Source of the DNA: Methylobacterium sp. AMS5
GTDB taxonomy: Bacteria; Pseudomonadota; Alphaproteobacteria; Rhizobiales; Beijerinckiaceae
Length of the DNA: 64,000 nucleotides
Reading direction: 5' to 3'
NCBI RefSeq assembly: GCF_001542815.1
Contig: NZ_CP006992.1
Coordinates: 2,361,501-2,425,500 of the forward strand
Shown: positions 1 to 64,000 of the stretch, one piece after another
How positions within the stretch are numbered: the first letter of the stretch is position 1
Layout: the number at the start of each line of letters is the position of its first letter
Translations under genes and position numbers: made by a program
Notes under the pieces: model-generated
Database searches by the model: none
Told to the model about the DNA's origin: nothing
What the model saw: only the letters and a program-made list of their open reading frames with translations

Positions 1-645
1 CTCGACCGCCCGCAGCATCGCCTGCGCCGGTTTGGCGGTGGGAGCGGCGATGATCGCCACCGCATCGACGCGCTTGCCCTCCAGCGCCGCGGTGATCTCG
101 GAGGCCTTGAGCGGTACGAGGCCGATGCGTCCCACCGCGAGGGGTTCGCTGCCGAGCGCCTCGGCTTCCGGGGCCGCCTTGAAGTCGTAGAAGTCGAGCA
201 GGCTCGTCAGAACCGGCAAGTCGGCCTCATGGCGCGTGACGACGCCGAGGCGCCGGGTCGAGAGATCCGAAAAACTCTCGATCTCGCCGGCTTCGGGGGC
301 GGCGATGATCAGCGCCTCGTCGTGAAGGATGGCCAGAGTCAGGCCGTTATCCGGCAGCTTCACATCGGGCCGCACCACGGCGAGGTCGGCGCGGCCCTTC
401 TCCAGGGCGGCGGCGCTGTCGCGCACGTCGTCGAAGGGCGCGACCTTCAGGCGCACGTCCTCGTGATTGCGGGTCAGCGCCCGCGCATAGGTCTCGATCA
501 GCCCCGCTTCGACCCCGTCGCGCGGGCCGACCGCCACCGTGAGCAGCGTGGGACGTGATAGGGTGACGACGAGGCCGGCCACGGCCGCGAACCCGAGGGC
601 CAGCAGCACGTAGAGCCATTCGCGCCTCATGAGCGTGGCCACCAT
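1..645 (-). CDS. TAXI-family TRAP transporter solute-binding protein (partial)
   Basis: The coding frame runs off the left edge, so only the N-terminal 215 residues are visible. There is an N-terminal membrane anchor or signal (about residues 10-27). It is followed by a periplasmic-binding-like domain in which the TAXI features VAVGPRDGVEAGLIETYARAL and a later KGRADLAVVRPD segment can be read. Proteins of this family bind a small solute in the periplasm for a TRAP permease, but many alphaproteobacterial copies are orphan membrane-anchored sensors. No permease is visible here. The start could be the ATG at 645 or the ATG at 630 that begins MRREW. It is divergent from recX with about 80 bp between them. 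The family call is fairly safe and the ligand is unknown. Confidence 0.72.
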   Translation of the reverse strand, partial: MVATLMRREWLYVLLALGFAAVAGLVVTLSRPTLLTVAVGPRDGVEAGLIETYARALTRNHEDVRLKVAPFDDVRDSAAALEKGRADLAVVRPDVKLPDNGLTLAILHDEALIIAAPEAGEIESFSDLSTRRLGVVTRHEADLPVLTSLLDFYDFKAAPEAEALGSEPLAVGRIGLVPLKASEITAALEGKRVDAVAIIAAPTAKPAQAMLRAVE

Positions 646-725
646 GCGGCGGCGGAGCCCTCGAAATCGCGTGCGATCCATCCGAGATTCATGAATCGAA
701 AACCTGTCCGGATCGTGAAGAACGA

Positions 726-1373
726 ATGATTGCGCGAACCGTTTCAAACCGACGTGATGGCTCAACAGATGGGCGACATGATGGGCGACCCGAAGCAAGG
801 GCCGAGCCGCCGGTCACGCCTGCGTGGCTGGAACGGGTGACGACGCATTATCTCGACCGCTACGGCGCCTCGTCCGAGATGCTGCGCCGGGTGCTCGCCC
901 GGCGCATCGAGCGCCGCTGCCGCTCCCGAGACGAGGATGCGAGCGCGCATGCCGGGCTGATCGAGGAGACGGTCGCCCGCGCGCAGAAGGCCGGGCTCGT
1001 GGACGATGCGCGCTTTGCCGCCGCCCGCCTGCGGGGCTTGAGGCGGCGCGGCACTTCGACCCGGCAGGCGCAGGCGCGGCTCGCCGCCAAGGGGATCGAC
1101 CGGGAGACGATCGCGGCGACCCTCGCCGAGGAGGACGAGACGGCCGAGACGCAAGAGGGCGAGGCCGACACCGAGGAGCGGGCGGCCCTCGCCTATGCCC
1201 GCCGCCGCCGCCTCGGCCCCTATCGCCGGCCGGAAACCCGCGAGGCCAACCGCGAGCGCGATCTCGCCGCCATGGCGCGGGCCGGTTTCTCCTACGCGCT
1301 CGCCAAGGCCGTGCTCGCCGGCGAGGCGCAGGAGCACGAGAACGCGGACGAGACATCCGTCGACCAAGAGTAA
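726..1373 (+). CDS. recX: RecX family regulatory protein
   Basis: This is a 215-residue basic, helical protein with the RecX repeat pattern. It has a tyrosine-rich N-terminal helix (THYLDRYGASSEMLRRVL) and a middle repeat with KAGLVDDARFAAARLRGLRRRGTS. A QARLAAKGIDRETI segment follows, and a final repeat carries RERDLAAMARAGFSYALAKAVL. RecX binds RecA filaments in the cytoplasm and inhibits or remodels them during SOS repair. The protein is longer than E. coli RecX (166 aa) because of an acidic insert near residues 137-150 and a low-complexity N-terminus, so the true start may lie further in. recA is not adjacent. An OsmC gene follows after 85 bp on the same strand. Confidence 0.85.
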   Translation: MIARTVSNRRDGSTDGRHDGRPEARAEPPVTPAWLERVTTHYLDRYGASSEMLRRVLARRIERRCRSRDEDASAHAGLIEETVARAQKAGLVDDARFAAARLRGLRRRGTSTRQAQARLAAKGIDRETIAATLAEEDETAETQEGEADTEERAALAYARRRRLGPYRRPETREANRERDLAAMARAGFSYALAKAVLAGEAQEHENADETSVDQE

Positions 1374-1458
1374 GGGATGCCCCTCGACATGCCCGCCCAC
1401 CGCTCCACGTCGAAGGCGACGCGGATCGCTTCCGCTTGAAGACGACGAGGACGACAGC

Positions 1459-1890
1459 ATGACCGACCGCCACGCGAGCGCCCACTGGGAAGGCGACGGC
1501 AAGACCGGCAAGGGCAAGATCACGACGCAATCCGGCGTGCTCTCGGACAATCCCTACGGTTTCAACACACGCTTCGAGAACGAGCCCGGCACCAACCCGG
1601 AAGAGTTGATCGCTGCGGCGCATGCGAGCTGCTTCACCATGGCGCTCGCCTTCCAGCTCCAATCGGCCGGCCTCACGGCAACCTCCCTCGATACCAAGGC
1701 GGTCGTCACGCTCGTGCAGGACGGCGACGGCTTCAAGGTCACGAAGTCGGCCCTCACCCTCAAGGCGGTGATCCCCGGGATCGATGGGGCGAAGTTCGAC
1801 GAACTCGCCGGCAATGCCGAGAAGGGCTGCCCGATCTCGAAGCTGCTCAACGCCGAGATCACCCTCGACAAGACGCTGAGCCCGAGCTGA
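1459..1890 (+). CDS. OsmC family peroxiredoxin-like protein
   Basis: This 143-residue protein matches the OsmC/Ohr fold, which reduces organic hydroperoxides with a pair of cysteines. The first cysteine lies in AAAHASCFTMALAF (about residue 58). The second is in NAEKGCPISKLL (about residue 124), giving the usual spacing. The conserved GTNPEELIAAAHASC segment identifies the OsmC subgroup (osmotically induced, YhfA-like) rather than Ohr. The start is the ATG at 1459; an upstream extension in the same frame is low complexity and unlikely. It is followed directly by a strong terminator, so the gene probably ends a short transcription unit with recX or stands alone. Confidence 0.9.
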   Translation: MTDRHASAHWEGDGKTGKGKITTQSGVLSDNPYGFNTRFENEPGTNPEELIAAAHASCFTMALAFQLQSAGLTATSLDTKAVVTLVQDGDGFKVTKSALTLKAVIPGIDGAKFDELAGNAEKGCPISKLLNAEITLDKTLSPS

Positions 1891-1910
1891 GCCTGAGCTG
1901 AGTGTTGCCG

Positions 1911-1947
1911 GCCCTCCCGTCGCGCTGCGCGGCGGGAGGGCGCTTTT
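1911..1947 (+). terminator. Rho-independent terminator after the OsmC gene
   Basis: GCCCTCCCG (1911-1919) pairs perfectly with CGGGAGGGC (1933-1941). The inner CGCG/CGCG pair closes a 3-nt loop, and a short T run (GCTTTT) follows. It lies 20 nt after the OsmC stop codon. Confidence 0.85.
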
Positions 1948-2007
1948 CCGGTGCGCGGGCCAACGCGCCGCATTGATCCGGGCGCGTACGCGTTCATCTT
2001 CCGTTCG

Positions 2008-3219
2008 ATGGACGAGAAGCTCGCGCGCAAGCTGCGCATCCTCGCGGATGCCGCCAAATACGATGCCTCCTGCTCTTCGTCGGGGGCGCCGAAGCGCAGG
2101 GCCGGCGCGGGGGAACTCGGCTCGACCACCGGGGCGGGGATCTGCCACGCCTACACCCCGGACGGGCGTTGCGTCTCGCTGCTGAAGATCCTGCTGACGA
2201 ATTACTGCCTGTTCGACTGCGCCTATTGCGTGAACCGGCGCTCCTCGAATGTCGCCCGTGCCCGCTTCTCGGTCGAGGAGGTGGTGACGCTGACGATCGA
2301 GTTCTACAAGCGCAACTACATCGAGGGTCTGTTTCTCTCGTCGGGCATCATCCGCTCGCCCGACTACACGATGGAGATGCTGACCCGCGTCGCCAAGAAG
2401 CTTCGGCGCGAGCACGGCTTTCGCGGCTACATCCACCTGAAGTCGATCCCCGAGGCGAGCCCCTGGCTGATCGAGGAGGCGGGGCTCTACGCCGACCGGC
2501 TCTCGATCAATCTCGAACTGCCGACGGAAGCGAGCCTCAACCGCCTCGCGCCGGAGAAGGACGGCGCGGCGATCGAGAGCGCGATGGGCCAGATCGGCGA
2601 GCGCATCGTCCAGGCCAAGGAGGAGCGCCGCCGCTTCTCGCCGGCCGGGCAATCGACGCAGGTGATCGTCGGGGCCGATGCCACCACCGACGAGGCGATG
2701 ATCCGCAAATCCGCGCTGCTCTACGGCACCTACGGCCTCAAGCGCGTCTACTACTCCGCCTTCAGCCCGATCCCCGATGCCTCCGCGGCCCTGCCGCTGC
2801 AGGCGCCGCCGCTGCGGCGCGAGCACCGGCTGTATCAGGCCGACTGGCTGATCCGTTATTACGAGTTCTCCCCCGACGACGTGGCCGGGGCGTCCGAGGA
2901 CGGTATGCTCGCCCTCGACATCGACCCCAAGCTCGCCTGGGCTCTGAAGAACCGGCACCGCTTTCCCGTCGATGTGAACCGCGCCGACCGCGAGATGCTG
3001 CTGCGGGTGCCCGGGCTCGGGGCGCGGGCGGTCGATGCCATCATCAAGGCGCGCCGCCACGGCCGCCTGCGCCTCGACGACGTCGCCCGGCTGAGTTCGG
3101 GGCTGAAGCGGGCGCGGCCCTTCCTCATCGCCGAGGATTTTCGCCCGACGACGCTGACCGACCGGCTCGATCTGCGGGCGAAGCTCGCGGAGCCGGCCGA
3201 GCAGTTGAGTCTGTTCTGA
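2008..3219 (+). CDS. Putative DNA modification/repair radical SAM protein (rSAM linked to UDG)
   Basis: This 403-residue protein has the radical SAM cluster motif CLFDCAYC (C67, C71, C74), which binds a 4Fe-4S cluster and S-adenosylmethionine. A TIM-barrel body follows. The C-terminus has a helix-hairpin-helix DNA-binding segment (about residues 321-350; VNRADREMLLRVPGLGARAV). This layout is that of the family known as rSAM_link_UDG (TIGR03916), which is nearly always encoded beside a UDG-superfamily protein, as here. Its stop codon overlaps the next gene's start by one base (TGATG), so translation is coupled. The chosen start at 2008 begins MDEKLARKLRILADA, the typical family N-terminus; an in-frame extension upstream is not needed. 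The reaction is not known; DNA repair or base modification is inferred from the HhH domain and the partner. Confidence 0.88.
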   Translation: MDEKLARKLRILADAAKYDASCSSSGAPKRRAGAGELGSTTGAGICHAYTPDGRCVSLLKILLTNYCLFDCAYCVNRRSSNVARARFSVEEVVTLTIEFYKRNYIEGLFLSSGIIRSPDYTMEMLTRVAKKLRREHGFRGYIHLKSIPEASPWLIEEAGLYADRLSINLELPTEASLNRLAPEKDGAAIESAMGQIGERIVQAKEERRRFSPAGQSTQVIVGADATTDEAMIRKSALLYGTYGLKRVYYSAFSPIPDASAALPLQAPPLRREHRLYQADWLIRYYEFSPDDVAGASEDGMLALDIDPKLAWALKNRHRFPVDVNRADREMLLRVPGLGARAVDAIIKARRHGRLRLDDVARLSSGLKRARPFLIAEDFRPTTLTDRLDLRAKLAEPAEQLSLF

Positions 3220-4673
3220 TGGGCGAGCCGTCGCGTGACCTTCCCCCAACGGAGCGGGCAGGGGATTTCGGCGGCATCCATGTCGTCAGCCTCGCCCCCG
3301 GTGCGGATCTGTCGGGGTTTCGCACCGCGGCGCGCCGCCTGATCGCGGCCGGGATCCCACCGAAAAACATCGTCTGGCAGACCGAGGCGCCGAGCCTGTT
3401 CGGTGCCGAGTCCGGCTCCGCGGACGGCCCGCCGTTGCAGCTTCCCCGCGCGGTGACCGAACTGATCCCGATGGTGGTGCCCCACCGCGATCCCGAGCGC
3501 TACGGCCTCCTCTACGCCCTGCTCTGGCGCGTCCTGCACGGTGAGCGGGCGTTGATGGATGTCCTGAGCGACCCGCTCGTCCACCGCCTCCACCGGATGC
3601 GCAAGGCGATCGGCCGCGACCTGCACAAGATGCACGCCTTCCTGCGCTTCCGCCGGGTGCCGGGGGAGGGGCCTGAGCGCTTCGTGGCGTGGTTCGAGCC
3701 CGACCACCACATTCTGGGGGCCGCCGCGCCCTTCTTCGTCGATCGCTTCCGCGCGCTGACATGGTCGATCCTGACGCCGGAAGGGTCGGCGCATTGGGAC
3801 GGCACGCTCCGCTTCGGTCCGCCCGGCCGCCGTGAGGACGTGCCCGACGGCGACGGCTTCGAGGCGGGCTGGCGCGACTACTACGAAAACACCTTCAATC
3901 CGGCCCGGCTCAACCTCGATGCCATGCGCGCCGAGATGCCCCGCAAATACTGGCGAAACATGCCGGAGACGGCGGCGATTCCCGCTCTCGTCCGGGCCGC
4001 GAGCGCACGCGCGCAGGCGATGATCGAGAAGGAGCCGACGATGCCGGTCAAGCGTGACCCCGTCCGCGCCGTGGCGAAGATGGCCCGGGACGAGCCGGAC
4101 TCGCTGGAAGCCCTCAACGCGATCATCGCCCGCTCCGAACCGCTGGTGCCCGGCGCCACCCAGGCCGTGCTCGGCCAAGGGCCGGTTGGAGCGCGGATCG
4201 CCTTCGTCGGCGAGCAACCGGGCGATCAGGAGGACCGCCAGGGCCGGCCCTTCGTCGGACCGGCGGGGCAGCTTCTCTCCCGCGCGCTGGAAGAGGCGGG
4301 GATCGACCGGGGGGAGGCCTACCTCACGAATGCGGTCAAGCACTTCAAGTTCACGCTGCGCGGCAAGCGCCGCATCCACGAGAAGCCGACGGCGGGCGAG
4401 GTGAGCCATTACCGCTGGTGGCTCGAGAAGGAGCTGGACTTCGTTGCCCCCAAACTCGTCGTGGCGCTGGGGGCCACCGCGGTGCTGTCGCTGACGGGCA
4501 AGCAGATCCCGATCACCCGCGCCCGCGGCCCCGCCGCGTTCGGGCGGTCGTTCGCGGGCTTCATCACGGTCCACCCCTCCTACCTGCTGCGCCTGCCCGA
4601 CGAGGCAGCGAAGGCGGCGGCCTACCAGGCCTTCGTCGATGACCTGCGGCGGGCCAATGCCCTCGCGGCCTGA
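3219..4673 (+). CDS. DUF4130-UdgX fusion: uracil-DNA binding/glycosylase-like protein without cysteines
   Basis: The protein is 484 residues. About residues 1-260 form the DUF4130 domain (TIGR03915, also linked to radical SAM genes). Residues 290-484 form a family-4-like uracil-DNA glycosylase of the UdgX type. The UDG motif GEQPGDQED is at 331-339. The UdgX signature KRRIH is at 383-387; in characterised UdgX its histidine forms a covalent bond to the deoxyribose after uracil excision. VHPSYLLR is at 451-458. The cysteines that normally bind the 4Fe-4S cluster are gone: the CxxC positions are A304 and E307, the later one is Y398, and no cysteine occurs anywhere in the protein. It is translationally coupled to the radical SAM gene. 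Activity on uracil-DNA is inferred from family membership. Confidence 0.88.
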   Translation: MGEPSRDLPPTERAGDFGGIHVVSLAPGADLSGFRTAARRLIAAGIPPKNIVWQTEAPSLFGAESGSADGPPLQLPRAVTELIPMVVPHRDPERYGLLYALLWRVLHGERALMDVLSDPLVHRLHRMRKAIGRDLHKMHAFLRFRRVPGEGPERFVAWFEPDHHILGAAAPFFVDRFRALTWSILTPEGSAHWDGTLRFGPPGRREDVPDGDGFEAGWRDYYENTFNPARLNLDAMRAEMPRKYWRNMPETAAIPALVRAASARAQAMIEKEPTMPVKRDPVRAVAKMARDEPDSLEALNAIIARSEPLVPGATQAVLGQGPVGARIAFVGEQPGDQEDRQGRPFVGPAGQLLSRALEEAGIDRGEAYLTNAVKHFKFTLRGKRRIHEKPTAGEVSHYRWWLEKELDFVAPKLVVALGATAVLSLTGKQIPITRARGPAAFGRSFAGFITVHPSYLLRLPDEAAKAAAYQAFVDDLRRANALAA

Positions 4674-4689
4674 GGCGAGCGCGTGTCCC

Positions 4690-4740
4690 AGAGCGCTTTT
4701 CGACGAAGTGGCGCCGGTACGGCGCGAGAAAGCCCGTTGA
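4690..4740. repeat. Possible degenerate palindromic intergenic repeat (single copy)
   Basis: The stretch begins GAGCGCTTTTCGACGAAG and later reads CGAGAAAGCCCG, giving imperfect complementary arms around GGCGCCGGTACGGCGC. It resembles a common alphaproteobacterial intergenic repeat from memory. Only one copy is visible here, so this is a weak call. It lies between the UdgX gene and the dehydrogenase gene. Confidence 0.3.
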
Positions 4741-4942
4741 CACAAAGACCAAGCGACGCCGGCCTGAGGCCATCAGGCCAGATACGTTTCTAAGAGGCGC
4801 CGGGAAGCTGAAAAACGATCAATTGTAAGCATCTCCAAACATCATCGATCAAGATCGAAACAAAACCCGCTATCCCGTGGATATACAGGCAGCGTGCGCA
4901 AGCATTCGCGCGTGTCCGAAAATAATCCTTGGGAGAGATCCG

Positions 4943-6115
4943 ATGAGAGCCCTCGTCTGGCACGGCACCCAGGACATCCGCTGCGATACGGTTCCCGATC
5001 CCGAAATCGAAGACGATCGCGACGCGATCATCAAGGTCACCGCCTGCGCCATCTGCGGCTCGGACCTCCATCTCTACAACCACTTCATCCCGGCGATGAA
5101 GAAGGGCGACATCCTCGGCCACGAGTTCATGGGCGAGGTGGTCGAGACCGGCCGCGGCCTGAACGGCGCGCTGAAGAAGGGTGACCGGGTCGTCATCCCG
5201 TTCACGATCATCTGCGGCGAGTGCGACCAGTGCAAGCGCGGCTTCTTCTCGGTCTGCGAGCGCTCGAACCGCAACCGGGATCTCGCCGCCAAGGTGTTCG
5301 GCCACACCACGGCGGGCCTGTTCGGCTACTCGCACCTCACCGGCGGCTATCCCGGCGGGCAGGCGGAATATGTGCGGGTGCCGTTCGCCGACAAGACGCA
5401 TATCAAGGTGCCGGATTCGCTCACCGACGAGCAGGTGCTGTTCCTCGGCGACATCTTCCCCACCGGCTGGCAGGCGGCGGTGCAGGCCGACATTCAGCCG
5501 CACGACACCGTGGCGATCTGGGGCGCGGGCCCGGTCGGGCAGATGGCGATCCGCTCGGCGATCCTGCTCGGCGCCAAGCAGGTGGTGTGCATCGACAGCG
5601 TGCCGGAGCGCCTCGACATGGCGCGGGCGGGTGGTGCGATCGTCATCGACAACAGCCGCGAGAGCGTGGTCGAGCGCTTGAACGAGCTGACCCACGGCAA
5701 GGGCCCGGAGAAGTGCATCGACGCGGTCGGCATGGAGGCGCATTCGCCCCGCGCCGTCGAGCAGGTCTATGACCGGGTGAAGCAGGCGATGATGCTGGAG
5801 AGCGATCGCGCCTCGGTGCTGCGGGAGATGATCTATGTCTGCCGCCCCGCCGGCATCCTCTCGATTCCCGGCGTCTATGGCGGCCTCGTCGACAAGATGC
5901 CGATGGGCGCGTTGATGAACAAGGGCCTGACGATCCGCGCCGGACAGACCCACGTGAACCGCTGGACCGACGACCTCGTGCGGCGGATCGAGGAGGGCCA
6001 GATCGATCCCTCCTTCGTCATCACCCACCGGGCCGGGCTGGAACAGGGCCCCGAGCTGTACCGGACGTTCCGGGACAAGAAGGACAACTGCATCAAGGTC
6101 GTGCTGCGGCCCTGA
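4943..6115 (+). CDS. Zinc-dependent alcohol dehydrogenase, glutathione-independent formaldehyde dehydrogenase-like
   Basis: This is a 390-residue medium-chain dehydrogenase. Catalytic zinc ligands are visible in CAICGSDLHLY and GHEFMGEVVETG. The structural-zinc cysteines lie in CGECDQCKRGFFSVCER. The Rossmann nucleotide-binding motif is GAGPVGQMA. The long insert with DRASVLREMIYVCRPAGILSIPGVYGG is typical of the FdhA-like/YdjJ subgroup, which includes glutathione-independent formaldehyde dehydrogenases. Several relatives of unknown substrate share it. The start at 4943 has a GGGAGAG ribosome site 8 nt upstream. The gene sits after a relatively AT-rich 270-bp leader and is followed 36 nt later by a small membrane-protein gene, probably in one operon. 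Formaldehyde or alcohol oxidation is plausible in a methylotroph, but the substrate is not shown by the sequence. Confidence 0.86.
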   Translation: MRALVWHGTQDIRCDTVPDPEIEDDRDAIIKVTACAICGSDLHLYNHFIPAMKKGDILGHEFMGEVVETGRGLNGALKKGDRVVIPFTIICGECDQCKRGFFSVCERSNRNRDLAAKVFGHTTAGLFGYSHLTGGYPGGQAEYVRVPFADKTHIKVPDSLTDEQVLFLGDIFPTGWQAAVQADIQPHDTVAIWGAGPVGQMAIRSAILLGAKQVVCIDSVPERLDMARAGGAIVIDNSRESVVERLNELTHGKGPEKCIDAVGMEAHSPRAVEQVYDRVKQAMMLESDRASVLREMIYVCRPAGILSIPGVYGGLVDKMPMGALMNKGLTIRAGQTHVNRWTDDLVRRIEEGQIDPSFVITHRAGLEQGPELYRTFRDKKDNCIKVVLRP

Positions 6116-6151
6116 CGGGCAAACCGATTCAATCTCGAAAGCGGAGGTGTC

Positions 6152-6736
6152 ATGGCCCGCGACAACGACAGATCGAACGGCGGCGCGCTCGCTCGGATCG
6201 CGCCCGATTCCCGACGACGGCCCGATCCGGCGACGGAAGGGCTGGCCCAGGGACTCGGCTGGTTCTCTCTCGGTCTCGGCGCTGCCGAGATCGTCGGCGG
6301 CGCGGCGATCGCCCGCTGGCTCGGCAAGCCCGAGCTGACTCCCGTCATCCACGCCTACGGCGTGCGCGAGATCGTCACCGGCGTCGGCATCCTCGGCACG
6401 CAGGATCCCACACCCTGGATCTGGGGGCGGGTCGGGGGTGATGCCGTCGATATCGCCACGGTGCTGCCGGCCCTGGAGGAGACCAACCCGAAACGGGGCA
6501 ACGCGATGATCGCGCTCATGGCCCTGGCCGGCGTCACCGCCCTCGATGTGGTCTGCGCCCACAACCTGTCGGAGGCGCCGCTCCGTCCCTCACGCCGGGT
6601 TCGCAGCGATTATGGGCGCCGCAGCGGCTTCCCGGAATCGCCCGAGGCGATGCGCGGCCGGGCCAGCGATTTCGAGCCGCCGCTCGACATCGTCGGGCCG
6701 CAGGCGATGCGGCCTTGGACGTCGGCCGAGGTGTAG
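6152..6736 (+). CDS. Small predicted membrane protein of unknown function
   Basis: The 194-residue protein has an arginine-rich N-terminus. Two or three hydrophobic segments follow: about 33-55 (GLGWFSLGLGAAEIVGGAAI), a weak one around 70-85 (YGVREIVTGVGILG), and about 115-132. The tail is charged and hydrophilic, about 60 residues. The YGVREI(V)TGVGIL motif recurs in alphaproteobacterial membrane proteins, often fused to or beside cyclase/dehydrase (SRPBCC) domains, but that partner is absent here. A strong GGAGGT ribosome site precedes the ATG. It lies 36 nt after the dehydrogenase and probably shares its transcript. No function can be assigned. Confidence 0.75.
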   Translation: MARDNDRSNGGALARIAPDSRRRPDPATEGLAQGLGWFSLGLGAAEIVGGAAIARWLGKPELTPVIHAYGVREIVTGVGILGTQDPTPWIWGRVGGDAVDIATVLPALEETNPKRGNAMIALMALAGVTALDVVCAHNLSEAPLRPSRRVRSDYGRRSGFPESPEAMRGRASDFEPPLDIVGPQAMRPWTSAEV

Positions 6737-6779
6737 GGCGCCGAGGCGGCGTACAAGCCGTCTCCGCGTTAAGGCCGGC

Positions 6780-8477
6780 TCAGGCGGCGAGGCGCTCCCG
6801 GTCCGCGCGGTAGCTGAGGATCAGGTGCTCCGGGATCATGCCGGCGGCCACCGCCACGGCGATCGCGCGCGGGCGTGCGATGCGCTTGGGCGCGACCAAG
6901 ATCTCGGGCAGGGGTTCGGCCGAGATTTCGGCCGAGATTTCGGGCAAGAGTTCGGGCAAGCGTTCCGGCAACGGTTCCGGAACGATCGCCGTCAGCGGCT
7001 CCGGCGAGGGCGCCGCGATCGGGGCCGGGATCGGCGCCGAGGCCGCGGCACGGTCGGCCATGAACTGCGCGATGATTGCGTCGGCGAGGCCGGCGAGCAC
7101 GATCTCGGCCGAATCCGGCACGATCGTCGCGTCCGGCCCGGCCGAGACCACGGTCGCACCGATCCGGTCTTCCGGCCGCGGCGCCAGCGGCCACGCGGTC
7201 GAGGCGTCGGGCATGTTCGGCTCCAACGTGGCGGAGGCCGGGGACAGGACGAGGATCTCGGAGGGCGCGGTTGCGGCGACGACCTCCACCGGCGCCGGTG
7301 CGGTGAGCAGGATGGCGGCCTCGCCCGTTTCCCGCGCCTGCGCCTCGGCCTGTTCGTGCGCCAGGATGCGGGCCTCGTCCCGGGCCGCCTCGGCCTCGAA
7401 GCGGGCGAGCAGCGCCATCAATCCGCGCGCTTCGGTGAAGGGCAGGGTCTCGCAGGCGGTCAGCGCCGCCTCGATCATCGAGCGGGCAAGACGCGGCCCG
7501 TCGATGCCGTTGCGGCCGTCGTTGGAATCGCGCCACACGGTCAGCGCGGCGCGCACCGCCGGCAGCAGCAGCTCGGGCAGTCCGGCGCGGCGATGCAGGG
7601 CGGAAAATCCCGCTCCGTGCGGCTCGCGCATCAGCCCGGCGACGCGGGCGCGGCTCAGTCCGCTCAACTCGGCCAGCGCCATCTCCGCGAAGGGCAGGCG
7701 CAGGGAGAGAACCGCCCGCAGCATCAGCCCGGCGGTGAGCTGCTCCTGCACCCGCAGATGCGCGACGAGCCGGGCGAGCCCGGCTTCCCCGGCCTCGTCG
7801 CTGAGCGCCAGCGCCGCGGCGTCGCGGGCCTCGCGGGCGGTGCGGGCGCCGCGCTCGGAGCTGATCCAGCCGGCATCCTGGCCGAAGCGCGAGAGCTGCT
7901 CGGCGATCAGGGTGACGATGGCGTGGCGGACCTCGATGGCGAGATCAGTGCGCGCGAGCAGGGCTTGGCGCAGGGTCGCGTCGTCGCCGTGCCGCTCGAC
8001 CATCCGCAGCAGCGCGGGGGTGCCGATCGCGGCGAAGGGATTCTGTGCCAGGGCGATGAGCGAGGGGGCGCCGCCCACCTCCGCCAGGGCGGCGGCGACC
8101 GGCTTCGACAGGTCGAGCCGCCCGGCCACCGCGGTGCGGGTTTCCTCGCAGCCCATCGCGACGCAATCCACGAGGTCGGCATCCATCAGCACGGGCGAGC
8201 GCGCCAGGACGAGGCAGGCGATGTCCGGCTGGTCGGAGGCGAGCGCCACGATCAGCGGGCGCGGTGCCTGATCCGAGTCGGCGCAGGCCTGCGCCAGGGC
8301 CCGGCGCACCGCCGCGGCGGGGTCGTCGAGCAGGGCGAGCAGGGCCGTCTTGGCTTCCCAAGCCGCCTCCGGGCCCAGCGTGCCCTGGAGGTAGCTGCGC
8401 GTCAGCGCGCCCGCGGCCTCGGCGCGCCGCTCGGGGGATGCGTTCTGGGTGAGGGTGAGGAACTGGCGGAGGATCAT
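6780..8477 (-). CDS. DUF2336 domain-containing protein
   Basis: This is a 565-residue, mostly alpha-helical protein. Residues 1 to about 360 carry HEAT-like helical repeats rich in Ala, Leu and Arg (for example DDPAAAVRRALAQACADS), the pattern of DUF2336. About residues 385-530 form a low-complexity Pro/Glu/Ala linker with short tandem repeats (LPERLPELLPEIS, then AEISAEPLPEI). It ends in a short conserved tail containing MIPEHLILSYRADRERLAA. Its start codon overlaps the stop codon of the upstream transglycosylase gene by 4 nt (ATGA), so the two are translationally coupled. Function is unknown; HEAT repeats suggest protein binding. The linker length may vary between strains. Confidence 0.85.
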   Translation of the reverse strand: MILRQFLTLTQNASPERRAEAAGALTRSYLQGTLGPEAAWEAKTALLALLDDPAAAVRRALAQACADSDQAPRPLIVALASDQPDIACLVLARSPVLMDADLVDCVAMGCEETRTAVAGRLDLSKPVAAALAEVGGAPSLIALAQNPFAAIGTPALLRMVERHGDDATLRQALLARTDLAIEVRHAIVTLIAEQLSRFGQDAGWISSERGARTAREARDAAALALSDEAGEAGLARLVAHLRVQEQLTAGLMLRAVLSLRLPFAEMALAELSGLSRARVAGLMREPHGAGFSALHRRAGLPELLLPAVRAALTVWRDSNDGRNGIDGPRLARSMIEAALTACETLPFTEARGLMALLARFEAEAARDEARILAHEQAEAQARETGEAAILLTAPAPVEVVAATAPSEILVLSPASATLEPNMPDASTAWPLAPRPEDRIGATVVSAGPDATIVPDSAEIVLAGLADAIIAQFMADRAAASAPIPAPIAAPSPEPLTAIVPEPLPERLPELLPEISAEISAEPLPEILVAPKRIARPRAIAVAVAAGMIPEHLILSYRADRERLAA

Positions 8478-9577
8478 GAGCCGCTCCTGAGCCGGAAGGC
8501 GGAGGGATCGAACAGCGAGTTTTTCGCAGGTGTGGCGGGCGGCCGGTCCGTCGTCGGGCCGGCCATGAAGGTGGTGGTCGTGGCCGCCATCGCCGTCAGT
8601 CCGGCGGGCCGGCGCGGCGGCAGCGGCACGACGATGGCCTCCGAGGCGGCGGCGGTTTCCGCCACGGCCGTGCCCACACTCGCGGCGGAAACCGCCGCCG
8701 TGCTCTCGGCCTCGTTCCAGGCGTCGGAGCGCGGGAAGTAGGTCGGGCCGGTGCGCTCCGCATTGCTCGCGGCGGCGCGGTTCTGCCAGAGCTTGGCCAC
8801 CCCTTCCGAGACCGCGCCCTGGCGCCGGTCGGTCTGGAACAGCGAGCGCAGCCCGCCCTCCAGCGAGGCGTAGGACGTCGGAGGGTTCGCGTCGGCCGCG
8901 GCGGTCGCGACCGGGGTCGCCACGCCGGAGGTGGTCTGGCTCAACAATCCGTAGAGTTCGGAGGCGCTGCGCGGGCGCCCGGCGCGGTCGTAGAACAGGC
9001 TGCGGTTGGCGGCGGCCGCTTCCGGCATGTCGAGGGCGGCGGGACGGGACGGGTTCGCCTGCGCCGACGCGATCAAGGCGCTCGCACCCTTCGCCCCGAG
9101 GACGTGAGCCGCGTAGAGGTCGCCCGCATTCGGCTCACGCCCGAGCGCCGCGCTCAACGCCTCGCCGTTGCGTTGCGTCAGCGCGCCCGCCATCGCCGCC
9201 GAGACCTTGGGATCGCGGCGCAGATCGAGGATCGCCTGCCGCGCCGCCGGATCCGCCACGGTGTAGCGGCCATCCGCGCCTGAGGAGATCGCGTCGGCGT
9301 AGGTGGAGAGGCCGAGCTTGGGCCCGGCATTCTTCATGACGCCGAGCCAGGTCTGCTCGATGAACTGGAACAGGCCGGTCGCTGTGGAGGTGCTCGCCTT
9401 GGCCGAGGGGTTGAGGCTCGATTCGCGCTGGGCCGTGGCGAGCAGGTAATCGAAGCCGACGCCGCTCGTCTGCGCCCCTTCGCGGATCGCATCGACGACC
9501 TCGCCGCTCGCCGCGGCGGCACGCGCCGGGGCGGCGGTCTCGCGGGTGGCGACGGGAGAATTGGTGAACAGGAACAT
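8474..9577 (-). CDS. Lytic transglycosylase SLT-domain protein
   Basis: The protein is 367 residues. About residues 35-70 carry the SLT catalytic region: DYLLATAQRESSLNP, with the catalytic glutamate in QRES, then STSTATGLFQFIEQTWL. A middle helical region with DLYAAHVLGAKGAS completes the domain, and the C-terminal half is low-complexity Ala/Pro/Thr. Members cut peptidoglycan glycan strands. There is no clear signal peptide, so export, if any, may use another route; flagellar-type muramidases behave this way. The start at 9577 (MFLFTNSP) is preferred over an in-frame extension to 9631. It is coupled by ATGA overlap to the DUF2336 gene, which suggests a shared role, perhaps in envelope remodelling. 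Confidence 0.85.
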   Translation of the reverse strand: MFLFTNSPVATRETAAPARAAAASGEVVDAIREGAQTSGVGFDYLLATAQRESSLNPSAKASTSTATGLFQFIEQTWLGVMKNAGPKLGLSTYADAISSGADGRYTVADPAARQAILDLRRDPKVSAAMAGALTQRNGEALSAALGREPNAGDLYAAHVLGAKGASALIASAQANPSRPAALDMPEAAAANRSLFYDRAGRPRSASELYGLLSQTTSGVATPVATAAADANPPTSYASLEGGLRSLFQTDRRQGAVSEGVAKLWQNRAAASNAERTGPTYFPRSDAWNEAESTAAVSAASVGTAVAETAAASEAIVVPLPPRRPAGLTAMAATTTTFMAGPTTDRPPATPAKNSLFDPSAFRLRSGS

Positions 9578-9756
9578 GACGTGTCCCGCCGGGACCGTCA
9601 CTCGGCCCCGCGAGACCCGACTTTCCTGCACATATGGTAAAGGAAGCTTGAATGAGGCCGCTTCCGACCTGTCGCGTCATAAGAAAGCGTAGGTTTTTCG
9701 CTCGCTTGGACGGAGGAGGCGCCGTTCTGAATCCGCTCCGATCCATCGAAGGACGC

Positions 9757-10419
9757 ATGTGCCTCGCCTCGCCCCCTTCCGAGCCTGACGCGCTGCGCCG
9801 CGCCGTCGCCATCGTGGATGCGGCATCGGCCGCTGCGGCTCTGGCGGCGGGGGCCGATGCGCTGGTGTTCGAAGCGGCGCTGCCTCCGGGGCTCGTGGCG
9901 GATCTGCGGGCGCGCCGGCCGGATCTGACGCTCTACGCTGCGCTCGACGGTCCCGACGATTCCGGCCTCGATGCACTCATGGCGCAAGGGCCGGACGGCG
10001 TGCTGCTGCGCGATGCGCGCTCCGGCCGGGACGTGGCCGCCCTCGGGGGCCGGCTCGCCGTCTGCGAGGCGCAGGCCGGCCTGCCCGACGGCGCGACCGT
10101 GATCCTCCCCGTGATCGGCCATCCCCTCGGCGTGCTCGACGCCCACAGCTTTGCCGGAGCGAGCCCGCGGCTGACCGGCCTCGGCCTCGACGGGACGGCG
10201 CTTGCGGCCGTCCTGCGAGAAACGGGCGCGCTCGCCCAGGCCCGCAGCCTCGTCCGCCTCGCCGCGGCGGCGGCCGGGGTGGCCGCCTTCGACATGGTGA
10301 CAGCGGGCGAGGATTGCTCACCCGAACGGCTTGCGGCGGCGCGGCAGGACGGCTTCGAGTGGGTCGTGGTGCGGGCCCCGGCGCGCGTTGCGGCCCGGCC
10401 GCGCGACGGCGCCGGATGA
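9757..10419 (+). CDS. HpcH/HpaI aldolase / CitE-like protein
   Basis: This approximately 220-residue alpha/beta protein shows the CitE/HpcH pattern. AAAALAAGADALVFEA, LTLYAALDGP, DGVLLRDARSGRDVAALGGRLAVCE and VILPVIGHPLGVLDAHSFAGASPRL correspond to successive barrel strands. The family cleaves or forms carbon-carbon bonds in (S)-citramalyl- or malyl-CoA-type substrates. It is shorter than CitE (about 290 aa) and the metal-binding acids (E and D near residues 130 and 160 in CitE) are not clearly retained, so it may be a divergent or inactive member. The ATG at 9757 is preferred; an upstream in-frame ATG at 9652 would add a basic segment unlike the family. A GST gene follows after 38 nt. Confidence 0.68.
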   Translation: MCLASPPSEPDALRRAVAIVDAASAAAALAAGADALVFEAALPPGLVADLRARRPDLTLYAALDGPDDSGLDALMAQGPDGVLLRDARSGRDVAALGGRLAVCEAQAGLPDGATVILPVIGHPLGVLDAHSFAGASPRLTGLGLDGTALAAVLRETGALAQARSLVRLAAAAAGVAAFDMVTAGEDCSPERLAAARQDGFEWVVVRAPARVAARPRDGAG

Positions 10420-10457
10420 GGCCGCCCTCGGCCGCAAGCGAAACAGAAGAGGTCGTC

Positions 10458-11060
10458 ATGTTCACCGTCTACGGCGACCGCAAGTCGGGCAATTGTCTGA
10501 AGGTGGCCTGGGTCTCCGCGCATCTCGGGATCGACCTCGACTGGCGCGAGCTCGACATCCTGAAGGGTGAGACGCGCACCCCCGAGTTCCTCGCCCTCAA
10601 CCCGGACGGGCGCGTGCCGACCCTGGTGCTGGAGGACGGGCGCAGCCTTGCCGAATCGAACGCGATCATCGGCTATCTCGCCCGCGATTCCGCTCTGATC
10701 CCGGCGGATGCCTTCGCGCAGGCGAAGATGCGGCAATGGCTGTTCTGGGAGCAGTACAGCCACGAGCCGTACATCGCCGTGCGCCGCTTCCAGCTCCTCT
10801 ATCTCGGCCGATCGGAGGCCGAGCTGGAACCGAAGCTGTTCGAGCGGGGCCACGCCGCGCTCGCGCTGATGGAGGGCGCGCTGGCGGAGCGGCCCTTCCT
10901 CGTCGGCTCTGGCCTGAGCCTCGCCGACGTGGCCCTCGTGGCCTACACCCGTCTTGCCCACGAGGGCGGCTTCGATCTCACGCCCTATCCGGCTCTGCGG
11001 TCCTGGATCGAACGTGTTGAGACCGGGCTCGGGATCGACGCGGCGGGCCTGTCGGCATGA
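10458..11060 (+). CDS. Glutathione S-transferase family protein
   Basis: The 200-residue protein has an N-terminal thioredoxin fold (about 1-77) with the cis-proline and glutathione-binding motif GRVPTLVLEDGRSLAESNAI. The C-terminal helical domain contains PFLVGSGLSLADVALVAYTRLA, the usual N-capping box region. The early SGNCLKV sequence places a serine/asparagine/cysteine near the glutathione thiol. Members conjugate or transfer glutathione to electrophiles in the cytoplasm. The start at 10458 follows a GAAGAGGTC ribosome site. It probably forms a short unit with the CitE-like gene. Confidence 0.9.
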   Translation: MFTVYGDRKSGNCLKVAWVSAHLGIDLDWRELDILKGETRTPEFLALNPDGRVPTLVLEDGRSLAESNAIIGYLARDSALIPADAFAQAKMRQWLFWEQYSHEPYIAVRRFQLLYLGRSEAELEPKLFERGHAALALMEGALAERPFLVGSGLSLADVALVAYTRLAHEGGFDLTPYPALRSWIERVETGLGIDAAGLSA

Positions 11061-11152
11061 GGTCGTGACCGGCGCTTGCTTCGGATTGAAACCGTTCCAT
11101 TTCGCGTGGGCCGCCCCATCTCCCATGTCGCGACATGCGCCGAGAGGAATGA

Positions 11153-12145
11153 ATGGTGGTTTCACGATACGGACGTGCGCTGGCTGCGGGTGTCGCGCTG
11201 GCTCTGCTCGGCGGCCTTCCGGCCCGAGCGCAGGACAGCTCGACGGCCGAGCAGACCATCGACGTCATGAACACCCTGTTCGGCAAGCATCCCGGAAAGC
11301 GTGCCAACCACGCCAAGGGCGTGGTCGCCGAGGGCAGCTTCACCCCCTCCGCCGACGCGGCGAAGATCAGCAAGGCGTCCCTGTTCGCGGGGCCGGCCGT
11401 GCCGGTGACGATCCGCTTCTCGGATGCGACCGGTGTTCCGACGATCGCGGACGGCGCCGCCAACGCCAATCCCCACGGCATGTCGCTCAAGTTCAAGCTC
11501 GGCGACGGCTCGGATATGGACGTCGTCCTGAACGCGCTCGCCTATTTCCCTGTCGCCACCGGCGAGGAATTCCGCGACCTGCTGAAGGCGGTGTCCGAGA
11601 GTGGGCCGGACGCGAAGAAGCCGACCGCACTGGAACGCTTCGTCGCGACGCACCCCGCTGCGGCCACCGCCGGCGCCACGGCCAAGACCCCGTCGAGCCT
11701 TGCCCGGCAGACCTATAACGGCGTCAACGCCTTCGTGTTCGTCGACAAGGACGGCAAGCGGCAGCCGTTCCGCTTCCGGTTCGTCCCGGTCCAGGGCGAG
11801 GAGATTCTGTCCGCCGAGGAGGCGGCCAAGCGGGAGCCGAACTACCTCATGGACGAGATCGGCCCACGCATCGCCAAGGAGCCGGCGAAGTTCCGGGTGC
11901 TGGCGCAACTCGCCGAGGCGGGCGATCCCACCAACGACGCCACGAAGCCGTGGCCGGAGAGCCGGAAGACCCTCGACCTCGGCACGCTGACGGTCACCAA
12001 GGTCGTGCCGGACAGCGCCGAGGCCGAGAAGGCGCTGCTGTTCATGCCGAACGCGCTCACCGACGGCATCGAGGTATCGGATGATCCGCTCATCGATGCG
12101 CGCGTTCAGGCCTACGCGGTGTCGTTCGGCCGGCGCGCGCAGTAG
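11153..12145 (+). CDS. Exported catalase-family peroxidase (small catalase, SrpA-like)
   Basis: This 330-residue protein has an N-terminal signal peptide (about 1-27, ending PARAQ). The catalase fold is shortened relative to full catalases (about 480-700 aa). The distal histidine region reads KRANHAKGVVAEGSF. The core RFSDATGVPTIADGAANANPHGMSLKF is well conserved, and the proximal heme tyrosine is probably in RQTYNGVNAF. The family shows peroxidase activity and is usually periplasmic. The gene stands alone between a GST gene and a convergent small gene. Confidence 0.88.
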   Translation: MVVSRYGRALAAGVALALLGGLPARAQDSSTAEQTIDVMNTLFGKHPGKRANHAKGVVAEGSFTPSADAAKISKASLFAGPAVPVTIRFSDATGVPTIADGAANANPHGMSLKFKLGDGSDMDVVLNALAYFPVATGEEFRDLLKAVSESGPDAKKPTALERFVATHPAAATAGATAKTPSSLARQTYNGVNAFVFVDKDGKRQPFRFRFVPVQGEEILSAEEAAKREPNYLMDEIGPRIAKEPAKFRVLAQLAEAGDPTNDATKPWPESRKTLDLGTLTVTKVVPDSAEAEKALLFMPNALTDGIEVSDDPLIDARVQAYAVSFGRRAQ

Positions 12146-12173
12146 AGGGTCGTCGTGGCCGGGATCGCTCCGT

Positions 12174-12437
12174 CTAACGGGCGGTCCCGGCGGCCGGAGC
12201 CGCGGATCCGGCGGGGCGGGGCGTGTCCGAAGCGCCGGTGCGCGCCCCGTCCTTCGTGGCGCCCGAGCCGGTCAGTCCACCCGCGCCCACGCTGCCCGTG
12301 GAGGGGGCGGCCTCGTTCCGGTCTTTCGCCGGGGACGGGGAGGCAGCCCGTTTGTCCTCAGCCGCCGCGGCGCTCCCGGCGAGACCGGTGAATAGCGCGG
12401 CACCGAGGAGAATACCGCGTCCAGACAGTCCCATCAT
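12174..12437 (-). CDS. Small exported low-complexity protein
   Basis: The 87-residue product begins with a signal peptide of about 26 residues (ILLGAALFTGLAGSAAAAED). The rest is short and rich in Ala, Gly, Ser, Pro and Thr with no cysteine or recognisable motif. It converges on the catalase gene with 28 bp between stops. The frame has a plausible signal peptide and a double ATG start, but coding potential in this GC-rich background is not certain. Confidence 0.5.
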   Translation of the reverse strand: MMGLSGRGILLGAALFTGLAGSAAAAEDKRAASPSPAKDRNEAAPSTGSVGAGGLTGSGATKDGARTGASDTPRPAGSAAPAAGTAR

Positions 12438-12575
12438 GCGTTCGCTCCCGAGTGCGGCAGGTCATGCTGCCGTCCTGCGTGACCAACCGCAGGCCCTCGG
12501 CCGTGTTCCGGTGCGCCGTGACGGAGTTCCGCAGACCGAACAGCGATCACGCGGATCGGGATCTCACCCCCGCGC

Positions 12576-13181
12576 TCAAGCGCCCTTCGGCCGCCGCAGC
12601 TCGAACCGGTTCTCGGACTCGGTGGTGAAGTAGTCGAAATAGCCGCCGCGCAGGATCGGGCGCATGGCGCCGGTATCGACCCGGCCGTCCTTCACGAAGC
12701 GGTCGTCCACGTAGATCGAGACCACCTGCCCGATCACCATGAAATTCGCCGGCTCGCCGCCGCCGAGCGGCACCAGCGGCACGGTCTGAAGCCACTTGCA
12801 CTCGATTGCCGCGGGCGATTCCGCGACGCGGGGCGGGCGCACGCGGCGCGAAGGTGCGGGGGTCAAACCGGCAAAGCCGAACTCGCTCTCGCCCCGTGCC
12901 AGCGGCGCCGAGGTGGCGTTGACCGCCTCGCGCAGGTCGAAGGTGGCGAGGCTGCACACGAACTCGCCGCCCTCTTCCGCGAAGGTCATCGCGTCCTTGC
13001 GGCCCGAGGAGGAGAACATCACCATGTCGGGCTCGCCGCCGACCGCGTTGAAGAACGAGTACGGCGCAAGGTTCACCCGCCCCGCCCGGTCCATGGCGCT
13101 GATCCAGCCGATCGGGCGCGGGGCGACGATGGCCTTCAGCGGGTTGTGCGGCAGGCTGGGCGCCTCTGCCTCGTAATGCAT
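12576..13181 (-). CDS. Flavin reductase family protein (FMN-binding split barrel)
   Basis: The 201-residue protein has the flavin-reductase-like split-barrel signature: IVAPRPIGWISAMDRAGRVNLAPYSFFNAV near the N-terminus. PDMVMFSSSGRKDAMTF and FVCSLATFDLREAVNATSAPL follow. Relatives bind FMN and reduce it with NAD(P)H to feed monooxygenases, or bind flavin without known activity. The start at 13181 (MHYEAEAPSL) is chosen because upstream in-frame sequence overlaps the nitroreductase gene. It lies 10 nt downstream of that nitroreductase, which suggests a flavin-dependent two-gene unit. Confidence 0.9.
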   Translation of the reverse strand: MHYEAEAPSLPHNPLKAIVAPRPIGWISAMDRAGRVNLAPYSFFNAVGGEPDMVMFSSSGRKDAMTFAEEGGEFVCSLATFDLREAVNATSAPLARGESEFGFAGLTPAPSRRVRPPRVAESPAAIECKWLQTVPLVPLGGGEPANFMVIGQVVSIYVDDRFVKDGRVDTGAMRPILRGGYFDYFTTESENRFELRRPKGA

Positions 13182-13191
13182 GGGGCGTCCC

Positions 13192-13779
13192 TCAGAGCCT
13201 GGTGACGATCTGGGCGAGGTCCGGCCGCGGCCGGTCCGACGGCACCTCGCGGGCGCGGCCGATATGGATGAAGCCGGCGATCCGTTCGGCCGGGTCGAGG
13301 CCGAGGGCATCGAGCACCCGGCGGTCATAGGCGAACCACTCGGTAAGCCACGAGGTCGCGAAGCCCGCGGCGTTCGCAGCGACCACGAGGTTCATGCAGA
13401 CGGCGCCGGCCGAGAGCACCTGCTCCCATTCGGGGATTTTGACGTGCGGCCCGGCGCGGGAGACGACACCCACCACCGTCGGCGCGTGGGTGAGGCGCTG
13501 CCGCTCCTGCGCACGCCGCTTCTCGTCGGCTTGCGGAAAGTCGGCGAGGAAGGTCCGCTCGATGATCGCGCCGACGCGCTCGCGCGCCTCGCCCTCGATC
13601 ACGAGGAAGCGCCAGGGGCTCAGCTTGCCGTGGTCGGGCACCCGCGCCGCGATCGCGAGCCAGGCGTCGAGCTCCTCCGCCGTGGGGCCGGGCCCGTCGA
13701 GCAGCATCGGCGGCACCGAGCGGCGGGTGCGCAGCAGGTCGAGGGTGCCGGCCTGCGCGGCGTCTCGAATCTCGGTCAT
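13192..13779 (-). CDS. Nitroreductase family protein
   Basis: This 195-residue FMN-dependent nitroreductase-fold protein has an N-terminal RTRRSVPP motif (phosphate binding). RVPDHGKLSPWRFLVIEG follows, then a C-terminal AGAVCMNLVVAANAAGFATSW and GFIHIGRA. Family members reduce nitro groups, quinones or enals using NAD(P)H. The sequence is nearest the YdjA-like single-domain group in layout. It starts at 13779 and is followed 10 nt later by the flavin reductase gene on the same strand. The native substrate is not indicated. Confidence 0.9.
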   Translation of the reverse strand: MTEIRDAAQAGTLDLLRTRRSVPPMLLDGPGPTAEELDAWLAIAARVPDHGKLSPWRFLVIEGEARERVGAIIERTFLADFPQADEKRRAQERQRLTHAPTVVGVVSRAGPHVKIPEWEQVLSAGAVCMNLVVAANAAGFATSWLTEWFAYDRRVLDALGLDPAERIAGFIHIGRAREVPSDRPRPDLAQIVTRL

Positions 13780-13935
13780 GGACAATCCGCGTGCGGTGGC
13801 TGAAGGATGGGTGAGACTCGGTTCCCGACCGCCATGCCGCCGCCACGGTCGGGTTTCAAGAGCGCGCGGGTGCATCGAGGGCGCACCGAGGGCCAAGATG
13901 GCCCCGGACGGCGCGGGCAGAAGGGTCGAGGGACG

Positions 13936-14868
13936 ATGGGACGCGGGTCCGCAGGCTGCAGAATCGTCGCCTCGGTCGTCGTCTTGGTCGGTGCCTTGGC
14001 CGCTCTCCTCACGATTCCGCCCGCTGCCGCGCAAGCGCCGGCGCCGTTCGGGCCGGGCCTGCCCTCGCCGGGCGTCACCGGGCCGGTGCTGCCGCCGCCC
14101 GCGGCGGAGGGCGAGGCGGATCTCACGCTTTCGGCAGTTTTCGTCGGCGCGAACGGGCCGATCCGCTCCGGCCTGACCTGGCGCGTCTATGGCGAGAACG
14201 GGGACGGCGCCCGCCCGGCCATCGTCGCCCGCTCGAACGATCCCGCCCCGACCTTCAAGCTCGCGGCCGGCGCCTACGTCGCCACCGTCACCTACGGCTA
14301 TGCCAGCGCCTCGAAGCGGATCACCATGGCGGGCACCGCCAGCACGGATCAGCTCCGCGTGGCCGCGGGCGCCCTCAAGCTGTCGGGGGCGGTCGGCGAC
14401 CAGAAGATCCCGGGCAACCAGCTCGGCTTCTCGGTCTACGTGCCGATCGGGACGAATTCGGAAGGGCGCCTCGTGCGCAGCGGCATCAAGGCCGGCGAGA
14501 TCGTGCGACTGCCCGAGGGCACCTACCACGTCGTGTCGAGCTACGGCGATTCGAACGCGATCCAGCGCGCCGACCTCCGGGTCGAGAACGGCAAGGTCAC
14601 CGACGCGACCATGAACCACCGCGCCGCGACCGTGACCCTGAAGCTCGTGGCCGCCCCCGGCTCCGAGGCCTTCGCCGGCACCGCCTTCAGCGTGCTGACG
14701 CCGGGCGGCGACACGATCCGCGAGGCGATCGGCGCCTTCCCGTCCGTCACCCTGGCGGAAGGCGACTACGTGCTCATCGCCCGCCATGACGGGCAGGTCT
14801 TCACCCGCGAGTTCAAGGTGGAGAGCGGCATGGACCGCGACATCGAAGTGGTGGCGAAAGGAAGCTGA
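13936..14868 (+). CDS. Exported protein with three tandem beta-rich repeats
   Basis: The 310-residue protein has a signal peptide (about 1-35, ending PPAAAQAP). A proline-rich spacer follows, then three successive beta-sandwich-like units of about 80-85 residues. Each ends in a motif of the type (A/P)(A/E)G(A/T/D)Y(V/H): KLAAGAYVATVTYGYAS, RLPEGTYHVVSSYGDS and TLAEGDYVLIARHDG. This suggests three carboxypeptidase-regulatory or Ig-like domains acting as a periplasmic binding or structural protein. The start at 13936 has a GAGGGACG ribosome site. A second exported gene begins 6 nt after its stop, so the pair forms an operon. Function is unknown. Confidence 0.78.
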   Translation: MGRGSAGCRIVASVVVLVGALAALLTIPPAAAQAPAPFGPGLPSPGVTGPVLPPPAAEGEADLTLSAVFVGANGPIRSGLTWRVYGENGDGARPAIVARSNDPAPTFKLAAGAYVATVTYGYASASKRITMAGTASTDQLRVAAGALKLSGAVGDQKIPGNQLGFSVYVPIGTNSEGRLVRSGIKAGEIVRLPEGTYHVVSSYGDSNAIQRADLRVENGKVTDATMNHRAATVTLKLVAAPGSEAFAGTAFSVLTPGGDTIREAIGAFPSVTLAEGDYVLIARHDGQVFTREFKVESGMDRDIEVVAKGS

Positions 14869-14873
14869 GCCCG

Positions 14874-15266
14874 ATGCGCCTGCGCAAGACCGCCCTCGCG
14901 GCCCTCCTGATTCTGTCCGGCGCGGGTGCGGCGGGGGCTCAGACCGTCGTGGACGGCTCGGAGGCCGGCGTCGGGGCGGAGGCGGCGCGGACCGTGCTGA
15001 GCCTGATCGAGCGGCAGATGCGCGACCCCGAGGCGAAGGTGGCCGGTCTGCGGATCGGCCGGGCGGGGGCTTTGTGCGGCACGGTCGATCTGCGCAACCG
15101 CATGGGCGCCTATACCGGCCCCCGGCCGTTCGTGGCCGACCTGTCCGAACCCTTCCTCGGGCGTCTGCCCGAGGGGCCGGAACTGCGCAGCCCGGGCTCC
15201 ATGGCGGCGTTCCGGGCCATGGAGCGGGCCAAAGCGCTGTTCGAGGCGAACTGCACCGCCGGCTGA
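14874..15266 (+). CDS. Small exported hypothetical protein
   Basis: The 130-residue product has a signal peptide (about 1-22, ending GAAGAQ). The mature part is about 108 residues with two cysteines (in GALCGTVDLRN and near the end in EANCTAG) that may pair. The pattern TVLSLIERQMRDPEAKVAGLRIGRAGALCGTVDLRN resembles many small periplasmic alphaproteobacterial proteins that report on a folded beta-hairpin core. It starts 6 nt after the triple-repeat protein, so the two are likely co-translated and may interact. No known family name can be given. Confidence 0.7.
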   Translation: MRLRKTALAALLILSGAGAAGAQTVVDGSEAGVGAEAARTVLSLIERQMRDPEAKVAGLRIGRAGALCGTVDLRNRMGAYTGPRPFVADLSEPFLGRLPEGPELRSPGSMAAFRAMERAKALFEANCTAG

Positions 15267-15326
15267 TCGCGCAGAGCCGAATCCGGCCCGATCGCGTCAG
15301 CCCGGCGTCTCAAGGTCCTTGCTTTC

Positions 15327-15376
15327 GCACCGTCGCTTTCCGAAAGCCGGCGACCGCCTTTCGGGGCGATGCCCTA
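15327..15376 (-). repeat. Palindromic repeat family A, copy 1
   Basis: This copy reads in the minus orientation. CTTTCCGAAAGCCGG and CCGCCTTTCGGGGCGATG carry the nested arms (CCGAAAG/CTTTCGG inside GC-rich outer arms). It matches the other copies at 39876, 43609, 53672, 60389 and 61467. Its terminal CTA supplies the TAG stop of the 43-residue gene on the minus strand. Confidence 0.8.
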
Positions 15377-15505
15377 GGCGAACGGCACGATCAGCGGCAG
15401 GGCGAGCACGGCGCCGGCGGCCAGGACGATGGCATCGCGCAGGCGCCGGCCGATCCAGGCGCGGGCGCCGGGATGCGGCGCGTGGGTGTCTTCAAAAAAC
15501 GTCAT
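15374..15505 (-). CDS. 43-residue single-pass membrane peptide
   Basis: The predicted peptide has a short acidic N-terminus, a basic segment (WIGRRLRDA) and one C-terminal hydrophobic helix (about 27-43). An AGGAG ribosome site lies 7-8 nt before the ATG at 15505. It is divergent from the MocR-type regulator, with the operator-like repeats between them, which is how MocR regulators commonly sit beside a target. The TAG stop codon is part of a family A repeat, so the original C-terminus may have been different. Function is unknown. Confidence 0.55.
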   Translation of the reverse strand: MTFFEDTHAPHPGARAWIGRRLRDAIVLAAGAVLALPLIVPFA

Positions 15506-15574
15506 GGTCTGTCTCCTATCGGGCTCGATGGCACCGATATGACGGCGCCGCCGCTTTCCCGACAGGGACGGTTG

Positions 15575-15624
15575 CGGTACGATTTCGAAGAACTGTCCGG
15601 GACGAGCGCCGGTACAGTTCGAAG
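15575..15624. promoter_or_regulatory. Operator-like repeats between the 43-residue gene and the MocR regulator
   Basis: A direct repeat of the form GGTAC(n)TTCGAAG occurs at about 15576-15590 and again at 15611-15624, 35 bp apart. An AACTGT (15591-15596) and ACAGTT (15614-15619) inverted pair lies within it. MocR regulators typically bind spaced direct repeats in the divergent intergenic region, so this is the likely autoregulatory site. Confidence 0.55.
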
Positions 15625-15632
15625 GGACAGCC

Positions 15633-17027
15633 ATGACGGTGACGGTCGCGGAACCGGTCCTCTCGCGGGTCGAGACGGTGATGCGCGCCATCGAGGCGCG
15701 CATCGAGGGCCGGGCGCTCGGCCCCGGTGCCCGCTTGCCCTCGGTGCGGGGCCTCGCCGACAGCATGCAGGTCTCGAAATCGACCGTGGTCGAGGCCTAT
15801 GACCGGCTGGCCGCGCGCGGCGCCATCGTCTCGCGGCCGGGTTCCGGCTTCTTCGTCTCCGCCCGCCCGGAGCCGCTCTGCCTCACCGCGATCGGGCCGC
15901 GGCTCGACCGGGCGGTCGATCCGATCTGGATCACCCGGCAATCGCTCGAGGCGCGGCCGGATTCCCTGAGGCCCGGCTGTGGCTGGCTCCCGCCGGATTG
16001 GTTGCCGGAGGCGGAGCTGCGCCGGGCCCTGCGCCAAGTCGCCCGCCAGAGCGACGCGGTGATGTTCTACGACACGCCGCAGGGCCATGCGCCGCTGCGC
16101 CAGCACCTCGCGCTGCGGCTGACCGAGCGCGGCATCCGCGCCCATCCCGATCAGCTCGTGCTGACCGATTCGGTCACCCACGCGCTCGACCTGATCATCC
16201 GCTTCCTCGCCGAGCCCGGCGATACGGTGCTGCTCGACGATCCCTGTTACTTCTCGTTCCAGGCGCTCGCCCGCGCCCACCGCTTGCAGATGGCCGGCGT
16301 GCCGTTCGGGCCGGACGGGCCGGATCTCGCTGCGTTCGAGGGGGCGCTGATCGAGCATCGCCCCCGCTTCTACATCACCAATTCCGCCCTTCAGAACCCG
16401 ACGGGCGCCACGTTGAGCCCGGTCGCCGTCCACCGCATCCTGCGGCTCGCCGAGATGCACGGCACGCTCATCGTCGAGGACGACGCCTATGCCGATTTCG
16501 AGGCGGAGCCGGGACCGCGGCTCGCCGGCTTCGATGGGCTCGACCGGGTGATCCATGTCGGCGGCTTCTCGAAGACGATCTCGACCGGGGCCCGCGTCGG
16601 CGCGATCGCGATCCGCGACGACTGGGTCGAGCGCCTCGTCGATCTCAAGCTCGCGGTCTCCTTGAGCGACAACCACCTCACCGCGGCCACCGTCCACCGC
16701 TTCCTCGCCGAGGGCAGCTACCGCCACCATGTCGATGCCATGCGCACCCGGCTGGCGGAGGCCCGCGGCACGGTCGTGCGGCGGCTCGCGGAGGTCGGCG
16801 TCACCGTGCCCTTCGTGCCGAAGGGGGGCATGTTCCTCTGGGCGCGCCTGCCGGACGGCCTCGACGCGGCCGAGATTTCCCGCCGGGCGCTGGCCCGCGG
16901 CGTGGTGCTGGCGCCGGGCAACGTGTTCTCGCTGAGCCAGGGCGCCGCCGGCGCCATGCGGTTCAACGTGGCGCAATGCGCCGACCCGCGGGTTTTTTCC
17001 GAACTGGCGCGGGCGATGGAGGGCTGA
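15633..17027 (+). CDS. MocR/PdxR-type transcriptional regulator (GntR HTH fused to aminotransferase fold)
   Basis: The 464-residue protein has a GntR winged helix at about 10-80 (GARLPSVRGLADSMQVSKSTVVEAYDRL). A fold-type I PLP aminotransferase domain follows from about 110. Visible features are YYDTPQGHAPLRQHLA-like cofactor region (MFYDTPQGHAP), LDDPCYFSFQ, TNSALQNPTGATLSP, the VEDDAYADFE aspartate, and the PLP-lysine motif HVGGFSKTISTGARVGAI. MocR proteins sense PLP or amino acid derivatives and control vitamin B6, GABA or amino acid genes. The target here is probably the divergent 43-residue gene or the regulator itself. Direct repeats lie immediately upstream. Confidence 0.92.
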   Translation: MTVTVAEPVLSRVETVMRAIEARIEGRALGPGARLPSVRGLADSMQVSKSTVVEAYDRLAARGAIVSRPGSGFFVSARPEPLCLTAIGPRLDRAVDPIWITRQSLEARPDSLRPGCGWLPPDWLPEAELRRALRQVARQSDAVMFYDTPQGHAPLRQHLALRLTERGIRAHPDQLVLTDSVTHALDLIIRFLAEPGDTVLLDDPCYFSFQALARAHRLQMAGVPFGPDGPDLAAFEGALIEHRPRFYITNSALQNPTGATLSPVAVHRILRLAEMHGTLIVEDDAYADFEAEPGPRLAGFDGLDRVIHVGGFSKTISTGARVGAIAIRDDWVERLVDLKLAVSLSDNHLTAATVHRFLAEGSYRHHVDAMRTRLAEARGTVVRRLAEVGVTVPFVPKGGMFLWARLPDGLDAAEISRRALARGVVLAPGNVFSLSQGAAGAMRFNVAQCADPRVFSELARAMEG

Positions 17028-17102
17028 GCCTCACGCTCTGCAATCCAACTTTAAAACTTTGGCGTGCACTCTGATCGGAGGGGTTGAGTTCGGGGGCATA
17101 GG

Positions 17103-19403
17103 ATGGCGTTCATCGGCGCATCGCGGGGAGCGGCGCGGGGCGGACCGGCCTCCGCACTGGCGGCGCGGCTCGGCTTCCGCATCGGGCTCGTCGGCCTCTT
17201 CTCCGGAACACTTCTTCTTGCGGCCCTGCTGCTGTTCAGCCTCCAGCCGATGTTCACCAAGCGCGTGCTGCCGATCCTCGGCGGCACGCCTGCGGTTTGG
17301 TCCGTGGCGATGGTGGTGTTTCAGGCGCTCCTGCTCGCCGGGTATGCCTACGCCCACGCTCTGACGCGCTGGCTGCAGCCTCGGGCGGCGCTCGCCACGC
17401 ACGTCCTCGTGCTGCTCGCCGGGGTCGTTTTCCTGCCCGTGGGGATGGCCAAAGGGTTCGGCGCACCCCCGGCGGAAGGCGAAGCCCTCTGGTTGATCGG
17501 TCTGTTCCTCGCCTCGATCGGCCTGCCGTTCTTCGCCCTCTCCGCGAGCGCGCCCCTTCTCCAGGCATGGTTCGCCCGCTCGGGGGACGCGCGCAGCGCC
17601 GATCCGTACTTCCTCTACCGCGCCTCGAATATCGGCTCCTTCGCGGCGCTTCTCGCCTACCCGCTTCTGATCGAGCCGCTGCTCGGCCTCGACGCACAGG
17701 CGCGCCTCTGGTCGCTGGGTTACGCTGCGATGACCTGCGCCGTGGTGGCGTGCGGGCTGCGCCTGCGCAACACCGCACCGGTGGCCGCGCCGGTCGAGGC
17801 CGAGCTGACGGTCGAAGCCAGCCCCCGCCGTCGTCTCGCCTGGATCGGCCTGTCCGCGGTGCCCTCCGCGCTGCTCGTCGCGGCGACCGCACACATCTCG
17901 ACCGATGTCGCGGCGATTCCCCTGATCTGGGTCGTGCCGCTCGCACTCTATCTCGTGAGCTTCATCCTGGCCTTTCGCCCCGCACAACCGGGTCCGGATC
18001 GAACGGGTCGCCTGCTCTCCGGCCTCCAGATCGCCGGGACCGGCTGCGCCTTCGCCGTGGTGGTGTTCAAGCAGACGCCGTTCCTGCTCGATCTCGGGCT
18101 CACGCTTGGCCTGCTTTTCGTGAACGCCCTGATGGCGCACCGCGCCGTCTACGCCCTCCGGCCCCCCGCGGCGCGGCTCACGGAATTCTATCTCTGCACC
18201 TCGTTCGGCGGCATGTGTGGTGGGATCTTCGCCGCCCTCGTGGCGCCGCACCTCTTCTCCGGCGTCTACGAGTATCCGCTGCTCCTCGCCGCCGCCCTCC
18301 TGTGCCGGCCCGGTGTCACCGCCGGCGGTCTGCCGGCCGTCCTGCGAGAGGCGCGTCGCTCGGCGGTCCCTCTGATCGGTGCGTTCCTCGCGGCGCTGCT
18401 CGCCCTCGTGGCGAGGGGACCGCAATTGGGGATCGAGGTCCTGATGGTCTGTCTCGTGCTCACGCTGGCGGCCGACTGGCGCTCGCCGGCACGGGCGTCG
18501 CTGGTGGGGATCGCGATCGGTGTCGCTTGCCTCGCGCTGCAGGCCGCGGTGATGGCGGAGGGCGGCAACCACCGGAGCTTCTTCGGCGTCCACCGCGTGT
18601 ACACCAGCCCGGACGGTCAGTTTCGCCTGCTGGTGCATGGCACCACGATCCACGGGGCCATGCGCCTGCGCGACGACGAGGGTCGGGCAAGCACCGGGCG
18701 TCCCGTCCCCGCGACCTATTTCGCACCGGGCGGTCCGCTCTCGGACGTGTTCGAGATCAGCCGTCGGGTGAACGGGGCGATTCCGGCGGTATCCGTGGTC
18801 GGGCTCGGCGCCGGCAGCCTCGCTTGCCATGCGCGAGCGGGGGAGGCCTGGACCTTCTACGAGATCGATCCCGTGGTGATTCGCCTCGCACAGGACGCGA
18901 ACACCTTCCACTTCCTCTCGGAATGCGCACCGGATGCCCGCGTCGTCCAGGGCGATGCACGTCTGACGCTGTCGGGCCGAACCGAACAGGCGCGGGTGCT
19001 CGTCGTCGATGCCTTCTCGTCGGATGCGATCCCGATCCACTTGCTGACCCGCGAGGCGCTCGCCATCAACTTTGCCCATCTCGATGCGCAGGGCCTGCTC
19101 GCCTTCCACATCAGCAACCGGGATTTCAGCCTGAGCCACGTGCTGGCGCGGTTGGCCGCCGAGCGGGACCTGACGCTGTTGCAGCGCCTCGATCCACCGC
19201 GGCAGCCATCCGTCGGATTCGCGCACTCGCCCTCCGAGGTCGTCCTGATGAGCCGCGATCCGGCGGTCGTCCGCGAGGCGAAGGCCATGGGCTGGCGGGC
19301 GGTGACGCCCGACCTTTCCCGCCGGCCCTGGAGCGATGACTACGCCAACGCCCTGGAGGCGATGCGCGACCGCTGGCGCGAACTGCTCACGTCGGCACGT
19401 TGA
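17103..19403 (+). CDS. Membrane-fused spermidine synthase-like protein (MFS/spermidine synthase fusion)
   Basis: The 766-residue protein has an N-terminal membrane region of roughly 11-13 hydrophobic helices (about 28-485). The C-terminal part (about 500-760) is a methyltransferase-like spermidine-synthase fold. The nucleotide-binding glycine motif is SVVGLGAGSLACHARAG, followed by FYEIDPVVIRLAQD and ARVVQGDARLTL, then VLVVDAFSSDAIPIHLLT. The polyamine-binding residues cannot be confirmed by eye. Such fused proteins are widespread but uncharacterised, and polyamine synthesis is not proven. It ends 3 nt before the convergent thrS gene. Confidence 0.85.
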   Translation: MAFIGASRGAARGGPASALAARLGFRIGLVGLFSGTLLLAALLLFSLQPMFTKRVLPILGGTPAVWSVAMVVFQALLLAGYAYAHALTRWLQPRAALATHVLVLLAGVVFLPVGMAKGFGAPPAEGEALWLIGLFLASIGLPFFALSASAPLLQAWFARSGDARSADPYFLYRASNIGSFAALLAYPLLIEPLLGLDAQARLWSLGYAAMTCAVVACGLRLRNTAPVAAPVEAELTVEASPRRRLAWIGLSAVPSALLVAATAHISTDVAAIPLIWVVPLALYLVSFILAFRPAQPGPDRTGRLLSGLQIAGTGCAFAVVVFKQTPFLLDLGLTLGLLFVNALMAHRAVYALRPPAARLTEFYLCTSFGGMCGGIFAALVAPHLFSGVYEYPLLLAAALLCRPGVTAGGLPAVLREARRSAVPLIGAFLAALLALVARGPQLGIEVLMVCLVLTLAADWRSPARASLVGIAIGVACLALQAAVMAEGGNHRSFFGVHRVYTSPDGQFRLLVHGTTIHGAMRLRDDEGRASTGRPVPATYFAPGGPLSDVFEISRRVNGAIPAVSVVGLGAGSLACHARAGEAWTFYEIDPVVIRLAQDANTFHFLSECAPDARVVQGDARLTLSGRTEQARVLVVDAFSSDAIPIHLLTREALAINFAHLDAQGLLAFHISNRDFSLSHVLARLAAERDLTLLQRLDPPRQPSVGFAHSPSEVVLMSRDPAVVREAKAMGWRAVTPDLSRRPWSDDYANALEAMRDRWRELLTSAR

Positions 19404-19406
19404 CGA

Positions 19407-21434
19407 TCAGGGCGCCGGAAGCTCGACGTGCTGGCCGTCGAGCACCGCATCGGTGCTCGGATGGCTCTCCGCGGCGGCGTCCGCCCGGCGTCGATCCGGG
19501 GAGGTCGCCTCCTCGATGAAGGCGGCGAGCGCGGCATCGAGCGCCATCGTGGTGGTCTTCTGGCTTCCCATGCGGCGCACCGAGACCGTGCGCTCCTCCG
19601 CCTCGCGGCGGCCGAGCGCCAGCAGCACCGGCACCTTGGCCAGCGAGTGCTCGCGGACCTTGTAGTTGATCTTTTCGTTGCGCAGGTCGGCCTCGACCCG
19701 GAGCCCTGCGCGCTCCAGCACGCGGACCACCTCGCGGGCGTAGGGGTCGGCATCGCTGGTGATCGTCGCCACCACGATCTGCACCGGCGCGAGCCAGAGC
19801 GGGAAATGCCCCGCAAAGTGCTCGATCAGGATGCCGGTGAAGCGCTCCATCGAGCCGCAGATGGCGCGGTGGATCATCACCGGCGGCTTCTTCTGGCTGT
19901 CGGCGTCGATGTAGCTCGCGTCGAACCGCTCCGGCAGGTTGAAGTCCACCTGCGTGGTGCCGCACTGCCAGTCGCGGCCGATGGCATCGCGCAGCACGTA
20001 CTCGAATTTCGGCCCGTAGAACGCGCCCTCGCCGGGATTGACCGCGGTCTTGATCCGGCCGCCCGACTGCTCCTCGATCTGCGCCAGCACCTGCGTCATC
20101 ACCGCTTCGGCGTGGTCCCACAGGGCGTCGGAGCCGACGCGCTTCTCGGGCCGCGTCGAGAGCTTCACCAGGATCTGGTCGAAGCCGAAATCGGCGTAGG
20201 TCGAGAGGATCAGGTCGTTGATCTTCAGGCACTCGGCGGCGAGCTGGTCCTCGGTGCAGAAGATATGCGCGTCGTCCTGGGTGAAGCCGCGCACCCGCAT
20301 CAGACCGTGCATCGCGCCGGACGGCTCGTAGCGGTGGACGACGCCGAACTCGGCCATGCGCAGGGGCAGGTCGCGGTAGGATTTCAGCCCGTGCTTGAAG
20401 ATCTGCACGTGGCCGGGGCAGTTCATCGGCTTCAAGGCGAACCAGCGCTTATCCTCGGCCTCTTCGCCGGCGGATTGGGCCGCGAACATGTTCTCGCGGT
20501 ACCAGCCCCAGTGGCCGGAGGTCTCCCACAGCGACTTGTCGAGGATCTGCGGGGCGTTCACCTCGGCGTAGTCGCCCTTCAGGCGGCGGCGCATATAGGC
20601 GATCAGCTCCTGGAAGATCGTCCAGCCCTTGGCGTGCCAGAACACGACGCCGGGCCCCTCCTCCTGGAAGTGGAAGAGGTCCATCTCCTTGCCGAGCCGC
20701 CGGTGGTCGCGGCGCTCCGCCTCCTCCAGCCGGTGCAGGTAGGCGTCGAGATCCTCCTTCGTCGCCCAGGCCGTGCCGTAGATGCGGGTCAGCATCGGGT
20801 TGTTGGAATCGCCCCGCCAGTAGGCGCCCGCGACCTTCATCAGTTTGAAGGCGGAGCCCACCTTGCCCGTCGAGGTCATGTGCGGGCCGCGGCAGAGGTC
20901 GAACCACTCGCCCTGGCGGTAGATCTTCAGATCCTCGCCCGGCGGAATCGCATCGACCAGCTCGACCTTGTAGCTCTCGCCCTTCTCGGCGAAGAGCGCC
21001 TTCACGTCGTCGCGCTTCCAGACTTCCTTCGTGAACGGAGCATCGCGCGAAATGATCTCGCGCATCTTCGCCTCGATCTTCGGGAAGTCCTCCGGCGTGA
21101 ACGGCTCGTCCTTGGCGAAGTCGTAGTAGAAGCCGTTCTCGATGACGGGGCCGATCGTCACCTGCGTGCCGGGCCAGAGCGCCTGCACGGCTTCCGCCAG
21201 CACGTGCGCGCAGTCGTGGCGGATCAGTTCGAGCGCGCGGGCATCATCGCGCGAGATGAACTCGATCGCGGCGTCGCGCGCGATCATGTCGTCGAGGTCG
21301 CAGACCGTGCCGTCGAGCGCCATGGCGACCGTGCGCTTGGCGAGCGACTTGGCGATGCCCTCCACCACGGTCCGACCGGTCACCGCGGCGTCGTACGCGC
21401 GGGTGTTGCCGTCGGGGAAGGTCAGGATGGGCAT
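19407..21434 (-). CDS. thrS: Threonine--tRNA ligase
   Basis: The 675-residue protein has the full bacterial ThrS layout. An N-terminal TGS domain spans about 1-62. The editing domain contains HDCAH (H73, H77) and DLCRGPH (C181). The class II catalytic core has motif 2 around [31 protein letters not shown], and the zinc cysteine is C339 ([10 protein letters not shown]). The C-terminal part is the anticodon-binding domain ([14 protein letters not shown]). It charges tRNA-Thr in the cytoplasm. The length is slightly greater than the E. coli protein (642 aa), with a short C-terminal tail. It is transcribed alone from the 317-bp upstream gap. Confidence 0.98.
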
Positions 21435-21751
21435 GATGGGACCGTGTTTTCGTCAATGACGCCCCGGGGAGGGGACGGCGGGTTTTCGGAAGGCGGGCGG
21501 GTGAAGTCAATGCTGACTCACCACACCAAGAGACAACAGCAGCCGACAGAGCCCGTTAAACGGCGCGCGTTTGGCATCCCGCCGCTCCTCATGCTCAGGC
21601 GCCGCGCAGCGGCGCGAAGCACGCCGCAACGCTGATCCCGCAGACGTGTCCCTCAGGATCGACCGTTCCGGGTTGCTTCGAGGCCGAGCTTTCGCTCGGC
21701 GGCTCAGCAAGGAGCGGGGCGCTTGCCAGACATCCGATCAGACGGGCGCTC
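21435..21751. other. 317-bp gap: thrS leader and degenerate palindromes
   Basis: No open frame here looks coding. The right part contains hairpin-forming sequence, including GCCGAGC-TTTC-GCTCGGC. The middle contains CTCATGCTCAGG and CCCTCAGGATCGA words resembling a widespread alphaproteobacterial palindromic repeat, much degraded. The left part is thrS leader; I see no T-box or attenuator peptide. Confidence 0.4.
21683..21700 (-). terminator. Hairpin downstream of the dctA-ROK-hypothetical operon
   Basis: GCCGAGC (21683-21689) and GCTCGGC (21694-21700) form a 7-bp stem; on the minus strand the loop is GAAA, a stable tetraloop. It lies about 50 nt beyond the operon's last stop codon. No T run follows, so it may be a weak terminator or an mRNA 3' end stabiliser. 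Confidence 0.4.
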
Positions 21752-22513
21752 TCACAGATCGTCCGGACCCCAGCCGAGGCGCGCAGCGATCGCACTGGCT
21801 TCGGCGTCATCGAGGAACAGAACGAGCCCCGCCCCACCATCGGCGGTGACCCGGAACCGGCGCGTCTCGCCCGCCGGCCGGCTCGCGTCGAGCCGTTCGA
21901 GCAGGCTCCAGTCGAAGTTCTTGTCGGCCGGGAAGGTGAGGGGCGGGATCGGCGGCTGCGTCTCGAACGCGACGCGGAAGCCGTGCCCGTAGGGCCCGAG
22001 TCCCGGCACGCGGGAGACGGTGACGCCGCGGCCGGTCCAGACCCCGGCGAGATCGATCAGCCGGGCGAACAGCGCACGATAGGTCTCTTCGTCGGCCCCG
22101 TCGTAGCCGTGATCTTCGAAGATTGCCGCGTTGGTGAATTCGTCCTCGATCGCGTCGGCGAGGGCGCGGTAACTCCACAGGATGTCGATCGACAGCGCCT
22201 CCGGGCTGTGCTCGGTCAGCGGCCGGGTCGCGGTGTCGTCGCCGACCGCGAATTCGGGATGCTCCGCCATCGCTCGCGCGACCGCGCGCCGGTCCATTCC
22301 TTCGTAATGGGGCCCGAGCCGGAGGCCCGCCGCGATCAAGCCGTTCAGGGCCGCCGCGACGGCGTCGATCTCCGCCTCGCTGCGGCGTTGCGGCGGCTGC
22401 GGTTTCGGCTCCCAGGCCGGCACGGGCGGCGGGGGCGGTCCCGGTTTCCAGGCTGGCACGGGGTGCGGGGGTGGGCGGTCCTGGCCGAGCAGGCGGCGGA
22501 GCCAGCCGATCAT
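21752..22513 (-). CDS. Hypothetical protein with proline-rich N-terminus
   Basis: The 253-residue protein starts MIGWLRRLLGQ. A proline/tryptophan repeat region follows (about 12-45; PVPAW and a second PVPAWEP). The C-terminal globular part (about 50-253) is acidic and alpha/beta, with no motif I recognise. It overlaps the ROK kinase gene by 4 nt (ATGA), so it is translationally coupled and probably acts in the same pathway. No family can be named. Confidence 0.7.
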   Translation of the reverse strand: MIGWLRRLLGQDRPPPHPVPAWKPGPPPPPVPAWEPKPQPPQRRSEAEIDAVAAALNGLIAAGLRLGPHYEGMDRRAVARAMAEHPEFAVGDDTATRPLTEHSPEALSIDILWSYRALADAIEDEFTNAAIFEDHGYDGADEETYRALFARLIDLAGVWTGRGVTVSRVPGLGPYGHGFRVAFETQPPIPPLTFPADKNFDWSLLERLDASRPAGETRRFRVTADGGAGLVLFLDDAEASAIAARLGWGPDDL

Positions 22514-23412
22514 GTCGTCTCCCACAGCCACGCCGCGCCGCGCACGCCCGAAGCGTCGCCGTGCAGGCTCGCCCGCAGCGGCGTGTCGAAGCGGTCGGAG
22601 AAGACGTGCGGTGCGATTGTCTCCGGCAAGGCGGCGACGAGGCCCTCGACCCGCGAGAGGCCGCCGCCGAGCACGATCACGTCGGGATCGAGGATGTTGA
22701 CCACCTGGGCGATGGCGCGGCCGAGCCGGTCGCGGTAGCGCGCCATCGCCGCGGCGGCCTCCGCATCCCCGGCCTGCGCCCGGGCGACGATCGCCTCGCC
22801 GGTCAGCGTCTGACCCGTACACCGGGAAAAGTCCGCGGTGAGGCCGGGGCCGGAGAGCCAGGTCTCGATGCAGCCGTGGCGGCTGCAATAGCAGGCGGGG
22901 CCGGGGCGTTCGTCGTCGCGGGGCTGGGGAAGCGGGTTGTGGCCCCATTCCCCGGCGATGGCGTTGCGGCCCGTCAGCGCCCGTCCTCGGACCGCGATGC
23001 CTGAACCGACGCCGGTGCCGAGAATGATCGCCCAGACGAGGGTCTCGCCCGCGCCGGCTCCGTCCACCGCCTCCGAGACGGCGAGGCAGTTGGCGTCGTT
23101 CTCGACCCGCACCGGGCGGCCAAGCCGGGCGGTAAGATCCGCCGCGAACGGGCGGCCGTTCAGCCAGACCGAGTTGGCGTTCTTGATCAGGCCGGTGGCG
23201 CGGGAGACCGCGCCGGGCATGCCGACCCCGACGCTCGCCTCCGTCGCGCCGGCCTGTTGCTCCAAAGCGGCGACGACACCGGCGATGGCGTCGAGAGTTC
23301 CGGCATAGTCGCCCCGCGGGGTCGGTACACGGGTCTCCGCCCGCGTCGCCCCGTCGGCGTCGAGCGCGATCCCGGCGATCTTGGTGCCGCCGAGATCGAT
23401 CCCGATCCGCAA
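22510..23412 (-). CDS. ROK family sugar kinase
   Basis: The approximately 300-residue protein has the ROK/ASKHA phosphate motif (IGIDLGGTKIAG, near the start) and ADP-binding segments (AIILGTGVGSGIAV). It also has the ROK zinc signature: GEWGHNPLP followed by CYCSRHGCIETWLSG, containing one His and three Cys. ROK kinases phosphorylate glucose, fructose, N-acetylglucosamine or related sugars; NagK- and fructokinase-like members share this pattern. A TTG start at 23412, giving MRIGIDLGG, is preferred. The ATG at 23475 would overlap the end of dctA by 41 nt and add a non-conserved basic segment. The gene sits 22 nt after dctA and 4 nt over the next gene, which makes an operon. Confidence 0.85.
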   Translation of the reverse strand: MRIGIDLGGTKIAGIALDADGATRAETRVPTPRGDYAGTLDAIAGVVAALEQQAGATEASVGVGMPGAVSRATGLIKNANSVWLNGRPFAADLTARLGRPVRVENDANCLAVSEAVDGAGAGETLVWAIILGTGVGSGIAVRGRALTGRNAIAGEWGHNPLPQPRDDERPGPACYCSRHGCIETWLSGPGLTADFSRCTGQTLTGEAIVARAQAGDAEAAAAMARYRDRLGRAIAQVVNILDPDVIVLGGGLSRVEGLVAALPETIAPHVFSDRFDTPLRASLHGDASGVRGAAWLWETT

Positions 23413-23434
23413 CCGGTCGGAGGCCAAAGCGGGC

Positions 23435-24832
<1,398 letters not shown>

Positions 24833-25339
24833 GTTTCCTCACCGATACCGTGTTGCGCGGCCTCGCCCGGGCGGCTTTGGGCGGACGCTATTCCGTTTGA
24901 TCCTGGTGCTCAATCGCACCTCGGTAGTCGGCGCGGCGTTTGTAACCGATGGGTCTTTCGACCTGGCCGGGTATCGTGGCGAGCCATCTGTCCGCATAGC
25001 GCGGCGAAGTCTCGCGTCACGGCCGCCGTGGCGACGTTCGGGCCGGGCTGATGCCAAGGCGGCGAGGCCGGTGCAAGCCGTCTTCCGTCCGCTGCCGACC
25101 CGCGGCGCCGGGACCGCCCCTCCGCTTTGTCCTCCGTCCCCGCGACGAAGCGGCTTCCCCTTGGCGGGCGGGCGCTCTAGAAGCGCTCCATGTTCGGCCT
25201 CATGCACATTCCGCCGCGAATTACGGGCCCGGCCTCCGCGTAGGCGCCGCGTTCAGCGGCCGCGCCGGATGCCGGGTGAAGCGCGTCCGCCCGTTTTTCT
25301 TCGACCGTCCCCGCGACGAGAGCCCTGCCGAACCCCGCC
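24833..25339. other. 507-bp divergent gap between dctA and ileS
   Basis: No coding frame with convincing features lies here and no RNA gene is seen. The dctA leader on the minus strand contains a possible -35-like TTGAGC, but no confident -10. A short T-rich stretch (CGTTTTTCTTCGACC) lies close to ileS. No palindromic repeat of family A or B was found. Confidence 0.4.
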
Positions 25340-28315
25340 ATGAGCGACCAGACCGACGCCGCCCCCGTGGCCGCCCGCGACTATTCGCGGACCCTGTTCC
25401 TGCCGAAGACCGATTTTCCGATGCGCGCGGGGCTACCCACCCGCGAGCCGCTCCTGCTGGAGCGCTGGAAAGACATCGGCCTATACGAAAAGATCCGCGC
25501 CGCCGCGAAGGGCCGCCCGCGCTTCGTGCTGCATGATGGTCCGCCCTACGCCAACGGCAACATCCATATCGGGCACGCGCTCAACAAGATCCTGAAGGAC
25601 GTCGTCGTCCGCTCGCAGGGCGCGCTCGGCCGCGATGCGAACTACGTTCCCGGCTGGGACTGCCACGGCCTGCCGATCGAGTGGAAGATCGAGGAGCAGT
25701 ACCGCGCCAAGGGCAAGAACAAGGACGAGGTGCCGGTGCTGGAATTCCGCCAGCAATGCCGGGCATTTGCCGCGGAGTGGCTCGACATCCAGCGTGAGGA
25801 GTTCAAGCGCCTCGGCGTCACCGGCGATTGGGATCATCCCTACTCGACCATGGCCTATCCGGCCGAGGCGCGGATCGCAGCGGAGCTGATGAAGTTCGCC
25901 GCCTCCGGCCAGCTCTACCGCGGTTCGAAGCCGGTGATGTGGTCGGTGGTGGAGAAGACCGCGCTCGCCGAGGCCGAGGTCGAGTACGAGGAGCATGTCA
26001 GCGACACGGTGTTCGTGGCATTCCCGATCCGCAACGGGGCTCCGACGGACTTGGCCGGCGCCCGCGTCGTGATCTGGACGACCACGCCCTGGACGCTGCC
26101 GGCCAACCGCGCCGTCGCCTATTCGAAGCGCGTCGCCTACGGGCTCTACCGCGTCACGCAGGCGGCCGAGGACAACTGGGCGAAGGTCGGCGATACCTAT
26201 TTGCTCGCCGATGCGCTCGCCGAGGGCGTGTTCAAGGCCGCCCGCGTCGAGGCGTTCGAGCGCGTGGCCGACGTGCCCGCGGCGAGCCTTGCCGGCCTCA
26301 CCCTCTCGCATCCGCTGAGCACCTTCGATTCCGGCTACGGATTCCCCGTGCCGATGCTGGAGGGCGAGCACGTCACCGACGAGGCCGGTACCGGCTTCGT
26401 CCACACGGCGCCGAGCCACGGCCGCGAGGACTTCGAGGTCTGGATGGCCAATGGCCGCCGCCTCACGGAAGCGGGCATCGATACCCGCATCCCCTACACC
26501 GTCGATGCCGACGGCCGGCTGACGGAGGAAGCGCCGGGCTTTACCGGCCGCTTCGTCTTCACCGCCAAGGGCGACAAGGGCGACGCCAACAAGGCGCTCA
26601 TCGCAGCATTGACCGAAGTCGGCGCGCTGGTCGCCCGCGGGGTTCTGCGCCACCAGTACCCGCATTCCTGGCGCTCGAAGAAGCCGGTCCTGTTCCGCAA
26701 CACGCCGCAATGGTTCATCGCCATGGACCGGACGGTGGATTCGCTCGGTAACCGCACCCTGCGCGAGACGGCACTCCACGCCATCGAGCAGACGCAGTGG
26801 GTGCCGCCGCAAGGAAAAAACCGCATCAACGGCATGGTCGCGGGCCGGCCCGACTGGGTGGTCTCGCGCCAGCGCGCCTGGGGCGTGCCGATCACGGTCT
26901 TCGTCGAGCGTGAGACCGGGAAGGTGCTGCGCGATGCGGCGGTGAATGCCCGCATCGCCGAAGCGTTTGCGCAGGACGGCGCGGATGCGTGGTTTGCGGA
27001 CGGCGCCACCGAGCGCTTCCTCGCGCCCGATCACGATCCGGCGAACTACGAGAAGGTGACCGACGTCCTCGACGTCTGGTTCGATTCCGGCTCGACCCAC
27101 GCCTTCGTGCTGGACGACGCGCAAGCCTTCCCCGGCCTCGCCGGCATCCGCCGTGCAGTGGACGGCGGCTCCGACACGGTGATGTATCTCGAAGGCTCCG
27201 ACCAGCATCGCGGCTGGTTCCAGTCCTCGCTGCTCGAATCCTGCGGCACGCGGGGGCACGCACCCTACGACGTGGTGCTGACCCACGGCTTCGTCCTCGA
27301 TGCCAAGGGCGAGAAGATGTCGAAGTCGCGCGGCAACGTCGTCGCGCCGCAGAACGTCATCAAGGAATCGGGCGCCGACATCCTCCGTCTCTGGGTCGCG
27401 GCGGCCGATTACTCCGACGACCTGCGCATCGGCCCGGAGATCGTCAAAACCTTTGCCGAGACTTACCGAAAGCTGCGCAATTCGCTCCGCTGGATGCTCG
27501 GCTCGCTCGCCCACCGGGTGCCCGGCGACGACGTGCCGTTCACCGCGATGCCGGAGCTGGAGCGCTTCATCCTGCATCGTCTGGCGCAGCTCGACGGCGA
27601 GATCCGCGACGCCTACGCGGCGTTCGACACCAAGCGGATCGTCGCGCTGCTCAACGGCTTCATGACCGGCGACCTCTCGGCCTTCTACTTCGATGTGCGC
27701 AAGGACGCGCTCTACTGCGATCCGATCTCCTCGGTGACGCGCCGCGCCGCGCTTCAGGTCATCGACGAGGCCTTCCGCCGGGTCGTCATCTGGCTCGCCC
27801 CCGTCCTCGCCTTCACGGCGGAGGAGGCGTGGCTCGACCGCTACCCGTCGCAGGACGGCTCGGTGCATCTCCAGACCCTGCCCGAGACGCCCGCCGAATG
27901 GCGCGACGAGGCGCTCGCCGCCCGCTGGCAGAAGATCCGCAAGGTCCGTCGCGTCGTCACCGGCGCGCTCGAGATCGAGCGCGCGGCCAAGCGCATCGGC
28001 GCCAGCCTCGAGGCGGCGCCGACCGTCTACGTGTCGGATTCCGATCTGCTCGGCGCGCTCGACGGCGTGGACTTTGCCGACACCTGCATCACCTCGGCGA
28101 TCACGGTTCGCGCCGGTGAGGGCCCGACGGACGCCTTCCGCCTCGACGAGGTGAAGGGCGTGGCCGTGGTGCCCGAGCGGGCCGAGGGTATCAAATGCGC
28201 CCGCTCCTGGCGGGTCACGCCCGAGGTCGGCAGCGATCCCGACTATCCCGAGGTGACGCCGCGCGACGCCCGGGCCCTGCGGGAGTGGGACGCGGCCCAT
28301 CCGGAGGCGGCGTGA
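25340..28315 (+). CDS. ileS: Isoleucine--tRNA ligase
   Basis: The 991-residue class I synthetase has the HIGH motif HIGHAL (H76-H79) and a KMSKS motif ([10 protein letters not shown]). The editing CP1 region contains [16 protein letters not shown] and a later [16 protein letters not shown]. The anticodon-binding helices follow. The C-terminal zinc finger of E. coli IleS is not present; only one cysteine remains in [14 protein letters not shown], as is common in alphaproteobacteria. It charges tRNA-Ile in the cytoplasm. The last base triplet overlaps the lspA start (GTGA), so the two are co-translated, the usual ileS-lspA arrangement. Confidence 0.98.
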
Positions 28316-28827
28316 CCGCCTTCCGCTCCGGCCTGATCGCGGTGCTGGCCACGCTGGTCCTCGATCAGGCCTCCAAGCTCTGGCTCTATTTCGGCACCGA
28401 CCTCGTGATGACGCAGCCCTGGCGGCTGGCGCCGTTCGCGGACTTCGTCGTGGTGTGGAATCGGGGCGTCTCCTACGGCCTGTTCCAGCAGGAGGGCGGG
28501 TTCGGGCGCTGGCTGCTCGTGGCCGTCTCGCTCGCCGCCGCCTTCGGCCTGTCGGTGTGGATGTATCGGGCCGGCTCGCGGCTGCTCGCGGTGGCGCTCG
28601 GCCTCATCGTCGGCGGCGCGCTCGGCAACGCCATCGACCGGGCGGCCTACGGGGCGGTGTTCGACTTCGTCCACCTGCACGCGGGAACATGGTCCTGGTA
28701 CGTGTTCAACGTGGCGGATGCGGCCATCGTCGCGGGCGTGATCGGGTTGATCCTCGACAGCCTGCGGCCGACCCAGCGCTCTCCGTCCAGGGACGTCGCG
28801 GGGAACGGCGGTCGTCCCCAGGCTTGA
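28312..28827 (+). CDS. lspA: Lipoprotein signal peptidase (signal peptidase II)
   Basis: The 171-residue inner-membrane protein has four hydrophobic helices. The two catalytic aspartates of the aspartic protease family are in [10 protein letters not shown] (D109) and FNVADAAIV (D136). NRGVSYGLF (about 50-58) is the conserved third motif. It removes signal peptides from lipoproteins after diacylglyceryl transfer. The start is GTG at 28312, overlapping the ileS stop codon by 4 nt; a longer frame upstream overlaps ileS and lacks conservation. The basic tail after about residue 150 is probably cytoplasmic. Confidence 0.96.
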
Positions 28828-28990
28828 AGCGCGGCGCATCCGTCCGCGTCAGGGTGCCATACCTTCGCCCGAAACCCGGCTCACCTCGGTTTGCGTGGGC
28901 TCGACGCGCGATTCACGATGAAACGCCGTCCGGCTGACCGTCCCGGATCAAAAGCGGGCGGGGCCGGTCCGTAGCCTTGGGGAAATCGGC

Positions 28991-29695
28991 ATGAACGGGC
29001 GGCGCAGCGTCACGCGGGCTTTCGGATCGATCCGTCCTCTGGCTTTGAGAACGGCATTGGGCGCGGCCCTGCTGCCCGGACTCGCCGTCGGCGCGGCCCG
29101 CGCCGAGGGCGAATTCATGCGCGACACGCTGAGCAATCTCGGCCTGATCGAGCCGGACCGTCCCGCCATCACCTATCGCGAGCGCGCACCGCTCGCGATG
29201 CCGCCCAAGCTCGGCGGCCGGGAGGATCTGACCGCCGGCCTGCCCCCGCCCCGGACCCGCCAGGCCGATCCGGCCTGGCCGAAGGATCCGGAGGTGGTCC
29301 AGCGCGAGCGGGCCGCCATCGAGGCGAAGAAGCCGATCGTGCGCGGTGCGCAGGGCCGCATGAACGACAACAACGAGACGCTCTCGGTCTACGAGATGGA
29401 GGCCGGCCGCCGCGCGGGCGCCGGGGCGCTCACCGGGCCAGCGAACGCACCCGGCCAGGGCGACACCCGCGATTCGACCTGGCTCAACCCGTTCGAACTG
29501 CTCAAGGGCACGCCCGACAAGACCGAGCCGTCGCTGGTCGAGCCCGACCGCGATACGCTGACCGATCCGCCCACCGGCTATCGCAAGGCGCCGATCAAGG
29601 TCGCCAAACCGCAGGGCGGCCCTGTCGGTGGTCCGATCAGCGACCGTGAAGAGGCCGACCCGCGTGCCTATATGAGAAATTCGTCCGGGCGCTGA
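28991..29695 (+). CDS. Exported hypothetical protein upstream of M16 peptidases
   Basis: The 234-residue protein has a long basic signal peptide (about 1-38, cleaved after GAARA). The mature domain is acidic/proline-rich and low in hydrophobicity. Distinctive segments are EFMRDTLSNLGLIEPDRPAITYRERAPLAMPPKL and WLNPFELLKGTPDK. The conserved position just before the two M16 peptidases is, from memory, typical of this group in Rhizobiales, which suggests the product is an envelope partner of them. It is not a member of any named family I can identify. Confidence 0.75.
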   Translation: MNGRRSVTRAFGSIRPLALRTALGAALLPGLAVGAARAEGEFMRDTLSNLGLIEPDRPAITYRERAPLAMPPKLGGREDLTAGLPPPRTRQADPAWPKDPEVVQRERAAIEAKKPIVRGAQGRMNDNNETLSVYEMEAGRRAGAGALTGPANAPGQGDTRDSTWLNPFELLKGTPDKTEPSLVEPDRDTLTDPPTGYRKAPIKVAKPQGGPVGGPISDREEADPRAYMRNSSGR

Positions 29696-29886
29696 GAGCC
29701 GGCCTCCGCCCGGTTCCGTCGATCTCGGCGGGTCGGCGAAGGCGCCCAGCATCCGGATGGACCGTCACCGCGCGGACACGCCGCGCGGTATGGGATTTGC
29801 CACCGGCGACCGATCACGGGACAATGCCGGGATTCTTGGGACGGAAAGCGCGGAGGGCGGAAGAGCCCCCGCATAAGGAAAGTGGG

Positions 29887-31269
29887 ATGCACCTCTACCG
29901 GAAGGCCATCGCGCCCGTGGGACCGCAGCGAGGCCTGAATCACGCCGGCCGTGTGGACGCCGCCCCGTTCGGGCGCTCCGAGGCCGGCGGCCCGGAGGTC
30001 TCCGCCTTCGTGCTCGATAACGGGCTCGACGTGGTGGTGGTGCCCGATCACCGGGCGCCGGTCGCCACGCACATGGTCTGGTACCGCAACGGCTCGGCCG
30101 ACGATCCGATCGGCCAGTCCGGTATCGCCCACTTCCTCGAACACCTGATGTTCAAGGGCACCGATCGGCACCCGGCCGGCGCCTTCTCGAAGGCGGTCTC
30201 GTCGCTCGGCGGCCAGGAGAACGCCTTCACCAGCTACGACTACACCGCCTATTTCCAGCGCGTCGCCCGCGACCACCTCTCGACGATGATGGCCTTCGAG
30301 GCCGATCGGATGAGCGGCCTCGTCCTCGACGACGCCGTGGTGGCGCCCGAGCGCGACGTGGTGCTGGAGGAGCGTCGGATGCGGGTCGAGACCGATCCGT
30401 CGGCGCAGCTTTCCGAGGCGATGGCCGCCTCGCTGTTCGTGCACCATCCCTACGGCATCCCGATCATCGGCTGGATGCACGAGATCGAGGAGCTGAACCG
30501 CACCCACGCCATCGACTACTACAAGCGCTTCTACACCCCCGAGAACGCGATCCTCGTGGTGGCCGGCGACGTGACGCCGGACGAGGTGCGGCGTCTGGCC
30601 GAGGAGACCTACGGCCGTGTGACGCCGCAGGGCGCGCGGCCCCAGCGGCTGCGCCCGCGCGAGCCGGAGCCGCGGGCGATGCGCCGGATCGCGGTGGCCG
30701 ACCCGAAGGTCGAGCAGCCGACCCTGCAGCGCCTCTACCTCACCCCCTCCTGCATGACGGCCCGCGACGGCGAGGGCTACGCACTCGAACTGCTCGCCGA
30801 GGTCATCGGCGGCGGCGCGACCTCGTTCCTCTACCGCAAGCTGGTGCTGGAGATGGGCGTCGCGGTGAATGCCGGCGCTTGGTACATGGGCTCGGCGATG
30901 GATGACACGCGCTTTGCCGTCTACGCCGTGCCGGCCGAGGGCGTGACCCTGGAAGCTCTGGAAGAGCATATCGATCGCGTGCTGCGCCGCGTCCCCGAGG
31001 CGCTCGGCGCGGAGGCGATCGAGCGGGCCAAGATCCGGCTCGTAGCCGAGACGGTCTATTCATCCGATTCGCAGAGTTCGCTCGCGCGGATCTATGGCTC
31101 GGCGCTCGCCATCGGCGAGACCGTCGAGGAGGTACGCCGCTGGCCGGTCGAGATCGAAGCGGTCACCCATGACCGGCTCGTCGCGGTTGCCGCCCGCTAT
31201 CTCGTGCCCGCCCGCTCGGTGACCGGCTACCTTACGAAGGCGCACGACCCGGACGTGGCGATCGCCTAA
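29887..31269 (+). CDS. M16 family zinc peptidase (catalytic subunit)
   Basis: The 460-residue protein has the inverted zinc motif HFLEH (H82, E85, H86). A further glutamate, probably the third ligand, lies in the segment APERDVVLEERRM. The second M16 half has the conserved GGGATSFLYRKLV substrate-grip region. The start at 29887 has a strong AAGGAAAGTGG ribosome site; an earlier in-frame ATG lacks one. Such M16 proteins form heterodimers with an inactive partner, here the next gene 154 nt downstream. A signal peptide is not evident, so the location is uncertain. Confidence 0.92.
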   Translation: MHLYRKAIAPVGPQRGLNHAGRVDAAPFGRSEAGGPEVSAFVLDNGLDVVVVPDHRAPVATHMVWYRNGSADDPIGQSGIAHFLEHLMFKGTDRHPAGAFSKAVSSLGGQENAFTSYDYTAYFQRVARDHLSTMMAFEADRMSGLVLDDAVVAPERDVVLEERRMRVETDPSAQLSEAMAASLFVHHPYGIPIIGWMHEIEELNRTHAIDYYKRFYTPENAILVVAGDVTPDEVRRLAEETYGRVTPQGARPQRLRPREPEPRAMRRIAVADPKVEQPTLQRLYLTPSCMTARDGEGYALELLAEVIGGGATSFLYRKLVLEMGVAVNAGAWYMGSAMDDTRFAVYAVPAEGVTLEALEEHIDRVLRRVPEALGAEAIERAKIRLVAETVYSSDSQSSLARIYGSALAIGETVEEVRRWPVEIEAVTHDRLVAVAARYLVPARSVTGYLTKAHDPDVAIA

Positions 31270-31271
31270 GA

Positions 31272-31347
31272 GTGCCTCGCAAAACTCCCGGTCTCCGACC
31301 GTTCTCGTTCTGGCGATGACAGCACAACGGGAGTTTTGTGAGAGACA
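31272..31347 (+). repeat. Palindromic repeat family B, copy 1
   Basis: The arms CTCGCAAAACTCCCG (31276-31290) and CGGGAGTTTTGTGAG (31328-31342) are near-perfect inverted repeats separated by 37 nt. The interior matches copies at 43699 (opposite orientation) and 57780. It lies in the gap between the two M16 genes. Confidence 0.8.
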
Positions 31348-31422
31348 CGAGGACGACTCTGATTCTTCGCGCCGCCCCCGGTGGCGGCGCCGTTTGCGAA
31401 AAGACGCTTTGAGGAACTCCCG

Positions 31423-32706
31423 ATGAATCTCGCCGAGACCGGCACCCGCACCGCGACGTCGCCGACCCAGGCGTTGCCGCTCGCGGCCGCCCCCGGCATC
31501 GAGGCTTGGCACGTCGCCTCGCCGGTGGTGCCGATGATCGCGCTCTCCTTCACCTTCGAGGGCGGCGCGGCGCAGGATGCGGAGGGCAAGGCGGGCACCG
31601 CGCAGATGATGGCGCGGCTGCTCGACGAGGGCGCGGGCGACCTCGACTCGGATGCCTTCCAGGAGGCGCTCGCGGCCCGCGCGATCGAGCTGAGCTTCCA
31701 CACCGGCCCCGATTCCATCGGCGGCTCGCTCAAGACGCTGCTCACGCATGCCGACGAGGCGATCCGTCTGCTGGCCCTTTCCCTGGCCGAGCCGCGCTTC
31801 GATCAGCCCGCGATCGAGCGCGTCCGGGCGCAGATGATCGCCAGCCTGCGCTACCAGCAGAACGATCCCGGTGTGCTGGCCTCCCGCCGCTACTTCCGCG
31901 AGGCCTTCCCCGGTCACGCCTACGGCCGCTCCTCGGCGGGCACCATCGAGACCCTGTCGGCGATCACCCGCGACGACCTCGTGGCCCTGCACCGCGCCGT
32001 GATCGGCCGCGGCGGCCTGAAGGTCGCGGCGGTCGGCGCCTTCGACGAGGCGACGATCACCGGCATGATCGCCCGCGCCTTCGGCGCTCTGCCCGAGGCC
32101 GGCCCGCTCAAGCCGGTGCCGCCGACCGCGATCAACGAACTCGGCCGCCGCATCGTCGTCGATCTCGATGTGCCGCAGTCGGTGATCCGCTTCGGCATGC
32201 CGGGCGTGGCGTGGCGCGACCCCGACTTCATCCCGGCCTATGTGCTGAATCACATCCTGGGCGGCGGCGCCTTCACCTCGCGCCTGTTCCAGGAAGTGCG
32301 CGAGAAGCGCGGCCTGGCCTACTCGGTCGGCACCTCGCTGACCTCGCATCGCGCGGTCGCCATGACCTGGGGCTACACCGCCACCAAGAACGAGCGCGTC
32401 GTCGAGGCGCTCGACGTGATCGGCGACGAGATCCAGCGCCTCATCACCGAAGGCCCCTCGGACGAGGAGCTGCAGAAGGCCAAGGACTACCTCACCGGTT
32501 CCTACGCGCTCGGCTTCGACACCTCGACCAAGATCGCCAACCAATTGGTGCAGATCGCCTTCGAGGGTCTCGGTATGGACTACATCGCCCGCCGCAACGA
32601 CCTCGTGGCGAGCGTGACCCAGGCCGACATCCGCCGGGCCGGCGCCCGCACCCTCGGCGACGGCAAGATGCTGGTGGTCGCCGCAGGGCGGCCCACGGGA
32701 CTGTAG
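31423..32706 (+). CDS. M16 family peptidase (inactive partner subunit)
   Basis: The 427-residue protein has the M16 double-domain layout, but at the position of the zinc motif the sequence reads GTAQMMARLLDEGAG with no HxxEH. It therefore cannot bind zinc in the classic way. The C-terminal domain keeps GGGAFTSRLFQEVREKRGLAYSVG, the substrate-grip region. In paired M16 systems one subunit is catalytic and the other is structural; this is the structural one. The start at 31423 follows a GAGGAACTCC ribosome site. A terminator follows at 32737. Confidence 0.9.
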   Translation: MNLAETGTRTATSPTQALPLAAAPGIEAWHVASPVVPMIALSFTFEGGAAQDAEGKAGTAQMMARLLDEGAGDLDSDAFQEALAARAIELSFHTGPDSIGGSLKTLLTHADEAIRLLALSLAEPRFDQPAIERVRAQMIASLRYQQNDPGVLASRRYFREAFPGHAYGRSSAGTIETLSAITRDDLVALHRAVIGRGGLKVAAVGAFDEATITGMIARAFGALPEAGPLKPVPPTAINELGRRIVVDLDVPQSVIRFGMPGVAWRDPDFIPAYVLNHILGGGAFTSRLFQEVREKRGLAYSVGTSLTSHRAVAMTWGYTATKNERVVEALDVIGDEIQRLITEGPSDEELQKAKDYLTGSYALGFDTSTKIANQLVQIAFEGLGMDYIARRNDLVASVTQADIRRAGARTLGDGKMLVVAAGRPTGL

Positions 32707-32736
32707 GCGCCCTTCACCAATTCCACTCACGGCCGG

Positions 32737-32776
32737 GGCCGGCACGCGGAGACGCGTCGCCGGCCTTTTTCTTTTT
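32737..32776 (+). terminator. Rho-independent terminator after the M16 operon
   Basis: GGCCGGC (32737-32743) pairs with GCCGGCC (32759-32765), with an inner GCG/CGC-containing loop, and is followed by TTTTTCTTTTT. It ends the M16 transcription unit. Confidence 0.9.
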
Positions 32777-32892
32777 AGGTCCAGCGGTTTGGTGTGCCCA
32801 GCGATGTCGGAATGAGCCGGGCGCCTTGGGCTGGCGCCCAAAACCCCTATCTGGTGGAGGCCGAACCCGCTCCCCGCGCGAGGCCTCAAGCG

Positions 32893-33825
32893 ATGCAGCT
32901 CACCGGACTCCACCACGTCACCGCCATCACGGCGCAGGCGGCCGACAACCTCGCCTTCTACACCCGCGTGCTGGGGCTCCGGCTCGTGAAGAAGACCGTC
33001 AACCAGGACGACGTCTCGGCCTACCACCTGTTCTACGCCGACGGCCGCGCCTCGCCGGGCACCGACATCACCTTCTTCGATTGGCCAGCACCCGCCGAGC
33101 GGCGCGGCACCGACAGCATCTCGCGCACGCTGCTGCGCGTCGGCGGCGCGGGAAGCCTCGACTGGTGGCGCGAGCATCTCGCCCGCCAGGGCGTGAGCCA
33201 CCATCCGGCGATCGAGCGGAACGGGCGTCTCACCCTCGACTTCGAGGACGGCGAGGGCCAGCGCCTCAGCCTCGTGGACGATGGCGGCGTGGGGCCGGCG
33301 CATCCCTGGGAGGGCAGCCCGGTGCCGCCCGAGCACCAGATCCGGGGCCTTGGGCCGATCCGCCTCACGGTCTCGCAGCCCGAGCGCACCGAGGCGGTGC
33401 TGACGCAGGTCCTCGGTTTCCGCCGCGCCCGGACCTTCGAACTGCCCGAGGGCGAGGTGACGGTCTTCGAGACCGGCGAGGGCGGTCCCGCCGCGGAGGT
33501 CCAGCTTCTTGAAGGTACGGGCGCACCGGCTCGCCAGGGCGCGGGCGCCGTCCACCACGTCGCCTTCCGCATCCCGGACGCCGATTACGAGGCCTGGGCC
33601 GACCGCCTCAAGCAGCGCCGCGTCCCGTCCAGCGGTCCCGTGGATCGCTACTACTTCCGCAGCCTGTATTTCCGCGAGCCGAACGGCATCCTGTTCGAGA
33701 TCGCCACCGACGGGCCGGGCTTCGCCACCGACGAGCCGATGGAATCGCTCGGCGAGCGTCTTGCGCTGCCACCGTTCCTCGAACCGCGCCGGGCGGAGAT
33801 CGAAGCGGGGCTGAAGCCGCTATAG
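32893..33825 (+). CDS. Ring-cleaving dioxygenase (VOC superfamily)
   Basis: The 310-residue protein has two VOC domains. The N-terminal one starts [24 protein letters not shown] with the first metal histidine. The second has [18 protein letters not shown], then [18 protein letters not shown] with the metal glutamate. This layout matches Fe(II)-dependent ring-cleaving dioxygenases of the hydroquinone-dioxygenase (LinE/MhqO-like) group. The true substrate is not shown. The start at 32893 is preferred over the in-frame extension from 32794, which has no conserved residues. Confidence 0.88.
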
Positions 33826-33902
33826 GGTCAGCCCACCGCGAGGGCCGGCAGCGAATCGTGCTACGGTTGCGCTTTGGCCGTTCAAGGCGGGAGAGCGGGT
33901 CG

Positions 33903-34334
33903 ATGCGGGGCAGGATGGCGCGACTCTGGCTTGCACTCGCGGTGGCCGTCTCTTCCTCGGCGGCGATGGCCGGAGCGGCAGCAGCCCCTTGCTATCGCTA
34001 CACCGAGCGTCTGACCTTCTCAGGCACGCTGGCGATCAAGACTTATCCAGGGCCTCCGAACTACGAGAGTGTGGCCCAGGGCGACAGGCCCGAGACGGTC
34101 CTGGTGCTACTCTTGCCAAAGCCCGTCTGCATTGAGGCGAACAAGGCCGACGCGTCCGGGCTCGACGAGGCGGTATCCGGTGTCCGGGCGGTGCAACTCG
34201 CCGCCACGCGCAAGCAGCTCGGGGTTTCTTCCGGTCAAAAGGTACGCGTCTCCGGCACCGTCTTCGCAGCCCATACGGGCCATCATCACACGCCGATCGT
34301 GATGAGCGAGGTGAAGGCCGAGGAAGCTCGCTGA
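33903..34334 (+). CDS. DUF4431-like exported protein
   Basis: The approximately 143-residue protein has a signal peptide (ending AGAAAAP). The mature domain reads CYRYTERLTFSGTLAIKTY and later KPVCIEANKADASGLDEAV, with two cysteines that may pair. The pattern PGPPNYESVAQGDRPET matches DUF4431 as I remember it. It stands alone between the dioxygenase and the ferredoxin reductase genes. The start at 33903 is chosen over an upstream ATG because it gives a compact signal peptide. Function is unknown. Confidence 0.68.
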   Translation: MRGRMARLWLALAVAVSSSAAMAGAAAAPCYRYTERLTFSGTLAIKTYPGPPNYESVAQGDRPETVLVLLLPKPVCIEANKADASGLDEAVSGVRAVQLAATRKQLGVSSGQKVRVSGTVFAAHTGHHHTPIVMSEVKAEEAR

Positions 34335-34514
34335 CGGCCAATTTCTGTGTGGCTGCGATGCGCTCATGCGGGGTCAGGCATGCGCCGGATTCAAGAACAG
34401 TTCCAGGCAAAGTCACATTCCAACCGCTGTGGCAGCGCTGCGTCTTGACGCGGATGCTGCGACTGCGAGAAGAGCCCCGTTTCGACGCTTCCAGAATCGG
34501 GAAACCCGCGGCCG

Positions 34515-35288
34515 ATGAGCAAGTACAACGAGGAGCGCGTCCTCTCCGTCCACCACTGGACCGACACGCTCTTCTCCTTCCGCACGACGCGCGATCCCTC
34601 GTTCCGCTTCCGCAACGGCGAGTTCACGATGATCGGCATCGAGGTCGAGGGCCGGCCGCTGCTGCGCGCGTACTCGGTGGTCTCGGCTAATTACGAGGAG
34701 GAACTGGAGTTCTTCTCGATCAAGGTGCCGAACGGCCCGCTCACGAGCAAGCTGCAGCACCTCAAGGTCGGCGATCCGATCATGATCGGCAAGAAGCCGA
34801 CCGGCACGCTGGTGCTCGACAACCTCCTGCCCGGCAAGAACCTCTACCTGCTCGGCACCGGCACGGGGCTCGCTCCCTTCCTGTCGATCATCAAGGACCC
34901 GGAGACCTACGACCGCTTCGAGAAGGTCGTGCTCGTCCATGGCTGCCGTCAGGTGCAGGAACTGGCCTATGGCGAGACCATCACCGAGACGCTGCCTCGC
35001 CATGAGTTCCTCGGCGAGATGATCGCCAACCAGCTGATCTACTACCCGACGGTCACCCGCGAGCCGTTCCGCAACCGCGGCCGGATCACCGACCTGATGA
35101 CCTCGGGCAAGCTGTTCGAGGATATCGGCCTGCCGAACATGTCGATCGAGAACGACCGCTTCATGCTCTGCGGCTCGCCGGAGATGATCAAGGACACCCG
35201 CGAGATGCTGACGGGCCTCGGCTACGAGGAAGGCAACCACGGTGAGGCGGCCCATTACGTGATCGAGAAGGCCTTCGTCGAGAAGTAG
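34515..35288 (+). CDS. fpr: Ferredoxin--NADP+ reductase
   Basis: The 257-residue flavoprotein has the FAD-binding RAYSVVSANYEEELEFFSIKV segment (RxYS(L/V) motif). The nucleotide domain has LLGTGTGLAPFLSII and ends with FMLCGSPEMIKD, then a conserved C-terminal region. It transfers electrons between NADPH and ferredoxin or flavodoxin in the cytoplasm. The size and motifs are typical of bacterial FPR of the Azotobacter/Rhodobacter type. An upstream 180-bp gap has no clear promoter. A hairpin follows the gene. Confidence 0.96.
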   Translation: MSKYNEERVLSVHHWTDTLFSFRTTRDPSFRFRNGEFTMIGIEVEGRPLLRAYSVVSANYEEELEFFSIKVPNGPLTSKLQHLKVGDPIMIGKKPTGTLVLDNLLPGKNLYLLGTGTGLAPFLSIIKDPETYDRFEKVVLVHGCRQVQELAYGETITETLPRHEFLGEMIANQLIYYPTVTREPFRNRGRITDLMTSGKLFEDIGLPNMSIENDRFMLCGSPEMIKDTREMLTGLGYEEGNHGEAAHYVIEKAFVEK

Positions 35289-35296
35289 CGCCAGCG

Positions 35297-35320
35297 GAGC
35301 GACCGGCCCCGGTCGCTCCG
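35297..35320 (+). terminator. Hairpin immediately after the fpr gene
   Basis: GGAGCGACCGG (35297-35307) and CCGGTCGCTCC (35310-35320) are perfect arms with a minimal loop. No T run follows, so it may be a terminator assisted by other factors or an mRNA 3' stabiliser. Confidence 0.6.
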
Positions 35321-35329
35321 ACTCACGCC

Positions 35330-35404
35330 CTCATCCCGAGGTGCTGCGAAGCAGCCTCGAAGGGCGTTCCAGACATCGCGCGGGAACTGGGCGGTCCTTC
35401 GAGG
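35330..35404. repeat. Palindromic intergenic repeat (CCTCGAAGG type)
   Basis: CCTCGAAGG (35355-35363) and CCTTCGAGG (35396-35404) are exact inverted arms, preceded by CCTCATCCCGAGGTGCTGCG. This matches a widespread alphaproteobacterial palindromic repeat recognised from memory; a degenerate relative lies at 21590-21690. Confidence 0.5.
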
Positions 35405-35480
35405 TCCGCTGTCGCGGGCGCCTCTGGACCAGGGCGCAGGGGGGACAACGCCGTTTTCGTAACGGAGCGATCCGCACGCC

Positions 35481-36173
35481 ATGTCCCTGCCTGCCATGTC
35501 CCTGCCCGCCCTGTTCATCGTCGGCGCCGGTACCGAGATCGGCAAGACCTACACCACCGCCGCCCTCGTCCGCCGGCTGCGCGGTCAGGGCCGGAGGGTG
35601 CGGGCTCTGAAACCGCTCGCGAGCGGCGTCCCCCCGCTCGACCACCCGGATTTCGCGGAGAGTGACACCGGGCGCCTGCTCGCGGCCCAGGGGCTCGCTG
35701 TCACGCCCGAAACGGTTGCCGCCTGCTCGCCCTGGCGCTTTGCCGCGCCGCTCGCGCCCGACCTCGCCGCCGCCCGCGAGGGGCGCAGCCTCGCGCTGCC
35801 TGAGCTTGTCGCGTGGTGCGGCGCGCGTCTGGCCGAGGCCGGTGACGGTGAGACCGTGGTGATCGAGGGCGTCGGCGGCCTGATGAGCCCGATCACCGAG
35901 GCCGCGACCGGCCTCGACTGGCTGAAATCTCAAGCGATTCCGGCGCTGCTCGTGTCCGGCAGCTATCTCGGCGCGATCAGCCACGCGCTGACGGCGGTCG
36001 AGACGCTGCGGGCGCACGCCATCGCGCTCGCCGGAATCGTGGTCAGCGAGAGCGAGGGCGCGCCGGTCCCGGTCGAGACGGTGGCCGGCCAGATCGCGCG
36101 GCACGCGCGCGTGCCGGTCGGCTGCCTATGCCGGGGAGGGGATTTTCCGGAAAACCTTCGCGGGGTTGTCTGA
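35481..36173 (+). CDS. bioD: Dethiobiotin synthetase
   Basis: The 230-residue protein has the BioD P-loop-like motif FIVGAGTEIGKTYTTAALV near the N-terminus, followed by KPLASGVPP. GEGVGG-type sequence (VIEGVGGLMSPI) and the conserved C-terminal VSGSYLGAISHALTAVETL complete the fold. It closes the ureido ring of biotin using ATP and CO2 on diaminopelargonic acid. No other bio genes are seen here. The start could be the ATG at 35481 or 35496 because the first residues repeat (MSLPAMSLPA). It converges with the next gene after 5 nt. Confidence 0.92.
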   Translation: MSLPAMSLPALFIVGAGTEIGKTYTTAALVRRLRGQGRRVRALKPLASGVPPLDHPDFAESDTGRLLAAQGLAVTPETVAACSPWRFAAPLAPDLAAAREGRSLALPELVAWCGARLAEAGDGETVVIEGVGGLMSPITEAATGLDWLKSQAIPALLVSGSYLGAISHALTAVETLRAHAIALAGIVVSESEGAPVPVETVAGQIARHARVPVGCLCRGGDFPENLRGVV

Positions 36174-36178
36174 GGCCG

Positions 36179-36538
36179 TTACCGGCCGGAGCCGCTGCGC
36201 TCCTTCGGCGCCTTCGGCTCGCGGGATTCCTGGATCTCCTCGGCCTTCTCCTCGTCTGTGTCGCTGCTGCGCTTGATCGTGTCGTCGGGCTTGGCGGCCA
36301 GATCCTTCACGATGGCGACGAGGCGCTTGCACTCGTCCGGGAAGCCGTAGGATTCGAGGACGATCGCGGCGTCGCGCAGGGTGCGCAGGTCGCGCACGAT
36401 CTGGGCGTTCTTGGTTTCCTGAAGCTCTTTCTTCGCCGCGATCGTCGGTTCGAGCCCGGTATCCTCGACATTGCATTCGGCTCGGGCGGCCGGCATCGCG
36501 GCGAGCATCAGGAAGGCGCAGGCGATCAGGCGACGCAT
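36179..36538 (-). CDS. Small exported hypothetical protein
   Basis: The 119-residue product has a signal peptide (MRRLIACAFLMLAAMPAARA). The mature part is helical with two cysteines (ECNVEDTG and DECKRLVAIV). A charged lysine/glutamate tail follows. The start at 36538 (ATG) is preferred, though a GTG two codons earlier is possible. The gene converges on bioD. The adjacent response regulator gene lies 34 nt upstream on the same strand and may share a transcript. No named family. Confidence 0.68.
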   Translation of the reverse strand: MRRLIACAFLMLAAMPAARAECNVEDTGLEPTIAAKKELQETKNAQIVRDLRTLRDAAIVLESYGFPDECKRLVAIVKDLAAKPDDTIKRSSDTDEEKAEEIQESREPKAPKERSGSGR

Positions 36539-36572
36539 GGTCACGTCTCGTATGGGTTGAGGGCGGGGAAAC

Positions 36573-36992
36573 TCAGCCGCGGTGGCGCAGCAGGTCGTTA
36601 GTCACGGCCACGAGCTGAGCGGCGCGGTAGGGCTTGGGCATGAACACCGATTCGTTCACGGCCTCGGCGGCGGAGAGGCCGTCGCGGCCGCCTGAGGTGT
36701 AGACCACCGGCAGGCGCGGCAGGCTGCGCCGGGCGCTGCGGGCGAGGGCGATGCCGTTCGTGTTGCGGGCCAGATCGATATCGGTGAAGAGCAAGTCCAC
36801 ATGCTCGCTCGACAGGATCGCCTCCGCCTCCTCCGCATCGGCGGCGGTCAGCACCCGGTAGCCTTCGTCGAGTAGCGCCTCGACGGCCAGCTCGCAGACG
36901 AAGGACTCGTCCTCGACCACGAGGATCGTGTCGGCGTGGCGCGCCAGGGAGAAAGGCGGCAGGGCAGCGGGGATGCAGGCGAAGGGGATCAT
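36573..36992 (-). CDS. Single-domain response regulator
   Basis: The 139-residue protein is a receiver domain with a short N-terminal extension. The acidic pair is E27-D28 (VVEDES), the phosphoacceptor is D71 (DLLFTDIDL), and the lysine is in FMPKPY. There is no output domain, so it acts by protein interaction like CheY/Spo0F-type receivers or a phosphorelay intermediate. No histidine kinase is adjacent. The start at 36992 (MIPFACIP) is inferred. Confidence 0.9.
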   Translation of the reverse strand: MIPFACIPAALPPFSLARHADTILVVEDESFVCELAVEALLDEGYRVLTAADAEEAEAILSSEHVDLLFTDIDLARNTNGIALARSARRSLPRLPVVYTSGGRDGLSAAEAVNESVFMPKPYRAAQLVAVTNDLLRHRG

Positions 36993-37106
36993 GGCAGAAC
37001 TCCAACTCACCCGTGCTCGGACAACAGCCGAGCTTGCGGATCGCCGGACCAACGGGGCCGTGAAGGGCCTCGTTCACCGTGATTGCTTCGATTTGCGCGC
37101 ATTTGG

Positions 37107-37120
37107 TAACCGATCGGTTA
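37107..37120. promoter_or_regulatory. Palindromic operator-like site
   Basis: TAACCGATCGGTTA is a perfect 14-bp palindrome, flanked by TTAACC sequence on the right and a TTGACG-like -35 at 37124. It lies in the divergent gap between the response regulator and the DUF1275 gene. It resembles but does not match the TTAA-N7-TTAA CtrA consensus. Confidence 0.4.
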
Positions 37121-37259
37121 ACCTTGACGGTACGGTGCAGGAACTGTTTTCAGTCGCGCCTGACGCGGTGGCACGCCTAACCCTTTGTCGGATGAGGCCG
37201 TCTTTCGCCCCCGCGCCCGCCTGCTTTTCGAAGGGCGCCTTAACGATCGTGCCTGCCCC

Positions 37260-37934
37260 GTGACCCGACCCTTCCAGATCGGCTTCGGCATCGTGCTCAC
37301 GGCGCTCGCCGGATTCGTGGACGCGCTCGGCTTCATCCGGCTCGGCGGCCTCTACACCTCGCTCATGAGCGGGAACACGACGCAGCTTGCCGTCTCGCTG
37401 GGCCATGGCGAGCCGCTCGGCGCCGTGCTGCCGGCGCTGCTGATCGGCGCCTTCCTCGTCGGCGCGGTCTCGGGGGGCGCCATCGCCGCCCTGTGCCCGC
37501 CGCGCTGGGTCACGCCCGCGGTGCTCGGCCTGGAAGCCGTCGCCCTGACCGCGGCGGTCGCCCTGGCCGCCGAGCACGCCCATGTCGGCGTGGCCTCGCT
37601 GTTCCTGGCGCTCGCCATGGGCGGGCAGAACGCGGTGCTCGCCCATGTTCAGGGCTTTCGCGCCGGTACCACCTTCGTCACGGGCGCGCTGTTCGCGTTC
37701 GGGCAGAAGGCGGCGCTGGCGCTTGCCGGGAGGGGACCGCGGCTGGGCTGGGTCGGCGACGGCTCGGTCTGGCTCTCGCTCCTCGTCGGGGCGGTTGCGG
37801 GCACGCTCGCCCATTCGCATCTCGGAATCGCAGCCCTGGCGATTCCCGCCGGCGTGGCGGCCGGGCTATGCCTTGCCGCGACCCTGTTCACTCTGGCGTA
37901 CCGGCGCTCGCCGGTGGCGCTGACCAAGATCTGA
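37260..37934 (+). CDS. DUF1275 (YoaK-like) membrane protein
   Basis: The approximately 224-residue protein has six or so hydrophobic helices. The family signature FVDALGFIRLGGLYTSLMSGNTTQLAV is at the N-terminal end. A later conserved segment is ALAMGGQNAVLAHVQGFRAGTTFVTGAL. DUF1275 proteins are membrane proteins of unknown function, sometimes fused to cytochrome or redox modules. A GTG start at 37260 is preferred because it begins just before the conserved first helix. A TTG 75 nt upstream would add an unconserved basic region. It is followed 17 nt later by the WD40 gene. Confidence 0.8.
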   Translation: MTRPFQIGFGIVLTALAGFVDALGFIRLGGLYTSLMSGNTTQLAVSLGHGEPLGAVLPALLIGAFLVGAVSGGAIAALCPPRWVTPAVLGLEAVALTAAVALAAEHAHVGVASLFLALAMGGQNAVLAHVQGFRAGTTFVTGALFAFGQKAALALAGRGPRLGWVGDGSVWLSLLVGAVAGTLAHSHLGIAALAIPAGVAAGLCLAATLFTLAYRRSPVALTKI

Positions 37935-37951
37935 AGGAAGACCCCTCCGGC

Positions 37952-38959
37952 ATGAGCGCCTCCGCTCCCTCCCTTACCGACCACGTCGCGGATATCGCGG
38001 CCGGCGCCCACGTCACCGCCGCTCACTGGCTCAAGGGGACATTGGCGCTGGCGCTCGCCGATGGCGGTGTGCTGCTGGCCCGCGACGGTGCGACCGAGAC
38101 CGTTCCCGCCCACCCGGACAGCAGCATCCTCGTGGCGGCCAGCGACGGCGCCCGGCTCGTGAGCGGGGGCGACGACGGCCGCGTGGTCGCGACGGGGGCG
38201 GACGGCCGGTCGAGCGAGCTGGCGCAGGCCAAGGGCGGCGGCTGGATCGACGCGCTGGCGCTTCACGGCGACGGCTCGTTCGCCTTCGCCTCGGGACGTG
38301 CGGTCACCGCCCGCGACGCCAAGGGCCGCGAAAAGACCTTCACGGCGCCCACCACGGGCCGCGGCCTCGCCTTCGCGCCGAAGGGCTACCGGCTGGCGGT
38401 GGCCCACTACAACGGCGTCAGCCTCTGGTATCCGAACCTTGAGACGCCGCCCGAATTCATCGAGTGGAAGGGCTCGCATCTCGACGTGACGTGGTCGCCC
38501 GACGGCCGCTTCGTCGTCTCGACCATGCAGGAGAACGCACTGCATGGCTGGCGCCTCCAGCCCGATCGCGGCCACATGCGGATGTCGGGCTATCCCGCCA
38601 AGGTGCGTTCGCTCTCGTGGTCGGCGGATGGCAAGTGGCTCGCCACCAGCGGCGCCGAGGCGGCCATCGTCTGGCCGTTCGACTCGAAGGAGGGCCCCAC
38701 CGGCAAGGCGCCGCGGGAATGCGGCGTGCGGCCGGCGCGGGTCTCGCAGGTCGCCTTCCACCCGAAGGCGCCGGTTCTGGCGATCGGCTACGAGGATGGC
38801 TGCCTGCTGCTGGTGCGCTTCTCCGACGCCTCGGAGCTGCTGGTGCGCCCGGCGGTGAAGGGCAGCGCGATCTCGGCCCTCGCCTGGGACCCGGCCGGCG
38901 CCCGCCTCGCCTTCGGCTGCGCCGACGGGCAGGCCGGCCTGCTCACCCTGCCGGCCTGA
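37952..38959 (+). CDS. WD40 repeat protein
   Basis: The 335-residue protein shows repeated beta-propeller units: LVSGGDDGRVVATGADG, VTWSPDGRFVVSTMQENALHGWRL, LSWSADGKWLATSGAEAAIVWPF and LAWDPAGARLAFGCADGQAGLL. This gives an expected six- or seven-bladed propeller. It has no signal peptide. WD40 propellers act as protein-interaction platforms. The gene lies between a DUF1275 protein and an 86-residue protein that starts 10 nt after its stop, probably one operon. Its partner is unknown. Confidence 0.85.
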   Translation: MSASAPSLTDHVADIAAGAHVTAAHWLKGTLALALADGGVLLARDGATETVPAHPDSSILVAASDGARLVSGGDDGRVVATGADGRSSELAQAKGGGWIDALALHGDGSFAFASGRAVTARDAKGREKTFTAPTTGRGLAFAPKGYRLAVAHYNGVSLWYPNLETPPEFIEWKGSHLDVTWSPDGRFVVSTMQENALHGWRLQPDRGHMRMSGYPAKVRSLSWSADGKWLATSGAEAAIVWPFDSKEGPTGKAPRECGVRPARVSQVAFHPKAPVLAIGYEDGCLLLVRFSDASELLVRPAVKGSAISALAWDPAGARLAFGCADGQAGLLTLPA

Positions 38960-38969
38960 CGCCCGCGCC

Positions 38970-39230
38970 GTGGCCCTGTTCGGACGCGCTCCGAAGCCGG
39001 ACGCCGCCGCCCGGCGGCGGGTGGAGGCGTGGCTGCGGAAGGCGGGCGGCTACGGCCCGGAGACGGCGATGAGCGTGAGCGAGATCGTCTGCACCGATCC
39101 GGCCTGTCCCGGCACCGAGACCGTGGTCCTGCTGTTCCCGCCCGGCGAGAAGACGCGGGCGGTGAAGATCGCCGGGGCGCTCGACGCCCTGAGCGAGGCG
39201 GATGTGGCGGCCGCCCTCGGCCAAGATTGA
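38970..39230 (+). CDS. Small conserved hypothetical protein with a CxxxxC motif
   Basis: The 86-residue product starts with GTG at 38970. It has a basic helical N-terminus (about 13-28) and a beta-strand region MSVSEIVCTDPACPGTETVVLLF with C42 and C47 five residues apart. The cysteines could bind metal or form a disulfide. It begins 10 nt after the WD40 gene, so it is likely co-translated and may bind the propeller. No named family is recognised. Confidence 0.7.
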   Translation: MALFGRAPKPDAAARRRVEAWLRKAGGYGPETAMSVSEIVCTDPACPGTETVVLLFPPGEKTRAVKIAGALDALSEADVAAALGQD

Positions 39231-39296
39231 ACCGCGACCCTCCCCGGCGCCGCGGATTGCCCTACAAACCGAGTGGCCCCCGCGAAGGAAGTTTTG

Positions 39297-39827
39297 ATGT
39301 TCCGTGTCGTCCGAACGCTCGGCCTTGCCTTCGGACTGCTCGCGGCGGTCATCGCCGCGCAGGCGCCGGAATTCGCCCAGCAATACACCCAGCGCCTCGG
39401 CGGGGCCCTGGACGAGCTGCGCCGCTCTATCGCCTCCCTCGATGCCGACGCCCAGGCCACGGGCCGCAGCCGGGACGAGGCGCTGGCGCTGCTGCGGACC
39501 AACCCGGACGCCTTCATCGCCCGGCGCGGCGAATCGGCCCGGAGCGATGTCGAGCGGCTGAAGCGGCTGGAGGCGCAGAAGCTCGCCCTCGACACGGCGG
39601 CGAGCCCGCTCGGACGCCTCAGCGTGATGGCCCGTGATCCCGACATGAGCATCGCCCGCGCCGCCTATCGCGACTATCAGCCGGCGGTGCCGACCACGGC
39701 GGACGGCCTCGTCGCCGGGCTGCTCGGCTTCCTCGCCGCCTGGGGCGGCTGGCGCGTCACCAGCGATGTCGGCCGCCACCTCGCCCGCCGTCGGCGGCGC
39801 CCGCGGCCGCAAACCACGCCGGTTTGA
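39297..39827 (+). CDS. DUF2937 family protein
   Basis: The 176-residue protein opens with a hydrophobic helix and the family pattern AAQAPEFAQQYTQRLGGALDELRRSIASLD. It ends in a second hydrophobic segment (LVAGLLGFLAAWGGW) and a basic tail. The middle is a helical or coiled-coil stretch. DUF2937 is typical of alphaproteobacterial inner-membrane proteins of unknown role. The start at 39297 is preferred over one 24 nt upstream. The following gap contains family A repeat copy 2. Confidence 0.82.
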   Translation: MFRVVRTLGLAFGLLAAVIAAQAPEFAQQYTQRLGGALDELRRSIASLDADAQATGRSRDEALALLRTNPDAFIARRGESARSDVERLKRLEAQKLALDTAASPLGRLSVMARDPDMSIARAAYRDYQPAVPTTADGLVAGLLGFLAAWGGWRVTSDVGRHLARRRRRPRPQTTPV

Positions 39828-39875
39828 GGCAAATCGCGCGCTGATCCCGAGGCTCCTGCTTCGGCCCTGCTTCTT

Positions 39876-39925
39876 GCATCATCTTTTTCTCAAAAGCCGC
39901 CAACCACCTTTCGGGATGATGCTCT
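39876..39925 (-). repeat. Palindromic repeat family A, copy 2
   Basis: Minus-oriented copy with GCATCATC at one end, GCCAACCACCTTTCGGGATG and the outer GATGATGC arm. It lies between the DUF2937 gene and the O-antigen ligase-like gene and is not in a coding sequence. Confidence 0.85.
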
Positions 39926-40025
39926 GGGTGTTGCAGCGCCTCTACAGCCCGGCCCACCCGCCTGCACTAGGTGTAGGCTAAGCGCCCGCACTCCGCAGGG
40001 GCGCCGGATCCGGTCCTCCCTGATC

Positions 40026-41258
40026 ATGCCGCGTCCCCCGACCACGACCGTCGATCCCGCCCTCGACGCGGCGGCCCTGCTGCGCCGTATCGGCTTCTTC
40101 GGCCTGTTCGTGGTGCTGCCGGTGGCCGCGCAGGTCTCGCGCCGCGCCACCGTGGTGCTGGCGCCCATCGCCGTCGTCCTGTTGATCACCGCGAGCGCCA
40201 TCGACCAGCATCAGCGTGCCATCGGTCCGGCCCTGAAACGGCTGCTGACCGCGCCGTCCTTCCTGGCCGGCATGCTGGTGCTGTTCTGGTCGGCGCTGTC
40301 GCTGGTCTGGACACCGTTTCCCGCGCCCGCGAGCGAGCGGCTGGCCAACCTCGTCGCCATCGTCGTGATGACGCTTCTGGCCTATCTCGCGCTCCCTGAC
40401 CGGATGCGCTCGGCCAACCTCTACCTGCTGCCGCTGGGCGTCGGCGCGGCGGCCATCGTCGCGATTCTGATCAACCTCGTCGGCGACGCGATGCTCAAGG
40501 ACAACCCGGACGGCGACAGCGCCCTGGAGCGCGGCGCGGTGCTGCTGGCGCTGCTGGCCTGGCCCGCCGTGGCGTGGCTGCGCTCGCGCCGCCGCGACAT
40601 GGGCTCGCTCGTCGTGGTCGTGCTGGTCGCAGGCGCGCTGCTGCTGGCGCCGGGCGTGACGGCGCTGTTCGCGCTGGCGATCGGGGCGCTCGCCTTCGCG
40701 CTGACGCATTGGCGCCTGTCGCTCGGCGTGCGCGTCACCGCGCTCACCGCTGCCGGCCTGCTGGTGGTCGCGCCGCTGCTGCCGTTCCTCGCGCGCCCCA
40801 TCGGTGTCGCCCTGTTCGGGCCCGTCGCGCCCGGCGTGCTGGCGCTCAAGGCGTGGCAGAAGGTCGTCACCCTGGAGCCGGTGCGCCTCGTCACCGGCCA
40901 CGGCCTCGAGACGGCCCTGCGCGGAAAGATCTTCGGCATCCTTCCGATCAATGCGCCGACCACGATGCTGTTCGAGTTCTGGTACGAACTCGGCGTCGTC
41001 GGCGCCTTCGCCGCGGCCTTCGCCCTCTACGGCGCGATTCACCGCGCGGGCCGCGACGCCACGGTGCTGGCGCCCTGCGCCATGGCGGCCTTCGCCACCG
41101 CGTTTGCCATCGGCTGCGTCGGCGTCGGCCTCACCACGATCTGGTGGCTCACCACGCTCGCGCTGGCGATCCTCACCTTCGTGGCGATCGAGCGCGGGCA
41201 GTTCCGCTCCCGGCGGCCCAAGGTCGGGCTGATCCCGCGCCTGCCCGCGCGGGGCTGA
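40026..41258 (+). CDS. O-antigen ligase/polymerase-like (Wzy_C) membrane protein
   Basis: The 410-residue protein has about 10-12 hydrophobic helices. A long central loop before the last helices contains LEPVRLVTGHGLETALRG followed by INAPTTMLFEFWYELGVVGAFAAAFALYG. That loop-plus-pattern is typical of O-antigen ligase (WaaL)/Wzy_C proteins, which act in the periplasmic membrane face. No glycan-synthesis genes are nearby, so the substrate is uncertain. It converges with the zincin gene with 4 nt between them. Confidence 0.78.
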   Translation: MPRPPTTTVDPALDAAALLRRIGFFGLFVVLPVAAQVSRRATVVLAPIAVVLLITASAIDQHQRAIGPALKRLLTAPSFLAGMLVLFWSALSLVWTPFPAPASERLANLVAIVVMTLLAYLALPDRMRSANLYLLPLGVGAAAIVAILINLVGDAMLKDNPDGDSALERGAVLLALLAWPAVAWLRSRRRDMGSLVVVVLVAGALLLAPGVTALFALAIGALAFALTHWRLSLGVRVTALTAAGLLVVAPLLPFLARPIGVALFGPVAPGVLALKAWQKVVTLEPVRLVTGHGLETALRGKIFGILPINAPTTMLFEFWYELGVVGAFAAAFALYGAIHRAGRDATVLAPCAMAAFATAFAIGCVGVGLTTIWWLTTLALAILTFVAIERGQFRSRRPKVGLIPRLPARG

Positions 41259-41262
41259 AGCC

Positions 41263-41703
41263 TCAGGCGTCCGACGTCTCGGTCGCGTCCGCCGCCGCTT
41301 CGATACCAGCCATGTCGTCGTCGGAGAGGCCGAAATGGTGGCCGATCTCGTGGACGAGGACGTGGGTGACGAGGTGCCCCAGCGTCTCGTCGTGCTCGGC
41401 CCAGTAATCGAGCAGCGGCCGGCGATAGAGCCAGACCGCGTTGGGCATCTGCCCCGTGGCGACCTCGCCCGCCTGCGCCAGCCCGATGCCGCGGAACAGG
41501 CCGAGCAGGTCGAACGCCGACTCGCAACCCATCTCGGTCAGGGTCTCGTCGTCGGGGAAGTCGTCGACGTGGATGCGCACGCCCGCGCAGCGCGCCCGGA
41601 ATTCCTCCGGCAGGCCGGCGAAGGCGGCCTCGGCCAGCGCCTCGATCTCGGCCAGACTCGGGGCCTTGATCGCGGCCCAGTGGCCCGCGGGTGCATCGCT
41701 CAC
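41263..41703 (-). CDS. Zincin-like metallopeptidase family protein
   Basis: The 146-residue protein carries HEIGHHFG (the zincin HExxH motif) in LVTHVLVHEIGHHFGLSDDDM, with an upstream conserved acidic surface domain. This is the minimal metallopeptidase PF06262-like family, whose members have not been shown to cleave a defined substrate. It starts with GTG at 41703 and overlaps the HAD gene stop by 4 nt (GTGA). It is the last gene of the argB-HAD-zincin unit. Confidence 0.85.
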   Translation of the reverse strand: MSDAPAGHWAAIKAPSLAEIEALAEAAFAGLPEEFRARCAGVRIHVDDFPDDETLTEMGCESAFDLLGLFRGIGLAQAGEVATGQMPNAVWLYRRPLLDYWAEHDETLGHLVTHVLVHEIGHHFGLSDDDMAGIEAAADATETSDA

Positions 41704-42446
41704 GGCGCGGCGGGCTCGGGTGGGACGACCGGCAGGACGCAGCGCACGAGGAAGGCCGCCAGATCGCTGGTGATGTGGTCGATATGCGGTTCCTGCACCG
41801 CTTCCTGCTCGAAGAGTTCGCGGAACGGATCGGGCGTCGGCGGCACCACCAGAACCGTCGCCATGCCGAGGTCGTGCGGCACCACGAGGTTGCGGGCGAT
41901 ATCCTCGAACAGGGCCGAGCGACGGGGATCGACCCCGTGGCGCAGAAGGAAGCGCTCGTAGGTGCCGCGGTCGGGCTTGGGGATGAAGTCGGCGTCGGCG
42001 ATGTCGAACACGTCCTCGAAATGGTCGAGGATGCCGAGCTTGTCCGCGACCCGTTCCGCGTGGCGGCGCGAGCCGTTGGTGAGGATCAGCTTGCGCCCCG
42101 GCAGATGCTCGATCGCCGTGCCGAGCGCTTCGTCGAGCTTGATCGTCGAGTGGTCGATGTCGTGGGCGAAGTCGAGGAAGTCGTGCGGATCGACCCCTTC
42201 CTCCACCATCAGCGCCTTCAGGGTGGTGCCGTAGCGGTGGTAGAAATGCTTCTGAAGGGCGCGCGCCGACATCGCGTCGAGCCCGTAGAGCCGCATGACG
42301 TAGAGCGTGATCCGCTCGTCCACCTGCGGCCAGACCCGCGCGTCGCTCGGGTAGAGCGTGTTGTCGAGATCGAACACCCAGGTATCGACGTGGGAGAACC
42401 CGCGGGCGTCGGAGGTGGTGAAGTGGCTCTCGCCGGGAAGGAGCAA
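41700..42446 (-). CDS. HAD-family pyrimidine 5'-nucleotidase
   Basis: The approximately 248-residue protein has the HAD nucleophile motif DTWVFDLDNTLYPSD (D26 and D28 by my numbering). Motif II is in LILTNGSRRHAERV. The SDT1/PHM8-like subgroup of pyrimidine 5'-nucleotidases is the best match by the FDLDNTLYP and KPDRGTYERFL patterns. The start is uncertain: a TTG at 42446 gives the first complete frame after a terminator-like hairpin. It is followed directly by the zincin gene, and upstream of it is argB. Confidence 0.8.
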   Translation of the reverse strand: MLLPGESHFTTSDARGFSHVDTWVFDLDNTLYPSDARVWPQVDERITLYVMRLYGLDAMSARALQKHFYHRYGTTLKALMVEEGVDPHDFLDFAHDIDHSTIKLDEALGTAIEHLPGRKLILTNGSRRHAERVADKLGILDHFEDVFDIADADFIPKPDRGTYERFLLRHGVDPRRSALFEDIARNLVVPHDLGMATVLVVPPTPDPFRELFEQEAVQEPHIDHITSDLAAFLVRCVLPVVPPEPAAP

Positions 42447-42472
42447 GGGGAAGGTTACGCTTGAAAGGAGAA

Positions 42473-42496
42473 ACGGGACGGGGATGCCCGTCCCGT
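42473..42496 (-). terminator. Terminator downstream of argB
   Basis: ACGGGACGGG (42473-42482) and CCCGTCCCGT (42487-42496) form a perfect 10-bp stem with a 4-nt loop. On the minus strand the following sequence is TTTCTCCTTTC, T-rich, so it probably ends the argB transcript in front of the HAD gene. Confidence 0.7.
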
Positions 42497-42532
42497 ATGT
42501 AGGGAGTTGCAAGCCGCTGGGAAGCGCTGCCG

Positions 42533-43429
42533 TCAGGTGCGCCGGATCAGGGTGCCCGCACCGAAATCGGTGAACAGCTCGAGCAGCGCCGCGTGCGGGA
42601 CCTTGCCGTTGAGGATGACCACCGCCTCGACGCCCTGTTCGAGGGCGTAGATGCAGGTCTCGACCTTCGGGATCATGCCGCCGGTGATGGTGCCGTCGGC
42701 GATCAGGCGGCGGCAATCCTCGATCGTGAGCTCCTGGATCAGGTTCTTGTCCTTGTCGAGCACGCCGGGCACGTCGGTGAGCAGCAGGAGACGCTTGGCC
42801 CGCAGCGCCCCGGCGATGGCGCCGGCGAAGGTGTCGGCATTGACGTTGTAGGTCTTGCCGTCCTCGCCGTAGGCCACGGGGGCGAGGACCGGGATCAGCT
42901 CGGCCTTCAGCACCGCATCGAGCACGCCGCGCTCGACATGCTCCGGCTCGCCGACGAGGCCGAGGTCGATCGCCTGCTCGATGTTGCTGTCCGGGTCCTT
43001 GACCGTCCGCATCGCCCGCTTGGCGCGGACCATGTTGCCGTCCTTGCCGCACAGGCCGATGGCCCGGCCGCCCTCGGCGGCGATCCAGCCGACGATCTGC
43101 TTGTTGATCGAGCCGGCCAGAACCATCTCGACCACCTCGACGGTCGCCTCGTCGGTGACGCGCAACCCGCCGCGGAACTCCGATTCGATGCCGAGCCGGG
43201 CCAGCATCTTGCCGATCTGCGGCCCGCCGCCGTGCACGACGATCGGCTTCAGGCCGGATTGCTCCAGCAGCACGATATCCTCGGCGAAGTCCTCCGCCGC
43301 CGCCGGGTCGCCCATGGCGTGGCCGCCGTACTTGATGACGACGATCTCCTGATCGTAGCGCTGCATGTGCGGCAGCGCCTGGGTCAGGATCTCGGCGCGC
43401 ACATGCACGTTCGGCAGCGGATCGGTCAT
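42533..43429 (-). CDS. argB: Acetylglutamate kinase
   Basis: The 298-residue amino acid kinase has the P-loop-like [12 protein letters not shown]. Substrate segments are [32 protein letters not shown] and [33 protein letters not shown]. It phosphorylates N-acetylglutamate in arginine synthesis and is typically feedback regulated by arginine. In many alphaproteobacteria argB follows engB; here that linkage is broken. The start at 43429 is clear, and family A and B repeats lie upstream of it. It is followed by a terminator and then the HAD gene. Confidence 0.96.
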
Positions 43430-43608
43430 CGCGGTCGTCCTGGCTCTCTCTCGAGGCGGAGGCGGATTCGGCAGGGCTTCTAGCGCAGGCTTCGTGCCGA
43501 GCGAAGAGTCCGCGTGCTCGCGATCCCGCGATGCGTGCCAAGCGAAGAGCGTTGTCAGGGTAGCCGATCGGCGCCGACACGTCGGACTCCGGTGGCCACC
43601 CCATCGAA

Positions 43609-43680
43609 CGATGCTTGAGGCTCTTGTTTTCGCATCATCTTTTTTCCGAAAGCCGGCAACCACCTTTCGGGACGATTCTC
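43609..43680 (-). repeat. Palindromic repeat family A, copy 3
   Basis: Minus orientation: module 2 end CGATGCTTGAGGCTCTTG followed by module 1 GCATCATC through CCACCTTTCGGGACGAT. It is the closest match to copy 6, sharing the linker between modules. It lies just left of repeat B copy 2, with 18 bp between them. Confidence 0.85.
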
Positions 43681-43698
43681 TGGCGACGCTTCGTCTCG

Positions 43699-43768
43699 CT
43701 CGCAGAACTCCCGCCGCGCTGTCATCGCCGGAGCGAGAACCGTCAGAGACCGGGAGTTTGTGAGGCGC
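43699..43768 (-). repeat. Palindromic repeat family B, copy 2
   Basis: Arms CTCGCAGAACTCCCG (43699-43713) and CGGGAGTTTGTGAGG (43751-43765). The interior is the reverse complement of copy 1's interior, so this copy is inverted relative to copies 1 and 3. Confidence 0.8.
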
Positions 43769-43770
43769 TC

Positions 43771-43786
43771 TTAAACGACGGTTAAC
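43771..43786 (+). promoter_or_regulatory. Perfect CtrA box
   Basis: TTAA (43771-43774), seven bases, TTAA (43782-43785), then C: an exact match to the CtrA full site TTAA-N7-TTAAC. It lies 43 nt before the ATG of the 74-residue gene, placing it to act as a promoter element. Confidence 0.7.
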
Positions 43787-43828
43787 CATCGCGATCAATC
43801 ATCCCCTGATTGAACCAAGGGGGCGACC

Positions 43829-44053
43829 ATGCTGAATGCCGATCTGGCGATGCCGCGTCCGAGTCTCACGCATCCCGGCCTGCTTGCCCGCATCGTCGAG
43901 CGCCTCGGCCAGGGCGCAGGCTCCTCCGCCGACATCTGGCGCCAGCTCACCGAGAACTACGCGGTCGATCTCGATGCCGTGGCCGCGCTCCTGCCATGCG
44001 CCGAGCCGGAGCCGCTCTGGCTCACGGCCCGCGCCCAGGCTCGCAAGCGCTGA
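43829..44053 (+). CDS. 74-residue hypothetical protein behind a CtrA box
   Basis: The predicted protein is helical and mildly acidic, containing LARIVERLGQGAGSSADIWRQLTENY and AVAALLPCAEPEPLW, with one cysteine. There is no signal peptide or transmembrane helix. A GGGGGCGACC ribosome-site region precedes the ATG. The perfect CtrA box just upstream suggests cell-cycle-controlled expression. No family is recognised. Confidence 0.6.
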   Translation: MLNADLAMPRPSLTHPGLLARIVERLGQGAGSSADIWRQLTENYAVDLDAVAALLPCAEPEPLWLTARAQARKR

Positions 44054-44076
44054 GTTCGCAAGCGCTGATCACCGCG

Positions 44077-44853
44077 TCAGCCGATCACCCGCAGGCCGTC
44101 GCCCGTCCGCAGCACGCCGCCGGCCAGAACCTCGGCGTAGACGCCGCAATCGGTGTGGCCGACACCCAGCATGAGCGTCTTCGGGATCGACAGATCGCGC
44201 TGGCCCGTCTGCGGATCGACATTGGTGGCCGCGCACCGCTGGGTCCGGCTCGTGATCTTCAGCCGGACGTCGCCCGCTTCCAGCACCCGGCCGACCATGT
44301 CGAGTTCGGCCCAAGGGGCCAGCCCGTCGAGATAGAGGTTGCCGCGAAAGCGCAGGGGATCGACGGGGGCGCCGACGAGATCCTCGGTCGCCGCCACGCT
44401 CGCGCGGTTGATGAGCGAGACGTAGCCGGTCGGCGAGTCGGTGAAGCGGTAGCCGGGCGGCGCCGTCAGCACCCGCGCCGCGCCGCGCAATTCCTGCGGT
44501 AGGAACCCCTTCATGAACGCGGCGAGCGCCGCGCGCCCCTCCGCCGTGCTCAGGTCCGCATCCACCGCCTGCACCCCGTTCTCCTCGACCGTCAGGCGGT
44601 GCGTGGCGTCGTCGAACCGGGTGCGTAGCCGGGCCAGCGCCTCGTTGCGCATCAGCATCAGGTAGGCGACCTTCGGCAGGTGGCGCGGCACGGTCTCGTT
44701 GAAGCCGGAGGGGCCGTTCTCGATGGCGTAGAGCCGGTCGCCCGGGAAGTAGCCGCTGGTTTCAAGCTCGGCCGTCTCCAATGCCTCGGGCGAGAGGCCT
44801 TTGACCGGATAGCGGTAGAGGGCGGCGATGCGGAGGGCGGGGCTCTGGCTCAT
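44077..44853 (-). CDS. MOSC domain protein (copy 1)
   Basis: The 258-residue protein starts AALYRYPVKGLSPEALE. The C-terminal MOSC beta-barrel carries the conserved cysteine in the SRTQRCAATNVDPQTG segment, which in MOCO sulfurase C-terminal (MOSC) proteins binds sulfur or molybdopterin. A middle motif is RASVAATEDLVG and SDSPTGY-type loops. MOSC proteins, like YiiM and the C-terminal half of sulfurases, transfer sulfur or handle molybdenum cofactor ligands. It is divergent from a second MOSC gene that starts 135 nt away. Confidence 0.85.
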   Translation of the reverse strand: MSQSPALRIAALYRYPVKGLSPEALETAELETSGYFPGDRLYAIENGPSGFNETVPRHLPKVAYLMLMRNEALARLRTRFDDATHRLTVEENGVQAVDADLSTAEGRAALAAFMKGFLPQELRGAARVLTAPPGYRFTDSPTGYVSLINRASVAATEDLVGAPVDPLRFRGNLYLDGLAPWAELDMVGRVLEAGDVRLKITSRTQRCAATNVDPQTGQRDLSIPKTLMLGVGHTDCGVYAEVLAGGVLRTGDGLRVIG

Positions 44854-44988
44854 CCCTTTTCGCTAAGGCCGGACGCGCCCAGTTTGCAACCGGGCCGGTG
44901 GGCCCTGCGCCGTCTACGGAGAATTCCGCATGGTCCGACGCGCCGGTCTCGGTCAGCCTGCCGCCTCGCGTCAGGAGGATGAGGAAAG

Positions 44989-45783
44989 ATGGCCGAGGTT
45001 ACCGCGCTCTATCGCTATCCGGTCAAGGGCCTCTCGGCCGAGCCGCTTCCGGCACTGACGCTGGCTCGCGCGTCCGGCCTCGCCTTCGACCGCGAATACG
45101 CCCTCGCGCTCGGCACCACGGCCTTCGATCCGCAGAATCCGGAGCCACTCGACAAGGGCTACTTCCTGATGCTGCGCAGCAACGAGGTGCTGGCGGCGCT
45201 CGCGACGCGGTTCGATCCCGAGACCGGTCAGCTCACGATCACGCGCGACGGCGCGACGATGCTCAGCGAGGATTTGACCCTGCCTGAGGGCCGCGAGGCG
45301 GTCGAGCTATTCTTCGAGGCCTATGTCGGCCCGGCGGCCAAGGGGCGGCCGCGCCTCGTGCGGGCGGCCGACCACAAGTTCACCGACGGCAGCGTGATCT
45401 CGCCGGCCTTCATGCGCGCGGTCTCCCTCATCAACCTCGCTTCGGTCCGCGCCCTGGAAGAGCGGACCGGCGGAGCGGTCCATCCCTTGCGATTCCGCGC
45501 CAACATCTACGTCGATGGGCTGGAGCCGTGGGCGGAGATGGATTGGGTCGGCCGGGAGGTGACGGTCGGGCGCTTGCGTCTGCGTGGGCTCGCCCGCACG
45601 CCGCGCTGCGCCGCCGTCGATGTGAATCCGGAAACGGCCCGGCGCGACACCAACCTGCCGAAGGCACTCAAGCGCAACTTTGGCCATGTCGATCTCGGCA
45701 TCTACCTCGAAGTGCTCAGCGACGGCGCCGTGGCGGTCGGCGACCGGCTGAACGTGATGCCCCAAGCCGAAGACGCCGCCTGA
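44989..45783 (+). CDS. MOSC domain protein (copy 2)
   Basis: The 264-residue protein parallels copy 1: TALYRYPVKGLSAEPLPAL near the start. The catalytic cysteine segment is ARTPRCAAVDVNPETA. The middle is divergent: MLRSNEVLAALATRF matches the LMRNEALARLRTRF of copy 1. The two are clear paralogues with head-to-head promoters. The function is inferred only from the fold. Its start at 44989 has an AGGAGGATGAGG ribosome-site region nearby. Confidence 0.85.
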   Translation: MAEVTALYRYPVKGLSAEPLPALTLARASGLAFDREYALALGTTAFDPQNPEPLDKGYFLMLRSNEVLAALATRFDPETGQLTITRDGATMLSEDLTLPEGREAVELFFEAYVGPAAKGRPRLVRAADHKFTDGSVISPAFMRAVSLINLASVRALEERTGGAVHPLRFRANIYVDGLEPWAEMDWVGREVTVGRLRLRGLARTPRCAAVDVNPETARRDTNLPKALKRNFGHVDLGIYLEVLSDGAVAVGDRLNVMPQAEDAA

Positions 45784-45854
45784 ACGGCCACGCATCGGTC
45801 GCGCAGGCTTGGTCCGAATGCCCGCCTGGGATGCGTTTTGGGCGCCCTCTCCCT

Positions 45855-45882
45855 CTTGTGTCACGTATCGGCAACACCAGAT
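45855..45882 (+). promoter_or_regulatory. Candidate heat-shock (RpoH-type) promoter of clpB
   Basis: CTTGTG (45855-45860) lies 16 nt before CCAGAT (45877-45882). This is close to the alphaproteobacterial RpoH pattern CTTG-N-CCATAT, one mismatch in the second element. It lies about 130 nt upstream of the clpB start. Confidence 0.45.
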
Positions 45883-45915
45883 CATCCCTACCGGCGGCTC
45901 TCGATAAAGCGCCGG

Positions 45916-45944
45916 TGTCCCGGTGGGGCTCACCCCGCGGGACA
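45916..45944 (+). promoter_or_regulatory. Hairpin in the clpB leader
   Basis: TGTCCCG (45916-45922) and CGGGACA (45938-45944) pair, with an inner GGGG/CCCC stem and CTCA loop. It is 68 nt before the clpB ATG. It could be a terminator-like stem for the MOSC gene or a structured 5' leader; no U-rich tail follows. Confidence 0.45.
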
Positions 45945-46011
45945 ACGCATCGGAGGCTCCGTGCCGCGAAAAGGGGGCGGAAGATCTTCGATCCGGGGAA
46001 GGGCAACACGC

Positions 46012-48636
<2,625 letters not shown>

Positions 48637-48746
48637 TCCGGTCCACGACAGGCCCTGGCGCGGGAGACCGCGCCGGGGCAACCTCGGCCGGGGCCGTTCC
48701 GGAGCGATCCGAAGCGCCCGCGTCGACCGGCCGGCACGGAGTCTCG

Positions 48747-49094
48747 ATGAGGCGGATCGCTGTCGCGCTCACGCTCTGGACCGCATCGGCGCAGGCGGGC
48801 TCCGCCGACGATCCGGCCGCCTTGCGGTCGATCGCCGCCGAGGCCGCGCGCATCACCGCGCTCAAGAACCGTTGCCCGGCGCATGTCGGCATCGATGTCG
48901 GCGTCACCGAAACGCTGCAGGGTACCGTTTTGATGCACGGCATCCGGCAGGCGGGGAAGGAGCCCTTCATGCGGATCGTGAAGGCCGAGCAGGCCCGGAT
49001 CCGCACCGAGATCGAGACGACGGGGGTCGCCGCGTGGTGCCGCGGTCAGAAGTCGCTTCTCGAACGTCCGTATCCGGACGTGTTCCGCCCCTGA
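48747..49094 (+). CDS. Small exported hypothetical protein
   Basis: The 115-residue product has a signal peptide (MRRIAVALTLWTASAQA). The mature domain is helical with two cysteines (LKNRCPAHVG and AAWCRGQKS), consistent with a periplasmic disulfide protein. The RPYPDVFRP end is distinctive. It lies 110 nt after clpB. No family is recognised. Confidence 0.68.
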   Translation: MRRIAVALTLWTASAQAGSADDPAALRSIAAEAARITALKNRCPAHVGIDVGVTETLQGTVLMHGIRQAGKEPFMRIVKAEQARIRTEIETTGVAAWCRGQKSLLERPYPDVFRP

Positions 49095-49153
49095 CAATCG
49101 GGGCAGGACGCCCTCGTCTTGCGTTGCAGCGAATTCCCATCGACAACGAGCGG

Positions 49154-49831
49154 ATGACCGCCGAGACGATCACCTACGCCATCGGCGACATCCACGGCTG
49201 CGCCGACCTGCTCGACCGCCTGCTCGAACGCATCGAGGCCCATGCGTCGGGGCGAGCCAGGAAGCTCGTCTTCCTCGGCGACTACATCGATCGCGGTCCC
49301 GACAGCGCACGGGTGATCGAGACCCTGCGCCGCCTGCAATGGCGCGAGCCGGAGGACGTGGTCTGCCTGATGGGCAACCACGAGGAGATGCTGCTCAAAA
49401 GCCTGCGCGAGCCCGGCGCCCTCGACCACTGGGTCTATAACGGCGGGGCCGAGACGCTGGCCTCGTTCGACGTTTCGGGACCCGAGGAGCTGTCCGGCGA
49501 GGTGCTCGACTGGATCGAGGCCCTGCCGACCCTGCACGAGGATGCGCAGCGCTGGTACGTCCATGCCGGCTTCCGTCCGGAATCCGCGGTGCCTGACCCC
49601 GACCCGCACAACCGGCTCTGGATCCGCGAGCCGTTCCTCTCCGAGGACCACGATTTCGGCCGCCACGTCGTCCACGGCCACACACCGCAGACCCGCGGCG
49701 GGCCGGACTGCCGCCGGTTCCGCACCAATCTCGATACCGGGGCGGTCTTCGGCAACGCGCTGACGGCGGGGGTGTTTTCGGACGGGCAGGGGCCGGCGGT
49801 GGAATTCCTGCGGGTGCCGGCCCAGGCTTGA
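49154..49831 (+). CDS. Metallophosphoesterase (serine/threonine phosphatase-like)
   Basis: The 225-residue protein carries the calcineurin-like motifs GDIHG (about 10-14), GDYIDRG and GNHE. A later VVHGHTPQ motif completes the metal site. The layout is that of PP2A-like bacterial serine/threonine phosphatases (PrpA/B type) or related symmetrical diadenosine tetraphosphate hydrolases; the latter have a similar motif set. The start at 49154 is chosen. The natural substrate is not evident. Confidence 0.88.
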   Translation: MTAETITYAIGDIHGCADLLDRLLERIEAHASGRARKLVFLGDYIDRGPDSARVIETLRRLQWREPEDVVCLMGNHEEMLLKSLREPGALDHWVYNGGAETLASFDVSGPEELSGEVLDWIEALPTLHEDAQRWYVHAGFRPESAVPDPDPHNRLWIREPFLSEDHDFGRHVVHGHTPQTRGGPDCRRFRTNLDTGAVFGNALTAGVFSDGQGPAVEFLRVPAQA

Positions 49832-50002
49832 CCGTCGGAACCGACTCGCCCTAGCTTCGCGTCGTTGGCCCCGTGCGGCCCGCCGCTCGCACCCCTCGGG
49901 GAACGGTGAATGCACGGCCGATTCTCGGATCGACCCCTTGTTTGGGCCGCCTGTCAGCAACGCGAGCACTGACGCCGAACGCGCCCAAGCGAAGGCTCGA
50001 CC

Positions 50003-50734
50003 ATGCTCGATATAGCGAACGCCAAGTCGATGGCCAGGACGCTACGGACCTCCCTGTCCGAGCGCCGCATCGATCTACCCCACAGTGCCTGCCTCGAACT
50101 CGTCGCCCGCCAATTCGGATTTTCGGACTGGAACGTCCTGTCCGCTCGTCTGGAGAAGCCAGTGGGGCCGGGAAAGGCGCCGCTGACGCTGCCGAAGGAT
50201 TGGTATGTCGTCGGCTCCGTCAGCGACACCACGCACCGCCTCGGCCTCGATCCCGATCGGCCCGGCGCCGCTTTGATCGAGAGCATCGTCGCGCGCGGCC
50301 AGGGCTATGATCTGACCGGGCTGATCGCCGTGCTCATGCAGAGCATCGGCGCGCAGGACTTCCTCGGCCAGCGCCTGAGACTGACGGCTGAGCTGAAAGT
50401 CGAAGACGCCGATGGTGCCACGTTGTGGATGCGCGTCGATGGATACGAGCGGCGCGGGCTCAGCTTCGACAACATGATGGAGCGGCAGACCGACGGGCCG
50501 CTCAAGGGAACGACGGACTGGACGCGCCGCAGCATCGTCCTCGACGTGACGGAACAGGCCGCCAGTCTCCATTACGGGTTCTTCCTCAAGGGCTACGGGC
50601 GAGCTTGGGTGCGGAAGGTCCGGATCGAGACGGTCGGGAAGGAGATTCCGCTGACGACGACCCGGCTCGGTGAGACCCGGAACGTGAACGAGATGCCCCG
50701 ACGTCCGGCCAATCTCGATTTCTGTGAGCGCTGA
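50003..50734 (+). CDS. Glyoxalase-superfamily N-domain protein with galactose-binding-like C-domain
   Basis: The 243-residue protein begins with the conserved LDIANAKSMARTLRTSLSERR and LPHSACLELVARQFGFSDWNVLSAR segment seen in glyoxalase superfamily proteins. The C-terminal half has WMRVDGYERRGLSFDNMMER and GTTDWTRRSIVLDVTEQAASLHYGFFLKGYGRAWV, a jelly-roll pattern like that of galactose-binding domains. There is no signal peptide. This two-domain combination is not a standard enzyme family, and function is unknown. It stands alone between the phosphatase and the transporter genes. Confidence 0.7.
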   Translation: MLDIANAKSMARTLRTSLSERRIDLPHSACLELVARQFGFSDWNVLSARLEKPVGPGKAPLTLPKDWYVVGSVSDTTHRLGLDPDRPGAALIESIVARGQGYDLTGLIAVLMQSIGAQDFLGQRLRLTAELKVEDADGATLWMRVDGYERRGLSFDNMMERQTDGPLKGTTDWTRRSIVLDVTEQAASLHYGFFLKGYGRAWVRKVRIETVGKEIPLTTTRLGETRNVNEMPRRPANLDFCER

Positions 50735-50830
50735 GGTTTCGTCACCGGACCGGCTTGAACCCGGCGTCGGCTCCCTCTCTAACAGGGCCTAACCGCGGCC
50801 GTTCGCGCCGCGGATGAGGAGCCGACGCCG

Positions 50831-52270
50831 ATGGATGCGCCCGCAGAGCCCCGCAAGCGGACCGAGGAGCGGGCCATGGCCCGCCTCGCACTCCGCTTCA
50901 CCGATTGGGCGGAGAAGTGGTTTCCCGACGCCTTCGTGTTCGTGGCCCTCGCCGTCGTCATCGTGGCGTCGGCGGCGCTCATCAACGGCGCGCCGGTCCA
51001 GGCAGTGTCGAAGAGTTTCGGCGACGGGTTCTGGACCCTGATTCCCTTCACCATGCAGATGGTCTTCGTCACCATCGGCGGCTACGTGGTGGCGACCTCC
51101 GCCCCGATGCAGGCCCTGATCGACCGGATGGCGCTGGTGCCCAAGACCGGCCGCGGCGCCATCGGATACGTGGCGCTCGCCACCATGCTCTCCTCGCTCC
51201 TGAGCTGGGGGCTGAGCCTGATCTTCGGCGGCCTGCTCGCCCGCGCGCTCGCCCGCCGCACCGACTTGCGGATGGATTACCGCGCGGCGGGCGCCGCTGC
51301 CTATCTCGGCCTCGGCGCGACCTGGGCGATGGGCCTGTCCTCGTCTGCGGCGCAGCTTCAGGCCAACCCGAAAAGCCTGCCGCCGGGCCTCTTGCCGATC
51401 ACCGGCGTGATCCCGTTCAGCGAGACGATCTTCCTGTGGCAGTCGATCCTGATCGCCGCCATCCTCGTGGCGATGTCGGCCATCATCGCGTTCGCCTCCG
51501 CGCCGGGCCGTGAGACGGCGGTGACGGCGCAGGATCTCGGCGTCGATGTCTCCAAGCAGGAGGACAGCGTCGCCCCGCCCAAGCAGCCCGGCGAGTGGCT
51601 GGAGCACGCTCCCGTCCTGACGATCCTCATCGGCCTGCTGGCGGCGGGCTGGTTGATCCAGGAGTTCGCGCGCCAGGATTGGATGATCGCGATCTCCAAC
51701 CTCAATACCTACAACTTCCTGTTCCTGATGGCCGGCCTCGTGCTGCACTGGCGGCCCAGGCACTTCCTGGCCGCACTCTCCAAGGCAGTCCCGGCCACCG
51801 CCGGCATCCTGATCCAGTTCCCGTTCTACGCCGCCATCGCCGCGATCCTGACGGGCGCCAAGAACGCCGCCGGCCACAGCCTTTCGGACGTCATCGCCCA
51901 CGCCTTCGTGGCGATGAACACGCAAGGCTCGTTCCCGCTCGCCATGGGCGTCTACTCGGCCCTGCTCGGCTTCTTCATCCCCTCGGGCGGCGGCAAGTGG
52001 CTTCTTGAAGCCCCTTACGTGATGCAGGCGGCCAACGAGCTGAAGGTGCATCTCGGCTGGGCGGTGCAGGTCTACAATGCGGCCGAGGCCCTGCCGAACC
52101 TCATCAATCCGTTCTTCATGCTGCCGCTGCTCGGCATCCTCGGCCTGAAGGCCCGCGACATCGTCGGCTTCAGCTTCCTCCAGCTCATCGTCCACCTGCC
52201 GGTGGTGCTGTTCCTGCTCTGGGCGCTGGCCTTCACGCTGGAATACCACCCGCCGGTCCTGCCGGGGTGA
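50831..52270 (+). CDS. Short-chain fatty acid transporter, AtoE family
   Basis: The 479-residue membrane protein has about 11-13 hydrophobic helices. The family pattern is visible in GYVVATSAPMQALIDRMALVPKTGRGAI, the SSLLSWGLSLIFGGLLARALAR segment and FIPSGGGKWLLEAPYVMQAAN. AtoE/TIGR00366 carriers import short-chain fatty acids such as butyrate or acetoacetate. The start at 50831 precedes the first helix by a basic leader. Substrate specificity is inferred. Confidence 0.88.
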   Translation: MDAPAEPRKRTEERAMARLALRFTDWAEKWFPDAFVFVALAVVIVASAALINGAPVQAVSKSFGDGFWTLIPFTMQMVFVTIGGYVVATSAPMQALIDRMALVPKTGRGAIGYVALATMLSSLLSWGLSLIFGGLLARALARRTDLRMDYRAAGAAAYLGLGATWAMGLSSSAAQLQANPKSLPPGLLPITGVIPFSETIFLWQSILIAAILVAMSAIIAFASAPGRETAVTAQDLGVDVSKQEDSVAPPKQPGEWLEHAPVLTILIGLLAAGWLIQEFARQDWMIAISNLNTYNFLFLMAGLVLHWRPRHFLAALSKAVPATAGILIQFPFYAAIAAILTGAKNAAGHSLSDVIAHAFVAMNTQGSFPLAMGVYSALLGFFIPSGGGKWLLEAPYVMQAANELKVHLGWAVQVYNAAEALPNLINPFFMLPLLGILGLKARDIVGFSFLQLIVHLPVVLFLLWALAFTLEYHPPVLPG

Positions 52271-52279
52271 TGCGGGCTC

Positions 52280-52305
52280 CGGGCGGTCCCGCTATGGGCC
52301 GCCCG
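52280..52305 (+). terminator. Hairpin after the AtoE-family gene
   Basis: CGGGCGG (52280-52286) pairs with CCGCCCG (52299-52305), with an inner CCC/GGG, around a GCTAT loop. There is no T run, so this is a possible terminator rather than a strong one. Confidence 0.5.
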
Positions 52306-52379
52306 TCACGACTGGGGCGTAGCCCCGGGCGCTGACAGGCAGGCGTAATACGGGGTCCGGTCGATCGGCCCGGTTCCCC

Positions 52380-52473
52380 CCGTCATCGCGAGCCACCGCG
52401 AAGCGAATCAGGGCTCCGCCCTGTTCGGAGAAGTCGCGCCCTGGATCGCTGACGCCTCGCCTCGCGATGACGG
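52380..52473. repeat. Inverted repeat (CCGTCATCGCGAG type)
   Basis: CCGTCATCGCGAG (52380-52392) and CTCGCGATGACGG (52461-52473) are perfect 13-bp inverted arms with a 68-nt interior that contains CACCGCGAAGCGAATCAGG. Repeats of this CGTCATCGCGAGC...GCGATGACG type are common in alphaproteobacteria and often annotated as interspersed palindromes. Only one copy is seen here. Confidence 0.65.
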
Positions 52474-52535
52474 AGAAGGGCACGAGACCGGAGCGAACGA
52501 CCGGATGCCGTATGAGATGCCGACGGGGCAAGCTC

Positions 52536-52907
52536 TCAGCGCCGCGCCGGCACCAGCATCGCGACCGCCGCGAGCAGCCAGCCGGCCATCAGCACGACGC
52601 CGCCGCTGGGTGCTGCCATCGGAAAGAGCGGTGTGCCCGTCAGCGCCCGCAGGGCGAGATCGCCCGAGAACAGCGCGAGGCCGATGAGCAGCGCCGCCGC
52701 CGCGAGGCGGGCGAGGCCGCCGCGGACGAAGCCGGTCGCGGCGAGGACCGTGAGTGCCAGCACGGCGGGGGCGTGGAACATCAGGAATTGTGCGGCGGTC
52801 TTCAGCGTCTCGCCGCCGCTGGTATGGGCTGCGGCGGCACTCGCCGCGACGCCGAGCCCGCCGGCCAGCGCCGCGAGCGCGGCAAGAAGGCGGTCGAGGC
52901 CGGTCAC
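52536..52907 (-). CDS. DUF423 membrane protein
   Basis: The 123-residue protein has four hydrophobic helices (about 4-26, 45-58, 65-85 and 98-120). The DUF423 pattern is [32 protein letters not shown] and [13 protein letters not shown]. Members are small membrane proteins of unknown role. It starts with GTG, overlapping the engB stop by 4 nt, so it is translationally coupled to engB. Confidence 0.9.
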
Positions 52908-53563
52908 GCGCCGCGCTCCTGCAGCAGCCGGGCGATGCTGGCGCGCAGTTCCGCCACGCCGCGGTCGTCGCGGCTCGAGGTCAGCAGCACTTCGGGATAG
53001 GCCGCCGGGCGCTTGGCCAGCGCGGCATGGATGCCGGCGATGCGCCGGTCGATCTCGGCCTTTTTCAGCGCGTCGCCCTTCGTCAGCACGATCTGATAGG
53101 AGACCGCAGCCTTGTCGAGCCCGTCGAGCAGATCGGTGTCGATCTCCTTGAGGCCGTGCCGGGAATCGATCAGCAGGTAGACGCGCGCGAGGTTCGACCG
53201 GCCCTTGAGGTAGGCGTGAATCAGCTTGGTCCAGGCCTCGACCTTGGCTTTTTCCACCGCTGCGTAACCGTAGCCCGGCATGTCGACGAGGGTCAGGCGC
53301 TCGCCGATCCGGAAGAAGTTGAGCTGCTGGGTGCGCCCCGGCGTGTGCGAGGTCCGCGCGAGGGTGTTGCGCCCGGTCAGGGCGTTGACGAGGCTCGACT
53401 TGCCGACATTGGAGCGGCCGGCAAAGGCAATCTCGACACCCTCCATCGGCGGCAACGCCCCGAGGGCCGGGGCGGCGGTGGCGAAGTCCGCGCTACCGGC
53501 AAACAGCAGGCGGCCGGCTTCGAGCAGTTCGGGGGAGGGGGCGTCTGTGGCGTCGTCGGTCAT
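52904..53563 (-). CDS. engB: Ribosome biogenesis GTPase EngB (YsxC/YihA)
   Basis: The 219-residue protein has the P-loop [14 protein letters not shown], the DMPGYG Walker B-like G3 and the G4 segment LTKGD. It is an essential GTPase for assembly of the large ribosomal subunit. A start at 53563 (MTDDATD) is chosen; a longer in-frame start extends into family A repeat copy 4 and is an artefact. The gene is preceded by the repeat and by yidC on the same strand. Downstream it overlaps DUF423 by 4 nt. Confidence 0.95.
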
Positions 53564-53671
53564 GGGGCTGCGCGCTTCTTCCCCCCTTGCGGGCAAGGGG
53601 AGGGATGGGGGGATGCCGGCCGATGCTCGGCGGCGCATTCCGCGCCACCCCGCCGCCGACCTCCTCCCCGC

Positions 53672-53770
53672 TAGAGCATCGTCCCGAAAGGAGGTGGTCG
53701 GCTTTCGGATGAAGATGATGCAAAACAATAGTTTAGGGCATCGTCTCGGATCAAGCGTCCAGGACGATGC
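53672..53770 (+). repeat. Palindromic repeat family A, copy 4
   Basis: Complete copy with both modules: TAGAGCATCGTCCCGAAAGG through GATGATGC, then GCATCGTCTCGGATCAAGCG through GGACGATGC. It lies between yidC and engB, in neither gene. Confidence 0.85.
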
Positions 53771-53816
53771 CCTTGGGGGAGATCGGCGCTCGGCGGTCGA
53801 GCGTCAGCCTTCGATA

Positions 53817-55667
53817 TCAGCCCTTGGCCGCGGCGCTCTTGTTGCCGCGTTTGAACATGCCCTTGAGGTTGTCCCACAACTCCACCTTCACGCCGTTGCG
53901 GCGCATGATGACGTATTGCTGGATGACCGAGAGGGTGTTGTTCCAGGCCCAGTAGATCACGAGGCCGGCGGGGAACGAGCCGAGCATGAAGGTGAACACG
54001 ATCGGCATGAAGGCGAAGACCTGCGCCTGGACCGGGTCCGGCGGCGCGGGATTCATCTTCATCTGGATGAACATCGTGATGCCCATGATGATCGGCCACA
54101 CGCCCAGATGGATCGGGATATACTCGGGCGGCGTGAACGGAAGCAGGCCGAACAGGTTGACGATGCTCGTCGGATCGGGCGCGGCGAGGTCCTGAATCCA
54201 TCCGAAGAACGGCGCGTGCCGCATCTCGATGGTGATGAACAGCACCTTGTAGAGCGCGAAGAAGACCGGGATCTGGATCAGCACCGGCCAGCAGCCGGCG
54301 ACCGGATTGATCTTCTCCTTCTTGTACAGCTCCATCATCGCCTGCTGCTGCTTCGTCCGGTCGTCCTTGTAGCGCTCCCGGATGGAGGTCATCTCCGGCT
54401 GCACGGCCTTCATCTTGGCCATGGAGACGTAGGAGCGGTTGGCGATCGGCAGGAAGAACAGCTTCAGGATCAGCGTCACGAGCAGGATCGAGACACCGAA
54501 ATTGCCAATGAGGTGGAAGAAGAAGTCGAGCGCCCGGAACATCGGCTTGGTCAGGAACCAGAACCAGCCCCAGTCGATCATCAGGTCGAATTGCTTGATG
54601 CCGAACTCGCGTTCGTAGGCGTTGATCTGGTTGACCTCCTTGGCGCCCGCGAACAGGCGCTGCGTCGTCACGGACGACGCGTTCGGCGCTACCGTGACGG
54701 CGTCGCCGCGCACGGAGGTCTGGTAGATCTTGGTCGCGCCGTCGGTGCGCTCGGTGAAGGCGCCGGTGAAGGGCTTGTCCTGCTCCGGGATCGCGGCGGC
54801 GGCCCAGTACTTGTCGGTGATGCCGACCCAGCCGCCGGTCACGTTCGTCCAGGCCTTGCCCAGCGTGGCGGCTCCGCCATAGGCCGGCTCCTTGCCGACC
54901 TTGTCGTAGGTGTATTCCTGCAGGCCGTCGTTGCCGAGCACGCCGATCAGGCCTTCGTGCAGGACGTAATAGCCCTGGGTCTGCGGCTTACCCCAGCGCG
55001 AGACGAGGCTGTAGGGATAGAGCGTCACCGGGTTGGCCGAGGTGTTCTCCACCTCGTCGCGCACGGTGAACATGAACTTGTCGTCCACGGCGACGATGCG
55101 CTTGAAGACGAGTCCCTGACCGTTCTCCCAGGTCAGCGTCAGCGGCCGGCCGGGCGCCAGCAGATCGCCGTCCGCCTTCCAGAGGGTGTCGGCGTTGGGA
55201 AGCGGGCCCGCATTGGCGCCGACCCAGCCGAACTCGGCATAGTACGGGTTGGCGCTGCCGGTGGGCGAGAGCAGCACGATGCGCGGGCTCTCGTCGCTGA
55301 CGGTCTCATGGTAGTTCTTCAGGCTCACGTCGTCGATGCGCGCGCCCTTGAGGCCGATCGAGCCGTAGAGGGCCGGCGTGTCGATGCGAACGCGCGCGGA
55401 ACGGGCCAGCGCGTCCTCGCGGGACACGGGCCCCTGCGCCGCGGCACCCGGCAGGGTGCCGGGAGCGGGCGCGTTGGGGCTGCCCTCGCGCGGACTCGGC
55501 GACGGGATGCCGTCGGCCGTCTGCGGTGCGCCCGTCTGAGCGGTCTGGCTCTGCGCCGCCTGTCGCTGCCGCTCGCTGGCCGGCCCGGTGACGAAATAAT
55601 GCCAGCCAAGCAGGACCACCAGCGACAAGGCGATGGCGACGAACATGTTCGTCTTGTCGTTACCCAT
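53817..55667 (-). CDS. yidC: Membrane protein insertase YidC
   Basis: The 616-residue protein has an N-terminal anchor helix (about 8-24). A large periplasmic beta-supersandwich domain follows, then the C-terminal Oxa1-like insertase core of five helices. The last contains [30 protein letters not shown] and a cytoplasmic loop, then [20 protein letters not shown]. It inserts proteins into the inner membrane. The start at 55667 overlaps rnpA by 8 nt. It belongs to the rpmH-rnpA-yidC-engB unit. Confidence 0.97.
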
Positions 55668-56157
55668 CGGTCGATCCGTCAGGCGCTTTCGATGTGGGGG
55701 GAAGGGGCGGAGGGCCGCCAGTCGACGCACCGCGCCCGGAGCGGGAGCCGCCGCGCCGGGGTGGGGTCGGCCGGGCGGAGTCGCTGGAGCGCGGCGTGGC
55801 CGGGCGCGTCACCGAATGGAGCGCGCGGCGCAGATCCGCGACGAGGCTGTCGAACGCGGCGTCGAGGGCGGGGCGCCGGGCGATCACCACGACATCCGCT
55901 CCGATCGAAGGCGCATCCGCCGCCACGGCGGCAACGGCGCTGCGCAGGCGTCGCCGTATCCGGTTGCGTTCGGTCGCATGCCCTACGCGCTTGGTGATGG
56001 TGAAGCCGAGGAAGAGGCCCTCGGCGGTCGCGCCGTCGCGCGTCTCACTCGGATCGCGCAGGCGCCCTTGGGCGCTCATGCGTTCCGTATGAAAACGCCG
56101 GCCCTGGGCGGCTGCCAGGAAATCCGGGCGCCGCCGGAGACGTCCGATCGTCGGCAC
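55660..56157 (-). CDS. rnpA: Ribonuclease P protein component
   Basis: The 165-residue protein has the RnpA pattern: [29 protein letters not shown] is the conserved RNA-binding segment with the arginine-rich motif. It processes the 5' ends of tRNA precursors with the RNA component. It is longer than typical RnpA (about 120) because of a basic, proline- and serine-rich C-terminal tail after about residue 120. It starts with GTG at 56157 and overlaps the yidC start by 8 nt. Confidence 0.93.
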
Positions 56158-56232
56158 GGGCGCTCCGATCCCGATTCGCGGGCTCGTGTTGCAAAAGGCG
56201 GCGTCGCGCGAAGGGCGTCGCCGCGGGACGTA

Positions 56233-56367
56233 TCAGGCCGAGAGGCGCTTGCGGCCGTGTGCGCGGCGGGCCGCGATGACCTTGCGGCCGCCGGCGGTGG
56301 CCATGCGGGCGCGGAAGCCGTGACGGCGCTTCCGAACGAGCTTGCTGGGCTGATAGGTTCTCTTCAT
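56233..56367 (-). CDS. rpmH: 50S ribosomal protein L34
   Basis: The 44-residue basic protein [18 protein letters not shown] followed by [26 protein letters not shown] is a full L34. It belongs to the large ribosomal subunit. It begins the rpmH-rnpA-yidC-engB unit and its promoter is at 56501-56529 on the same strand. Confidence 0.98.
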
Positions 56368-56500
56368 GGTCGGTCTCCGGCGGCCGAGGTATCGGCCCGG
56401 CGGCGCTGCCGATGAGCGCGCGGACCGTGCGTGAGCCTCGAAATGGGATCTGCAAACGCGAAGGGCGCCCGGAACGGGGCGCCGCTTCGCAATGGCGCGG

Positions 56501-56529
56501 CTTATGGCGGAGGGGGCGCCGCAAGTCAA
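56501..56529 (-). promoter_or_regulatory. rpmH promoter
   Basis: On the minus strand, TTGACT (56529-56524) is followed after 17 nt by CATAAG (56506-56501). This matches the -35/-10 pattern of a housekeeping promoter, about 135 nt before the rpmH start codon. Confidence 0.6.
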
Positions 56530-56695
56530 TGACGGCGCCCGGCCCGTGACGGCACCGCCTGCCGCGGCGCCGCCTTGAGCGATTCCGAGACCGGTTCGGC
56601 CGGCAGCGTTGGCTGTCGGACCGTAATGTTGCGGTCGGTCGAGTCCTGATTAGGGTCTTCGCGGGCGTGTGCCGCCGAAATCCACGGCCTGCTCC

Positions 56696-56711
56696 TTAAC
56701 CGAGCGTTAAC
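56696..56711 (+). promoter_or_regulatory. Perfect CtrA box upstream of a candidate small RNA
   Basis: TTAA (56696-56699), seven bases, TTAA (56707-56710), then C: an exact CtrA full site. It lies about 25 nt before the 5' hairpin of the candidate RNA and about 330 nt before rcdA. Confidence 0.75.
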
Positions 56712-56734
56712 CTTTCCGTTCTATCAAGAAGCAC

Positions 56735-56836
56735 ATCCAGATTGTCTGGATCCTGATTGGGATCTCTTTCCAGTCTGATTGATGCCTCCCTGTAAGACTC
56801 ACGAAAGCCGCTCCTCCTGGGGCGGCTTCTTTTTTT
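56735..56836 (+). ncRNA. Candidate CtrA-controlled small RNA with anti-Shine-Dalgarno loop
   Basis: No gene lies on the plus strand before the terminator at 56805-56836, yet that terminator is strong. Upstream are a perfect hairpin ATCCAGA-TTG-TCTGGAT (56735-56751) and a CtrA box. A single-stranded region (about 56752-56804) contains TGCCTCCCTG. The terminator loop shows CTCCTCCTGG, which can pair with AGGAGG ribosome sites, as in other alphaproteobacterial small RNAs that block translation. Total length would be roughly 100 nt. The 5' end is inferred, not seen. Confidence 0.55.
56805..56836 (+). terminator. Rho-independent terminator of the candidate small RNA
   Basis: AAGCCGC (56805-56811) pairs with GCGGCTT (56822-56828). 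Inner T-G and CC/GG pairs close a TCCT loop, followed by CTTTTTTT. It is a strong terminator on the plus strand without an upstream gene on that strand. Confidence 0.85.
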
Positions 56837-57042
56837 GCCGCACGCCAAGTTTGCCGCACGCCAAGTTTGCCTTTCGCCAAGCGCCGCGCTCCCCGCCTGG
56901 TGCCGGCCGCTGCCATTAACGTTAAAAAGACCTGAACCTCCTCCCCGCTCGCGTTCGGCGCTACACTTGCCCCACTGGCCGCATTCGCACCGGCATCGTC
57001 CCGATCCGGGGCAGATGGTTCGCTGGCGGTACAGGAGGCAGG

Positions 57043-57576
57043 ATGACCGAGTTCGACGTCACGTTCCGGGACGATCGCGAGTGGGTGAGCTTCGGCGAGT
57101 CCTACGTGACCTCGGAAGGTTTCAAGACCCTGTTCCGCGAGGGCATGCTGCTGGTCGAGGAGACGGCGGCTTATCTCGACGGGGAAGGGCGCTCCGAATC
57201 GCGGCTGATCTCCCGCGATGCCACGCTCGCCTATGCCAGCGAGAGCATGCGCCTCACGACCCGGCTGATGCAGATCGCCTCGTGGCTGCTGGTGCAGCGC
57301 GCGGTCTCCGAGGGTGAGATCTCGCTGGTTCAGGCGCAGGAGGAGAAGACCCGCGTCAAGCTCGCCGAGCCGGAGCGCGCGTTGCCCGAGGCCGGCGATG
57401 CCTTCACTGTCCTGCCGCTGCGGCTGCAGGATCTCGTGCGCCGTTCGCGCCGGCTTCACACGCGCATCCTCCACCTCGATGCGCTCATCAGCGAGGATCG
57501 CCCCGCTCCGGTGCCGCGGGAAAGCCCGGTGACTGCCCAGTTTGGCCGTCTGCGTGCCGCGTTCGGCGGAGAGTGA
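57043..57576 (+). CDS. rcdA: DUF1465 protein, RcdA-type CtrA-degradation adaptor
   Basis: The 177-residue helical protein matches DUF1465: GESYVTSEGFKTLFREGMLLVEETAAYLDGEGR and YASESMRLTTRLMQIASWLLVQRAVSEGEI. In Caulobacter RcdA delivers CtrA and other substrates to ClpXP at the pole. The length is close to Caulobacter RcdA (about 170). The start at 57043 is preceded by GAGGCAGG. The upstream gap contains CtrA-like half sites and the candidate small RNA. Function by homology only. Confidence 0.82.
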   Translation: MTEFDVTFRDDREWVSFGESYVTSEGFKTLFREGMLLVEETAAYLDGEGRSESRLISRDATLAYASESMRLTTRLMQIASWLLVQRAVSEGEISLVQAQEEKTRVKLAEPERALPEAGDAFTVLPLRLQDLVRRSRRLHTRILHLDALISEDRPAPVPRESPVTAQFGRLRAAFGGE

Positions 57577-57779
57577 TTTCGGCCGTCCTTGCCCCGATCC
57601 GGCCCGCATTCCGGGCTGGATCCGGAGCGCGCGACACGCTCGGACTGCCCGCGGTCGGTCTCGCGGGCTGACGCCCCGGCCCGGATTATCCCGGCTGAAT
57701 CGCCTTGCCGTTCGGCTGGCCACGGCAGCGCAGGCCGACGGCCGCGCCCCGCGGCCCGATTGTGCCGACGCGGTTCAGA

Positions 57780-57857
57780 ATGCCTCGCAAAACTCCCGAT
57801 CTCTGACCGTTCTCCGTCTGGCGAGGGCGGCGCAGCGGGCGTTTTATGAGAGGCACT
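57780..57857 (+). repeat. Palindromic repeat family B, copy 3
   Basis: Arms CTCGCAAAACTCCCG (57784-57798) and CGGGCGTTTTATGAG (57836-57850); two substitutions in the right arm. Interior GATCTCTGACCGTTCTCCG matches copy 1 in the same orientation. Confidence 0.8.
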
Positions 57858-57919
57858 CAGCCTGCCGCCTGATCCGCAGACGTCGCACGCGCAGGGCTTG
57901 CCGTCAGATCGTCCGCGCA

Positions 57920-57948
57920 AACGAAAACGGCGCCGCGAGCGGCGCCGT
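57920..57948 (-). terminator. Terminator of rpmE
   Basis: ACGGCGCCGC (57927-57936) and GCGGCGCCGT (57939-57948) pair with a short loop. On the minus strand the following bases are TTTTCGTTTG, a T-rich tail. It lies 36 nt after the rpmE stop codon. Confidence 0.85.
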
Positions 57949-57983
57949 CTGGTCGATTCGGGCTTGCGCCCAAATCCGAACAA

Positions 57984-58238
57984 TCACTTCTTGCCGAAGC
58001 CGAGGCCGCCGAAGCGCGAGTTGAAGCGCGAGACGCGCCCGCCGCGATCGAGCATCTTCTGCTCGCCGCCCGTCCAGGCCGGGTGGGTGGACGGGTCGAT
58101 GTCCAAGTTGAGGACGTCGCCTTCCTTGCCGTAGGTCGAGCGGGTCTTGTAGTCGGAGCCATCGGTCATCACGACCTTGATGAAGTGGTAGTCGGGGTGC
58201 TCGGTCCCCTTGGCCTTGGCGGCCTCGTTCTTTGCCAT
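57984..58238 (-). CDS. rpmE: 50S ribosomal protein L31
   Basis: The 84-residue protein matches L31: [56 protein letters not shown]. The four-cysteine zinc motif found in some L31 proteins is absent, so this is the cysteine-free (zinc-independent, C-minus) type. The start at 58238 (MAKNEAAK) is preferred over an in-frame ATG 39 nt upstream. Confidence 0.93.
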
Positions 58239-58531
58239 GACGAATTCCTGAGGTAGCACGCCGACCGACCCCGCCACTCAGGGGAGGAGCCAGGGGCAAA
58301 ACATCGCGCGCATTCCGATGAAGGCGCGCCTATACCTCAGCCTCGGACGAGGAACAAGAGAGCGCGGGCGCATCGGCGGTTTTCCGCGAGACGATGCCAT
58401 GGATATCGGCCGCGATCTGCCCGCCGGTCCGGCACGAACTGGAAATCCTGGCGGTCGCTGCGTATGCGATGATCCCAGGCAAAGACGACACGACAGAAAC
58501 GGCACGGAACGGGACGAAACGATGTCGAGGA

Positions 58532-60391
58532 ATGATGGCCCGCAAGCGTGATGCGTCGTCCGGCGCAGGAGACGATCCGCAGGCGGCTCTCCGGGGGCGG
58601 GCGCCGCTCGGAGCACTCAAACCGCTGATTCCCTTCGCCAGCCGCTACCGGGGCCGCATCCTCGCGGCGCTGATCTCTTTGATCGCGGCGTCGGGCGCGA
58701 CGCTCGTCGTGCCGATCGCGATTCGCCGGGTGATCGACCACGGCTTCTCGCCGGAGGGGCAGGCGCTCATCAATTCCTACTTCCTGGCGCTGCTCGTGGT
58801 GGTGGCGGTGCTCGCGGTGTCGAGTGCGGGCCGTTACTATTCGGTGGTGACGCTGGGCGAGCGTGTCGTCGCGGATCTGCGCTCGGCCGTGTTCGCGCGG
58901 CTGACGAGCCTCGACCCGACCTTCTTCGACAAGTCGCAATCCGGCGAGATCGTCTCGCGGCTCACGGCGGATGCCACGCAGGTCAAGGCGGTGTTCGGGG
59001 TCTCGATCTCGATCCTGCTGCGCAACCTGTTCCTGTTCGTCGGTGCCGTGGCGATGATGGTCTGGACGAGCCCCGGCCTGTCGATCCTGGTTCTCGCCGC
59101 GATTCCGCTCATCGTGTTTCCGCTGATCCTGTCGGGCCGCGGCGTGCGGCGGCGCTCGCGTGCGGCGCAGGACCGGCTCGCCGACGCCTCGGCCTACGCG
59201 GCGGAAGCCGTCGGGGCCGTGCGCACCATGCAGGCCTTCGGCATGGGCCGCGCCACCGCCGAGCGCTTCGCGGAAGCCTCGGAGAACGCCTACCGGGCGG
59301 CGCGGGTCTCGATCACGGCCCGCGCCCTGCTCACCGGCGTGGCGATCTTCCTGATCTCGGCCTCGGTCGTCGGCGTGATGTGGTACGGCGCCAAGGGCGT
59401 GCTCGCGGGCACCACCAGCGCCGGCCAGCTCTCGCAATTCGTGCTCTATGCCGTGTTCGGCGCCAGCGCCCTCGGCCAGCTCTCCGAGGTCTACGGCGAA
59501 CTCGCCCAGGCCGCGGGCGCCGCCGAGCGGCTCGGCGAGATCCTGGCCGCCGAGCCGGCGATCAAGTCCCCCGAGCATCCGGTCGCGCTGCCGAGCCCGG
59601 CCCGTGGCGCGGTCGCGTTCGAGGCGGTGCGCTTCCGCTACCCGACCCGGCCCGAACACGCGGCGCTGGACGGCATCTCCTTCACGGCGGCGCCCGGCGA
59701 GCGGATCGCCCTCGTCGGCCCGTCGGGAGCCGGCAAGACCACGGTGCTGCAATTGCTGCTGCGCTTCTACGACCCCGACGAGGGGCGCGTGACGATCGAC
59801 GGCGTGCCGCTGCCGCAGGCCGATCTCGACGCCCTGCGCGCTCGCCTCTCCCTGGTGCCGCAGGACCCGGTGGTGTTCTCCGGGACGGTTCTGGAAAACA
59901 TCCGCTACGGCCGCCCCGGCGCCAGCGAGACGGAGGTCGAGGAGGCGGCGCGCCTCGCCAACGCCGACGGCTTCGTCCGCGCCCTGCCGCAGGGCTACGC
60001 AACAATGCTCGGCGAGCGCGGCACCACCCTCTCGGGCGGGCAGCGCCAGCGCATCGCCATCGCCCGCGCCATCCTCAAGGATGCGCCGGTCCTTCTCCTC
60101 GACGAGGCGACCTCGGCGCTCGATGCCGAGAGCGAGCGCGCGGTGCAGAACGCCCTCGACCGGCTGATGCAGGGCCGCACCACGCTGGTAATCGCCCACC
60201 GGCTCGCGACCATCCGTGCGGCCGACCGCATCCTCGTCTTCGACGGCGGAAGGATCGTCGAGGAGGGCACGCATGAGAGCCTGCTCGCCCGCGGCGCCCT
60301 CTATGCGCAGCTCGCGAGCCTGCAATTCGCCGACAGCTTCGACGACAGCGCCCGGGCGCGCGACCCGCGCCCGAAACACGCGGCGGAATAG
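58532..60391 (+). CDS. ABC-type exporter, fused membrane and ATPase domains
   Basis: The approximately 619-residue protein has six membrane helices (about 30-320). A nucleotide-binding domain follows with Walker [15 protein letters not shown], the signature [16 protein letters not shown] and Walker [18 protein letters not shown], then the H-loop [14 protein letters not shown]. It is a half-transporter of the MsbA/LptB-lipid-exporter type; it would work as a homodimer. The start at 58532 or 58535 (tandem ATG) has a TCGAGG site nearby. Its TAG stop codon is the first part of repeat A copy 5. Confidence 0.93.
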
Positions 60392-60438
60392 AGCATCATC
60401 CCGAAAGGCGGCCGCCGGCTTTCGGACAAAGATGATGC
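60389..60438 (+). repeat. Palindromic repeat family A, copy 5
   Basis: Starts with TAGAGCATCATCCCGAAAGG and ends GATGATGC. The leading TAG is the stop codon of the ABC exporter gene. Confidence 0.85.
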
Positions 60439-60461
60439 GCTAACGCAGACGAAGGCGATCG

Positions 60462-61469
60462 ATGGATCTCACCCGCTTCCCCCGTGTCGCACTCACCGAC
60501 GGGCCGACGCCGATCCGCTCCCTCGACCGTCTCTCGACCCATCTCGGGCCCGAGCTGAACGGCGTCCGCCTGTTCGTGAAACGCGACGACATCGGCCCCG
60601 TGGGCTTGGGCGGCAACAAGCTGCGCAAGCTCGAATTCCTGCTCGGGCAGGCGCTGGCCGAGCGGGCGGATACGGTGATCACCGTCGGCGCGCTGCAATC
60701 GAACCACGCCCGGCTCACCGCCGCCTCTGCCGCGCGGATGGGGCTGGCCTGCGAGCTGTTCCTCACCCGCAGCGTTCCGCGGGAGGACGCTGATTATACC
60801 GCCAACGGCAACCGGCTGTTGCAGGACCTTTTCGGTGCCCGTGTCCATCTGCTGCCGGGCGAGGCGGATTCGCTGCCGCAGGCCGAGGCGCGGGCAGAGC
60901 AATTGAGGGCGGAGGGGCGGCGCGTCTACGTCTTCCCCTCCGGCGGGTCGAGCCCGCTCGGCTGTCTCGGCTACGCGGCTTGCGCCGCCGAGATCCTGGA
61001 GCAGGCGGCCAATCTCGGCCTCGCCTTCGCCCGCATCGTCGTGCCGAACGGCAGTTCCGGCACCCATGCGGGGCTCGCCGCCGGCCTCGCTGCCGCCGGC
61101 CGCGACCCTCATCTCGCCCAATCCTACACGGTGCTCGCCCCCGAGCCCGAGGCGACGGCCGCGACGCTGGCCAGGGCCCGCGACACCCTGGCGCTGATCG
61201 ACGGCAGCCTCACGCTCTCCGACGATTCCATTCTCGTGGACGGCGCCCATCGCGGGCCGGGCTACGGCATCCCGACCGAGGGCATGCGCGAGGCGGTGCG
61301 GCTGATGGCCCGCACGGAGGGGCTGCTGCTCGATCCCGTCTACAGCGGCAAGGCGTTCGCTGGTCTGCTCCACGACGTGCGCGCCGGCCTGTACGAGCGC
61401 GGCGCGGCGGTGCTGTTCGTGATGACCGGCGGCGTGCCGGGGCTGTTCGCCTATCGGAGCGAGTTTTAG
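60462..61469 (+). CDS. dcyD: D-cysteine desulfhydrase
   Basis: The 335-residue PLP enzyme has the cofactor lysine in GGNKLRKLEFLL (K53). The phosphate-binding pattern is VGALQSNHARLTA and PNGSSGTHAGLAAGLAAAG. ACC deaminase is the closest alternative, but the FPSGGSSPLGCLGYAACAAEI segment favours D-cysteine desulfhydrase. It degrades D-cysteine to sulfide, pyruvate and ammonia. The TAG stop codon at 61467-61469 is the beginning of repeat A copy 6. It is 70 nt after the ABC exporter, with repeat A copy 5 between. Confidence 0.88.
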   Translation: MDLTRFPRVALTDGPTPIRSLDRLSTHLGPELNGVRLFVKRDDIGPVGLGGNKLRKLEFLLGQALAERADTVITVGALQSNHARLTAASAARMGLACELFLTRSVPREDADYTANGNRLLQDLFGARVHLLPGEADSLPQAEARAEQLRAEGRRVYVFPSGGSSPLGCLGYAACAAEILEQAANLGLAFARIVVPNGSSGTHAGLAAGLAAAGRDPHLAQSYTVLAPEPEATAATLARARDTLALIDGSLTLSDDSILVDGAHRGPGYGIPTEGMREAVRLMARTEGLLLDPVYSGKAFAGLLHDVRAGLYERGAAVLFVMTGGVPGLFAYRSEF

Positions 61470-61567
61470 AGCATCGTCCCGAAAGGTGGTTGCCGGCTTT
61501 CGGAAAAAAGATGATGCGAAAACAAGAGCCTCAAGCATCGTCTTGGATCAGGTGTCCAGGACGATGC
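61467..61567 (+). repeat. Palindromic repeat family A, copy 6
   Basis: Complete copy with both modules: TAGAGCATCGTCCCGAAAGG to GATGATGC, a linker beginning GAAAACAAGAGCCTCAA, then GCATCGTCTTGGATCAGG through GGACGATGC. Its TAG is the stop codon of the D-cysteine desulfhydrase gene. Confidence 0.9.
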
Positions 61568-61611
61568 TTTAATCCCCTGACCCCTCTCCCGCAGGGGGAG
61601 GGGACGAGATG

Positions 61612-62625
61612 TCACCGCTCGGTCAGCTTCATCTCGATCCGGCGGTTGCGCGAATAAGCCTCCTCGCTCGTTCCCGAATCGAGCGGCTGGAACTCGCCGA
61701 AGGCGCCGGCCAGGAGGCGCTGCGGCGGCAGGCCCTTGCTCCGCAGATACTGCACCACGGCGATGGCACGCGACGCCGACAGCGCCCAGTTCGAGGGGAA
61801 CTGGGCCGATTGGATCGGGCGGGCGTCGGTGTGGCCATCCACGCGCAGCACCCAGGGGATGTCGGCGGGGATTTCCCGCGCGATGTCGAGGATCGCCCCG
61901 GCGATCCGGTCGAGTTCCGGCCCGGCCTCGGGCTTCAGCGCGGCGGAGCCCGCCGCGAACAGAACCTCGGATTGCAGCACGAAGCGGTCGCCGACGATGC
62001 GGACATCCGTGCGGCTGCCGATGACCTGACGCAGCCGCCCGAAGAAGTCGGAGCGGTAGCGGGCGAGTTCCTGCACCCGCTGGGCGAGCGCCACGTTGAG
62101 GCGGCTGCCGAGTTCGGCGATGCGGGCTTGGCTCTCCCGGTCGCGGGATTCGGAGGCCGCCAGCGCGTCTTCGAGCGCCGCGAGCTGTCGGCGCAGGGCA
62201 CGGATCTGCTCGTTCAGAAGCTCGACCTGATTCTGGGCCCGCTGGGTCGCGCCGCGCTCGGCCGCGAGCTGGGCATCGACGTCGGCGCTCTTGCCCTGGG
62301 CCGCCTCGCTGGCATCGGCGAGCGCCCGGAGCCGGTCGCGCTCGGCTTCCGTGGCGGTCAGGGTGTTGCGCAGGCCGGACGCCGCCTCTTCCTGGGCGCG
62401 GCGGCCGGACCGCTCCAGCGCCAGCAGGTCGGTCAGGTCGGCGATCTGCCGGTTGAGGCGGGTCAGGACCGCATCGCGTCCCGTCAGCTCCTGCGAGAGG
62501 AAGAACTGCCCCACCACGAAGACGGTGAGCAGGAAGACGACGGCGAGCAGGAGCGTTGCCAGCGCATCGACATAGCCCGGCCAGACGTTGAGGCTGCGCT
62601 GCGCGCGCGCGCGGATCGACGCCAT
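61612..62625 (-). CDS. MotB/OmpA-like peptidoglycan-binding membrane protein
   Basis: The 337-residue protein has one N-terminal transmembrane helix (about 19-45) with the channel aspartate in GYVDALATLLLAV. A long coiled-coil follows (about 50-180). The C-terminal OmpA-like domain has WVLRVDGHTDARPI and NRRIEMKL, which bind peptidoglycan. It is 4 nt after the MotA/TolQ-like gene and forms the stator partner of it. No flagellar genes are adjacent. Confidence 0.9.
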   Translation of the reverse strand: MASIRARAQRSLNVWPGYVDALATLLLAVVFLLTVFVVGQFFLSQELTGRDAVLTRLNRQIADLTDLLALERSGRRAQEEAASGLRNTLTATEAERDRLRALADASEAAQGKSADVDAQLAAERGATQRAQNQVELLNEQIRALRRQLAALEDALAASESRDRESQARIAELGSRLNVALAQRVQELARYRSDFFGRLRQVIGSRTDVRIVGDRFVLQSEVLFAAGSAALKPEAGPELDRIAGAILDIAREIPADIPWVLRVDGHTDARPIQSAQFPSNWALSASRAIAVVQYLRSKGLPPQRLLAGAFGEFQPLDSGTSEEAYSRNRRIEMKLTER

Positions 62626-62629
62626 GCTC

Positions 62630-63631
62630 TCAGTTGACCTTCTCGCGCGCCAGCCGTTCGAGCACCTGCTTCAGCTCCCGCTCTCGGGCAGCCTGGGCCT
62701 CGACCCAATCGCGGATCATCTGCTGCTCGGCGCGCATGTGCTGCACGAGCCCCTGGATGCCCTCGGCGAGGTTGGTCATGGCCTGGGTCGCACCTCGGCC
62801 CCCGGCCCCCTCGGCGATGACGCCGCTCAGGCGGTCCACCGCCGCCTGCAACTCGCGGGCGACGGCGGGGTTGTGCTCCGGCGCCGGGCGTGCCGCGACG
62901 GCGGCCGTGGCGACCGCCTGCTCCTCGCCGGAGACGAGCCAATCCTCCAGCTCGTTGTGGAAGCGCGAATGGGCCTGACCTGCCTGGAGGTCGAGGAAGC
63001 CGACGATCAGGGAGGAGGCGAGGCCGAACAGCGAGGCGGAGAAGGCGAGGCCGATGCCGGAGAGCGGCACGGCGAGTCCGCTCTTGAGTTCGTCGAACAT
63101 CACAGCCGCGTCGCCGCCGCCGCGCATGCCGCCGATCACCGAGCCCACCGCCGAGAGCGTCTCGATCAGGCCCCAGAAGGTGCCGAGCAGGCCGAGCAGG
63201 ATCAGGATGCCGGCGATGTAGCGCAGGATTTCGCGGCCCTCGTCGAGCCGCACGGCGGTGGTGTCGAGATGCGCGCGCGTGCTCGACAGCGTCATCCCCT
63301 CGCGCCGCGCCGCGATGGCGGGCAGCAGCGGCCCGAGCAGGGCCGGCCGGTCCTTCGGGTTCTGCCCGGCGGCGACCGCGTTGACGTAGCGCACCTCGCC
63401 AAACAGCCGCGTCACCTGCCCGAAGGCAAGCAGCACCGCGATCAGCAGCACGCCAAGGATCAGCCCGTTCAGGCCCGGATTGGCGAGGAAGGCCGGGGTG
63501 ATCTGCTTGTAGAGGACGAAGGCGAGAAAGCCCGCGAGCGCCAGGAACACCAGCATCCGCACCAGCGTCATGCCGGGCTTGGCGAGGGGAGGCATGTCGA
63601 GGGACGCGGAACGGGCCGCCATCGGGTCCAT
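62630..63631 (-). CDS. MotA/TolQ/ExbB-like proton-channel membrane protein
   Basis: The 333-residue protein has four transmembrane helices (about 21-41, 54-74, 130-155 and 185-210). The channel core includes ILILLGLLGTFWGLIETL and GLAVPLSGIGLAFSASLFGLASSLIVGFLDL, the MotA/TolQ pattern. A long helical cytoplasmic tail follows. It uses the proton motive force with the MotB-like partner encoded 4 nt downstream. The start at 63631 (MDPMAARS) is preferred. Confidence 0.9.
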   Translation of the reverse strand: MDPMAARSASLDMPPLAKPGMTLVRMLVFLALAGFLAFVLYKQITPAFLANPGLNGLILGVLLIAVLLAFGQVTRLFGEVRYVNAVAAGQNPKDRPALLGPLLPAIAARREGMTLSSTRAHLDTTAVRLDEGREILRYIAGILILLGLLGTFWGLIETLSAVGSVIGGMRGGGDAAVMFDELKSGLAVPLSGIGLAFSASLFGLASSLIVGFLDLQAGQAHSRFHNELEDWLVSGEEQAVATAAVAARPAPEHNPAVARELQAAVDRLSGVIAEGAGGRGATQAMTNLAEGIQGLVQHMRAEQQMIRDWVEAQAARERELKQVLERLAREKVN

Positions 63632-63935
63632 ACTCGTGTTGGGCCTGACGCCGGGACCGGCGGCACCGCTGTGTCGAAACCGGCGGCACTGTGGCGGCTC
63701 GGCCTGCCGCAATCAAGTCGCGGCCGATCGGGTAATCGGGCCAACGGCAGCCTTCCCTGGTCGCGAATCGTGGCAAGCCGTCCGATCTGTCGAGATCCGC
63801 CCGTGACCGATCATCCGGGAGCGGGCTCATGCGCCGTCGATGCGGACGGTGCACTCGCCCGCAAAGCCAGGCTTGCAAGCTAGGCAGAGACGTTAGACAG
63901 AAGCCGTGAGCCGTGTGGGTACAAGTGAGATCACG
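63632..63935. other. 304-bp gap at the right end
   Basis: No coding frame on either strand here looks real and no palindromic repeat was found. A short direct repeat ACCGGCGGCAC (about 63656 and 63681) is visible. Confidence 0.4.
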
Positions 63936-64000
63936 ATGAAGAGGTTGGGTTGCCTTCCGATCGTCCTGATCACGGGCGCCTCGTTATGGCTAATTCTTCA
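63936..64000 (+). CDS. Partial gene at the window edge, signal-peptide start
   Basis: The frame begins MKRLGCLPIVLITGASLWLI and runs off the window after 21 codons. The basic start and hydrophobic stretch fit a signal peptide or membrane anchor. There is no clear ribosome site, so the gene is provisional. Confidence 0.35.
   Translation, partial: MKRLGCLPIVLITGASLWLIL

Follow-up and report, generated by a model that had tools for sequence, protein, structure and literature searches.

A small RNA of the RF02356 (BjrC1505) family with a conserved CtrA-type promoter, usually adjoining rcdA, in Methylobacterium sp. AMS5 and its relatives

BjrC1505 (RF02356) is a small RNA of Bradyrhizobium and Rhodopseudomonas, in both of which it was reportedly seen by Northern blot by Madhugiri et al. 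in 2012. Two other alphaproteobacterial small RNAs, suhB/mmgR (RF00519) and SorY (RF02651), are regulators of mRNAs. Within the open-licence literature searched, available mostly as part-texts, neither a function for RF02356 nor a paper linking it with CtrA or rcdA was found, and the accessible part of Reinkensmeier 2011 (PMC3927594) does not mention rcdA. The RNA gene of Methylobacterium sp. AMS5 described here has its sequence, hairpins, core and terminator in common with BjrC1505 and is preceded by a CtrA-type promoter. With suhB/mmgR and SorY it shares a CCUCCCU segment, a GACU-like stretch and a terminator, but it scores below threshold with both models (24.6 bits against a gathering threshold of 41, and 24 bits against 111, respectively). 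Three further small RNAs are related to it in theme, as far as the accessible parts of the respective papers describe them. CcnA, a Caulobacter non-coding RNA compared here by description only, is likewise a small RNA with a predicted CtrA site in the cell-cycle circuit, but it lies at the replication origin and acts through a CCCC loop on the ctrA and gcrA leaders (PMC8959179). GspR of Sinorhizobium, also compared by description only, represses ctrA, thus acting on the CtrA circuit, and likewise has three stem-loops, whereas it is likely restricted to Sinorhizobium and has no known promoter signature 5′ of its start (PMC5928217). EcpR1 of S. meliloti is likewise a cell-cycle RNA whose conservation spans several families of the order, but it is encoded downstream of divK-pleD and belongs to the stringent-response regulon (PMC4414408).

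In the window, that is, the whole 64-kb stretch of AMS5 DNA that was analysed, the RF02356 covariance model matched positions 56689-56835 over its full length (model positions 1-140) with 65.3 bits (gathering threshold 50; E 5.1e-11). The interval is an above-threshold member of RF02356, and the RNA family itself is not new. The predicted gene occupies 56733-56836 of the plus strand, with its 5′ end placed from the promoter and its 3′ end from the terminator, and the preliminary description, which had proposed a candidate RNA of about 100 nt at this place, is borne out by an RNA of about 103 nt, for which, as a member of an already named family, the word candidate is an understatement. The perfect CtrA box, the 7-bp hairpin and the terminator reported there on the plus strand were all recovered, with coordinates right to a base. 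Hairpin 1 (56735-56751, plus strand), found by an inverted repeat search that lists it on the minus strand, pairs ATCCAGA with TCTGGAT over 7 bp around a TTG loop, and hairpin 2 (56755-56775, plus), which is absent from the preliminary description and is supported by covariation, pairs GATTGG with CCAGTC including one G-U. A single-stranded segment follows (56776-56802, plus), having near-invariant columns and, in most species, the core UUGAYGCCUCCCUGU, which is complementary to Shine-Dalgarno words; the gene closes with an intrinsic terminator (56805-56836, plus) consisting of a 10-bp stem with a loop of 4 (56805-56828), followed by CTTTTTTT (U7). Anti-Shine-Dalgarno words had been noticed both in the single-stranded segment and in the terminator loop. 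The former stands, GCCTCCC (56784-56790) being conserved and single-stranded in the consensus; the latter does not, as the terminator loop has only 4 nt, and the CTCC sits in the stem and varies between species.

The neighbourhood also agrees with the first account, in that the RNA adjoins rcdA and has no plus-strand gene before it: rpmH (56233-56367, PF00468) lies on the minus strand, and rcdA (57043-57576), encoding a DUF1465 protein (PF07323, 184.5 bits) 93% identical to the RcdA of M. thiocyanatum, lies on the plus strand. Between the terminator and rcdA, a separate rcdA promoter-like element (TTAACGTTAA ... GGCGCTACACTTGC; 56916-56970, plus) was recognized by eye, and similar elements occur in other species.

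The RNA structure is carried by covariation. Of 200 shuffles of the 107-nt strand, only one folds at least as well as the native sequence (z -3.5). In a model-fitted alignment of 78 distinct rows, 94.7% of the cells are paired and all 21 pairs show changes on both sides, with a covariation score of 0.325; shuffling lowers the score to 0.138 and sliding to 0.069 or less. An ordinary MAFFT alignment of 19 sequences, not fitted to the structure, scores 0.152 against 0.097, and both sides have changed in 7 of its pairs. Both-sided changes were found in 7/7 modelled pairs of hairpin 1, which is identical in the three nearest species of the RcdA-based scan (L090-L092), in 6/6 pairs of hairpin 2, where 98.9% of the cells are paired, and in 8/8 modelled pairs of the terminator, while the core columns GA..C.TCCCTGT are invariant among 39 aligned sequences. 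All three hairpins form in the six other copies that were folded, some of which add a short hairpin within the core; the AMS5 copy folded as a single sequence nests hairpins 1 and 2 differently, as does that of L090, and the three-hairpin form proposed for the AMS5 RNA rests on covariation, against its own single-sequence minimum. A short open reading frame within the RNA was considered and rejected, because only 8 of 39 aligned copies have ATG at its start codon (56782-56784), whereas 29 have ACG there. Compared with the three nearest species, identity is 74-80% in the RNA, 26-36% in the spacer after it, 70-92% in the upstream region of rcdA and 73-80% in the box, and the RNA is therefore an island of conservation relative to the following spacer, not relative to the rcdA promoter.

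Upstream of the RNA, the exact CtrA box TTAACCGAGCGTTAA (TTAA-N7-TTAA; 56696-56710, plus strand) has its 5′ end at about -37 from the predicted RNA start, and a putative -10-like element, TATCAA (56722-56727, plus), coincides with the A/T/A columns that 61 aligned promoters conserve at +27, +28 and +30 of the box; taken together, the -10-like columns span 26 to 31 nt from the start of the box. A strict sigma-70 scan of 55500-58000 returned no site. RF02356 model positions 1 to about 44 align to this box and promoter, the consensus UUUACGGCCUAUUAA being placed on TTAACCGAGCGTTAA, and of the pairs that the model has in the promoter part, several are non-standard in the AMS5 copy. The family model thus appears to take in its own promoter as RNA, with boundaries that would be wrong by about 44 nt. 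A transcript-only model, R1, was built from 19 sequences including the AMS5 copy, with the CtrA box left out, and scores the AMS5 copy, one of its own 19, at 72.9 bits.

The box is conserved together with the RNA. The 64-kb window has two exact TTAA-N7-TTAA boxes, where 100 dinucleotide shuffles average 0.01. Among the 65 RNA-bearing loci of a set selected by RcdA (see below), the best box, searched for with starts 20-60 nt 5′ of the RNA, is exact in 43, has one mismatch in 18, two in 3 and three in 1, and when exact and one-mismatch boxes are counted together, 58 of 61 begin at -35 to -40 relative to the start of the RNA model, the true start being predicted. Bradyrhizobium-type members have a one-mismatch box, TTTA-N7-TTAA. 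By comparison, none of 5,863 equally wide control windows from other parts of these loci contains an exact box and 0.22% contain a one-mismatch box; the corresponding rates in shuffled upstream sequence are 0.19% and 2.5%. When the spacer was varied from 3 to 12 in 64 loci (L169, with less than 60 nt upstream, was excluded), exact matches numbered 3, 0, 0, 0, 43, 1, 0, 1, 2 and 0, and with at most one mismatch allowed, spacer 7 gave 61 and the other spacers 6 to 18. Only spacer 7, the CtrA spacing, is enriched, and the signal is therefore specific to it. In Caulobacter, according to the accessible part of the source, the full CtrA motif is found most often at -35 of activated starts, the genes with such a motif track the CtrA level in predivisional cells, and the starts with a CtrA motif include those of six non-coding RNAs (PMC4287350). 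The CtrA link of the RNA is, in our judgement, well supported by conservation.

The covariance search in relatives that the preliminary description had suggested finds RF02356 across the family and the order, and in part of the class. With strict filters on sampled genomes, matches at E 1e-3 were obtained in 55 of 99 family genomes (45 over the cut-off), 245 of 297 order genomes (212 over it) and 40 of 385 class genomes (17 over it; 4 of the 40 belong to the own order), and there was none in 14 control genomes. R1 matched 92 of the 385 class genomes, many of them weakly, so that true and chance matches are mixed in this number. Six of eight RcdA records from a plasmid collection were also examined with R1, which finds the RNA in four (M. 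bullatum, Shinella and two Sinorhizobium) and does not find it in R. leguminosarum pRlX5 or in the Sphingomonas record.

Synteny raises the question of whether the RNA belongs to rcdA, as a 5′ leader with an attenuator, where read-through past the terminator would set RcdA levels. In 61 loci chosen by RNA score, AMS5 included, rcdA lies downstream in the same direction in 60, and the remaining one (L008) has an rcdA fragment 1.4 kb further on, at the locus edge. In a second set, the best 80 of 585 relatives from named genomes ranked by RcdA alignment only and blind to the RNA, which leans to close relatives, 65 of the 80 loci have an R1 match upstream of rcdA (E 1e-3 or better), a count that is partly so by construction, since 18 of the 19 R1 sequences come from these 80 loci, whereas the box is outside the model. 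The preliminary description had taken loss of the hairpin and terminator beside kept flanking genes as evidence against the RNA; both elements are conserved in these 65 of 80 rcdA loci. The constant orientation, a gap of 151-323 nt between the RNA end and the rcdA match (26 intervals) and the agrobacterial rcdA, for which the accessible part of one paper describes several start sites and an upstream CtrA site (PMC10469942), are what a leader would predict. However, rcdA keeps its promoter-like element 3′ of the terminator also where the RNA is missing, and therefore the two look like separate units. No R1 match at E 1e-3 was obtained in 15 of the 80 loci, two of which (L131 and L146) give weak matches of 20.2 and 20.9 bits with filters off; by eye, the element stands right behind the preceding gene in three RNA-less loci (L118, L140 and L155, the clearest cases), more loosely in L126 and L160. 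Seven Methylobacterium loci (L096, L097, L102-L106) have no R1 match upstream of rcdA, and the element is kept, by eye, in the six printed members of this group. Moreover, in 26 loci from 26 genomes outside the order, several of one genus, rcdA was found within 1.5 kb downstream in 14 and not found in 12, although one of the 12 (L078) covers only 165 nt downstream and a diverged rcdA could escape detection. We thus consider the leader reading quite improbable; rcdA has a promoter-like element of its own, and the RNA beside it seems to be an independent unit, one that genomes can lose.

The species with no match for the RNA at rcdA include M. hispanicum, M. trifolii, M. brachiatum and M. fujisawaense, and M. 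goesingense (L099) has a decayed-looking copy of 25.5 bits. Among the 12 loci where rcdA was not found, the neighbours were read in 9, and a Cys/Met-metabolism enzyme lies 3′ of the RNA in 4 of these by eye, confirmed as PF01053 in L070; a DUF1192 gene (PF06698) precedes the RNA in L066 and L083, and a thioesterase gene (PF13279) follows it in L089. The gene 5′ of the RNA in S. meliloti also encodes DUF1192.

The same loci bear on a further reading, in which the CtrA box would serve only rcdA or rpmH and the RNA would be transcribed constitutively from the same -10 region. It draws on the intergenic position of the box between the divergent rpmH and rcdA, and on a CtrA signal that was assigned to rcdA in S. 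meliloti, in the accessible part of the source (PMC4433202). Against it, the distance from box to RNA is fixed (the 58 of 61 boxes at 35-40 nt noted above), while the gap between RNA and rcdA differs among loci by over 100 nt; and outside the order a box with at most one mismatch stands at -35 to -45 in 20 of the 26 loci (9 exact), namely in 11 of the 14 with rcdA and in 9 of the 12 where rcdA was not found. We regard this reading as very improbable. The CtrA tie is the conserved feature, rcdA not being a necessary partner, because the promoter is kept also away from rcdA.

The Rhizobiaceae records extend the comparison to a species with published CtrA binding. S. meliloti Ak57, Sinorhizobium K101 and Shinella have a diverged RNA upstream of rcdA, scoring 36.9 to 38.9 bits with R1, which matches all three, whereas the RF02356 model has no match in these two Sinorhizobium and one Shinella records (E 0.01). 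An exact CtrA box lies 5′ of the RNA in all three (by eye), and both Sinorhizobium records have it at -35 relative to the R1 start; in Shinella the R1 match begins late, 61 nt past the box, and hairpin 1 lies about 40 nt past the box by eye. A second exact box, TTAACCCTTTCTTAA, is located between the RNA terminator and rcdA (L174 2339-2353, and at the same place in L175 and L176; by eye). According to the accessible part of one paper, ChIP-seq places S. meliloti CtrA at the promoter region of rcdA, and CtrA depletion leaves rcdA unchanged by array as well as by qPCR and lacZ follow-up (PMC4433202). An overlooked CtrA-driven RNA upstream of rcdA is one possible reason for binding without an effect on rcdA; because there are two boxes, the ChIP peak is not assignable to one of them.

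Based on these findings, we propose that the interval is an independent gene for a trans-acting small RNA of about 103 nt in the RF02356 family, usually adjoining rcdA and keeping its CtrA promoter also elsewhere. The promoter would be of the CtrA-activated kind, with a full TTAA-N7-TTAA box in the -35 position and a weak -10, and transcription would start just 5′ of hairpin 1 and end at the RNA's own terminator. Most likely, CtrA~P turns on the RNA late in the cell cycle, at the time of CtrA activity, and the exposed GCCUCCCUG segment represses several mRNAs by covering their Shine-Dalgarno sites. Among the traits of Hfq-dependent trans-acting small RNAs, the U-rich terminator and the exposed core are visible in the sequence. 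We hold this reading, a CtrA-promoter RF02356 RNA that represses in trans through its exposed segment, to be probable: the RNA structure, family, promoter architecture and synteny are observed in the DNA, and from these we infer transcription in AMS5, activation by CtrA, mechanism and targets. Alternatively, the RNA could bind a protein or, as a sponge, another RNA instead of covering ribosome sites, and the conservation flanking the anti-Shine-Dalgarno word on both sides (UUUGACGCCUCCCUGUU), which goes beyond a generic need for such a word, would fit this; yet small RNAs with a similar 3′ half, suhB/mmgR and SorY (below threshold here), act on mRNAs, and we find a sponge or protein-binding role rather improbable.

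For a repressor acting in trans, the identity of the mRNAs is the next matter. The preliminary description had placed the RNA in a feedback arm on CtrA through targeting of rcdA or ctrA, and the wiring, namely the conserved CtrA promoter and the rcdA neighbourhood, is consistent with this, as is the tuning of ctrA by small RNAs such as GspR (PMC5928217) and CcnA (PMC8959179) in the accessible parts of these papers. In the same loci, with the Shine-Dalgarno word not fixed, rcdA leaders pair with the core better than rpmE leaders in 38 of 46 and better than ABC leaders in 36 of 42 cases. Against a 38-nt stretch of the AMS5 RNA, the ctrA leaders of 20 genomes reach -13.4 to -33.8 kcal/mol, so that some relatives come to about -34, and that of the own genome reaches -15.2. 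However, once the Shine-Dalgarno word is fixed, neither mRNA is singled out as a specific target and their leaders pair not significantly better than shuffled ones: rcdA leaders, which could be taken from 62 of the 65 RNA-bearing loci, have a median percentile of 0.37 (p 0.07; not significant), and none of the 20 genomes stands out for ctrA (p 0.96), with median percentiles of 0.60 for the AMS5 core and 0.70 for the usual core; the rcdA leader also ranks only ninth among the 50 predicted genes of the window. A post-transcriptional feedback loop of the RNA on the CtrA system, via rcdA, ctrA or another cell-cycle mRNA, therefore stays a hypothesis that fits the wiring and lacks support from pairing, and we think it unlikely.

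No conserved target emerged from the pairing, own-genome, order-wide and leader tests. The reverse complement of the core, with at most 2 mismatches in 15, occurs in the own genome in the gene itself and at 3 other sites, which establishes no target; one of the 3, in L172, resembles by eye a ribosome site, that of a response regulator gene standing alone. AGGGAGGCAT occurs at 2 other sites of the own genome, neither a convincing ribosome site. Across the order, CAGGGAGGC-N2-9-ATG, a ribosome-site-like word with nine bases matching the RNA, is found in 53 of 61 genomes, at 349 sites against 32 for the reversed control, an excess set aside as target evidence because any Shine-Dalgarno word would give it. 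Where sites were assigned to a locus (up to 30, plus 39 stretches from 6 genomes, a minority of the 349), sucD was the only recurrent clear ortholog, in two genomes.

If the feedback held and the box mainly served the RNA, CtrA binding upstream of S. meliloti rcdA without a change in rcdA transcription would be accounted for. The broadest form of this idea, that RF02356 is an order-wide CtrA-driven cell-cycle RNA feeding back post-transcriptionally on CtrA turnover, and that the CtrA site assigned to rcdA in the Rhizobiales mainly serves the RNA, is tentative and fairly unlikely. For a named, functionally unexplained RNA family, the present analysis points to a likely regulator, corrects the 5′ end and gives a rule for the genomic setting, with rcdA alongside and a CtrA box in front, which makes the family testable in model strains. 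The CtrA promoter, the corrected start, the wider range and the association with rcdA are new here, none having been found stated in the open-licence literature searched, as far as its texts were accessible. These findings suggest that many species of the order have a layer of CtrA output that studies centred on proteins would mostly miss.

Several minor observations were also made. The second exact CtrA box of the window, TTAAACGACGGTTAA (43771-43785, plus strand), lies by eye near the 5′ side of a minus-strand acetylglutamate kinase-like gene. Directly 3′ of the terminator, a 16-bp tandem duplication (GCCGCACGCCAAGTTT twice; 56837-56868) is present in AMS5 and absent from the three nearest relatives. 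In a sucD-like gene of L245 and L280, the ribosome site contains CAGGGAGGC, complementary to the RNA core. Finally, in two genomes of one genus outside the order, two RNA copies lie close together in L084 (1301-1382 and 1501-1599, minus strand) and two nearby copies are found in L085 (44-128 and 210-327, plus strand).
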